A stretch of DNA of 36,894 nt from a virus. The stretch covers positions 1 to 36,894 of IMG/VR virus record IMGVR_UViG_3300020205_000249; one strand, 5' to 3'. The position numbers and the translations under genes were made by a program. Shown in pieces: positions 1 through 36,894 of this stretch (within the stretch, counting starts at the first letter, position 1; every line of letters starts with the position of its first letter). The notes under the pieces were generated by a model, which was not told the DNA's origin, searched no databases, and saw nothing but the letters and a program-made list of their open reading frames with translations.

Positions 1-295
1 CCGCAGTGTAGGTACTTTTTACATCTATGGTTCTGCCATCTGATAGCGTTAAGTCTGCCCCAAATTTTCTAAAATCACAATTCAAATCAAAATTTAGGTT
101 TAAAACTTTAGCAACTGCATATTCAGTAATTACCCCATCAACGGACATTTGCAAACCATTTTGCGTGGGGTCTTGTTTGCGTTCAGTGCCTTGTTTACTT
201 GTAATTTCATGTCGCTTACGACCGATAAACCAACAAATTTCTAGTTCAGTAACAGTAGGGTAAAAGTTTAAATACCGCTTGTTGTGGTCGCTCAT
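1..295 (-). CDS. PD-(D/E)XK-like nuclease, N-terminal part (cut by window edge)
   Basis: An open frame starts at ATG 295 on the minus strand and runs off the left edge after 98 codons. The stretch GADLTLSDGRTIDVKST ends in the D...(D)xK pattern of PD-(D/E)XK nucleases, preceded by a helical segment with EYAVAKVLN. The start overlaps the stop of the upstream gene as ATGA (292-295), showing operon coupling. The missing C-terminal half is the minus-strand open frame at the right end of the window (36678-36894). Together they give about 170 residues, normal for this phage family. It probably cuts DNA; the substrate is unknown. Only the fold is inferred. Confidence 0.75.
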   Translation of the reverse strand, partial: MSDHNKRYLNFYPTVTELEICWFIGRKRHEITSKQGTERKQDPTQNGLQMSVDGVITEYAVAKVLNLNFDLNCDFRKFGADLTLSDGRTIDVKSTYTA

Positions 296-534
296 TTTTT
301 CTTTTCCTTAATCCACACGCAGTCAAAACAAACCTTCATCATCCAACGCACGAACCAGTTTGGTTCATTTCCTTTTCTTGGGATGTACTTCATTCCGTAA
401 TTTGTTTCGGGTTTATTGCCAAACATATAACAAGCCCAATCAGAAAATTCGGGTACATAAAATTTATATTCACCTTCTGCTTTGTAAATACTGTCGTCAA
501 AACGAATTGTTCCGCTTGTTGGTTCTTCAGTCAT
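292..534 (-). CDS. Small conserved-looking phage protein, unknown function
   Basis: This encodes 80 residues starting MTEEPTSG. The ATG at 534 is chosen because it overlaps the upstream stop as ATGA (531-534); an in-frame start at 582 would lie deep in the upstream gene. The protein is rich in Trp, Tyr and Phe (WACYMF, NWFVRWMM) and ends in a lysine cluster. It has two Cys in FDCVW-type context but no clear metal site, no signal peptide and no recognised domain. It sits in the tightly overlapped minus-strand early operon. Its function cannot be stated. Confidence 0.7.
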   Translation of the reverse strand: MTEEPTSGTIRFDDSIYKAEGEYKFYVPEFSDWACYMFGNKPETNYGMKYIPRKGNEPNWFVRWMMKVCFDCVWIKEKKK

Positions 535-866
535 GTTGTTGCCTTTCCTTCTGCTCTTGCTGATGCTTCTAAACTGCGCCACACCTCAATTTTGGCTTCT
601 GCCGCAATCATGAGCCAACGTAAACGTTCGCATTTGGATACCGCTTGTTCCAACGCACGCAAATGCGCTTTGTAATCGGAATGTGAATACGCGTAAGTTT
701 CTTTTGCCGATTCGGTTTTTTCGCTTGACGATGCCATAAGCGACGCTTTAATGGTTTTGCGATACTCGGTCATGTACACGACGTTTGCTTTCGCTTGGGC
801 GTATTCTGATGCGTTGTCGCGTATAAAATCCAGTGCCTTAAACGGGCTGATGTCTTGTTCTGTCAT
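531..866 (-). CDS. Conserved phage helical protein, unknown function
   Basis: This encodes 111 residues, largely helical and charged. It contains a pattern I associate with a widespread phage family: EYAQAKANVVYMTEYRK, a central HSDYKAHLRALEQAV, and a C-terminal AKIEVWRSLEASARAEG. Such proteins tend to sit near replication and recombination genes, but no biochemical role is known to me. The start has a strong ribosome site (AAAAGGAAACG before ATC-ATG). The frame overlaps the upstream gene by 29 bp and the downstream gene by 4 bp, so all are translated from one message. Confidence 0.75.
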   Translation of the reverse strand: MTEQDISPFKALDFIRDNASEYAQAKANVVYMTEYRKTIKASLMASSSEKTESAKETYAYSHSDYKAHLRALEQAVSKCERLRWLMIAAEAKIEVWRSLEASARAEGKATT

Positions 867-1044
867 GATTCGTTTCCTTTTGTTGAATGATTGCGTTGTA
901 ATACTGTTTTGGCATTGGTGCTTTTTTGTCCAAAAAATCGCGGAACCATTCAGCCCCGCCTAGTTGGTTAAAAATAATCCATTGCCTATCGGACATACGA
1001 ATTTGTCTGCCAATAAGTTTTTCGGGTGGTTTGGGTCTTGGCAT
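838..1044 (-). CDS. Small DNA-binding-like protein
   Basis: This encodes 68 residues beginning MPRPKPPEKLIGRQIRMSD, followed by RQWIIFNQLGGAEWFRDFLDK. The basic N-terminus and the short 'GxxxWxRxFL' helix resemble small phage proteins with a ribbon-helix-helix-like or single helix-turn-helix layout. DNA binding is an inference, not shown. ATG 1044 directly abuts the upstream stop codon (1045-1047), and the end overlaps the next gene by 29 bp. Confidence 0.65.
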   Translation of the reverse strand: MPRPKPPEKLIGRQIRMSDRQWIIFNQLGGAEWFRDFLDKKAPMPKQYYNAIIQQKETNHDRTRHQPV

Positions 1045-1260
1045 TTACAACTCTTGAACTGTGACGCGATATTGCTTGCCAAACATATCCAATACATCAA
1101 TCGTTTTTGTGGTGGAACAAAATTCTCCAAATTCACCCAAATCAAATTGCACCATGCCAACTTGGTCAATCAATTGCTCGGTGTCCCTGTTTGCCAATGT
1201 TTGATGTATTAGGGTAGCGATGTAATCGCAATATGCCAATTTCAATGTTTTGCTCATCAT
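1045..1260 (-). CDS. Small unknown protein downstream of the replication initiator
   Basis: This encodes 71 residues, starting MMSKTLKLAYCDY. The start at 1260 forms an ATGA overlap with the initiator stop, with AAAAAGGAAATC upstream; a second ATG follows at 1257. The sequence has a helical N-terminus and a beta-rich C-terminus (TKTIDVLDMFGKQYRVTVQEL). I recognise no family. Position suggests a replication-associated accessory role, but this is only context. Confidence 0.65.
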   Translation of the reverse strand: MMSKTLKLAYCDYIATLIHQTLANRDTEQLIDQVGMVQFDLGEFGEFCSTTKTIDVLDMFGKQYRVTVQEL

Positions 1261-2030
1261 GATTTCCTTTTTAAAGATGCCAGCATTTCACGCTCGGCTT
1301 GGGTTGGGGGTCGGGTTGTTTTCTCATCTGCTTTAATTTTTTCAAGCGCAGGGTCAGGCTCATTGTTCATCGGCACTGTGAGCCTTGCAACGTCGTATAA
1401 ATTTGGTTTCGCCGCTTTGCTGTTACGTACCCAATTACGCCATGTTGCCGACCAATCTAATTTCACGCCTTTTTGACCCGCTTGGGCAATCCAATAATCT
1501 TTGAACTGCTCGGCAATTTGCCTGATGTTTAAATCGGGTCGTTCGCTTTGTGCCCATTCACCCAATGATTTTGTCAAAACCCAATCGTGAGAGAGGCGCG
1601 AGCCTCGCTTGTTTTCTTTTAATTGGTTATTGGTTATTGGTTTATGGTTATTGGTTGGTTGAACGTCTGTTGAACCATCGTTTAACGTTCGTTCAACGCC
1701 CGTTGGAATTTTGTTCAACGCTCGTTTAAGTGCCGATGCTTTTCCGGCTTTGGAAGCAGTGGTTAATTGTTGTCTGTAATATTCAATTTCATTGTTGCAA
1801 CGATTGTGATGCCACCCATCATTTTGCAAAATAAAAAAATCTTCAAGAACAGTTTTTATATCGGTTGAATTGCATCGGAGCCGTCGAGCAACGGATTGAA
1901 TGTCCAACAAAATTGGTTTTTCGGTGTCGTAATACATTTCGAGCAAACGTCGATATGTTAAATCCTCATCATTGGATAAATGAGCAGTGTCGGCGCGGTA
2001 ATCGCCAATATGAAATTGAAAATAATGCAT
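1257..2030 (-). CDS. DUF1376 (YdaU-like) phage replication initiator
   Basis: This encodes 257 residues. Residues 1-95 match the DUF1376 pattern: YFQFHIGDYRADTAHLS, then EDLTYRRLLEMYYDTEKPI, as in YdaU-type replisome organisers with winged-helix character. Residues about 100-145 are a low-complexity linker. The C-terminal part has FKDYWIAQAG and LDWSATWRNWVR, typical of this family and of helicase-loader or initiator proteins. The likely role is to bind the origin and recruit the host replisome, since no polymerase or helicase is encoded. The linker DNA carries iteron-like repeats (1625-1734), the same arrangement as lambda O. ATG 2030 has GAGG seven bases upstream. Confidence 0.85.
   Translation of the reverse strand: MHYFQFHIGDYRADTAHLSNDEDLTYRRLLEMYYDTEKPILLDIQSVARRLRCNSTDIKTVLEDFFILQNDGWHHNRCNNEIEYYRQQLTTASKAGKASALKRALNKIPTGVERTLNDGSTDVQPTNNHKPITNNQLKENKRGSRLSHDWVLTKSLGEWAQSERPDLNIRQIAEQFKDYWIAQAGQKGVKLDWSATWRNWVRNSKAAKPNLYDVARLTVPMNNEPDPALEKIKADEKTTRPPTQAEREMLASLKRKS
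1625..1734. repeat. Candidate replication origin: 11-bp iterons plus 7-bp AT-rich repeats
   Basis: On the plus strand, seven units begin at 1658, 1669, 1680, 1691, 1702, 1713 and 1724, exactly 11 bp apart, with consensus GTTNAACGNYC (examples GTTGAACGTCT, GTTTAACGTTC, GTTCAACGCTC). The units at 1702 and 1724 are degenerate. Directly adjacent are four tandem 7-mers, GGTTATT or GGTTTAT, at 1625, 1632, 1639 and 1646, next to a T-rich strand. An 11-bp period does not preserve reading frame, so the pattern is not a protein repeat. Iterons beside an AT-rich repeat inside an initiator gene match the architecture of lambda ori in gene O. Origin function is inferred. Confidence 0.7.
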
Positions 2031-2146
2031 TAAGCATCCTCGCTAACCCTCCAAAAAGAAACAGTCGGCAGGTGGGAGGTTCACTTTTCGGTCTGCTCAT
2101 GACTTCAGACCTAGCCGTTGTTTCAAAAACTATATCATGGAATGTA

Positions 2147-2512
2147 TTACGGTGGCATGGGTTCAACAATTATTTTTGCCGCGCCCCATTTGATGACGTT
2201 TTTCCGTTCGACGTGTAACACATCAATTTGTCCGTCATCGTCAAACACGCCACATTGGCACAATGCGTCAAGCGTCGATTTGACCACGTTGTCAATGTCA
2301 CGTATGCGTTTATCGGGCGGGTACAACTCAATTGTTATGTGAAGCCTTTTGTTTGCAAAACCATCATGCCCATTACGCGTAAATTCTGCATTAACAGCCG
2401 TTTTAAACAACGTTGCGCGTGACGTAAGAAAACGTCTTGACCCTTTAAAACCCCAATACGTATTGACGCTTGGGGGAAACGGGATTGTTAAATTTAAAGC
2501 GTCGCGTGTCAT
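2147..2512 (-). CDS. rusA: RusA-family Holliday junction resolvase
   Basis: This encodes 121 residues beginning MTRDALNLTIPFPPSVNTYW, the classic RusA opening. RDIDNVVKSTLDAL (residues 71-84) and the acidic run DDDGQIDVLHVER (91-103) supply the three catalytic aspartates known from E. coli RusA (here D72, D74 and one of D91-93). It resolves Holliday junctions or branched DNA made during recombination-dependent replication, complementing the annealase and exonuclease encoded divergently. ATG 2512 is chosen because homology begins there. It has no clear Shine-Dalgarno site, so it may be read from a very short leader as first gene of the minus-strand operon. Confidence 0.9.
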   Translation of the reverse strand: MTRDALNLTIPFPPSVNTYWGFKGSRRFLTSRATLFKTAVNAEFTRNGHDGFANKRLHITIELYPPDKRIRDIDNVVKSTLDALCQCGVFDDDGQIDVLHVERKNVIKWGAAKIIVEPMPP

Positions 2513-2576
2513 ATATTGTAAATTTGTGTATAATACATTCAGCACGATTGGTGCTATGTTTAACAACGGAGTAATT
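2513..2576. promoter_or_regulatory. Divergent early promoter region
   Basis: This 64-bp gap separates the minus-strand operon (start 2512) from the plus-strand recombination operon (start 2577). GTATAATAC at 2528-2536 gives a plus-strand -10 TATAAT (2529-2534) and, on the other strand, TATTAT facing the resolvase gene, so one element could serve both directions. No consensus -35 is evident. The perfect inverted repeat AGCAC-GATTG-GTGCT (2541-2555) starts at the predicted plus-strand +1. CGGAG upstream of 2577 is the ribosome site. Confidence 0.55.
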
Positions 2577-2879
2577 ATGAGTAGAGTATATGACCAATGG
2601 CTTGACAGCCGCAAACACGAATCAGACGAGTTCATGCACGAATTCGAAATGCGCACAGAACGGCATTTGCAAACTGATTGGAATCCCAAAAATTACGAAA
2701 TGTTCATTGATGCGTTATTTGACGCAGACCTTGAGCCGTACAAAACCCGATTACAAGAAGCCATTACAAAAGGCCACATGGGTGCATTGGAGATTGGCAC
2801 AATCATTTGTGACATGGTTCACGATTATTGTGAAGACAAGGCAAAACAATTAGCAAAACAAGAAATGGGACAATCATGA
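2577..2879 (+). CDS. Early acidic protein of unknown function, first gene of recombination operon
   Basis: This encodes 100 residues beginning MSRVYDQWLD, with CGGAG five bases before ATG 2577. The protein is helical and acidic; Asp/Glu dominate the N-terminal 60 residues, ending in a Lys/Gln-rich tail. There is no recognised domain, signal or membrane segment. It is the leader gene of the cassette with annealase, exonuclease and SSB, and overlaps the annealase start by 4 bp (ATGA). A role in early takeover or recombination is plausible by position only. Confidence 0.75.
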   Translation: MSRVYDQWLDSRKHESDEFMHEFEMRTERHLQTDWNPKNYEMFIDALFDADLEPYKTRLQEAITKGHMGALEIGTIICDMVHDYCEDKAKQLAKQEMGQS

Positions 2880-3427
2880 AAACATTTATTGAATTACGAA
2901 AAATCAACGTCAACCCGCACATTGAGAAAAAAGGCAATTTGTCATACCTATCATGGGCGTGGGCAGTTGATTATTTATTGCAAGAAGACCCGACAGCGCA
3001 TTGGGGTTTCCATGAACCAAGTTATTTTGGTGAAACCGTGATGGTGTCATGCACTGTAAACGCAATGGGTAAATCCATGTATATGCATTTGCCGGTCATG
3101 GACAACAAAAACAACGCCATTAAAAACCCCGACGCACGCAAAATTTCAGATGCAATGATGCGCTGTTTAGCCAAGTGCATTGCAACGTTTGGAATCGGGT
3201 TATATGTGTATGCGGGCGAAGATTTGCCATCCGAAGATGCACCCGAGCCGCTTGATGTTGACGTGTTGTTGGAAGGCATTGGATTAACTTTTTCATTGGA
3301 AGAATTGCGCGAAGTTTATTTTGCCGCAATCAAAATGGCACATGGAAATCAATCGGTTATTAAACAATTGGAATTAGCCAAAGACGCACGCAAAAAAGAA
3401 TTAACTGAGGCGGGCGTTAATGAATAA
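2876..3427 (+). CDS. DUF1071/Sak3-type single-strand annealing protein
   Basis: This encodes 183 residues. The opening KINVNPHIEKKGNLSYLSWAWA and the later DAMMRCLAKCIATFGIGLYVYAGEDLP are hallmarks of the DUF1071 (Sak3) family of phage annealases. These proteins anneal complementary single strands and pair with a 5'-3' exonuclease. The exonuclease gene follows immediately with an 8-bp overlap, making the classic SynExo pair. The C-terminal 60 residues are a variable helical tail, possibly for SSB or exonuclease contact (inference). Confidence 0.87.
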   Translation: MKTFIELRKINVNPHIEKKGNLSYLSWAWAVDYLLQEDPTAHWGFHEPSYFGETVMVSCTVNAMGKSMYMHLPVMDNKNNAIKNPDARKISDAMMRCLAKCIATFGIGLYVYAGEDLPSEDAPEPLDVDVLLEGIGLTFSLEELREVYFAAIKMAHGNQSVIKQLELAKDARKKELTEAGVNE

Positions 3428-4049
3428 TCAGCCGTACATAAACATTGAGCAAGGCTCAGACGCATGGAAGCAAGCGCGTTTGGGTCACGTTACAGCCAGC
3501 AACATGGCTGACGTAATGTCCAAAGGCAAAGGAAATACTGAAGCCGTTGGTCGTTACAAATACAAAGTCAAATTGGTTGCCGAACGTTTGACAATGACAA
3601 CAGGCGAATCATTTACAAATGCGGCTATGGAATGGGGCGTTGAACAAGAACAATTTGCTTGCATCGAATACGAGGCGGCTAAAAACGTTTTTGTTGAACG
3701 TACAGGCTTTTGGTTGCACCCAACGATGCCGTGGCTTGGCGTGTCACCAGACCGCCTTGTTGGCGACGATGGTTTGATTGAAGTGAAATGTCCCAATACG
3801 ACAACGCACCTCGGTTATTTGTTTGACAACAGAATACCGCCTGAGTATTACAAACAAATCCAATGTCAATTGTGGGTCACGGGTCGCCAATGGTGCGACT
3901 TTGTGTCTTACGACCCCCGACTGCCAAAGCGCAATCGCTTGCTGATTGTGCGTGCAGACCGAGATGAAAGTCTCATCAAAGAGATGGAAACCGAAACGAT
4001 AGCGTTTTTGGGCGAAATCAATCAATTAATCATTAAATTGGAAGGCTAA
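3420..4049 (+). CDS. YqaJ/lambda-exonuclease family 5'-3' exonuclease
   Basis: This encodes 209 residues of the YqaJ viral recombinase fold. Visible motifs are GSDAWKQARLGHVTASN (12-28), the metal and catalytic set around SPDRLVGDDGLIEVKC (D111, E121, K123), and the QIQCQLWVTGRQWCDFVSYDP block (147-166). It degrades the 5' strand of double-stranded ends to feed the annealase encoded upstream. Length is normal for the family (about 200-230). The start overlaps the annealase by 8 bp, favouring coupled translation. Confidence 0.92.
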   Translation: MNNQPYINIEQGSDAWKQARLGHVTASNMADVMSKGKGNTEAVGRYKYKVKLVAERLTMTTGESFTNAAMEWGVEQEQFACIEYEAAKNVFVERTGFWLHPTMPWLGVSPDRLVGDDGLIEVKCPNTTTHLGYLFDNRIPPEYYKQIQCQLWVTGRQWCDFVSYDPRLPKRNRLLIVRADRDESLIKEMETETIAFLGEINQLIIKLEG

Positions 4050-4051
4050 TC

Positions 4052-4453
4052 ATGGCTGTAAATAAATTCATCGGCATTGGCAATTTGGGCAAAGACCCCG
4101 AAATGCGATTCATGCCCGACGGCAAAGCGGTTTGTAATTTTTCAATTGCAATTAGCGAAAAATACAAAGACAAATCAGGCGAATCCAAAGAGGTAACCGA
4201 ATGGGTTAACGTGGCGTTGTTTGGCAAATTGGCTGAAATCGCTGGCGAATACCTGAAAAAAGGTTCAAAGGTTTACGTTGAAGGAAAAATGAAAACGGAA
4301 AAATATTCCAAAGATGGCATCGACCGCCACACAACAAAAATTATTGGCGAGAAAATGGAAATGTTAAACAGCAAAAGCGAAAATGCTGACACGCCACGGG
4401 CACAAGCAAAACCCGTAGAAACATTTGAAATGGATGATGACATTCCGTTTTAA
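4052..4453 (+). CDS. ssb: Single-stranded DNA-binding protein
   Basis: This encodes 133 residues with a bacterial-type OB fold: NKFIGIGNLGKDPEMRF, then FSIAISEKYKD, EWVNVALFGKLAEIAGEYLKKGSKVYVEG and the TTKIIGEKMEML strand. The disordered tail ends in DDDIPF, the acidic tip that recruits partner proteins in cellular SSBs. It coats single strands made by the exonuclease and at forks. It is the last gene of the recombination cassette, starting 2 bp after the exonuclease stop and followed by a strong terminator. Confidence 0.95.
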   Translation: MAVNKFIGIGNLGKDPEMRFMPDGKAVCNFSIAISEKYKDKSGESKEVTEWVNVALFGKLAEIAGEYLKKGSKVYVEGKMKTEKYSKDGIDRHTTKIIGEKMEMLNSKSENADTPRAQAKPVETFEMDDDIPF

Positions 4454-4501
4454 ATAATGCACAATGCAATTGAGTGCGGTTGCCATTGCGCTCGTTGGTT
4501 C

Positions 4502-4535
4502 AAGGGGGATGCTGAAAAGTGTCTCCCTTTTTTTT
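4502..4535 (+). terminator. Rho-independent terminator after ssb
   Basis: AAGGGGGATGC (4502-4512) pairs with GTGTCTCCCTT (4519-4529) as an 11-bp stem including three G-U wobbles, around a TGAAAA loop. The stem runs into eight T in total on its 3' side (to 4535). It ends the recombination operon. Confidence 0.88.
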
Positions 4536-4690
4536 CACCATAAAACGTCATGTAACCCCATCCCGCACCGGCGTTACCAGTTTTGTCAAACAATTTGGTT
4601 TGAAGACAAAATGTTTCATTGTGTAATAAGTGTTGTATTTTCAACAGAAACCAATTTATTTTGCCAAATATGCCAGAAACGCGGTTTTTA
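4536..4690. other. Non-coding gap with a capsid-like antisense fragment
   Basis: The 294 bp between ssb and the gene at 4748 hold the terminator above, the promoter below, and no credible gene. On the minus strand, positions 4584-4552 read K-T-G-N-A-G-A-G-W-G-Y. That matches 10 of 11 residues of the capsid protein's segment 156-166, with mostly synonymous base differences. It may be a relic or a coincidence. Confidence 0.4.
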
Positions 4691-4692
4691 TA

Positions 4693-4720
4693 TATAATAC
4701 TATTCATGACACAACGTCAT
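4693..4720 (+). promoter_or_regulatory. Promoter with 5'-end hairpin ahead of the gene at 4748
   Basis: TATAAT at 4693-4698 sits in TATATAATAC; the -35 is poor. The inverted repeat ATGAC-ACAAC-GTCAT (4706-4720) begins one base after the predicted +1 (4705), so the transcript would start with a 5-bp stem-loop. The same layout occurs at 2529 and 5082. Confidence 0.55.
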
Positions 4721-4747
4721 ACATTAATCATCTAAAAGGAACGAATC

Positions 4748-4999
4748 ATGAACAAAGCAGAAATCCAGATGTATCGTCAAATGGAAGCCAATGAAAAACG
4801 CAGATTGGCAAACGAACATAGTTTTTTGGAACGCATGGAAAGACGTGACGCAATGATGGCTCGACGTGAAGCACGTGCAGACCAAATGATTGGTGAACTT
4901 AATAGCGGCAAATTGTACGTTTACCCTGTAGGTGGTAAATATCGCGAAGGTACACGCGAAGAATTGATTGCCTTTTTAATCCGCAACGAATACGCATAA
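4748..4999 (+). CDS. Small highly charged helical protein, unknown
   Basis: This encodes 83 residues starting MNKAEIQMYRQMEANEKRRL. Residues 1-55 are an Arg/Glu/Met-rich helix with coiled-coil character. The C-terminus (GKLYVYPVGGKYREGTREELIAFLIRNEY) looks like a small beta-helix unit. AAAAGGAACG precedes ATC-ATG. The gene has its own promoter (4693) and a GC hairpin just after its stop, so it looks like an independent transcription unit. I recognise no family. Small early phage genes of this kind often encode host-takeover factors, but that is only a possibility here. Confidence 0.75.
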   Translation: MNKAEIQMYRQMEANEKRRLANEHSFLERMERRDAMMARREARADQMIGELNSGKLYVYPVGGKYREGTREELIAFLIRNEYA

Positions 5000-5005
5000 A
5001 ACATC

Positions 5006-5019
5006 GGGGGCTTGCCCCC
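5006..5019 (+). terminator. GC hairpin after stop codon (weak terminator or mRNA 3' stabiliser)
   Basis: GGGGG-CTTG-CCCCC starts seven bases after the TAA at 4997-4999. The stem is very stable, but the following bases (TCACAATTGC) lack a T-tract, so termination may be partial or the hairpin may protect the 3' end. Confidence 0.5.
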
Positions 5020-5081
5020 TCACAATTGCAAAAATATTTAAATTATTTTTAAGCAATGTGTAATAGTTCGTAGATATTTGA

Positions 5082-5111
5082 TATAATACTTCTACGATAA
5101 CAAAATATCGT
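5082..5111 (+). promoter_or_regulatory. Promoter with 5'-end hairpin ahead of the gene at 5144
   Basis: TATAAT at 5082-5087 lies in GATATAATAC, downstream of an AT-rich tract (5028-5052) that could act as an UP element. The inverted repeat ACGATA-ACAAAA-TATCGT (5094-5111) starts exactly at the predicted +1 (5094). Confidence 0.58.
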
Positions 5112-5143
5112 AAATTTTTTAAACATTTGAAAAGGAAGCAATC

Positions 5144-5356
5144 ATGAAAAAATACAAACTTGATGTAAAAAACCATGTTGACGTAGATGGATGGACGGAT
5201 GACGATAGGTCTTACATTTTGAATTTGCCTTATGGCTTTAGATTTTCTGATGAAATCACCCATGTTCGTGGGTATGACACCATGGCTGAACTTCGCGCAT
5301 CAGTCAAAATTGATGTAATACCATGTGATTGTGAATCTTGCATCAATCGTAAATAA
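5144..5356 (+). CDS. Small acidic protein, unknown
   Basis: This encodes 70 residues beginning MKKYKLDVKNHVDVDGWTDDD. It is acidic, with a C-terminal CDCESC cluster (three Cys in six residues) that could bind a metal or form a disulphide. There is no signal or membrane segment and no recognised family. The start has AAAAGGAAGC before ATC-ATG. It has its own promoter and 5' hairpin upstream and a GC hairpin seven bases after its stop, so it forms a self-contained unit like the previous gene. Confidence 0.72.
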   Translation: MKKYKLDVKNHVDVDGWTDDDRSYILNLPYGFRFSDEITHVRGYDTMAELRASVKIDVIPCDCESCINRK

Positions 5357-5362
5357 ACCCAC

Positions 5363-5378
5363 GGGGGCGAAAGCCCCC
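5363..5378 (+). terminator. GC hairpin with GAAA tetraloop after stop codon
   Basis: GGGGGC-GAAA-GCCCCC begins seven bases after the stop at 5354-5356. It is an exceptionally stable GNRA-loop hairpin followed by ATTTGT, with no T-tract. The next gene (5408) has no visible promoter of its own, so read-through must occur. The hairpin is more likely an attenuator or mRNA stabiliser than a full stop. Confidence 0.5.
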
Positions 5379-5407
5379 ATTTGTAAACATTTAAAAGGTA
5401 ACAAATC

Positions 5408-5608
5408 ATGAAAAACAATTCTTGGAAAAAAGATTATTTAATTGTGTTGTTTAGCGACTATGACAACACATGGCAAAAAGTAACAATCCCCTGCACGTTT
5501 ATGCAAGCAATCCGATTTGCACGTGCCAAAGGCTGGCGTATTGACAGCCAAAACGTGCGTTTGGTTACATTGACAGAATTTGCAACAATGAACGGGGTGA
5601 CAGCATGA
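5408..5608 (+). CDS. Small unknown protein
   Basis: This encodes 66 residues beginning MKNNSWKKDYLIVLFSDYDNTW. Aromatic-rich beta strands are followed by a basic helix (MQAIRFARAKGWRI). No family is recognised. AAAAGGTAAC precedes ATC-ATG, as in the neighbouring small genes. The stop overlaps the next start as ATGA (5605-5608), so this gene and the membrane protein after it are translationally coupled. Confidence 0.7.
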   Translation: MKNNSWKKDYLIVLFSDYDNTWQKVTIPCTFMQAIRFARAKGWRIDSQNVRLVTLTEFATMNGVTA

Positions 5609-5775
5609 AATTCATTAAACAATTAGCAATTTGGGCATTCCAAGGTTTTGTTAGTTTGGCTTTTGTTGTTGGCGGTGCATTTTTCTTAATTGAATATATG
5701 TCCGGATGTGGTGAGCATTACATCGACTCCAAAGGGGTTAGCCACGCCAACCAATGTTTTTTTATCAATCGTTAA
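5605..5775 (+). CDS. Small single-pass membrane protein
   Basis: This encodes 56 residues: MKFIKQLAIW, a hydrophobic helix at about residues 10-31 (FVSLAFVVGGAFFLIEY), then a short tail with two cysteines (C35 and C52) before the stop. The ATGA overlap with the upstream gene and the conserved-looking tail support it as real. The positive N-terminus predicts an N-in topology with a periplasmic, possibly disulphide-bonded tail. A superinfection or host-envelope role is possible but unproven. Confidence 0.65.
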   Translation: MKFIKQLAIWAFQGFVSLAFVVGGAFFLIEYMSGCGEHYIDSKGVSHANQCFFINR

Positions 5776-5796
5776 TCATTTAAAAGGAAATTAATC

Positions 5797-6765
5797 ATGG
5801 CACACGAACTTACAATCCGCGCTGACGGATACACGGAAATGGCTTTTGTGGGGGCAACCCCTTGGCATGGTCTGGGTCAAGCACTTGAGCAAAACGCCAC
5901 CATCGAACAATGGCGCGTTGCCGCTGGCATGGATTGGAATATTGAATCCGCGCCTGTGCATTATTTGCCACACGGCTTTTATGGCGATTTGTCAAAATTC
6001 CCAAAGCAAAACGTGCTGTATCGTAGCGACAACAGCGAGCCGTTATCCATTGTTTCCGACCGTTATCAAATTGTTCAACCCGCCGATGTATTGGAATTTT
6101 TCCGCGATTTGGTTGAGGAATCAGGTTTTCGCTTACATACAGCCGGCACATTGTTTGGTGGCAAGCGTTTGTGGGCATTAGCCGAAACGGGCAAATTTGG
6201 TGAAGTTTGTGATGGCGATGGCGTTGGGGGCTTTTTATTGTTGTCCACATCCGCAGACAAATCATTGGCAACGACTGCCCGCTTCACCAGCGTTCGTGTC
6301 GTGTGCAACAATACATTGTCATTGTCAATGCAAGACAATTCAAATTGCGTGTCATTTACACACGCCCGCAAATTTGACCACGAATTGATGAAATCAAAAT
6401 TGGGTGCGGCTGTAGCATCGTTTGATGGATTTATGGAAATGGCTAAACACCTTGAGCGTCAACGTATTACAACAACGCAAGCAGATAATTTCATAAAGCG
6501 TATTTTGTTTACGGCAGACCAATTGCAAGAACCAAATTTTAATTTGGAAAAAAATCGCCCGTACAACAAAATTTTGGATTTGTTTAAAGGCGAAGCAAAA
6601 GGTGCTGAATTGGTTGGCGACAGCAAATGGGCGTTGCTTAATTCGGTAACCGAATATTTTGACCATCATCACCCATCACGTACAGACGACGCACGTTTAA
6701 ACAATACATGGTTTGGCAATGGCGACACAATAAAAAATCGTGCTGTTGCTGTTTTAACGTCTTGA
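5797..6765 (+). CDS. DUF932 phage/plasmid protein
   Basis: This encodes 322 residues. The N-terminus MAHELTIRADGYTEMAFVG followed by TPWHGLG is the signature opening of the DUF932 (phage/plasmid-like TIGR03299) family. Further hallmarks are LSIVSDRYQIVQPADVLEFF, GGKRLWALAE, LLLSTSADKSLATTARFTSVRVVCNNTL and the C-terminal NRAVAVLTS. The family is common on phages and plasmids; its function is not established, though nucleoid or replication-linked roles have been suggested. It is full-length, with AAAAGGAAATTA before ATC-ATG. The last codons overlap a promoter -35 (6762). Confidence 0.9.
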   Translation: MAHELTIRADGYTEMAFVGATPWHGLGQALEQNATIEQWRVAAGMDWNIESAPVHYLPHGFYGDLSKFPKQNVLYRSDNSEPLSIVSDRYQIVQPADVLEFFRDLVEESGFRLHTAGTLFGGKRLWALAETGKFGEVCDGDGVGGFLLLSTSADKSLATTARFTSVRVVCNNTLSLSMQDNSNCVSFTHARKFDHELMKSKLGAAVASFDGFMEMAKHLERQRITTTQADNFIKRILFTADQLQEPNFNLEKNRPYNKILDLFKGEAKGAELVGDSKWALLNSVTEYFDHHHPSRTDDARLNNTWFGNGDTIKNRAVAVLTS

Positions 6766-6789
6766 CAGATATTACATAACTGCCATAAT
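6762..6789 (+). promoter_or_regulatory. Sigma70-like promoter TTGACA-16-CATAAT
   Basis: A perfect -35 TTGACA (6762-6767, overlapping the DUF932 stop) lies 16 bp from CATAAT (6784-6789). The predicted +1 is at about 6796. It is the best -35/-10 pair I found, and it would drive the gene at 6818 with a leader of about 22 nt. Confidence 0.65.
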
Positions 6790-6817
6790 CCCTCATCTAA
6801 TACATGAGGGATTTTTT
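6787..6817 (+). terminator. Terminator-like hairpin that also masks the ribosome site of 6818
   Basis: AATCCCTCAT (6787-6796) pairs perfectly with ATGAGGGATT (6804-6813) around a CTAATAC loop, followed by T through 6817. It is a textbook intrinsic terminator for the upstream operon. The 3' arm contains GAGGG (6806-6810), the only Shine-Dalgarno sequence for ATG 6818. The 5' arm lies upstream of the predicted start of the local transcript. Confidence 0.75.
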
Positions 6818-7066
6818 ATGGCAAATGCGGCAACAAAAATACGAAATGTTTTTACATCAGCGGAAACGCCATTGACATTGACAGACGTACGTCATGCGTT
6901 ACCCGAATTAAAGGCAAGTCAAATCTCAATGGGGCTTTGCTATTTTATGCGTCAACGATACATGACGCGTGAACCAATTAAAAACGAACAATCACGTGGT
7001 CGTAAAACAGTTTGGCTTTATACGTATCATTTAACAAAATTGCCAAAGCCCGAAATAATTGTATGA
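6818..7066 (+). CDS. Small winged-helix-like DNA-binding protein
   Basis: This encodes 82 residues. ATKIRNVFTSAETPLTLTDVRHALPELKASQISMGLCYFMRQRYMTRE reads as a compact helix-turn-helix with recognition helix at about 33-47. It is followed by GRKTVWLYTYH, a plausible wing. This suggests a small transcription regulator. The start is fixed by GAGGG seven bases upstream, inside the hairpin. It is the first gene of the operon leading into the head genes, so it could control the middle/late switch (inference). Confidence 0.7.
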   Translation: MANAATKIRNVFTSAETPLTLTDVRHALPELKASQISMGLCYFMRQRYMTREPIKNEQSRGRKTVWLYTYHLTKLPKPEIIV

Positions 7067-7314
7067 GCCCAATACAAGTCGGCGAAGTTTGTCGGGATTG
7101 CGTTTATGCGGAAACAAAGCAATATCATGGCGGTTATTCGTTTACTTGTTATGGGTGCAGACAACGATTGTTGCTTGAGGAACCATGCAAAATGATGCGT
7201 GAAATGTTGTCGTTATCATTGCGTAAATGGGGCAATGTTCCCGAATGGAAAATTGAGCCAAATTGCGGTTGCATCAAATCGTGCAAACGCAGACAATATC
7301 AAAAACAAAGGTAA
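7063..7314 (+). CDS. Cys-rich, probably zinc-binding small protein
   Basis: This encodes 83 residues. Cysteines at 10, 13, 29 and 32 form two CxxC pairs (CRDC, CYGC), with more at 42, 68, 70 and 74, typical of a zinc ribbon plus a second cluster. ATG 7063 is chosen because it overlaps the upstream stop as ATGA; an in-frame ATG at 7012 would lie inside the previous gene. The basic C-terminus (KSCKRRQYQKQR) suggests nucleic-acid contact. The family is unknown to me; it may partner the winged-helix-like protein. Confidence 0.7.
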   Translation: MSPIQVGEVCRDCVYAETKQYHGGYSFTCYGCRQRLLLEEPCKMMREMLSLSLRKWGNVPEWKIEPNCGCIKSCKRRQYQKQR

Positions 7315-7317
7315 TGT

Positions 7318-7809
7318 ATGCCAATTAGCAAAAAAACAGATGGATGGTATTGGGGTTCAAAAGGACCTTTTGCAAGCAAACAAAAAGCAATTCAAGTCGG
7401 ACAAGCCGCACACGCATCCGGTTTTAAAGAGGAATCAATCATGGACAATCAATTAATTGGCACATTTGTCAGCACGTTGTTGCACTCAGCAACGTTGACT
7501 CATTTAATGCACTTCAAAACGCTATCATATTCAGAACACGTTGCACTTGCGGCTTATTATGATGCGATACCCGATTTGGTTGACGGGCTTGTGGAATCAA
7601 TACAAGGCGCGTACGAAGTTATTATTGAGCCATATCCATCAATGTTTCGAACAGGTGATGCCGAACCATTGGCATATATGATAAGCCTACGCGATTACGT
7701 GCGTGATTATCGGGGTGAAATGCCACAAGATAGCGAAATTCAAAATGAAATTGACAACGTGGCAAATTTGCTTAATACAACCGTGTACAAATTAAAATTT
7801 TTAAAATAA
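7318..7809 (+). CDS. Dps/ferritin-like protein (DUF5856-like)
   Basis: This encodes 163 residues. Residues 1-40 form a small basic module (KTDGWYWGSKGPFASKQKAIQ). Residues 44-163 are a helical bundle with HSATLTHLMHFKTLSYSEHVALAAYYDAIPDLVDGLVESIQG. The spacing of H, E and D resembles Dps-like ferritins and the phage DUF5856 family. Such proteins may protect DNA or take part in iron or oxidative defence; the enzymatic site is not verified here. An internal ATG at 7441 with AAAGAGGA upstream could produce a form lacking the N-terminal module. Confidence 0.65.
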   Translation: MPISKKTDGWYWGSKGPFASKQKAIQVGQAAHASGFKEESIMDNQLIGTFVSTLLHSATLTHLMHFKTLSYSEHVALAAYYDAIPDLVDGLVESIQGAYEVIIEPYPSMFRTGDAEPLAYMISLRDYVRDYRGEMPQDSEIQNEIDNVANLLNTTVYKLKFLK

Positions 7810-7825
7810 TTAACACAAACAAGAT

Positions 7826-8374
7826 ATGACAAAATTAGCAATCAAATACAAAAAGACAACCGAACTTACAGCATACGCAAAAAACTCACGCACCCACAGC
7901 GATGAGCAAATTGCGCAATTGGTGGCAAGCCTACGTGAGTTTGGGTTTACAAATCCAATATTGATTGACGCAAAAAACAGCATTATTGCGGGTCATGGTC
8001 GGTTAAAAGCGGCTCAAGAACTTGGTTACGAAACCGTACCCACAATTGAACTTGGCGAATTAACCGAACAACAACAACAAGCGTACATTATTGCTGACAA
8101 CAAATTAGCATTAAATGCGGGATGGGACAATGAATTGCTTTTGTTTGAAATTCAACAATTGCAAAACGCTGGATTTGACGTTTCATTGATAGGATTTAAC
8201 GTTGATGAATTAAAAGCATTAAATTTTGATGATGCTGAAATTGACGAAGATTTTAAAGAGCCATCCGATGACAGCCGTAATACATTGCTAATTGAATGTA
8301 CAGGTGAACGCGAATTGGAAACGCTTTATGAAGAAATGCAAAAGCGAGGTTTTGTGTGCAAAATTATGAGTTAA
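7826..8374 (+). CDS. ParB/sulfiredoxin-fold (ParB N-terminal domain) protein
   Basis: This encodes 182 residues. Residues 1-105 contain the ParB N-terminal fold: AKNSRTHSDEQIAQLVASLREFGFTNPILID, the nucleotide-binding loop IIAGHGRLKAAQELG, and VPTIEL. There is no helix-turn-helix as in chromosome-partition ParB, so it is not a segregation protein. ParB folds of this type bind or hydrolyse CTP or act as small NTPases or nucleases. The C-terminal segment (NTLLIECTGERELETLYEEMQKRGF) is a small alpha-beta module. It overlaps the ABC-GNAT gene by 19 bp, so the two are probably partners. Confidence 0.85.
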   Translation: MTKLAIKYKKTTELTAYAKNSRTHSDEQIAQLVASLREFGFTNPILIDAKNSIIAGHGRLKAAQELGYETVPTIELGELTEQQQQAYIIADNKLALNAGWDNELLLFEIQQLQNAGFDVSLIGFNVDELKALNFDDAEIDEDFKEPSDDSRNTLLIECTGERELETLYEEMQKRGFVCKIMS

Positions 8375-9459
8375 CCCTTGCATCACCCGTAGCCAAATCA
8401 TTTCGCGCAATCAAAGCGGCAAATAGCCTTGACATTGATGCTGACAAAAAATCCACACATCATTTCCAAGTTAAAGCCGACATACAAACACCATTTAGCA
8501 TTGGTTTAATTGTTGGCGCGTCAGGTAGCGGTAAGACAACGTTAGCCAAGCATATATGGGGTAATAATTGTTTCAATGAAATATTGAACCCGCAATTGCC
8601 AATTATTGAGCAATTTCCTGAAAGCATGACATACGACCAATGTGCCGAAATGCTATGTGGCGTTGGATTAACAAGCGTTCCATGTTGGATACGACCCGCA
8701 TACACGTTGTCCAATGGTCAAAAGGCACGTGCAGAATGCGCATTACAAATGGCACGCGATGATGGCATGATTGTTATTGACGAATGGACAAGCGTCGTTG
8801 ATAGAACCGTTGCCAAGGTTATGAGCCATTGCATACAAAAACACGCACGCAAAACGGGCAAGCGCATTGTATTATTGTCATGTCATTACGACGTTGTTGA
8901 ATGGTTAAACCCTGATTGGGTAATTGACGCAAACAAACAAACGTACACCGACCGGAGGTCACTTTGGCGAAATTATCAACGCACAGAACGACTTGAATTC
9001 AACGTATATGAGACCGATAGGCACACATGGCGTTACTTTAGCCGTTATCATTATTTAAGCGAAAATTTAGCCGGTGGTAAGCAATTATTTTATGGCTTAT
9101 GGGATGGCGCAAATCAAATTGGCTTTTTAGCCTTTTCCAATTACGTGCCACATCGCGCCGGCACAATGATGCAATTACATTTCAATCGTCTTGTAATACA
9201 CCCCGATTATTGTGGGTTTGGCTTGGGCATACATTTTTTAAACAAATGTGCCAAATTGGTTGCTGATAAAAATTATGAGGTCATGGGTAAGTTCTCAAGC
9301 ATACCCGTGTACAACGCGTTAAGACGCGACCACAAATGGCGATTGAACGCTGTGATGCGTCAACATAAGATAAGCGTTGGTGGCAATATGCAACGTAAGG
9401 ATGGTTTTAGGAAAGACGTTAAGGCTTGGTCATTTAAATATGCCAACGATACCAATTAA
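8356..9459 (+). CDS. ABC ATPase fused to GNAT domain (COG2401-like), candidate DNA-modification enzyme
   Basis: This encodes 367 residues from a GTG start preceded by GAGG. Residues 45-195 are an ABC ATPase: Walker A GASGSGKT (54-61), signature LSNGQ (118-122), Walker B MIVIDEW (138-144) and H-loop H177. Residues about 215-335 are a GNAT fold: RYHYLSE, LFYGLWDGANQIGFLAF, and LHFNRLVIHPDYCGFGLGIHFLN with the acyl-CoA loop. COG2401 describes just this fusion. The aromatic-His start and the RLV strand recall Mu Mom, a GNAT that modifies adenine in DNA, so a Mom-like role is a reasonable but unproven hypothesis. There is no membrane partner, so it is not a transporter. Confidence 0.85.
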   Translation: MQNYELTLASPVAKSFRAIKAANSLDIDADKKSTHHFQVKADIQTPFSIGLIVGASGSGKTTLAKHIWGNNCFNEILNPQLPIIEQFPESMTYDQCAEMLCGVGLTSVPCWIRPAYTLSNGQKARAECALQMARDDGMIVIDEWTSVVDRTVAKVMSHCIQKHARKTGKRIVLLSCHYDVVEWLNPDWVIDANKQTYTDRRSLWRNYQRTERLEFNVYETDRHTWRYFSRYHYLSENLAGGKQLFYGLWDGANQIGFLAFSNYVPHRAGTMMQLHFNRLVIHPDYCGFGLGIHFLNKCAKLVADKNYEVMGKFSSIPVYNALRRDHKWRLNAVMRQHKISVGGNMQRKDGFRKDVKAWSFKYANDTN

Positions 9460-9886
9460 TACCAAATGCGCAACGTTAGGATGCCCTCACCCAAAGTCAA
9501 AGTTAAACGGGTATTGCTTACAACATGGTGGTCAAGACCAACGCGTGTTCAATCAAAAATACAATAACACGCAAGCGCGTAAAGAATTCAACGCCAAATA
9601 CAATACACGCCAATGGCAAGCGTTACGTCAAATACAATTAAGTAAAAACCCTATATGCGCAGGGTGCAACGCAAACGGCATCATTACTCCTGCAAGCGTT
9701 GTTGACCATTTGTTTCCATGGTCACAAATAAGCGAACAAGCATTTTTTATCAATCGCTTTCAAAGCCTATGCGTCACACATCACGCAGAAAAGACCCAAT
9801 TGGAACAAAAGGGCATATACAGGGCATACGGACACCCATGCATTGATTACAAACAAGGCGATTATTTGCGTGTCATGGGCGTTTAA
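9440..9886 (+). CDS. HNH endonuclease next to terminase
   Basis: This encodes 148 residues. A zinc knuckle at the N-terminus (C10, C15, C26, H29) is followed by the HNH core: CAGC (73-76), VVDHLFPW (D89-H90), N105 and FQSLCVTHHAEKT (108-119). HNH proteins beside the small terminase commonly assist DNA cleavage at cos during packaging in HK97-like phages. The start at 9440 overlaps the ABC-GNAT end by 20 bp; earlier in-frame starts lie deeper in that gene. A homing role is possible but it is not inside another gene. Confidence 0.87.
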   Translation: MPTIPINTKCATLGCPHPKSKLNGYCLQHGGQDQRVFNQKYNNTQARKEFNAKYNTRQWQALRQIQLSKNPICAGCNANGIITPASVVDHLFPWSQISEQAFFINRFQSLCVTHHAEKTQLEQKGIYRAYGHPCIDYKQGDYLRVMGV

Positions 9887-9967
9887 AGCCCAATCGTCGT
9901 TGAAACTTAAATAACTGTGTCGCCAAAAGAGCAAACGCGTGACCCAATCGTGCGCAATGTAATTTGA

Positions 9968-9995
9968 CGGATGGGGGGTAATACATTACCATCCG
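9968..9995. other. Inverted repeat before small terminase: candidate cos/terminase-binding site
   Basis: In the only sizeable non-coding gap of the packaging region (9887-9999), CGGATGG (9968-9974) pairs with CCATCCG (9989-9995). Inside it TAAT (9979-9982) pairs with ATTA (9985-9988), with four unpaired G between the stems. It lies four bases upstream of the terminase start. Position beside HNH and terminase is where cos or pac sites are often found. Confidence 0.4.
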
Positions 9996-9999
9996 CCCC

Positions 10000-10470
10000 A
10001 TGAACAAAAAACCGCCTGAACTCCATTTGGTTGACGGAACTACGCCGCGTAAAGGAATGCCTACCGCGTTGCCGGACAATTTAAAAAAAAGAATCCCCCG
10101 CGCCGGGTGGGTGGACAATCCCGACGCATGGGACAAAAATAAATTTATAGAAGAAACCGCAGAATTTTTGTACAACGTTTACGGCATTGGTAACGACCAA
10201 GACAAACATACGCTTGCAATGCTTGCCGACCACATTGACGTTTACGTGAAATGTTCTGAAGCAATTAAAAAAGGCGGGATTATTTCCAAATTTAATGGTG
10301 GGTCAACTGTGGGACCCAATCCATATTTGTCGGTGCGTAATAAAACAATGACGCTCATAATTCAAATTATGAATGAACTAGGGTTAACCCCACGCAGTCG
10401 TTTGTCGTCTGGAAAAGCCGAAAGTGACAGCCCCGTGGCTCAATTCCTTAAAGGTCCTTTTGCCAAATGA
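10000..10470 (+). CDS. terS: Terminase small subunit, P27 family
   Basis: This encodes 156 residues. PPELHLVDGTTPRKGMPTALP, the Gly/Pro-Asn region GPNPYLSVRNKTMTLIIQIMNELGLTPRSR, and overall length match the P27-type small terminase (Terminase_4). It recognises the packaging site and delivers DNA to the large subunit. The ribosome site is weak; the inverted repeat just upstream might control its translation. It overlaps the large subunit start by 4 bp (ATGA). Confidence 0.88.
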   Translation: MNKKPPELHLVDGTTPRKGMPTALPDNLKKRIPRAGWVDNPDAWDKNKFIEETAEFLYNVYGIGNDQDKHTLAMLADHIDVYVKCSEAIKKGGIISKFNGGSTVGPNPYLSVRNKTMTLIIQIMNELGLTPRSRLSSGKAESDSPVAQFLKGPFAK

Positions 10471-12137
10471 ATTACCAAGATGGCGTAGCCTACGCGCACG
10501 CAGTTTCCAAAGGCGAGGTCAACGTTTGCAACGATGTACGCCTTGCGTGTCAGCGATTTATCAATCAATTGGAAAACAAAGAATGGGAATGGTTATTTGA
10601 CAGTCGCGCCCCCGACCATGTATTGCAATTTGCGGCAACGTTGCGTCACACCAAAGGACCACAAGCGGGCGATTCCGTAGTATTAGAACCTTTCCAAATT
10701 TTGCTGATTTGTGCCATTTACGGGTTCAGAAGCAAAAAAGATATTTCCAAACGCATGGTCACGGATGTGATTTTATTCATTCCAAGAAAGGCTGGAAAAT
10801 CGACGCTAACGGCAGTTTTAACGCTTTATGAACTTTTATTTGGCGAAGCGGGTCCCGAAGTGTTTACTCTTGCCACAAATCGGGAACAAGCAACCATTGT
10901 GTTTGATGCCGCAAAAGGTTTTATTGAATCCATGCCACGTGAATTGGCAGATTTATTTAATCCGAGCAAATACACAATTGGTAAAAAAGGCGACACGCAA
11001 TCTATGTTCAAAGCGTTAAGCCGAGACACCAAAAAATCAGGCGACGGAAAAAATCCATCCACAGTTGTTGTTGACGAAGCCGCCCAAATTACCGACCGAA
11101 ACGCCATTGAAGTATTACACTCGGGTATGGTGGCTAGACAAAATCCACTCAGAGTGTATATTACAACCGCCTCGTTCACGAAGGACACCAAGTTTTATGA
11201 GGACTTGTCCATGTATCAATCGATGCTTCGTGGCGAGGCAACTGATAACCCCCGATGGTTTGGTTTGATGTACGGGCTTGATTTAGGCGACGATTGGCGC
11301 GACCCCGTTAATTGGGCAAAGGCAAACCCAATGCATGGCATATCCGTGTTTGAAGACGCAATTGCCGCACGCGCAGAAGAAGCCAAACACAAACCAGCCG
11401 CATTAAATGAGTTTTTGTGTAAAACACTAAACGTGTGGGTATCCGCAAATGCCGCATGGGTTGACAGGCAACATTGGGATGACCCCAAATGTATTATTGT
11501 TGAGCCACGCAAAGACCCCGAAGCGGTTTTTATTGGGTTTGATTTGGCGGCTACCCGAGATTTAAACGCTGTATGTACGTTAAAGCGTTTTGGTGAATTG
11601 GATTACGAAGCCGAATGGCAATTCTTTTTGCCCGAAGAAAGCCTCACATTTATTCCAAAACATTATTTGGATATTTTCCAAGTTGCAATTTCCACGGGCA
11701 TTTTAAAATTAACCGAAGGCAACGTAATGGATGACCGCGAAATTAGCGAGTACATCATCAATCAGCAATGCCAAAAATACAATGTCAAAGAAGTTGGGTA
11801 TGACGCTTATAACGCCGCCAGTTTGGTTGCACGTTTGCACGATGCGGGCGTACCCGTTAAAAAAGTTGGTCAAGGCATGGCGGTGCTAAACAACCCAAGC
11901 AAATACATTGAGAAATTAATTTTAAACAAACAAATTAAACACGATGGCAATCCGTTTGTTGGTTGGCAATTAGGCAATTGCGAGTGCTACACGGATATAA
12001 ATGGTAACATTAAGGTACGCAAGAACGAAGCAGACAAATCCGCAAAGGTTGATGGAATCATATCTATGATTATTGCGGCACATTGTTCATTGGACAATCC
12101 GTATGTAAGCGATAGTTTTGGATTTCGTTCGTTTTAA
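10467..12137 (+). CDS. terL: Terminase large subunit (HK97-type)
   Basis: This encodes 556 residues. The ATPase has Walker A PRKAGKST (106-113), Walker B VVVDEA (200-205) and the coupling region YITTASFTKD. The RNase H-like nuclease begins at GFDLAATRDLNAV (357-369, D359 as first metal ligand) and includes EVGYDAYNAASL. It powers DNA packaging and cuts the concatemer. Length and motifs are complete, as in Terminase_1 proteins that work with P27 small subunits. Confidence 0.95.
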   Translation: MNYQDGVAYAHAVSKGEVNVCNDVRLACQRFINQLENKEWEWLFDSRAPDHVLQFAATLRHTKGPQAGDSVVLEPFQILLICAIYGFRSKKDISKRMVTDVILFIPRKAGKSTLTAVLTLYELLFGEAGPEVFTLATNREQATIVFDAAKGFIESMPRELADLFNPSKYTIGKKGDTQSMFKALSRDTKKSGDGKNPSTVVVDEAAQITDRNAIEVLHSGMVARQNPLRVYITTASFTKDTKFYEDLSMYQSMLRGEATDNPRWFGLMYGLDLGDDWRDPVNWAKANPMHGISVFEDAIAARAEEAKHKPAALNEFLCKTLNVWVSANAAWVDRQHWDDPKCIIVEPRKDPEAVFIGFDLAATRDLNAVCTLKRFGELDYEAEWQFFLPEESLTFIPKHYLDIFQVAISTGILKLTEGNVMDDREISEYIINQQCQKYNVKEVGYDAYNAASLVARLHDAGVPVKKVGQGMAVLNNPSKYIEKLILNKQIKHDGNPFVGWQLGNCECYTDINGNIKVRKNEADKSAKVDGIISMIIAAHCSLDNPYVSDSFGFRSF

Positions 12138-12167
12138 TGTAGGATTGGCAAAATTTAGGAGAAAAAC

Positions 12168-13562
12168 ATGGGTATTTTCGACATTTTCGCTAAGAAAAAA
12201 CAAAATTTAAACGAATCTAATACCGTTCTTGGTCAGTTACAACTGGGTAACCAAGTGATAATGGGGCAGAATCGCCAACAGCCCACACAACAATTACTGT
12301 ATGTAACAACCTCTAGTACGACAACTGCGGGTCGTGTATTGGATATGTCAGCGTTAACTCGCAATTCCACTGTCATGGGATGCGTTGGCGTAAAGGCTCG
12401 GGCATTGTCGCAATGCGGCATTTCCATCATGGCAAAAAATAAAGATGGTGCACTAGTTGATGCTTTGCTAGACCCTAGCATTGGCGCACGCGATAAAAGC
12501 AAAGCGCAACAAGTTTTAAACCTATTACAAAACCCAAACAATTTCCAAAGCGCATACGAGTTTTGGTATCAATGGATGATGTGGCAAGACCTTGCCGGTG
12601 AGTGTTTTACGTTGTGGTGGCGTAAAGACCAAAAAGATTCAATACAGACTCCAATTGAGATGTATAACATTGATGCAACATTGGTAACAGTCAAGTTAAA
12701 TCCGGGAAATTACCCATCGTACGTTTTAAGTTCGCCATCATACGGATTCAGTAAAGACACGCCTTTGGATTCGCATCAAATCATGCACATTAAAGAAGCG
12801 GCATGGCAAGGTTCGTCAGGTTTTAATAAAGGTATTTTGGCTACGGAATTGATTGCGCTTGACCAAGACATTGATATTTACGCCAACTTTATTATGCAAA
12901 ACGGAGCAAAACCCTCCGGAATATTTAAAACTGACCAAGTAATTCCTGACGCTAAATATAAAGAAATTGCTTCTCGTATTAAAGAAACTTGGAATCAAAT
13001 GACCGGCAGTCGTGGGGCAGACCCATCCAAAGCGGGTCAAGGTATGTTGCTCGACCAAGGCATGACGTACGAAAGCATTGAAATGCTTAATTTACAAGAC
13101 GCGGATGCGGCTAAGTTAAAAGAGCAAACAATGAAACGCATTTGCGGTGTTTTTGGCGTGCCTCCAGCAATGATTGGAATTGCAGACCAAAAATATAATA
13201 ATACGCAAACAATGTTGGATGAATTTTATAAAACCGTTATGTATCCAACGGTAATTAGCGTTGAACAAAAGTTAAAACAGCATTTGTTTAAAGGCTATCC
13301 AAATTTGTGCGTACGTTTTGACACCAAGGATTTTTTAAAGGGCGCACCGCTTGACCAAATGAATTTCGTGACAGCGGCGGTTAAATCAGGCATCATGACA
13401 CCCAACGAGGCGCGAGAATATTTAAATATGCCTATTATTGATGGAGGCGATGTACTACAATCGGGTGGCTCATCAGATAAGCCTATCGCGGGAACATCGC
13501 CACAAGATACGGGCGGTGGTGGCGGTAATCAAACGCGCAAAATGAATATTGGTTCAACATGA
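12168..13562 (+). CDS. Portal protein, HK97 family
   Basis: This encodes 464 residues. Family landmarks include SALTRNSTVMGCVGVKARALSQC near the N-terminus, DALLDPSIG, the stem-region GSSGFNKGILATELIALDQDIDIYANFIMQNGAKPSGIF, and the KRICGVFGVPPAMIGI segment with YNNTQTMLDEFYKTVMYPT. It forms the dodecameric ring at the head vertex through which DNA enters. The C-terminus is Gly/Gln-rich and flexible. AGGAGAAAAAC precedes the start. Confidence 0.94.
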   Translation: MGIFDIFAKKKQNLNESNTVLGQLQLGNQVIMGQNRQQPTQQLLYVTTSSTTTAGRVLDMSALTRNSTVMGCVGVKARALSQCGISIMAKNKDGALVDALLDPSIGARDKSKAQQVLNLLQNPNNFQSAYEFWYQWMMWQDLAGECFTLWWRKDQKDSIQTPIEMYNIDATLVTVKLNPGNYPSYVLSSPSYGFSKDTPLDSHQIMHIKEAAWQGSSGFNKGILATELIALDQDIDIYANFIMQNGAKPSGIFKTDQVIPDAKYKEIASRIKETWNQMTGSRGADPSKAGQGMLLDQGMTYESIEMLNLQDADAAKLKEQTMKRICGVFGVPPAMIGIADQKYNNTQTMLDEFYKTVMYPTVISVEQKLKQHLFKGYPNLCVRFDTKDFLKGAPLDQMNFVTAAVKSGIMTPNEAREYLNMPIIDGGDVLQSGGSSDKPIAGTSPQDTGGGGGNQTRKMNIGST

Positions 13563-13601
13563 TTGCAAAAAAACTTGCAATTTTGGCTTCACAAATTAAA
13601 A

Positions 13602-13619
13602 CGAGTGGTGTTACACTCG
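13602..13619 (+). other. Hairpin in the portal-protease gap
   Basis: In the 120-bp gap before the protease, CGAGTG (13602-13607) pairs perfectly with CACTCG (13614-13619) around GTGTTA. There is no T-tract and no good -10 upstream. It may be an RNA processing or stability element. Confidence 0.35.
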
Positions 13620-13682
13620 GCACAATAGAGAAGCCCCACAAGATAAGAGACGACAATCAATCTATCCACAATGGGGTGATAA

Positions 13683-14471
13683 ATGAAGAATTACACGCTA
13701 ATTTGCGAAGCGCAAGTCCAACTAGCGGCTGGCGCAAACGAGGCAGAAAATCCATCCGGAATGATGGAAGCCCGAGTGACAACTTGGGGGGCACGCGAGG
13801 GTGCTGACGGTCGCAAGTTCAATTATCAGCCCGAAGGCTTTATGGATTGGGCTGAAGCATTTAATTCCGGCGACAAACCATTGCCAATGTTTCTAAATCA
13901 CAATGACCTTGGTATGCCAATGGGTCAATGGGATTCATTTGAGTTTGACGACAAAGGCATGACCGCAAAAGGTCGCTTGTACACAAACACTGTCGGTGGC
14001 AACGACCTGTATCAAATTTTAAAAGAATCTCCCAAAATGTTTGGCGGTGTATCTGTTGGCGCATACGCTGACGAGGCACAAATGGTTGATGCGGCTGGAA
14101 ACCCTGTTGAAGATGATGATGAAGAATCTTATTTTCAAATTACCAAAGGCGGCTTGCGCGAAGTCTCCGTGGTTATGTATCCAAACAATCCCAATGCGGA
14201 AATTAACAAATTAGAGATATTCAGCCCCGAGGGTGCGCTGAATATCCGAACAATCGAAAAGACCTTGCGTGAGGCGGGTCTGACTCGTAAGGATGCGACC
14301 ACCGCATCTTTGGTATTCAAGAAAGCAATGGAACAGCGTGAGGCAGTTCAAAAGCCAATTGAATCTCTACCAACTCAGGGTGAGCCTGATGCGGTGGTAA
14401 ACGAAGCCGACGCATTGCTTGCCGCTTTTGAAGCGCGTGAGTTGGTGAAGGCACTTGAAAAACGTATCTAA
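13683..14471 (+). CDS. HK97-family prohead protease with C-terminal extension
   Basis: This encodes 262 residues. The serine protease core contains MFLNHNDLGMPMGQW (H73) and GGVSVGAYA (S124), matching the catalytic His and Ser of the HK97 prohead protease family. LREVSVVMYPNNPNAEI is the conserved strand after it. Residues 180-262 form a helical tail (RTIEKTLREAGLTRKDATTASLVFKKA). It should remove the N-terminal scaffold domain of the capsid protein encoded next. The start is fixed by a stop codon immediately upstream, and GGTGATAA matches the anti-Shine-Dalgarno sequence. Confidence 0.92.
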   Translation: MKNYTLICEAQVQLAAGANEAENPSGMMEARVTTWGAREGADGRKFNYQPEGFMDWAEAFNSGDKPLPMFLNHNDLGMPMGQWDSFEFDDKGMTAKGRLYTNTVGGNDLYQILKESPKMFGGVSVGAYADEAQMVDAAGNPVEDDDEESYFQITKGGLREVSVVMYPNNPNAEINKLEIFSPEGALNIRTIEKTLREAGLTRKDATTASLVFKKAMEQREAVQKPIESLPTQGEPDAVVNEADALLAAFEARELVKALEKRI

Positions 14472-14482
14472 AGGAAATTATT

Positions 14483-15832
14483 ATGTCTATGGATAAAGTA
14501 CTGGAAAAAGTTGACGCGATTGCCGTGTCTAACGAATCCAAAATTGAAGCGGTAAAAGCCGAAGTTGCAACCACTGTGGAATCCGCAAAAGCCGAGTTGA
14601 CTGAAAAGTTTGCCGCTTTGGAAGCCAAAGTTTCTGCTATTCAAATCCCTGAGTACATTCGTACACCACACAAAACTGTTCGCGGTGATGTAAATCGTCG
14701 CGTGCGTGAACAATTGGCTTCTTTTACAAAAGGTAACAGCCGTGTTCAAACAGAATTGAAAATGTGGGAATCGGATGACCAATATCAGGCGTACATGACT
14801 GAGGCATCAACCCTTACAGGTTCAGGTGCTGGCATTGGTGGTCGTACAGCGTATGACCCCGTGTTTCACAAATTGCGTTTGATTAACCCAATGCGCGGTG
14901 TGTCACGTAATGTTTCTACTGATGGCTCAACCTATCAGTTCAGAGCAAAAACGGGCAACGCGGGCGCGGCTTGGGGATATACAATCCAAAATAACGGTGC
15001 GGCTACAACTGAAGCCACATCTATTTGGCAATTGAATATGCAAGACATCAACGTGCAATTCCCAATCCGTACTGCGGCTTTGGATGACATTGATGGTTTA
15101 GAAGCCAACGTTGTTGACGATATGCTCCAAGAATTTTCGGAGCAAGAAGGCTTGTCGATGATTAAAAACAACGACCAAGCCGGTTCAACCACCACAGCAT
15201 ACGGTGCGACAAATGGTTTGCGAGGTCTAAATCAATACGGCGGCAATAACGCTTCATACGCGGGCGGTACTATCAGTACAGCATCGTATGGCTCAAGCGG
15301 TACTGCATCAACCAATGGTTTGCATAACATTGCAACATACGACCAAGTAACCACAAACGGTGGCACTGCCGCCAATAATGTGACATACGGTGATTTGATT
15401 ACATTCATTCACTCATTGCCACAGCAATATTGGTCAACTGGTAATTGTTTTGTTATTAACCCATTAATGCTTGCTGGCATTCGTGGTTTGGTTGATGACA
15501 ATGGCACGCCAGTGTTTGAGCGTATGTCTCCGCTAATCTATGATGGCATCGTAGGCAAGTTGCTTGGCTTTGATGTAGTGGTTAATTCCTACTTAAACAG
15601 CCCTGTGTCTGTTGGCGGTGGTGGTTCTACATCGTTGTACCCAATGTACTTTGGTGATTGGAATCGCGGTCATACTATCGTGGACAGGTTAAACATGGTT
15701 CTACGTCGCTACGAACAAACGGCTCCCGGATTTATTACATTTTTCGGAGAGAAAAGATTAGCCACCAGCGTGGTCGATCCTTTTAGTATTATTCGTTATC
15801 GGTCAACTGCTACTGGTTACGACGTATCGTAA
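14483..15832 (+). CDS. Major capsid protein, HK97 fold, with N-terminal scaffold domain
   Basis: This encodes 449 residues. Residues 1-60 are an Ala/Glu/Lys coiled coil, and up to about 105 a delta-domain-like scaffold, presumably cut off by the protease. The shell domain starts near EASTLTGSG (107-115) and includes GGRTAYDPVFHKLRLINPMRG, NNDQAGSTTTAYGATNGLRGL and the C-terminal YEQTAPGFITFFGEKRLATSVVDPFSIIRY. A terminator-like hairpin follows. A second, shorter paralogue comes next, so this one is probably the hexamer-forming shell protein. Confidence 0.92.
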   Translation: MSMDKVLEKVDAIAVSNESKIEAVKAEVATTVESAKAELTEKFAALEAKVSAIQIPEYIRTPHKTVRGDVNRRVREQLASFTKGNSRVQTELKMWESDDQYQAYMTEASTLTGSGAGIGGRTAYDPVFHKLRLINPMRGVSRNVSTDGSTYQFRAKTGNAGAAWGYTIQNNGAATTEATSIWQLNMQDINVQFPIRTAALDDIDGLEANVVDDMLQEFSEQEGLSMIKNNDQAGSTTTAYGATNGLRGLNQYGGNNASYAGGTISTASYGSSGTASTNGLHNIATYDQVTTNGGTAANNVTYGDLITFIHSLPQQYWSTGNCFVINPLMLAGIRGLVDDNGTPVFERMSPLIYDGIVGKLLGFDVVVNSYLNSPVSVGGGGSTSLYPMYFGDWNRGHTIVDRLNMVLRRYEQTAPGFITFFGEKRLATSVVDPFSIIRYRSTATGYDVS

Positions 15833-15838
15833 GACTGA

Positions 15839-15867
15839 AGGGGAGGGGTAAAACTCTCCCCTCTTTT
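15839..15867 (+). terminator. Terminator between the two capsid genes
   Basis: AGGGGAG (15839-15845) pairs with CTCCCCT (15856-15862) and can extend inward (GGT with ACT, one bulge). It is followed by CTTTTAA. As there is no clear promoter before the next gene, termination is probably partial, lowering expression of the second capsid gene and the genes after it. Confidence 0.72.
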
Positions 15868-15888
15868 AATCTTTAAGGAATTATCAAA

Positions 15889-16908
15889 ATGAGTGCAAAC
15901 CAAAGAATTTTAGACGGCATCAAAAAAGCAATTAACGAGGGCGGTAGAGTCACCATTGATTTGCGTGAAGCCTCGACAATTACTGGTTCGGGTCTGGACA
16001 TTGGTGGTCGCACTTATTTTGATGATGCTTTTACGGCATTGCGTCTTGCAAACCCTTTCCGCATGGGTTCACGCAATATTAAAACCGAAAATAGTTCGGC
16101 TGTGCAATTTGTTGCAAAAACGGGTAACGCAACTAGCGCAAATCCATGGGACCCTAATTCAACTCCTGACACGGGTTCACCAAACACCGCTACGTCGTTC
16201 TGGGTAATGCCTACACGCATTATTGCGGCAACTTTGCCCGTTCGTATTGCCGCAATGGATGATATTAACGGTTTGCAAGATGCTTTGTTAACAGACCTTG
16301 CGTTGGAATTCTCACAACAAGAAGGCGCGTCAATTGCCACAAACAATGACCAAGCGGGTTCTACGACAACCACAACAGGCGCGACTTATGGTTTGCGCGG
16401 TTTAAGTTCCTACACCAGTGGCGGTACAGCCGCGTTTGGTTCAAGTGGGACTGCAATTACAAATGGCATTCACACGTTGGCAACTGTATCGCTTGGCGGT
16501 GTTGCTGTAACGTACAACAAAATTGTTGATGTTGCTAACGCATTGCCGGCACAATATTGGTCTTTGCCTACAACTGCATGGCACATGACACCAACAATGA
16601 TTCAAACATTGCGCCAATTAAAAGATACGCAAGGTTTGCCATTGTTTTTAGAATTGGGCGAAGCGGGTGAAGGCGGTGCAGTGGGTTCTATTTTTGGATG
16701 GCCTGTTATTCCTAATTCTTTCCTTAATGCAACATTCCCAATTTATTTGGCAAATTGGGATAGATTCCTAACCATTGCTGATATTGAAGAAATTAACATT
16801 CAAATATACGAACAGTCGGCTCCCGGATTTTTAACGATGTACGCGGAAAAACGAGTTGCTACAACTGTACGTGACCCGTTTGCCGGTGTTCGTGCAAGCG
16901 CGGCTTAA
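15889..16908 (+). CDS. Second HK97-fold capsid protein, paralogue without scaffold domain
   Basis: This encodes 339 residues, clearly related to the preceding capsid protein. Shared blocks are EAST-TGSG-IGGRT, NNDQAGSTTT-GAT-GLRGL and YEQ-APGF-T-EKR-AT-DPF. It begins only 26 residues before the EAST motif, so it lacks the roughly 105-residue N-terminal scaffold of its neighbour. T4 gp24, the pentamer-forming paralogue of gp23, is a precedent for a minor vertex version. A vertex role fits the shorter N-terminus and the terminator before it, but a decoration or alternative shell protein cannot be excluded. Confidence 0.88.
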   Translation: MSANQRILDGIKKAINEGGRVTIDLREASTITGSGLDIGGRTYFDDAFTALRLANPFRMGSRNIKTENSSAVQFVAKTGNATSANPWDPNSTPDTGSPNTATSFWVMPTRIIAATLPVRIAAMDDINGLQDALLTDLALEFSQQEGASIATNNDQAGSTTTTTGATYGLRGLSSYTSGGTAAFGSSGTAITNGIHTLATVSLGGVAVTYNKIVDVANALPAQYWSLPTTAWHMTPTMIQTLRQLKDTQGLPLFLELGEAGEGGAVGSIFGWPVIPNSFLNATFPIYLANWDRFLTIADIEEINIQIYEQSAPGFLTMYAEKRVATTVRDPFAGVRASAA

Positions 16909-16919
16909 AGGGGCTAAAA

Positions 16920-17582
16920 ATGCCCGTTGAGAACCAAACACTTGCGCCGTTTTTTTCCAATCAACGGAATCCGTATAACTACGCCAAATTTGAGCAAGTT
17001 GACCGCGACGTTGCAACGCCATGGTTAACGCTTGAAGAAATTACGCAACAATTAAATTTGTTTGATGACGAAAGTCAAGACACATATTTAAAGTCGCTTG
17101 AACTTGCTACGCGCATGGCGATTGAAGATTTTATTGGCGCGGCTATTTATCAGACTACGTACAAAGTTTATTACCCAAATTTTGGGTTGTATAACACTGC
17201 GGTGTTTTTAGATTTGCCTGAGGTGGCGGTTACGGCTTATAACTCGGTCGGTGTATCGATTGATGCTGTTGAATTTTACTCAACGTCAAACACAGTGCCA
17301 GTATTGATTGCGGCAACAAATTATTCTTACGACCCAACGGGTAACAGAGTAATACTAAACACAATTCCTAATACATTAAACCAAACTGTAGCCAATCCAA
17401 TCGTTGTTACGTACACGCAAAATTCTGCGTTTATTTCGACTTACCCAGTTATTAAACAAGCGGCGTTAATGTTGTTAACGCACCTGTATAACAATCGTTC
17501 TAATACAACGGAATCCATGTTGCGTGAAGTACCCTTTGGCGTTGCCGCATTGCTTCGCCCGTACAAACCTTTGGTGATGTGA
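16920..17582 (+). CDS. Head-tail connector (gp6-like adaptor)
   Basis: This encodes 220 residues. TPWLTLEEITQQLNLFDDESQDTYLKSLELATRMAIEDFIGAAIYQTTYKVYYPNF is the helical start of gp6/gp15-type connector proteins. The C-terminus (YPVIKQAALMLLTHLYNNRSNTTES...PFGVAALLRPYKPL) is equally typical. It forms a ring under the portal. It is longer than minimal adaptors because of a central beta insertion. GGGGCTAAAA precedes ATG. Confidence 0.85.
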   Translation: MPVENQTLAPFFSNQRNPYNYAKFEQVDRDVATPWLTLEEITQQLNLFDDESQDTYLKSLELATRMAIEDFIGAAIYQTTYKVYYPNFGLYNTAVFLDLPEVAVTAYNSVGVSIDAVEFYSTSNTVPVLIAATNYSYDPTGNRVILNTIPNTLNQTVANPIVVTYTQNSAFISTYPVIKQAALMLLTHLYNNRSNTTESMLREVPFGVAALLRPYKPLVM

Positions 17583-17583
17583 C

Positions 17584-17928
17584 ATGGGTATTGCTCGCTT
17601 TGAAAACATCCGAGTAAACCAATTAACCTTTGGCGCAAGTTCCTTTGGTGAGCAATCTACGACTATTACAAAATGGTTTGACACGCGGGCGCGAGTTGCT
17701 TCGGTATCCAATAGCGTACGTATTTCAGAAAAATATCGCGTGTATGCCGACATTGTAGAATTTACATTAAATTACACGCCAAACACTCGAACCATTGTAA
17801 ACAGCCAAAATTTGTATTCAATTGCTTGGAAAAGTGTCAATTGGCGTATTGACAGCGTGCGCGAGTCAAATGACCGAATGACTGTTAAATTGCTTTGCGT
17901 GCGCAATGACCCTGTGGTGGCAGTATGA
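17584..17928 (+). CDS. Head closure / head-tail joining protein
   Basis: This encodes 114 residues, mostly beta: TTITKWFDTRARVASVSNSVRISEKYRVYADIVEFTLNYTPNTR, then NSQNLYSIAWKSVNWRIDSVRESNDRMTVKLLCVR. The pattern (beta barrel, 'I-S-V-R-E', terminal 'L-x-C') matches the Phage_H_T_join/SPP1 gp16-like stoppers in size and position. It follows the adaptor by one base and overlaps the next gene by 4 bp (ATGA). Confidence 0.75.
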   Translation: MGIARFENIRVNQLTFGASSFGEQSTTITKWFDTRARVASVSNSVRISEKYRVYADIVEFTLNYTPNTRTIVNSQNLYSIAWKSVNWRIDSVRESNDRMTVKLLCVRNDPVVAV

Positions 17929-18347
17929 CAACGCAAACCAATGTTGTTAATTATGGCAAAGCAATTCAATATCAATTGAACAGCATTGTTACGCCTGTAC
18001 CCGTGTATGCCGCGTTTAACCGCAATTTTGCGACACAGCCTAAGTTCATTACATGGATGCTCAGGAACGTGCACCAAGACGTTTATACCGGCTCGTATCA
18101 ATCGGTTAAAGGCATTGACCGCCCCGTGTTTCAGATAAGTATCTTTACGCAAGTGATTGAAGATGGTTTTACAATTTCCAATCAGGTACTACAATCGCTA
18201 CACGGCTATAGCGGTATGTTAGGAAATCCGGCTGACGGGGGTTTTTATATTTCCAAAGCGGATTGCCAGTGGCTGTACAACAGTTATGACAATGAGAATA
18301 AATTGGCTGAAATCTTTATTGATTGCACAATAGATATCCCAACATAA
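17925..18347 (+). CDS. Tail terminator-like protein (DUF3168-like)
   Basis: This encodes 140 residues. IQYQLNSIVTPVPVYAAF, then GIDRPVFQISIFTQVIEDGFTISNQVLQSLHGYSG, resembles the DUF3168/gpU-type fold that caps the tail tube at the head-proximal end. Here it lies before the tail tube gene, while a gp10-like protein lies after it, a slightly shuffled order relative to HK97. The family assignment rests on motif and position. Confidence 0.62.
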   Translation: MTTQTNVVNYGKAIQYQLNSIVTPVPVYAAFNRNFATQPKFITWMLRNVHQDVYTGSYQSVKGIDRPVFQISIFTQVIEDGFTISNQVLQSLHGYSGMLGNPADGGFYISKADCQWLYNSYDNENKLAEIFIDCTIDIPT

Positions 18348-18383
18348 GACACGATTTTTTCAACTCTTTAAAGGAAACTCAAA

Positions 18384-18878
18384 ATGGCTTTACCAACCAA
18401 AATTTTGCCCGGATTTAGTGCAACGTTATACGCACAGCCGGGCGCATCACCAACCGCATTAACATATGCGGCATTGTCCACTTACGCTACCGTTTCTGCC
18501 TTGGCAGTTGTTGGTAATTTAGTACCCGTTGAGGCTATTCCTGCATTTGGTCAAGATGATGCTGTTGCATCATTTGGCGTTGCGGGTTCACGTCAATCGG
18601 ACAAAATTCCTGTGCAATCTGCACCGACAAGTATGAGCATCACAGCCGCTTGGAATCCTAGCGATACTGTTTTGTTATTGCTCCGTGATGACGCTTACAA
18701 CGGCACGATTGACCGCACGTTTGTTATTCGTGCTACTGATGGTACTGGTGTCGTAATTTATGCGTTTAATGGTCGCGTGAGCCAGTGGACTATTGACTCG
18801 GCTCCCGGAGCCGAAGCGAAAGTTAATTTTACAATTCATCCCCGTGGTAATTTATACGGCTGGTCTGCCAGCGCATAA
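18384..18878 (+). CDS. Major tail tube protein
   Basis: This encodes 164 residues. The start is MALPTKILPGFSATLYAQPG and the body has a beta-sandwich pattern (QSDKIPVQSAPTSMSITAAWNPSDTVLLLLRDDAYNGTIDRTFVIRATDGTG). It ends FNGRVSQWTIDSAPGAEAKVNFTIHPRG, a common end for siphophage tube proteins. TTTAAAGGAAACTC upstream is a strong ribosome site, as expected for an abundant protein. Tail genes directly follow. Confidence 0.82.
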   Translation: MALPTKILPGFSATLYAQPGASPTALTYAALSTYATVSALAVVGNLVPVEAIPAFGQDDAVASFGVAGSRQSDKIPVQSAPTSMSITAAWNPSDTVLLLLRDDAYNGTIDRTFVIRATDGTGVVIYAFNGRVSQWTIDSAPGAEAKVNFTIHPRGNLYGWSASA

Positions 18879-18879
18879 T

Positions 18880-19077
18880 ATGACTACTGATGACGCAATA
18901 ACATTAATGACAAGTACTTACTTGCCCTTTGACCTTGTGGTCAGGGGCATGGAGTTAGACCCTAAGGAAGTGGCGGATGCTTTGGCAAATGCTACCGCAG
19001 GGTCTGAACAACAAACTGCATTACAGTTTTTGGCATCATACTTTCCGTATGCACCAACCAAGAAAATAAAAGAATAA
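18880..19077 (+). CDS. Small acidic protein between tail tube and gp10-like genes
   Basis: This encodes 65 residues starting MTTDDAITLMTSTYLPFDLVV. ATG 18880 is one base after the tube stop (AATATG). The protein is helical and acidic, with a Lys-rich tail. No family is recognised. The position within the tail operon suggests an assembly role only by association. Confidence 0.6.
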   Translation: MTTDDAITLMTSTYLPFDLVVRGMELDPKEVADALANATAGSEQQTALQFLASYFPYAPTKKIKE

Positions 19078-19080
19078 AAC

Positions 19081-19305
19081 ATGACTACGACAATAAAAGA
19101 CAGTAACGATTTGTTGGGTTTCCTAGTAAGCCAAGCCGAATCTCGCAAAGATTGGTTTGGCTTTTCTCAGCAACGCATGACAGCGGTAACGCTTGCGCAT
19201 CAAATTGCACAGCATCATGCGGACAAGATGACACCCGATGAAGTTGTAGATTACGCACTGCAACTCAATCACCTTATATTTCATAAAATTATTAAGGCGG
19301 GTTAA
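19081..19305 (+). CDS. Small helical tail-operon protein, unknown
   Basis: This encodes 74 residues: MTTTIKDSNDLLGFLVSQAESRKDWFGFSQQRMTAVTLAHQIAQHHADKMTPDEVVDYALQLNHLIF. It is entirely helical and amphipathic, without a signal or membrane segment. It starts three bases after the previous stop. I recognise no family. Confidence 0.65.
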   Translation: MTTTIKDSNDLLGFLVSQAESRKDWFGFSQQRMTAVTLAHQIAQHHADKMTPDEVVDYALQLNHLIFHKIIKAG

Positions 19306-19308
19306 ACC

Positions 19309-19875
19309 ATGCAAGCATCTTTCAAAATCGTTGGATTGAAGGATGTGCTTGCCGCGTTTGATGATTTGGCAGAACAAATTGGTGATAAAAAAGCCACCAG
19401 TAAAATTTTAGTGCCCGCAGTACGTGAGGCAATGAAACCCGTATTAAGTGAAGCCATTGCTCGTGCGCCGGTCAATACTGGTGGACTAAGGTTATCTTTA
19501 CAAATTGAGGCTAGACGCCCCTCACGTCGTGATAGGCGGTCTAAATACATCACCGAAACGGATACAGTTATTGCGGCAGTAACAACGGCATCGGGTAAAA
19601 AATTAGCCGAAATGAGTCAAGGCAAGGGGTTGTTAAAAGCCAAAAAACGTCTTTCGACAATGGAAGGCGATGCTCACGTAAACGCGTATCGCGCAAATAA
19701 ATTTACAGGTATTAAAAGCGATGCTCGGGCAATAGCGCAAGAATTTGGTTCTGCACAAAACCCAGCGCATCCTTATTTACGAACATCAATGGAAAGCCAA
19801 GCCCCACAAACCGCCAAAAGGCTTGGTGAAATTATCGGTAGGCGGATAACACAATACAAGGCAAAACAGAAATGA
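19309..19875 (+). CDS. HK97 gp10-like tail completion/neck protein
   Basis: This encodes 188 residues. FKIVGLKDVLAAFDDLAEQI, AVREAMKPVLSEAIARAPVNTGGLRLSLQIEAR and AIAQEFGSAQNPAHPYLRTSMESQ are hallmarks of the HK97 gp10 family (Pro-Val-x-Thr-Gly and E-x-G-x...HP-x-L-R). It acts at the head-tail interface. The central segment is longer and more basic than usual. It overlaps the tail chaperone start by 4 bp (ATGA). Confidence 0.88.
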   Translation: MQASFKIVGLKDVLAAFDDLAEQIGDKKATSKILVPAVREAMKPVLSEAIARAPVNTGGLRLSLQIEARRPSRRDRRSKYITETDTVIAAVTTASGKKLAEMSQGKGLLKAKKRLSTMEGDAHVNAYRANKFTGIKSDARAIAQEFGSAQNPAHPYLRTSMESQAPQTAKRLGEIIGRRITQYKAKQK

Positions 19876-20354
19876 CAAAATTTTCCAGTGCGTTTGGCGA
19901 CAAATATCAAGCCAACAAAAAGAACCTTTTAATTCGTTCGTTTGAATTAGGTGGTCATACATTTAAAGTTCGTATTCCATTGGTTGCAGAATCAGAAGAA
20001 ATTTACAAAAAAGTATCTGAGCCGGATGATGAAACCGTAGAAAAAATTTACGTTGAAATTACCGCATCGTTGAGAAAATTTGAAACAACGCAAACCGAAG
20101 ATTTTAAATTTACCGATAACGACATATTGGTTGAAGGTCGTTCGATGCGTGAAGCATCTAAAAACAAGGCTATTACAGAAGCGCGGATTACAGAATTTTT
20201 TAAATTGCTTGTTCCCGAACTTGAAGGTGCAAGCCTAGAAGATTTGACTTATGCCGATATACAAGATGAATTTCCAATTTCAGTACAAATGCAAATTGTG
20301 GAAAAGATTGGCGAAGTTATCAGCCCAACATATAAGGAAGCGCGGGGAAACTGA
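19872..20354 (+). CDS. Tail assembly chaperone G (upstream frame)
   Basis: This encodes 160 residues, acidic and helical (VAESEEIYKKVSEPDDETVEKIYVEI...SMREASKNKAITEARITEFFKLLVPE). It sits between gp10-like and tape-measure genes, where siphophages encode chaperone G. The last codons, CGG GGA AAC TGA, contain a -1 slippery heptamer (20345-20351). A minority of ribosomes should therefore make a longer G-T fusion. G binds the tape measure and helps tube assembly (established for lambda). Confidence 0.85.
   Translation: MTKFSSAFGDKYQANKKNLLIRSFELGGHTFKVRIPLVAESEEIYKKVSEPDDETVEKIYVEITASLRKFETTQTEDFKFTDNDILVEGRSMREASKNKAITEARITEFFKLLVPELEGASLEDLTYADIQDEFPISVQMQIVEKIGEVISPTYKEARGN
20345..20351 (+). 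other. Programmed -1 ribosomal frameshift site
   Basis: GGGAAAC lies in the correct phase (G GGA AAC) immediately before the G stop codon TGA (20352-20354). Lambda uses the near-identical GGGAAAG. Slipping back one base puts ribosomes into the next open frame at CTG (20351), which has no usable start of its own. Confidence 0.87.
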
Positions 20355-20716
20355 TTGGCTCGTTGAAAAGCCAATGTCAAGCGGCAATGATTTTCAACGG
20401 GCACACCTTAGACACAATACAAGACATTGATGATGTAACCATGGCAAACATCCAAACGATGTATGCCGATGGGTTGGTTGGAAATTATGGCGTGCTGACG
20501 CAGATAGCGACCCTGACAAACGGGGTGTTTAACTATATGCGACCGGCAAATTCACCGCCGTATAAACTAGCCAACATCCTTGCTAATGCGTATGATTACA
20601 TTTATCCACCGTTGCCTGAAGGCAGTAAACAAGCGGCTGTAAACGATAGCCTTTTAATGTTTATGACACAGGCACAGGGGTTTGATAAAAAATTGTTTGA
20701 GGTAAAACATGGCTAA
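20351..20716 (+). CDS. Tail assembly chaperone T domain, made by -1 frameshift from G
   Basis: The frame is open from the frameshift point and encodes 121 residues after the shift, starting L-I-G-S-L-K-S. The G-T fusion would have 160 + 121 = 281 residues. No ATG with a ribosome site opens this frame; its first internal starts are a TTG at 20363 and a buried ATG. T recruits the tape measure in lambda. It overlaps the tape-measure start by 8 bp. Helical, with a YMRPANSPPYKLANILANAYDYIYPPLPEG stretch split by prolines. Confidence 0.82.
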   Translation: MIGSLKSQCQAAMIFNGHTLDTIQDIDDVTMANIQTMYADGLVGNYGVLTQIATLTNGVFNYMRPANSPPYKLANILANAYDYIYPPLPEGSKQAAVNDSLLMFMTQAQGFDKKLFEVKHG

Positions 20717-22718
20717 TATGATTGCCCGCCTTGGCGTTGTTCTAGGCTTAGATTCTGCGGAGTTCAGCCGTGGATTAGATTCGGCTGGTAAAAAACTTGA
20801 ACAATTTAGCCAATCAGCAGAAAAATTTGGCAGGATAGGTGCGACTGCATTATTAGCCGCAAGTGTTGCCGCCGTTAAATATGCGGATGAATTAGCCGAC
20901 GTAGCCGAAGCCAATGAAGTGGCGATTGGAACAGTATTACAGTTGTCCAATGCGCTTGCCAATTCGGGTGGTAAAGCAGACAACGCGGGCAAGATGCTAT
21001 CCGCGTTTGCTAAATTTATTGACGAAGCGGCTGGCGGTTCTGATAAAGCGCAAAAAACAGCAATTGCGTTGGGAATCAGTTTAAAAGATTTAGGCAAACT
21101 TTCTCAAGAAGAACTGTTAAACAAATTAGTTGCCAATTTAGGAAAAATTGAAGACCCGATTACGCGTAGTGCTAAATCAATGGAGGTTTTTTCCAAAGCC
21201 GCCAAAGGCGTTGACATGGTTGGTTTTGCTCAAAAAATGGGTGAAGTTAACCCAATTATTCAAGAGCAAGAAAAAGCAATTAAAGCCGCCGCCGACACTT
21301 ACGATTTGTTAGCGCAAACATCGCGTAATGTAATGGTTACATTGGCTACGCAACTGGGTCCTGTTTTAAAAGCAAGTATTGATTACATCAAAGATTTAGC
21401 CGGTGAAACAAATATTTTGGGTCCTATATTTAAAACTGTTTTCCAAACAATAGCAATATCAATTGCGGAAGTGGCATTTGTTTTAGGCGGTTTGCTTAGA
21501 CAGATGCAATTGACAATAACAATTTTCAAAAGTGTTATCCCATCTTATGATGACAAAGATTTTGAAAATGTATTTGGCAAAAAAGAAATTGCCGACATTA
21601 TTGCTCGACAAGACCTTGATAGGTTTGTAAATAAAGTAATGGGTGTCAGTGAATATGGAAATTCAATTGACGCGTTATCAAAGAAAACTGCTGTAACAAA
21701 ACCCGCTGGTGGTGGTCGTTCAGTTGCCGAATCTAAAGAAGCAGAAGCGGCAAGAAAAAGACAAATGCAACTGTATGCTCAAGGTGCGGCTAATGCTCAA
21801 AAAGCGGCAGAAGAAGATGCCAAGGCACGCGCTGAATTTTTTAGTATGTACGAAAAGGGAAATGGTGCAGTTGCAGAACGTCAACGTTTAATGAACATTG
21901 CGCTTGATAATGAAAAAGAGATGATGCGATTGGATATGAAAGCATCAACAATGCGTCAAGAAGATTTTATTCTTGAACGTGAACAAATGCAGATTAGACA
22001 ACAATTAGCGGCAAATTTAGAAGAATTGGATGCACGCAGGGATTTAACTACAACAGCCCGAGCAGAAGCGGAAGCCCGTGAAGTTGCATTGGCAGAAAAA
22101 TCGTTAGCAATTTCCCGTGAAAAATACCAACTCACCTTAAACCTAAGACAAGGTTCGTACGAGGAAGGTTTTACTAAACAAGCCATGCGGTTCTTGCGTG
22201 ATATGCCGACTGAATTAGAACAAGGTGCAAAAGCGTTTGATTCATTAATGGGCAATATGGAATCGGCTATTGATAGGTTTGTACGCACTGGCAAACTTGG
22301 ATTTAAAGACCTTGCCAAAAGCATTATTCAAGACATGATTGCCATGCAAATGAAAGCGGCGGCATCTAATTTTCTAAGTGCTTTGTTTGGGTCAATGTTT
22401 GGTATGCGTGCAAACCCGTATCAACCGGCGGCAATGGCGGGCGTTCCCGGATATGCTGATGGCGGTTCTCCTGCGGTGGGACAAGCAAGCATTGTGGGTG
22501 AACGTGGACCCGAATTGTTTGTGCCACGGACAGCGGGAAATATTATTCCAAACCATGCGTTAAGCGGTATGGGCGGCACAACAATGGTGACAAACAATTA
22601 CATTAACGCAATAGACACCAAGTCGTTTGAGGACAGATTGCTGTCAAGCCCTAATGCGGTATGGGCGGCAAATCAATACGCAGGGAAATCATTGGCAGTG
22701 AATCGAGGTCGAGCATGA
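20709..22718 (+). CDS. Tape measure protein
   Basis: This encodes 669 residues. The start ARLGVVLGLDSAEFSRGLDSAGKKLEQFSQ is the typical tape-measure opening. Long helical, Ala/Lys/Glu/Gln-rich coils follow, hydrophobic segments lie near residues 225-265, and the C-terminal GYADGG...IVGERGPELFVP motif is a hallmark. It sets tail length; by the usual rule of about 1.5 angstrom per residue the tail would be near 100 nm. It overlaps both neighbours by a few bases. Confidence 0.93.
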   Translation: MANMIARLGVVLGLDSAEFSRGLDSAGKKLEQFSQSAEKFGRIGATALLAASVAAVKYADELADVAEANEVAIGTVLQLSNALANSGGKADNAGKMLSAFAKFIDEAAGGSDKAQKTAIALGISLKDLGKLSQEELLNKLVANLGKIEDPITRSAKSMEVFSKAAKGVDMVGFAQKMGEVNPIIQEQEKAIKAAADTYDLLAQTSRNVMVTLATQLGPVLKASIDYIKDLAGETNILGPIFKTVFQTIAISIAEVAFVLGGLLRQMQLTITIFKSVIPSYDDKDFENVFGKKEIADIIARQDLDRFVNKVMGVSEYGNSIDALSKKTAVTKPAGGGRSVAESKEAEAARKRQMQLYAQGAANAQKAAEEDAKARAEFFSMYEKGNGAVAERQRLMNIALDNEKEMMRLDMKASTMRQEDFILEREQMQIRQQLAANLEELDARRDLTTTARAEAEAREVALAEKSLAISREKYQLTLNLRQGSYEEGFTKQAMRFLRDMPTELEQGAKAFDSLMGNMESAIDRFVRTGKLGFKDLAKSIIQDMIAMQMKAAASNFLSALFGSMFGMRANPYQPAAMAGVPGYADGGSPAVGQASIVGERGPELFVPRTAGNIIPNHALSGMGGTTMVTNNYINAIDTKSFEDRLLSSPNAVWAANQYAGKSLAVNRGRA

Positions 22719-23311
22719 GTTTTCAAACCATTTTTGAGATACAACAATCCATGACGGTAAACAATCGTCGTGTGGTTGGACAACAAGTCGCGCGGTCGGG
22801 TTTTATTACTGTCGCGCAATACCTAACGGCTGTGCCTTGGGTGTTTACGATACAACCTCATGCGTATTTGTATTACCCACAAGTGCGTGCAATCATTCAA
22901 GCGATTGACAATAAAGATAGACAGTTATCAGAAACCATTGTGATGACGAGTTCCAATTTGTCTTGGTTTACGTCAATGCAAGGAACGGCAACAGCGGCTA
23001 CGCTTAACGGCGCACCAGCGGCTAATACACAAACGCTTGCGTTAACATCTAACGGCACGTTTAAAGCCGGTGATTTCATTATGATTAGCGGATACACGTA
23101 CAAGATAACGGCTGATTCTGCCGGTTCATCCGTAAATATTCACCGACCTTTGATTGGTACGCCCGCATCAGGCACAACTGTTTTTATTGGTAATCAATGT
23201 ACGTTTACTGTTGTCGCAGAAGCGTGTCCAACATATACATTAAACCCAATGACCAACGGCGCATTTGTGCAATGGGATGCGCCATTTGTTTTTAGAGAGT
23301 ACATCACATGA
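22715..23311 (+). CDS. Distal tail-like structural protein
   Basis: This encodes 198 residues starting MSFQTIFEIQQSM. ATG 22715 overlaps the tape-measure stop as ATGA; an earlier in-frame start at 22661 lies within that gene. The N-terminus and C-terminus (FVQWDAPFVFREYIT) are beta-rich and flank a Thr/Ala/Gly insert with a small-barrel pattern (FKAGDFIMISGYTYKITADSAGSSVNIHRPL). Position directly after the tape measure is that of the distal tail protein (Dit/gpM-like). Name by position, not by firm homology. Confidence 0.65.
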   Translation: MSFQTIFEIQQSMTVNNRRVVGQQVARSGFITVAQYLTAVPWVFTIQPHAYLYYPQVRAIIQAIDNKDRQLSETIVMTSSNLSWFTSMQGTATAATLNGAPAANTQTLALTSNGTFKAGDFIMISGYTYKITADSAGSSVNIHRPLIGTPASGTTVFIGNQCTFTVVAEACPTYTLNPMTNGAFVQWDAPFVFREYIT

Positions 23312-23958
23312 CAACCATTAACGCGGTAACTGGTTCGCAAATTAATCATGCGGAATTTGTAAAATTAACTGTTGGCGTTGCCGGTACTGTTTATACATTT
23401 TGCAATGCCGCCGCCCCAATTACTGTGGGTGGCAATACATTTTCAAACCTTGGCGCATTGTTAAACGTTGGCGATGTTCAACGGGATATTAAAGCCACAT
23501 CAGACGATATGACGATTGCACTGACGGGAATTCTGCCGGCAAACATTGCGGTTATTTTGTCAAGCGACATTAAAGGTTCATTGGTCGAAGTGTGGCGCGG
23601 GTTTTTTGATTCCAACAATCAAATTATTACAAGCCCAACAACGCAGTTTTTTAAACGCTACCAAGGCATTATTAACAACGTAGCAATTACCGAAGATTTT
23701 AATTCTGAAATGCGCACACGGGTGGCGACTTGTTCCATATCGTGTTCGTCAATGCGTCGCATTTTGGAAAACAGATTGTCGGGAGTGCGTACAAACAAAA
23801 GTAATTGGCAATTTATTTATGGCGTAAATGAAACGTCAATGAATCGTGTGTCGGAAATATCAAATACTTATTTTGATTTTGGTTCACCGCCTAAAACAAA
23901 TACACAATCAAGCGAAACAACAGTAACAGATAATTCAGCAGGTGATGCAAGTCCATGA
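23308..23958 (+). CDS. Minor tail / hub protein (DUF2163- or gpL-like)
   Basis: This encodes 216 residues. HAEFVKLTVGVAGTVYTFCNAAAPI, then NVGDVQRDIKATSDDMTIALTGI and GSLVEVWRGFFDSNNQII, followed by FFKRYQGIINNVAITEDF, resembles the beta-structured hub proteins that follow Dit in siphophages. Cysteines sit near C168 and C172 (SISCSS context), which could bind an iron-sulfur cluster as in lambda gpL; not verified. ATGA overlaps both ends. Confidence 0.65.
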   Translation: MTTINAVTGSQINHAEFVKLTVGVAGTVYTFCNAAAPITVGGNTFSNLGALLNVGDVQRDIKATSDDMTIALTGILPANIAVILSSDIKGSLVEVWRGFFDSNNQIITSPTTQFFKRYQGIINNVAITEDFNSEMRTRVATCSISCSSMRRILENRLSGVRTNKSNWQFIYGVNETSMNRVSEISNTYFDFGSPPKTNTQSSETTVTDNSAGDASP

Positions 23959-24401
23959 TAAGACCGGCATCAAAATACGACATTCCAAGATTGCTTGAAA
24001 TTGTGGAGGCTTATTCTTATGAAAACCCTATTAAAAAACTTGGTGATTCTTGTAACCACTTTCCTCGGTATGTTGAGCAACTTTTGTTCGAAATTATCAG
24101 TGGTCGTGGTTTCATTTACATCGATTCCAATTTACGCGGTGCGATTGTTGCTTATAAAACTTCAAATATTTGGTCGCCCAAAGTAAAAGAATTAAACGAA
24201 TTGCTTTGGTGGGTTGAACCCGAACATCGCAATGGAACAATTGGCGGTAGGCTTTGGAAAGCGTTTGATGAACGTGCGCAAGCCATGTTAAAGGCGGGCG
24301 ATGTGGATTTTGTTTGTACATCAATCTCGGCAAATGGTCCTTTGATTGATTACACGCGTCATGGTTATAAACCAGTTGGCGCAACTTTCGTTAGGGAATA
24401 A
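23955..24401 (+). CDS. GNAT acetyltransferase-like protein in the tail operon
   Basis: This encodes 148 residues. MIRPASKYDIPRLLEIVEAY is a standard GNAT opening. ELNELLWWVEPEHRNGTIGGRLWKAFDERAQ gives the beta4-alpha3 acetyl-CoA loop (R/Q-x-x-G-x-G/A replaced by RNGTIGG), and LIDYTRHGYKPVGATFVRE the C-terminal strand. Lambda-like phages have an NlpC/P60 peptidase (gpK) at this place, so a GNAT here is a replacement. It might modify a tail or host protein; the substrate is unknown. Confidence 0.8.
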   Translation: MIRPASKYDIPRLLEIVEAYSYENPIKKLGDSCNHFPRYVEQLLFEIISGRGFIYIDSNLRGAIVAYKTSNIWSPKVKELNELLWWVEPEHRNGTIGGRLWKAFDERAQAMLKAGDVDFVCTSISANGPLIDYTRHGYKPVGATFVRE

Positions 24402-24403
24402 AA

Positions 24404-27400
24404 ATGGTAGCGACACTTATTGCGGCGGGCGCACAATATTTAGCAACAGCAACAGGCATGACCCTTGCCTATGCTACGTTTGCCGTTAACTTTGCTGTAT
24501 CGCTAATTGTTACTCGTATTTTTGCTGACAATCCTGAAACACAGCAAGACATGGGTGTGCGTCAACAAGTACCGCCAAGTGCAGTAAACGCAATACCTGT
24601 TGTGTATGGCGATGCGTATATGGGCGGCACGTTTGTAGATGCGGTGCTGACGACCGACCAAAAAACAATGTATTACGTTTTGGCAATCTCTAGCATAAGC
24701 GAAGCAAACGCAACGCTAGGAACTGCGGCTGGAGTGTTTAATTACGACACTACAAAAATGTTTTACGGTGACCGGTTAATTACATTTGATGGCAGTGATT
24801 TAACCAAAGTAGTAAGTCTGACCGATGAAGCGGGCAACGTTGATACAAAAATTAGCGGCAATTTATACATTAATTTGTATAAATCATCCAGTGCAGGGGT
24901 AATTGCATCCGTTAATGGCGCATCTGCGCCGAGTACCGTAATGGGCGGTTCAGACATTGCTGTTGGGCAAAGATGGCCAGCGGCTAATAGGCAGATGAAT
25001 AACTTGGGTTTTGCCATTGTTAAACTGGTTTACAACCGAGATGCTGACACCACGCAATTACAACCTATTACATTTAGCGTAAGTCATTATCCAAATGGAG
25101 CAAGCGTTGCAAAGCCCGGAGATGTGTGGCTTGATTACATAACAAATAAATCTTATGGTGGTGCAATTGGTTGGTTGCCCGATGGAACATTTACCGCTAG
25201 TTATGTTGATGCAACAAGTGCTACGGCATTAAACGCTTATTCAGATGCCACAATTACTTACACACCCGCTGGTGGTGGTTCGCTAGTAACACAAGCAAGA
25301 TACAGAATTAACGGAGTTTTAGACGCGGGACAAACAGTGCTGTCCAATTTAGACCGCATTATGTCTGCTTGCGATTCGTGGATGACGTATAACGCGGCAC
25401 TTGGTCAATGGTCGGTGGTTATAAACAAAGCCGAATCTACAGCATACGCATTTACTGATAACAATATTGTTGGCGACATTCGAGTTGGCGCAACAGATAT
25501 TACATCGTCAATTAATCAGGTTGAGGCACGTTTTCCGTTTAAATCCAATCGTGACCAAGCCTCATTTGTAAACATACAAACGCCAACCGGATTACTTTAT
25601 CCAAACGAGCCTGTTAATAAATATTCAATTACATACGACATGGTAAACGACTCGGTGCAAGCGCAATACCTTGCAAATCGTTTACTGGAACAAGCCCGTG
25701 AGGATTTACTGGTTTCGTTTAACACAACGTATTACGGCATACAAGTCGACGCGGGCAACGTAATAAGCGTAACCAATGCTGATTACGGATGGAACGCCAA
25801 ATTATTTCGCGTAATGAAAGTTAACGAAGCCTCGTTGTCTGACGGTTCACTTGGCGCACGACTTGAGTTAACTGAATACAACGCACAAGTTTATGATGAT
25901 TTTGATATTACGCAATTTACACCCGCACCTAATAGTGGTTTAGCATCACCTGTATATTTTTCGCCTTTATCTGCGCCGACCATAACAGGCTTTCCATCCG
26001 CAACAATTCCAAATTTTAGCGTTACAGTTTTTATTCCAACAACAGGTCGAGTGACATTTAATAATTTATTTTTTACTACTAGTCCTACGCCTACTGCCGC
26101 TGATTGGCAATTATTAACAAGCGCAACAACCGCAAATAATCAACCCGTTGTTAATGGAACAAATTACACATACACAAATTTAACGCTTAACACTGGTACG
26201 TATTATTTTGCTTATTTAGTTGGCAATGACATAACCACCTCTACGTTAAGTCCAATCAGTGCTTCATTTGTTTGGAACCCAGTATCAGGTGCAGGTGAGG
26301 CTGGACCTTTGGCAGATATATCAGGATTAACTGTATTTTCAAGGTCAACCGCAGGAGTGGTTACTCCATCAACAGCGACACTTACCGCCGTTACTCAAAA
26401 CATAACAACACCTACTTACGCTTGGACTATTACGGGAGCAACACCTACAACTGGCTCGGCTTCTACAATTACTATTACACCTAATTCCGGCATAACAACT
26501 ATTACAGCGTCTGTAGTTATTAATGGTACTAACTTAACAAGCGCCATTACAAGAAGCATTACAACAACTGTTGTTGATGATGGTGCTAACGGTACTAATG
26601 GAACAAATGGAACTAACGGCACTAATGGAACAAACGGAACAAACGGAACTAACGGTGCAAATGGCGCATCCGCAAGGATTATGTATGCTCGCATTGCAAG
26701 CAATCCACAGCCCGTATCAGGCACAGTAACAGTAGCGGGTGACAATCGACCAACGGGTGCAGAAAGTAGTGCGGTATGGGGTGCGGCATTTAATGTTATT
26801 TGGTACGCAAATGACCCTACACCATCAAGTAATAATTCTTTGTATCAAGCGGATGGCGTTTACAACGGCACAAATACGGCTTGGGCAACGCCTTATATTT
26901 CATCATTAAAAGTTGGTGAGTTATCTGCCGTTTCTACCAATACAGGAAGTTTGACCGTTACTGGAACATTTCAATCTAATACTGCGGCTATTAGCAGTAC
27001 AACAATGACGGGTTCCGGCGGTGTTTTGTATTCAACCGGCAATTTTGCGTTTGGTAATTCAACAACTAACATTTCGTTTAATGGCACGCAAATGACCCTT
27101 AACGGCAATGTTGTTGCTACTGGAAACATTAATGCTAATGCCGTAACATTAACTTCTAGTGCTTTTACATCCGCTACGTTTTTAAACACTACAGGCGCAT
27201 ATCAAGATGCACAAACATTATCAATAACAACTAACGGAAGCCAAGTGTATGTTGCTTCATCAGGCAGTCCAATCAGCGGAACTTTTGTAGATGGAGAAAA
27301 CACAGGAAGTTTTAACCCGCAATTTAGATTACTTAGAGACTCAACCGTTTTAATGGAAGGCGGTTTTAACCCGTCAATGTCTTATAGCGATACGCCATCA

Positions 27401-27514
27401 GCGGGAACTTACACATATAAGTTGCAAGTTATCAGTACAAATCCTAGCGGAACTATCAATACATACGCAGGAATTTCTAATCGTTCACTATTTGCAATTG
27501 AGACAAAACGATGA
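24404..27514 (+). CDS. Central tail tip / host-specificity protein (J-like) with collagen-like stalk
   Basis: This encodes 1036 residues. It has a hydrophobic N-terminus (1-45), a J-like hub domain with QQVPPSAVNAIPVVYGDAYMGGTFVDAVLT, a region with DRIMSACDSWMTYNAALGQWSVVINK (baseplate-hub/fibronectin-like), then beta domains. Residues 727-753 are nine Gly-X-Asn triplets (Gly-Thr-Asn seven times), a collagen-like stalk. A C-terminal jelly-roll-like domain (FVDGENTGSFNPQFRLLRDSTVLMEGG) could bind receptor. It forms the tail tip and helps recognise the host. Confidence 0.85.
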   Translation: MVATLIAAGAQYLATATGMTLAYATFAVNFAVSLIVTRIFADNPETQQDMGVRQQVPPSAVNAIPVVYGDAYMGGTFVDAVLTTDQKTMYYVLAISSISEANATLGTAAGVFNYDTTKMFYGDRLITFDGSDLTKVVSLTDEAGNVDTKISGNLYINLYKSSSAGVIASVNGASAPSTVMGGSDIAVGQRWPAANRQMNNLGFAIVKLVYNRDADTTQLQPITFSVSHYPNGASVAKPGDVWLDYITNKSYGGAIGWLPDGTFTASYVDATSATALNAYSDATITYTPAGGGSLVTQARYRINGVLDAGQTVLSNLDRIMSACDSWMTYNAALGQWSVVINKAESTAYAFTDNNIVGDIRVGATDITSSINQVEARFPFKSNRDQASFVNIQTPTGLLYPNEPVNKYSITYDMVNDSVQAQYLANRLLEQAREDLLVSFNTTYYGIQVDAGNVISVTNADYGWNAKLFRVMKVNEASLSDGSLGARLELTEYNAQVYDDFDITQFTPAPNSGLASPVYFSPLSAPTITGFPSATIPNFSVTVFIPTTGRVTFNNLFFTTSPTPTAADWQLLTSATTANNQPVVNGTNYTYTNLTLNTGTYYFAYLVGNDITTSTLSPISASFVWNPVSGAGEAGPLADISGLTVFSRSTAGVVTPSTATLTAVTQNITTPTYAWTITGATPTTGSASTITITPNSGITTITASVVINGTNLTSAITRSITTTVVDDGANGTNGTNGTNGTNGTNGTNGTNGANGASARIMYARIASNPQPVSGTVTVAGDNRPTGAESSAVWGAAFNVIWYANDPTPSSNNSLYQADGVYNGTNTAWATPYISSLKVGELSAVSTNTGSLTVTGTFQSNTAAISSTTMTGSGGVLYSTGNFAFGNSTTNISFNGTQMTLNGNVVATGNINANAVTLTSSAFTSATFLNTTGAYQDAQTLSITTNGSQVYVASSGSPISGTFVDGENTGSFNPQFRLLRDSTVLMEGGFNPSMSYSDTPSAGTYTYKLQVISTNPSGTINTYAGISNRSLFAIETKR
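26582..26662 (+). repeat. Collagen-like 9-bp coding repeats (Gly-X-Asn)
   Basis: Nine consecutive 9-bp units encode Gly-Ala-Asn, seven Gly-Thr-Asn, and Gly-Ala-Asn. Codons vary (GGT/GGA/GGC, ACT/ACA, AAT/AAC), so the repeat is maintained at protein level, yet its units are similar enough for slippage. Confidence 0.9.
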
Positions 27515-27921
27515 GTTACATAATTTATTCCCAAACCACTGGTCAAATTTTAAGAGTTGTTCAAACAAATGATATTGAATCGCAATTACAAGATGGCGAA
27601 TCATACATTGATGGTGCAATTAATGATTCTGCTTATTACATTGAAAATGAATTGCCAGTAGCAATACCGCCTAAACCTAGCCAATATTCAATTTTTGATT
27701 TCACTACAAAGCAATGGGTTCAAAACGAAACAATGGCCATTTCTGATGTTTCTATTAAACGTCAAAGATTGTTGTATGCAAGCGATTGGACACAAATACC
27801 TAATGGACCTTTAACGGCAGAACAGCAAACGGCTTGGGCAACTTACAGGCAAGAATTGCGAGACGTACCGCAACAATCAGGCTATCCATATAATGTTGTT
27901 TGGCCTGTTGCTCCAAATTAA
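27511..27921 (+). CDS. Tail-fibre assembly-like protein
   Basis: This encodes 136 residues. The N-terminal MSYIIYSQTTGQILRVVQ and the C-terminal RQRLLYASDWTQIPNGPLTAEQQTAWATYRQELRDVPQQSGYPYNVVWP are typical of phage tail-fibre assembly/chaperone proteins and XkdW-like proteins. The C-terminal block is the most conserved part of these families. It could be a chaperone or fibre component. The start overlaps the J-like gene by 4 bp (ATGA). Confidence 0.75.
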   Translation: MSYIIYSQTTGQILRVVQTNDIESQLQDGESYIDGAINDSAYYIENELPVAIPPKPSQYSIFDFTTKQWVQNETMAISDVSIKRQRLLYASDWTQIPNGPLTAEQQTAWATYRQELRDVPQQSGYPYNVVWPVAPN

Positions 27922-27975
27922 ATAAACGGCTAGAATTTACACAATACAAGACATCATTCCCCCGCGAGTACGCGG
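27908..27975 (+). promoter_or_regulatory. Candidate fibre-module promoter and leader hairpin
   Basis: TTGCTC (27908-27913) lies 17 bp before TAGAAT (27931-27936), giving a predicted +1 near 27943. The leader holds CCGCG-AGTA-CGCGG (27962-27975), with ACAT/ATGT flanks able to extend the stem. The next gene starts at 28006. Confidence 0.45.
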
Positions 27976-28005
27976 ATGTTCCAACTATGTATAGGGAACG
28001 CAACG

Positions 28006-28491
28006 ATGGCGCTCTTTTCCAAAAATGTCATAACGCAAGTTAGCGGCTTTGACAATCCTCTTATTACTGGCGAATTGGTTTACAACCAACGATGGTATTG
28101 GAATCTGACGATTCTTGACGTTGCCGGTGCGCCTGTAAATTTGACCACTGCAACTATTACAGCGGACATTGCTCGTAGGCAAATTTCAAACTTAGTTGAT
28201 ACACGTAATGGTTTGTCGTTTGACGTTGCTAATTACGCAACTGTTCCTACGCCTATAAACCTAACGATTACCAACAAGGTTAATGCCGCTGGTTCATTTA
28301 CATTGGTCATTGACGATACTGCGTGGGGTTTAATTAACTCTGACCCGCAGTTAAAAATTGACGAACAAAACCCTGTTTGTTTTACAGGAAAAATAAAACT
28401 TGCATTTGCCGCCGCTTCCCCGACCCCTGCCGAAGATGACATTATTTTCTTAATGTTCTTGGTTCGTTCGGATGGTGTGACTGTTCTTTAA
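28006..28491 (+). CDS. Putative minor virion / fibre-base protein
   Basis: This encodes 161 residues starting MALFSKNVITQVSGFDNPL. ATG 28006 is chosen because AGGGA lies eight bases upstream; an in-frame ATG at 27976 has no such site. The protein is beta-rich (YNQRWYWNLTILDVAGAPVNLTTATITADIARR; FTGKIKLAFAAA...IIFLMFLVRSDGVTVL), resembling N-terminal anchoring domains of baseplate/upper-tail proteins. It may link fibre to tail tip. Confidence 0.65.
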   Translation: MALFSKNVITQVSGFDNPLITGELVYNQRWYWNLTILDVAGAPVNLTTATITADIARRQISNLVDTRNGLSFDVANYATVPTPINLTITNKVNAAGSFTLVIDDTAWGLINSDPQLKIDEQNPVCFTGKIKLAFAAASPTPAEDDIIFLMFLVRSDGVTVL

Positions 28492-28501
28492 GGGGTAAAA
28501 A

Positions 28502-31500
28502 ATGGCTATACAAAAAGTTGTGGTTGTTGACGGAAACAACCTTATTGTTCGTATTGACCGCGGTGTCGCGGGTCGTAGCGTTACAGATGTTGAACCAGTT
28601 GAGATTAGTGGTTCGCTATATCTTGTTTTTACATTTTCTGATGGCACAACGGAAACAGTTGGTCCTGTAGGAACAGTTGCGTATGTTGGTCAATCACCAA
28701 TCGTTATTAACGCTTCCACAATTAGTTTAACCACAGTTCCAGTTAACTTAGGCGGCACAGGGCAAATTACTGCTAACGCAGGGTTTAATGCCCTTGCACC
28801 TACGCAAACTGGAAATTCGGGTAAATACCTAAAAACAGATGGTACAAATTCCGCATGGGATTTATTGGACATTTCCACTGCTGACATTACAGGCACGTTG
28901 CCAATCGTTAATGGTGGTACGGGACAGACAACTGCTAATACGGGTTTAAATGCTTTGTTGCCGGTGCAAACAGGGCAAGCAAATAAGTATCTGCAAACCG
29001 ATGGCACAAACACATCTTGGGATGCAATTAGTTTATCAACTGCGGATATTACTGGCGTACTGCCCGTTGTTAATGGTGGCACTGGCGTAACTACGTCAAC
29101 CGGAACTGGTAGTACCGTTTTGTCAACATCCCCGACTTTTATAACACCTATCTTAGGAACACCCACTTCGGCAACCCTTACAAACGCTACAGGATTGCCC
29201 GTAAGCACCGGAATTAGCGGATTAGGTACTGGCGTAGCAACTTTCCTTGCAACTCCTACAAGCGCAAATTTAGCCTCTGCCGTTACGGATGAAACTGGAA
29301 CTGGCGCATTGGTATTTGGTACAAGCCCTACGTTAACAACTCCCGTGATTGGTCAAATCAATGACGCAAACGGGAATGAAATTCTTGGCCTTGTTCCTGT
29401 TACCTCGGCAACTGATTACGTGGCTATTAAAAATGGCATTGGCGTTGGTGCGCCTTTGCACATTTACGCTGAAGGTTCAAGCGCAAATACTGGTTTACAC
29501 ATTCAGCCCAAAGGCACAGGGCTTGTAACTATTAGCGATGGTACGGACTTTAACAAAGGCATCCGTTTCCGTAGTTCAGGAAGTGCGGCAAGTGCCGTTA
29601 CCTTGTTGGATGCCGTTGCTACTGCGGGTCGTGTAGTTACATTGCCTGATGCAAACACTACATTGGTAGGTAGAGATACTACGGACACGTTAACAAATAA
29701 AACGCTGACAAGTCCCATAATGACTTCACCCGCATTGGGAACACCCGCTTCGGGAATAATGACCAATGTTACGGGAACAGCCGCAGGGTTAACTGCGGGT
29801 AACGTCACTACAAACGCCAACTTAACTGGCGCAGTTACATCCGTTGGTAATACCACCTCGCTTGGTAGTTTTACATCGGCTAATCTTGCCGCGGCTTTAA
29901 CCGATGAAACCGGCACAGGCGCGGCAGTGTTTGCTGATTCACCAACGCTTATTACACCGGCACTTGGCACGCCATCCGCTTTGGTTGGTACTAATATTAC
30001 GGGTACGGCTTTGGGTTTAACCGCGGGCAATGTTACGACAAATGCCAATTTAACTGGCATGGTCACATCGGTTGGCAACGCTACGACAGTTGTTACCAAT
30101 GCAAATTTGACAGGCGGTGTAACGTCTGTTGGTAATGCAACAACCGTTGTTACAAACGCCAATCTTACGGGCGACGTAACCTCTGTTGGCAATGCAACTA
30201 CGTTGGCTACTGTTGCCACGGCAGGAGTTACAGGGTCTAGCACAGCGATTCCCGTAGTAACAATTAACGCCAAAGGTTTGACTACAAGCATTACAACAGC
30301 CGCGGTTATTGCACCGGCAGGAACATTAACTGGCTCAACATTGGCGTCGGGCGTGACAGCATCGTCATTGACAAGCCTTGGCACGATTGCCAATTTGTCT
30401 GTAACTGCCGGCACGATTGCGACAACGCCATCAGCCGCTACGGACATTGCCAATAAGGATTACGTGGATACTGTGGCGCAAGGTCTTGACCCTAAAGCCT
30501 CATGCGTTGCCGCAACAACTATTGACATTATTTTGTCAGCCCCACAAACCATTGATGGTATTGCTTTAATTGCGGGCGACAGATGCTTGGTAAAAAATCA
30601 AACCGCACAGGCCGACAACGGCATTTATGTTGTAGCCGCAGGGTCTTGGACTCGCGCAACCGATATGAACACATGGTCAGAAGTATCGGGCGCGTTTACC
30701 TTTATTGAACAAGGCACGACACAAGCCGACACTGGTTGGGTTTGCACATCCAATGCGGGCGGCACGTTAGGCACTACGCCAATTACGTTTGTTCAGTTTG
30801 CGGGCGTTGGTTCTTACACCGCGGGTACTGGCCTAACTTTGACAGGCACGCAATTTAGCCTTACAACGCCCGTTACCGTGGCTTTGGGCGGTACTAATTC
30901 GACAAGCGCGGGCATAGGCTCATTTAACAACATCACCGGTTATACGGCCTCCGGTGCGACAGGCACAACGTCAACCAACTTGGTGTTTAGCACATCGCCC
31001 ACTTTAGTTACTCCTATTCTTGGCACTCCGCAATCGGCAACGCTAACCAACGCAACTGGCTTACCACTTACGACAGGCGTAACGGGTACATTGCCTATTT
31101 TAAATGGCGGCACAGGACAAACGACAGCGGCGGCGGCAATCACCGCATTGTCGGGTACGCAAACATCAGGCTATTACTTGCGCTCTGACGGTACAAATAC
31201 AGCACTTGCGGCAATTGTTGCGGGTGACGTACCAACGCTAAACCAAAACACTACAGGCACGGCGGCAAACATTACCGCGGCAAGCAACGCAACGCTAACT
31301 ACATTAAGTGCGTTAAGTTTGGCAGGGTCGCAAGTTACGGGCAACATCACAGGCAATGCCGGAAATGTTACGGGTACGGTTGCCATCGCAAACGGCGGCA
31401 CAGGCTTAACAACAACGCCCGCTAATGGCGCATTGGACATTGGTAACGGCACAGGCTTTACGCGCACAACATTAACTGCCGGTTCAGGCGTAAGCATTAC

Positions 31501-33799
31501 TAACGCATCGGGTGCAATTACGATTAACGCAACCGGCCTAGGCGGTACAGTAACTAGCGTTGCGGCAAGTGTTCCATCGTTCTTGTCTATTGCGGGTTCA
31601 CCCATCACAACTAGCGGCACATTGGCAATTAGTTTGTCGGGTACGGCATTGCCTACAACATCGGGCGGTACGGGGCTTACATCTTTTACCGCTAATGGCG
31701 TTGCGTATGCAAGTTCATCAAGTGCATTGGCTACTGGCTCTGCGCTTACTTTTGATGGGACAAGTTTAGGTATTGGGTCTGATGTTGGTGTTAGCCCTAC
31801 AAACGGATTGACTCGTTCTTGGGGGGACTCCAAAGTTTTTTCAAGAATGTTTTTTGATGCATCTTATTACATGGAAATAAGTGCAAGTGCGGCTACTCGT
31901 GCTATTAATTACACAGTTAATTCTGGAGATGCAACTGCTAAACACGTTTGGAATCTTGGGGATGCTGGCACTCCTTCAGGAGCAATGCTCCTAAACTCAA
32001 CAGGTTTGTCTATTGGTGGCACAAGCAATCCATCAGACGCAAGATTGTATTTGGAAAGCGCAAGCACCGCAGGAACTTTGTTAAATATTAGAAACACATC
32101 TACTGGTGGTTATTCTTGGAATATTGTTTCAGTTGGTTCAGCGGCAGTACTTGCACCAGTAGGCTCTTTGGCGTTTAGGGATAGCACCAATGGTGCGACT
32201 CGAATGGTCATTGACTCGTCAGGCAATTTGCTTGTTGGAAACACAGGAGGAACAGGCTACCGACTTAATGTTCTTGCGGCTTTTTCTTCAGGCATAGGCG
32301 GTGCTTACATTGAAGCGGGTGAATTTAACCAATCTGCTTTGATTGTTAATCACACCAATGCTTCTGTTGGAGTTCCATTATTTCAAGTTCAAAAAAGCGG
32401 AACTGCTGTAGTTTCAGTAGCAGCAAGTGGTACTTTTAATGTTCCAAATAATTTTGTTTCAAGTACAGGTTGGCAATCTAACGGAACATCATATACAACA
32501 GCAGCGGCAATATACAACGGCTTATATGGTGTTTCATCGGATGTGCTTGCTTTTGCAATAGCAGGAAGTCAAGCAATGACGCTAAATGCGTCTGCGAATT
32601 TGGGCATTGGCGAAACAAGTCCAGCGGCAAGACTTGATTTAAGAAGTTCAGCAACTGACTTTACTGGGGTGATACTTAACAACACAAGTACCAATGGCAA
32701 AAAATATAACCTTGTTTCTGCGGGTTCTAGCAGTTACTTTGATATTCCTGCAGGGGCTTTTGGTATTCGTGACATTACAGCAAGCGCAACTCGATTTGTT
32801 ATTGATACGTCAGGCAATGTAGGTATTGGCACTGCATCACCAACCGCAAAACTAGAGTTGTTTAGCAACGCAGACGCCAACTTTGGGATTAAAATTTATC
32901 AAAGTTCAGTATCGCTTGCAACTCAAAGATTTCCACAAGTTGAACTTTCTCATACTCCAATTGCTCAAGGTTACCAAAACAAAGTATTTCTTAGACAGCA
33001 AAATTCTATTATTTACGGTAATTATCCATCTTTTGCCATTATTACAAATGCCGCTAGTGCGGGTGAAGTTACAAGATTGTTTCTTGATGGATTTTCAGGC
33101 AATTTAGATTTAACAACAGGCGGTGCAGTCTTTACCACTAACAGAGGTTTGTATGACCAACAAACAAAGTTCTACCAAGACAGTGGTGGTGCTGGCGCTC
33201 AATACGAAACAACAAACCCGTCTGTAAATGCTCAGTATTATCCTCATGTTTTTAAAGGCACAAACAATGCGCCAACAACAGTGGAGTATGGAAGGTTTAA
33301 TCAGTTTGGTTTAGGTTTAGGTGGTGGCAATCCATCATCAGGAACAGGCATCACATTCCCCGCAACTCAATCAGCATCATCAAACGCTAATACGCTAGAT
33401 GACTATGAGCAAGGGACTTGGACACCTACGCTTTATGGTGCTAGTGGAACTATTGGTACTTATGCACAGGGTTATAACAATGGAACATACACAAAAATTG
33501 GAAACGTAGTCTATTGCTATGGCGCAGTTGGCATATCAAATATAGGTAGTTGGAGTGGTACAGTTCAGGTGGATTTGCCTATACCTCCAAATTCTTCAGC
33601 ACAACAAGGTACTGGTACGGTTCGTTCTCAAGAACATACATTTGATGGTGCGCTTGTATTTGAATGGTCAACTGCTGGTTCTGCCGCTAGATTTAATGTA
33701 ACAAAATCAGCAACTGGTCAAGTAAATTTGCAATTTAGCAATCTTACGGCGGCTTCAGGAAACTACTTATCATTCTCACTTGTTTATGTAACTGATTAA
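28502..33799 (+). CDS. Giant repeat-rich tail fibre
   Basis: This encodes 1765 residues. The first 60 residues are a beta adaptor (KVVVVDGNNLIVRID). Residues about 80-1080 are fibre repeats such as GTLPIVNGGTGQTTA, SPTFITPILGTPTSATLTNATGLP and VTSVGNATTVVTNANLTG. Residues 620-780 hold the inserted YVDTVAQGLDPKASCVAAT domain, common in fibres. The last 700 residues carry IGGT/LGIG-type shaft repeats (NVGIGTASPTAKLEL) and a C-terminal DYEQGTWTPTLYG head domain. No S74 autochaperone is seen. It recognises the host surface. Confidence 0.88.
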   Translation: MAIQKVVVVDGNNLIVRIDRGVAGRSVTDVEPVEISGSLYLVFTFSDGTTETVGPVGTVAYVGQSPIVINASTISLTTVPVNLGGTGQITANAGFNALAPTQTGNSGKYLKTDGTNSAWDLLDISTADITGTLPIVNGGTGQTTANTGLNALLPVQTGQANKYLQTDGTNTSWDAISLSTADITGVLPVVNGGTGVTTSTGTGSTVLSTSPTFITPILGTPTSATLTNATGLPVSTGISGLGTGVATFLATPTSANLASAVTDETGTGALVFGTSPTLTTPVIGQINDANGNEILGLVPVTSATDYVAIKNGIGVGAPLHIYAEGSSANTGLHIQPKGTGLVTISDGTDFNKGIRFRSSGSAASAVTLLDAVATAGRVVTLPDANTTLVGRDTTDTLTNKTLTSPIMTSPALGTPASGIMTNVTGTAAGLTAGNVTTNANLTGAVTSVGNTTSLGSFTSANLAAALTDETGTGAAVFADSPTLITPALGTPSALVGTNITGTALGLTAGNVTTNANLTGMVTSVGNATTVVTNANLTGGVTSVGNATTVVTNANLTGDVTSVGNATTLATVATAGVTGSSTAIPVVTINAKGLTTSITTAAVIAPAGTLTGSTLASGVTASSLTSLGTIANLSVTAGTIATTPSAATDIANKDYVDTVAQGLDPKASCVAATTIDIILSAPQTIDGIALIAGDRCLVKNQTAQADNGIYVVAAGSWTRATDMNTWSEVSGAFTFIEQGTTQADTGWVCTSNAGGTLGTTPITFVQFAGVGSYTAGTGLTLTGTQFSLTTPVTVALGGTNSTSAGIGSFNNITGYTASGATGTTSTNLVFSTSPTLVTPILGTPQSATLTNATGLPLTTGVTGTLPILNGGTGQTTAAAAITALSGTQTSGYYLRSDGTNTALAAIVAGDVPTLNQNTTGTAANITAASNATLTTLSALSLAGSQVTGNITGNAGNVTGTVAIANGGTGLTTTPANGALDIGNGTGFTRTTLTAGSGVSITNASGAITINATGLGGTVTSVAASVPSFLSIAGSPITTSGTLAISLSGTALPTTSGGTGLTSFTANGVAYASSSSALATGSALTFDGTSLGIGSDVGVSPTNGLTRSWGDSKVFSRMFFDASYYMEISASAATRAINYTVNSGDATAKHVWNLGDAGTPSGAMLLNSTGLSIGGTSNPSDARLYLESASTAGTLLNIRNTSTGGYSWNIVSVGSAAVLAPVGSLAFRDSTNGATRMVIDSSGNLLVGNTGGTGYRLNVLAAFSSGIGGAYIEAGEFNQSALIVNHTNASVGVPLFQVQKSGTAVVSVAASGTFNVPNNFVSSTGWQSNGTSYTTAAAIYNGLYGVSSDVLAFAIAGSQAMTLNASANLGIGETSPAARLDLRSSATDFTGVILNNTSTNGKKYNLVSAGSSSYFDIPAGAFGIRDITASATRFVIDTSGNVGIGTASPTAKLELFSNADANFGIKIYQSSVSLATQRFPQVELSHTPIAQGYQNKVFLRQQNSIIYGNYPSFAIITNAASAGEVTRLFLDGFSGNLDLTTGGAVFTTNRGLYDQQTKFYQDSGGAGAQYETTNPSVNAQYYPHVFKGTNNAPTTVEYGRFNQFGLGLGGGNPSSGTGITFPATQSASSNANTLDDYEQGTWTPTLYGASGTIGTYAQGYNNGTYTKIGNVVYCYGAVGISNIGSWSGTVQVDLPIPPNSSAQQGTGTVRSQEHTFDGALVFEWSTAGSAARFNVTKSATGQVNLQFSNLTAASGNYLSFSLVYVTD
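30062..30215 (+). repeat. 57-bp tandem coding repeats in tail fibre
   Basis: Units begin at 30062, 30119 and 30176 (third partial), each encoding 19 residues of the form VTSVGNATTVVTNANLTGx. Related copies occur near 29803 and 30028. Silent differences between units are frequent, so they are old duplications kept by selection on the protein. Confidence 0.8.
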
Positions 33800-33803
33800 T
33801 TTA

Positions 33804-33824
33804 TCTGCTTTGGATTAAAGCAGA
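33804..33824 (+). other. Hairpin after the tail-fibre gene
   Basis: TCTGCTTT (33804-33811) pairs perfectly with AAAGCAGA (33817-33824) around GGATT, starting five bases after the fibre stop. No T-tract follows, so it is more likely an mRNA 3' stabiliser than a terminator. Confidence 0.45.
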
Positions 33825-33852
33825 CGGACACTTAACTTAAAAGGAAACCAAA

Positions 33853-34113
33853 ATGTCTTTAACAAAACAAGCGGTCATTGACCAAATCACAGTAACAGAG
33901 AACGGCACAGTTCTTTTTCGTGAGGCTACACGCATCATGGAAAATGGTAATGAATTAAGTAAAACATACCATCGTACAACTTTAACACCCGCACAAGACC
34001 TGACAGGCGTTCCCGCTAATGTTGTTGCAATCTGCAATACAGTCTGGACTGCTGAAGTGATTGCGGCTTATCAAGCACAAGTATCGGCACAACAAACTAA
34101 CCAAGGAATCTAA
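33853..34113 (+). CDS. Small protein after tail fibre, unknown
   Basis: This encodes 86 residues: MSLTKQAVIDQITVTENGTVLFREATRIMENGNELSKTYHRTTLTPAQDLTGVPANVVAICNTVWTAEVIAAYQAQ. It has a beta-strand N-terminus and helical C-terminus. Similar small proteins commonly sit behind phage fibre genes, but no function is known to me. AAAAGGAAACC precedes ATG. Confidence 0.7.
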   Translation: MSLTKQAVIDQITVTENGTVLFREATRIMENGNELSKTYHRTTLTPAQDLTGVPANVVAICNTVWTAEVIAAYQAQVSAQQTNQGI

Positions 34114-34115
34114 TC

Positions 34116-34469
34116 ATGTCAGCAACTATCACTTGGGTCATCGAATGGATGCAATGCAAACCAACCGAAGGAACACTTACAGATGTAGTTGTTACTGCGG
34201 GATGGCGTTGCAATGGCGTACAGGTAGAAGGTTCTGGCGACACTGCCAAGACCTATAACGCAACCATTTATTCAACTTGCTCATTTCCATTGCCTGATGG
34301 CACATTTACGCCATACGCTGATTTGACGCAAGAACAAGTGTTAGGTTGGTGCTATGCCAATGGCGTTGACCAAGCGGCTACAGAAGCGGCTATTCAAGCC
34401 AACATTGACAACCAAATTAACCCGCCAATCGTGCAACCGCCTTTGCCGTGGGCGACTTCTTTGGCATAA
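34116..34469 (+). CDS. Conserved fibre-adjacent protein, unknown
   Basis: This encodes 117 residues: MSATITWVIEWMQCKPTEGTLTDVVVTAGWRCNGVQVEGSG, then YADLTQEQVLGWCYANGVDQAATEAAIQANIDNQINPP. The N-terminal beta domain and C-terminal short helices with a Pro-rich end form a recurrent pattern in aquatic phages. It could be a fibre or baseplate accessory. It starts two bases after the previous gene. Confidence 0.7.
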   Translation: MSATITWVIEWMQCKPTEGTLTDVVVTAGWRCNGVQVEGSGDTAKTYNATIYSTCSFPLPDGTFTPYADLTQEQVLGWCYANGVDQAATEAAIQANIDNQINPPIVQPPLPWATSLA

Positions 34470-34483
34470 TATTTATGGGTAAA

Positions 34484-34510
34484 CCGCCAACCCTAATGGC
34501 GGCATCTTTT
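34484..34510 (+). terminator. Terminator-like hairpin
   Basis: CCGCCA (34484-34489) pairs with TGGCGG (34497-34502) around ACCCTAA, followed by CATC and four T. It separates the fibre module from the lysis module. Confidence 0.6.
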
Positions 34511-34521
34511 AGGAAACAATA

Positions 34522-34680
34522 ATGCAAGACATTACACTAACTTTAAGCGTTGAAGAAACAAACGCAATTCTGCAAGTGTTAGGCGATTTGCCTACAAAAA
34601 CGGGGGCTTGGAACTTGGTCGTAAAGATTAAGGGGCAAGCCGAAGCCCAAATGAAAGCACCTGAAGATGCCATCCAATGA
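34522..34680 (+). CDS. Small conserved phage protein
   Basis: This encodes 52 residues: MQDITLTLSVEETNAILQVLGDLPTKTGAWNLVVKI, ending in an acidic tail. It is a common small helical phage protein (TxTVEExNxILxxLGxLPxxTG pattern) of unknown role. AGGAAACAATA precedes ATG. It overlaps the next start by 14 bp. Confidence 0.72.
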   Translation: MQDITLTLSVEETNAILQVLGDLPTKTGAWNLVVKIKGQAEAQMKAPEDAIQ

Positions 34681-34843
34681 TGTTGAATCTAGGTTAGATA
34701 GCCATGAAGCCGTTTGCACATTGCGTTATGAAATGCTTTGTGCGCGGCTTAAACGGCTTGAAGGTATTTTAATTAAAGCGTGTGGGGCTATGCTTGTCGG
34801 CATGGCGGGGGTGGTGTATTCATCGCTAGTGCATTTGAGATGA
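34667..34843 (+). CDS. Small single-TM protein, lysis-module accessory
   Basis: This encodes 58 residues: MPSNDVESRLDSHEAVCTLRYEMLCARLKRLEGIL, an amphipathic helix, then a transmembrane segment (GAMLVGMAGVVYSSLVHL). The pattern of a coil followed by a C-terminal TM recalls XhlA-like holin accessory proteins. The frame is open without other plausible reading. Start is inside the previous gene's end. Role as holin partner is an inference from the neighbours. Confidence 0.65.
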   Translation: MPSNDVESRLDSHEAVCTLRYEMLCARLKRLEGILIKACGAMLVGMAGVVYSSLVHLR

Positions 34844-34844
34844 A

Positions 34845-35132
34845 ATGCGTTGGTTGCTCCTGTTACTGCTGTTGGCACTGGTGGGAGCCGTAGCCAAAAA
34901 TGGCTGTCACGTGCGCGAGTTTTATGGCATAGGTTATACGATACACAATCCATCTGAACGGCATCAACAGATGATTGCGTGGTTAAAAAATAATGCGCCA
35001 CATTGCGGGTCTGCGGACTATGTAATTTTGTGGAACAATTTGGCAGGATGGGCGGGAACAGCGGATTCAGCGGAGACAAGGGCGTTAATCATTTACGGGT
35101 ATCAAGAGGCACTGAAGCGTGAAAAAAAATGA
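34845..35132 (+). CDS. Secreted/periplasmic small protein
   Basis: This encodes 95 residues. MRWLLLLLLLALVGAVAKN is a clear signal peptide with an AVA cleavage box. The mature part has two cysteines (C21 and C54) that could form a disulphide, plus EFYGIGYTIHNPSERHQQMIAWLKNN. It lacks a lipobox, so it is not an outer-membrane spanin lipoprotein. A periplasmic role in lysis or superinfection exclusion is possible. Confidence 0.72.
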   Translation: MRWLLLLLLLALVGAVAKNGCHVREFYGIGYTIHNPSERHQQMIAWLKNNAPHCGSADYVILWNNLAGWAGTADSAETRALIIYGYQEALKREKK

Positions 35133-35368
35133 TTATTCTAGACAAATGGTATCCCGTTGTTCAGCCAACCAAAACCAATATAAGAACACTGGCGTTAGAA
35201 CAAGCCGTTGAACGTGCGCAAGAGGAATACCGACAAACAATAAAAGCGCACAAGGTTTCATTGGCGCACCACGAAGTTGATGTGGAGTTATACAACAAAC
35301 GTGGCAGACAAAACACCATAGAACTTGAAATGTTTGGCAACCGTAATCGGTTTCAAATTTTTGTATGA
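35129..35368 (+). CDS. Small coiled-coil protein, unknown
   Basis: This encodes 79 residues starting MIILDKWYPVVQPTKTNIRTLALEQAVERAQEEY. It contains a helical Glu/Gln/Arg-rich segment (24-45). ATGA overlaps the upstream stop (35129-35132). No membrane segment, so no evidence for a holin. Function unknown. Confidence 0.6.
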   Translation: MIILDKWYPVVQPTKTNIRTLALEQAVERAQEEYRQTIKAHKVSLAHHEVDVELYNKRGRQNTIELEMFGNRNRFQIFV

Positions 35369-35386
35369 CATGGGGCGACAGATATT

Positions 35387-35722
35387 ATGCAAAACACCAA
35401 AGACAGATTGGTTTACACAGTCACAATTTGCGTAACGCTGACCCTGTGTTTTTCCGTGTTAGCCATGGTGGTCGCCTTTATGTTGGGGCTATGGGCAAAG
35501 GAAGTGGACAACGCGGAAATTTTCAAAATGATTTCACCAGCGTTCAGTACCCTAATTGGCGGGATGATTGGGTTCCTGAGTGGTATCAAACTAAACCAAG
35601 ACGACAACGATAAACCTAAGGAGAGCAAAAATGATGGGCTTAGATGCGATTTTGAATATCGGAACGAAATTAATCGACAAGTTGATTCCCGACCCCGAGG
35701 CGAAAGCGAAAGCGCAGTTTGA
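35387..35722 (+). CDS. Two-TM holin-like membrane protein
   Basis: This encodes 111 residues. TM1 is at about 9-35 (VYTVTICVTLTLCFSVLAMVVAFMLGL) and TM2 at 48-67 (ISPAFSTLIGGMIGFLSGIKL), followed by a charged tail. The 'PAF-TLIGG-IG--SGI' pattern is common in phage holins. The tail overlaps the next gene by 92 bp in another frame, so its last 31 residues are shared DNA. A frame at 35365-35613 is rejected as shadow. Whether this or the next gene is the main holin is unclear. Confidence 0.68.
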   Translation: MQNTKDRLVYTVTICVTLTLCFSVLAMVVAFMLGLWAKEVDNAEIFKMISPAFSTLIGGMIGFLSGIKLNQDDNDKPKESKNDGLRCDFEYRNEINRQVDSRPRGESESAV

Positions 35723-36038
35723 ACTAACAAAGATGGCTCAAGATGGTGAATTGGCTAAACTTGCCAATGAAACCAAACTGTATGAGATTGAGCAAGAAAA
35801 CGTCACCAGACGCACCGAAGCGGATATGGCTAGTGACAGTTGGTTGTCCAAAAATATACGCCCTATGACGCTTATATTCCTGTTGGTGGCCTATTCCGGT
35901 TTTGCTATCGCTTCAATATTTGATTTTGAAACACGCGGTGCGTATGTTGAACTGCTTGGGCAATGGGGAATGTTGGTCATGTCGTTTTACTTTGGCGGCA
36001 GAACGATGGAGAAAATTGCTGATAGGATAAAAAAATGA
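35631..36038 (+). CDS. Holin, 3-TM type (GTA-like)
   Basis: This encodes 135 residues (ATG 35631, with another ATG at 35634). AAGGAGAGCAAAA is the best ribosome site in the lysis block. The protein opens GLDAILNIGTKLIDKLIPDPEAKAKAQFELTKMAQ, has a charged helix (DGELAKLANETKLYEIEQENVTRR), then KNIRPMTLIFLLVAYSGFAIAS and GQWGMLVMSFYFGGRTMEKI. These match the 'holin of 3TMs' family (PF11351-like). It permeabilises the membrane so the endolysin can reach the wall. Confidence 0.85.
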   Translation: MMGLDAILNIGTKLIDKLIPDPEAKAKAQFELTKMAQDGELAKLANETKLYEIEQENVTRRTEADMASDSWLSKNIRPMTLIFLLVAYSGFAIASIFDFETRGAYVELLGQWGMLVMSFYFGGRTMEKIADRIKK

Positions 36039-36460
36039 CACCACATTTTACGCTTGCGGAATTAACGCATACCGATCACCGCGAACTGGAGAACATTCCA
36101 AATGAAACCGAACTGGCAAACATTCAAAGATTGGCTGAATTCCTTGAAAACCTCAAAACTTTACTTGGCGGTAAGCCGATTATGGTTAACAGTGCGTTTC
36201 GGTCGAAAGCCGTAAACGATGCCGTAGGCAGTAAAGACACAAGTCAACATAGGTTAGGGTGCGCGGCTGATATTCGCGTGCCTAGCATGACGCCTGACGC
36301 TGTGGTGCGTGCCATTATTGCGTCTGACCTTGCCTATGACCAAGTGATTCGTGAGTTTGATAGGTGGACACACGTTAGCATCCCCAATGAGCCATTACGT
36401 GCCCCGCGCAAACAAGCGTTAATTATTGACAAACAGGGAACTAGATTGTTTGTTGCTTAA
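36035..36460 (+). CDS. Endolysin, peptidase M15 (D-Ala-D-Ala carboxypeptidase-like)
   Basis: This encodes 141 residues. Zinc ligands are H72 and D79 in SQHRLGCAADI and H113 in WTHVS; NSAFRSKAVN (52-61) is the conserved substrate loop. M15 endolysins cut peptide bonds of peptidoglycan in Gram-negative hosts. No signal peptide, so it depends on the holin. The 3' end overlaps the minus-strand HNH gene by 42 bp; no bidirectional terminator separates them. Confidence 0.92.
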   Translation: MTPHFTLAELTHTDHRELENIPNETELANIQRLAEFLENLKTLLGGKPIMVNSAFRSKAVNDAVGSKDTSQHRLGCAADIRVPSMTPDAVVRAIIASDLAYDQVIREFDRWTHVSIPNEPLRAPRKQALIIDKQGTRLFVA

Positions 36461-36706
36461 TTCAAGCAATTCGTGTTCGCTGATGCCGTAATGCTTTTCA
36501 AAGCCTTTGTGCCCAAGCCCATGGACACCCGTGTTACCGCGATGATGTTCTGTGCATAGACCAATGACGGGGGCATTGTCTCGTTTACCACCAAATCTGC
36601 GTATGTGATGTATTTCGCATGGCGTTTGTCCAAGGTCAAGGTGTCGGCACAGGATGCACCCAAGTGATGCGACTTGCTCATAATGTTTCTTTGTAGTATT
36701 TTTCAT
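36419..36706 (-). CDS. Ref-like HNH nuclease
   Basis: This encodes 95 residues. HYEQVASLGCILCRHL (C17-x2-C20), PCEIHHIRRFGGKRDN (H33-H34), VIGLCTEHHRGNTGVHGLG and FEKHYG are the landmarks of the Ref/RecA-dependent HNH family (phage P1 Ref) and related HNH proteins. ATG 36706 is preferred over TTG 36709. The gene overlaps the nuclease stop upstream (36678-36706) and the convergent endolysin end. As last gene of the minus-strand early operon it likely aids recombination or damage. Confidence 0.82.
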   Translation of the reverse strand: MKNTTKKHYEQVASLGCILCRHLDLGQTPCEIHHIRRFGGKRDNAPVIGLCTEHHRGNTGVHGLGHKGFEKHYGISEHELLELSNKQSSSLFVNN

Positions 36707-36894
36707 CAAATGACTTTAAAGCAGATTGAGGAACCGAATAAAACTCACCGCGACCAACGCTTGTTAGATTCTCAGGTCGCAAAAACTTGTCTCGCGCAAT
36801 TACGCCGACAATCCGCACATGAGATGCGCGAATTTCAGTTAAGACAAAAAAGTCGCATGGCTTTTCGACAGACCAACTTACAGCGTTAAGATTC
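36678..36894 (-). CDS. PD-(D/E)XK-like nuclease, C-terminal part (cut by window edge)
   Basis: From the right edge the minus strand is open for 71 codons to the TGA at 36680-36678. It encodes NLNAVSWSVEKPCDFFVLTE, then VRIVGVIARDKFLRPENLTSVGRGEFYSVPQSAL. In this nuclease family the strand after D-V-K-S-T is followed by a G-x-L, a (C/A)D-x-(F/Y)-x-L strand, and then this type of GxGxxYxVxQxxL end. So it completes the gene starting at 295. The frames match if one base is missing at the join. It overlaps the HNH gene start by 29 bp. Confidence 0.72.
   Translation of the reverse strand, partial: NLNAVSWSVEKPCDFFVLTEIRASHVRIVGVIARDKFLRPENLTSVGRGEFYSVPQSALKSFDEKYYKETL

Follow-up and report, generated by a model that had tools for sequence, protein, structure and literature searches.

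A gene for a DUF1376 protein in a viral genome carries, in its middle, short repeats spaced by about one helical turn, followed by a run of AT-rich 7-mers. Are these repeats a replication origin placed inside the gene of its own initiator, or do they mirror the encoded peptide, regulate a promoter or serve partition or recombination? We examined this question in IMG/VR record IMGVR_UViG_3300020205_000249 (positions 1 to 36,894; "the window" denotes this whole stretch of 36,894 nucleotides) and in relatives of the gene. Features are listed in Table 1.

Table 1. Positions of the features of the DUF1376 locus and the evidence on which each rests.
Feature	Position	Strand	Basis
DUF1376 protein gene (257 aa), proposed replication initiator	1257..2030	minus	PF07120 and PHROG
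Codons of N-terminal DUF1376 domain, residues 1-83, predicted winged helix	1782..2030	minus	AlphaFold2 model
Codons of basic motif KAGKASALKR, on long helix 76-106; class-1 motif co-varying with GTTNAAC boxes	1722..1751	minus	Class/box association and model
Iteron array of seven 11-bp units with the core GTTNAAC, good in five; unit 1702 degenerate, unit 1724 partial	1658..1734		Period scan, matrix, shuffles
Five tandem 7-mers ATTGGTT (gene strand AACCAAT), directly after last iteron; proposed unwinding/ssDNA-loading element	1622..1656		TRF period 7
AT-rich, easily melted tract holding the 7-mers, 26% GC	1612..1657		Duplex weakness
Codons of C-terminal DnaT-like domain, proposed ssDNA-binding/primosome-recruiting	1410..1616	minus	Model of this part alone

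Phased repeats under selection at the DNA level

The original prediction described seven GTT-type units at an exact spacing of 11 bp, and this was confirmed: on the plus strand, GTT recurs at 1658, 1669, 1680, 1691, 1702, 1713 and 1724, and the array is the strongest period-11 site of the record. The best stretch of seven units in all 36,894 bases starts at 1653/1654, where period-11 column identity is 0.78 against a mean of 0.46 (sd 0.038), about eight sd above the mean. The proposed consensus, GTTNAACGNYC, fits some units but does not hold in full for all; the core GTTNAAC is present in five of the seven, with unit 1702 (GTTGGAATTTT) degenerate and unit 1724 (GTTTAAGTGCC) partial. Using a weight matrix built from the units of other phages, with the window record left out, five phased units at this site scored 54.4, while the next best place on the same strand reached 6.8 (mean -9.4, sd 1.9). 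The tandem 7-mers predicted beside the iterons are likewise real. TRF reports 5.0 copies of ATTGGTT with 85% matches (1622-1656), which can alternatively be counted as four copies of GGTTATT from 1625, and the tract around them falls within the weakest 0.6% of the record's 40-bp stretches and is near the weakest in the gene.

Together the two DNA arrays encode a central segment of the protein, residues about 99-136. Could they merely echo repetition in the peptide or a bias in codon usage, the DNA itself playing no part? The encoded peptides (TNNHKPITNN and similar) do look somewhat repetitive, and 33 bp correspond to 11 codons. Synonymous shuffles, however, retain the peptide and lose the signal: with the matrix built also without the closest relative (L004), none of 1000 shuffles reached the observed score (54.7, against a shuffled mean of 25.3 and maximum of 50.9). 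Moreover, a step of 11 bp is not a whole number of codons, and each unit shifts the frame; one and the same DNA word, the box core, encodes different residues in the three frames, and in every frame its variable base is one that makes no stop codon. The explanation by peptide or codon usage is contradicted at the level tested and we reject it as having next to no chance of being correct; the selection at the DNA level that had been inferred from the spacing and from the non-repetitive linker is upheld.

Other features of the window were recorded in passing. A tandem repeat of 9/18/27 bp lies at 26586-26664 within a 1036-aa ORF (24404-27514), and a 57-bp tandem repeat of 2.4 copies at 30071-30205 within a 1765-aa ORF (28502-33799). 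Near the DUF1376 gene, which is divergent from it, is a recombination cassette (2876-4453) encoding a Sak-type annealing protein, a YqaJ exonuclease and an SSB. GC skew, proposed earlier as a check on the origin, turns near 1-2 kb, but this turn coincides with a switch in gene orientation and proves nothing; it was therefore not used as evidence for an origin.

The protein encoded around the array

The window protein matches PF07120 over residues 2-83 (E=4.2e-24, 85.2 bits, cut-off 30.1). This is the only Pfam family over its cut-off, that for PF04492 (Phage_rep_O) not being met, and the PHROG families that match the protein are annotated as primosomal or replication initiation proteins. No match was found in NCBIfam, and neither single-sequence nor profile searches of PDB sequences found a relative. 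The AlphaFold2 model is confident across residues 11-80 (pLDDT about 90-96). The best structural neighbours of the N-terminal domain are winged-helix DNA-binding proteins, at a modest Z of about 5; when the complete model was searched against the PDB, all that emerged were weak similarities to winged-helix proteins, with E above 0.3. Residues 111-139, where much of both arrays is encoded, are predicted to be disordered, so that the PF07120 match and the predicted disorder both support the earlier placement of the array within the linker of a DUF1376 gene.

When the C-terminal part was modelled alone, its top structural match was DnaT84-153 with dT10 (4ou6; Z 6.5, 63 of 70 residues, rmsd 3.5), and the next unrelated entry had a Z of 2.8. 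At the sequence level no match to DnaT was obtained by Pfam (E up to 1) or by profile search of PDB sequences. The models thus predict a winged helix, a long basic helix, a disordered linker and a DnaT-like ssDNA-binding domain, in that order. The C-terminal region also matches RepA-like replication initiators of mycobacteriophages. DnaB- or DnaC-like genes, some recognised by a Walker A motif only, adjoin several members of the DUF1376 family.

Periodicity across the DUF1376 family

Relatives were collected from viral contigs, annotated phages and bacterial genomes, giving 96 non-redundant DUF1376 genes; a diverse alignment yielded no usable pattern for a genome scan, whereas a narrower one did. 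Against synonymous shuffles that preserved the protein and codon usage of each gene, the linker DNA of the 96 genes is more strongly periodic, mainly at 7/14/21 and 11/22/33 bp and only slightly at neighbouring periods. For the 11-bp period the mean z is 1.67 (t=11, n=96). In a fresh set of 39 DUF1376 genes, fetched after the first 96, peaks were again found at 7, 11, 14 and 22 bp. The C-terminal coding part of DUF1376 genes is nearly flat, 112 unrelated flanking ORFs are flat with no excess, and lambda O, the positive control, returned periods of 20/23/24, equal to its known spacing of 20-24 bp. The finding is family-wide across DUF1376, wider than was first supposed.

Loss of phasing in close relatives that keep the protein sequence had been set beforehand as a result that would refute the origin. 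It was not seen in most close relatives, in which the GTTNAAC cores are conserved in register and the spacers vary; one (L007) has lost a single box unit. The search for 11-bp-phased linker repeats in related phages succeeded beyond these, in that distant relatives keep the phasing even where the box sequence is fully changed. Some DUF1376 members depart from strict 11-bp phasing of their boxes, and this, with the modest winged-helix match, is a weakness of the case.

Box sequence follows a motif in the protein

Immediately behind the DUF1376 domain lies a short basic motif, and the sequence of the repeat varies together with it. In class 1, AGKASA in the protein accompanies GTTNAAC boxes; in class 2, GGRPK accompanies AACCCA/TGGGTT boxes; in class 3, ARW accompanies GCAATG/GCGAACGC boxes. 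Over 135 genes, with class 1 widened to AGRASA, the matching box was found in 15/20 genes within class 1 and 0/115 outside it, 33/50 and 2/85 for class 2, and 17/21 and 2/114 for class 3 (Fisher p about 1e-16 per class). The class patterns had been derived from the initial 96 genes; applied as strictly frozen regexes to the fresh set, all three passed (p = 0.04, 7e-4 and 1e-3 for classes 1, 2 and 3). There, frozen class 1 gave 2/3 against 3/36, all three outsiders being AGRASA variants, and AACCCA was absent from half of the class-2 genes. These p-values are optimistic because the genes are related rather than independent.

Distances from core to core gather at 11/22/33/44 bp, with class-1 counts of 27/16/14/8. 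An AT-rich 7-mer array follows the last box in class-1, class-2 and several class-3 genes, and the 7-mers are common to different classes while the boxes are class-specific, as would be expected if a variable motif reads the boxes and a constant partner reads the 7-mers. Many relatives have further class-matched cores within the DUF1376-domain codons, a second array; each class is enriched there in its own core (class 1, 2.10 against 0.77 in shuffles; class 2, 0.60 against 0.23; class 3, 1.19 against 0.27). The domain codons of the window gene contain one strong box unit only (1872), and we do not claim the weak extra array. Seven other genes (L097, L079, L052, L110, L101, L075 and L085) have class-matched 11-bp boxes at about nucleotides 105-200 of the gene, upstream of the linker array.

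The three classes do not cover the family. An attempt to define an 11-bp core for a fourth class (GAAKRW) was not convincing, and many of the remaining DUF1376 genes have no clear array. Acinetobacter-type genes carry GTAACG at about 12 bp and no clean 11-bp array; five genes from bacterial genomes (L178, L180, L182, L188 and L191) have linker repeats of GTAACG type that recur about every 12 bp, and the peptide encoded downstream of them is different. The linkers of three further genes (L108, L111 and L114) combine the motif NKARW/NKSRW with TCAGATC-like boxes at 11-12 bp, and probably represent another box class.

That box class tracks the protein would also be compatible with the boxes being operators, through which the DUF1376 protein controls its own or a neighbouring promoter while replication starts elsewhere; a row of boxes occupied by a winged-helix protein can serve in this way. 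Yet the array lies about 300 bp into the coding sequence and borders at its end on a readily melting 7-mer tract, in the layout of lambda ori, and regulation leaves the DnaT-like ssDNA-binding fold at the C-terminus unexplained. We regard operators as improbable. Still less probable is a role of the array in partition, as a centromere-like site, or as a hot spot for recombination between phage replication modules. A ParB-like protein is indeed encoded at 7826-8374, but its matches include many ParB-like nuclease and methyltransferase families, and ParA was not seen among the genes tested. Recombination could be invoked since C-terminal domains differ among DUF1376 members, different ones being joined behind the same linker; a hot spot, however, needs neither helical phasing nor class-specific boxes, and on either account it would remain that box class follows the DUF1376 motif.

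Comparison with known origins

Lambda and related phages are known to have their origin within the initiator gene (PMC7466680). The comparison with lambda ori in gene O that was drawn at the outset is borne out, repeats within the initiator gene adjoining an AT-rich tract in both. Lambda O (and also P22 gene 18) resembles the window locus in its mid-gene repeats, AT-rich tract downstream, initiator-helicase module and type-specific boxes. It differs in having four 18-bp iterons spaced 20-24 bp, according to annotation and the periodicity control, instead of 11-bp spacing, and its initiator belongs to Phage_rep_O (PF04492) rather than DUF1376. Iteron plasmids likewise have phased direct repeats beside an AT-rich unwinding tract and winged-helix initiators, but their longer iterons are located outside coding sequences.

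A closer precedent in spacing is gene 18 of Salmonella phage L, an initiator gene with 11-bp direct repeats described as a likely origin (PMC8022706). In it, as in the window, 11-bp repeats (TGTCCAACGGA) are followed by an AT-rich stretch, and their core resembles the class-1 box. Unlike the window protein, the phage L initiator is O-like and has no detectable similarity to DUF1376, even to the DUF1376 profile with filters off, and phage L encodes its own DnaB-like helicase, of which there was no sign among the window genes tested. The array was located at 31649-31725 of the phage L sequence (L253), a case of the same layout and a similar core in an unrelated initiator family. The shared 11-bp layout is likely convergence. 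In mycobacteriophages, RepA is necessary and sufficient for replication, with the ori in or immediately beside its gene, and no repeats were reported in the regions those authors examined (PMC7157519). RepA-like initiators share a homologous C-terminal region with the window protein, a relationship not shown for the particular proteins of that study, and have a different N-terminal part.

The original prediction knew of no description of such an origin in DUF1376 phages. None was found, nor any of an initiator role for DUF1376, in the open-access texts available, which represent only part of the literature; intragenic 11-bp repeats as such had already been published for phage L gene 18, which is not a DUF1376 gene. 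On that partial evidence, intragenic origins and intragenic 11-bp repeats are known, and an origin of this kind for DUF1376 is apparently undescribed.

The Rac prophage of Escherichia coli K-12 has an active origin, oriJ (PMC3945230). Its YdaU is a DUF1376 protein of the same motif class as the window protein, with phased GTTNAA boxes in the linker. Three phased class-1 boxes are present in ydaU, better than any of 500 shuffles at four and five units, and they form the best phased site in their 10-kb region, although the array is more degenerate than that of the window. The ydaU linker boxes are a candidate for oriJ, whose exact position is not established in the open-access texts available.

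A proposed origin and its initiator

We conclude that 1612-1734 is very probably the phage's theta replication origin, lambda-like and within the linker of its own initiator gene, with the reservation that there are no binding, footprint, replication or read-depth data. As far as sequence comparison can establish, the 11-bp-phased boxes and AT-rich 7-mers are under DNA-level selection, their layout is conserved across DUF1376 and the box is tied to the protein motif; binding of the initiator to the boxes and origin activity are inferred and have not been shown. In the mechanism we propose, the winged-helix domain and basic helix would bind the boxes so that each turn of the helix takes up one protomer and all protomers lie on the same side of the duplex, and the assembled complex would strain and then melt the adjacent 26% GC 7-mer tract, acting as the unwinding element. 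By way of the flexible linker, the C-terminal DnaT-like domain may then grip the single-stranded DNA so exposed and recruit host DnaB. Loading in this phage would involve host DnaC, which we invoke because no helicase or loader gene was found among the window genes tested. Location of the origin inside the initiator gene would keep the protein and its cognate site linked when replication modules are exchanged between phages.

More broadly, and with some preference rather than assurance, we suggest that DUF1376 proteins are self-addressed initiators: a motif on one helix would set the type of 11-bp box, the boxes would lie in the same gene, often in both linker and domain codons, and motif and boxes would be swapped as a cassette before interchangeable C-terminal domains. 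If this is true, the family holds a readable code of protein-DNA specificity, along with a natural collection of initiator-origin pairs that differ jointly in a few residues and in an 11-bp box. Origins could then be read straight from sequence and located in hundreds of phages and prophages, oriJ included, for which the ydaU linker is proposed as the precise place. A Pfam family that is still listed as having no known function would also gain one that can be tested.
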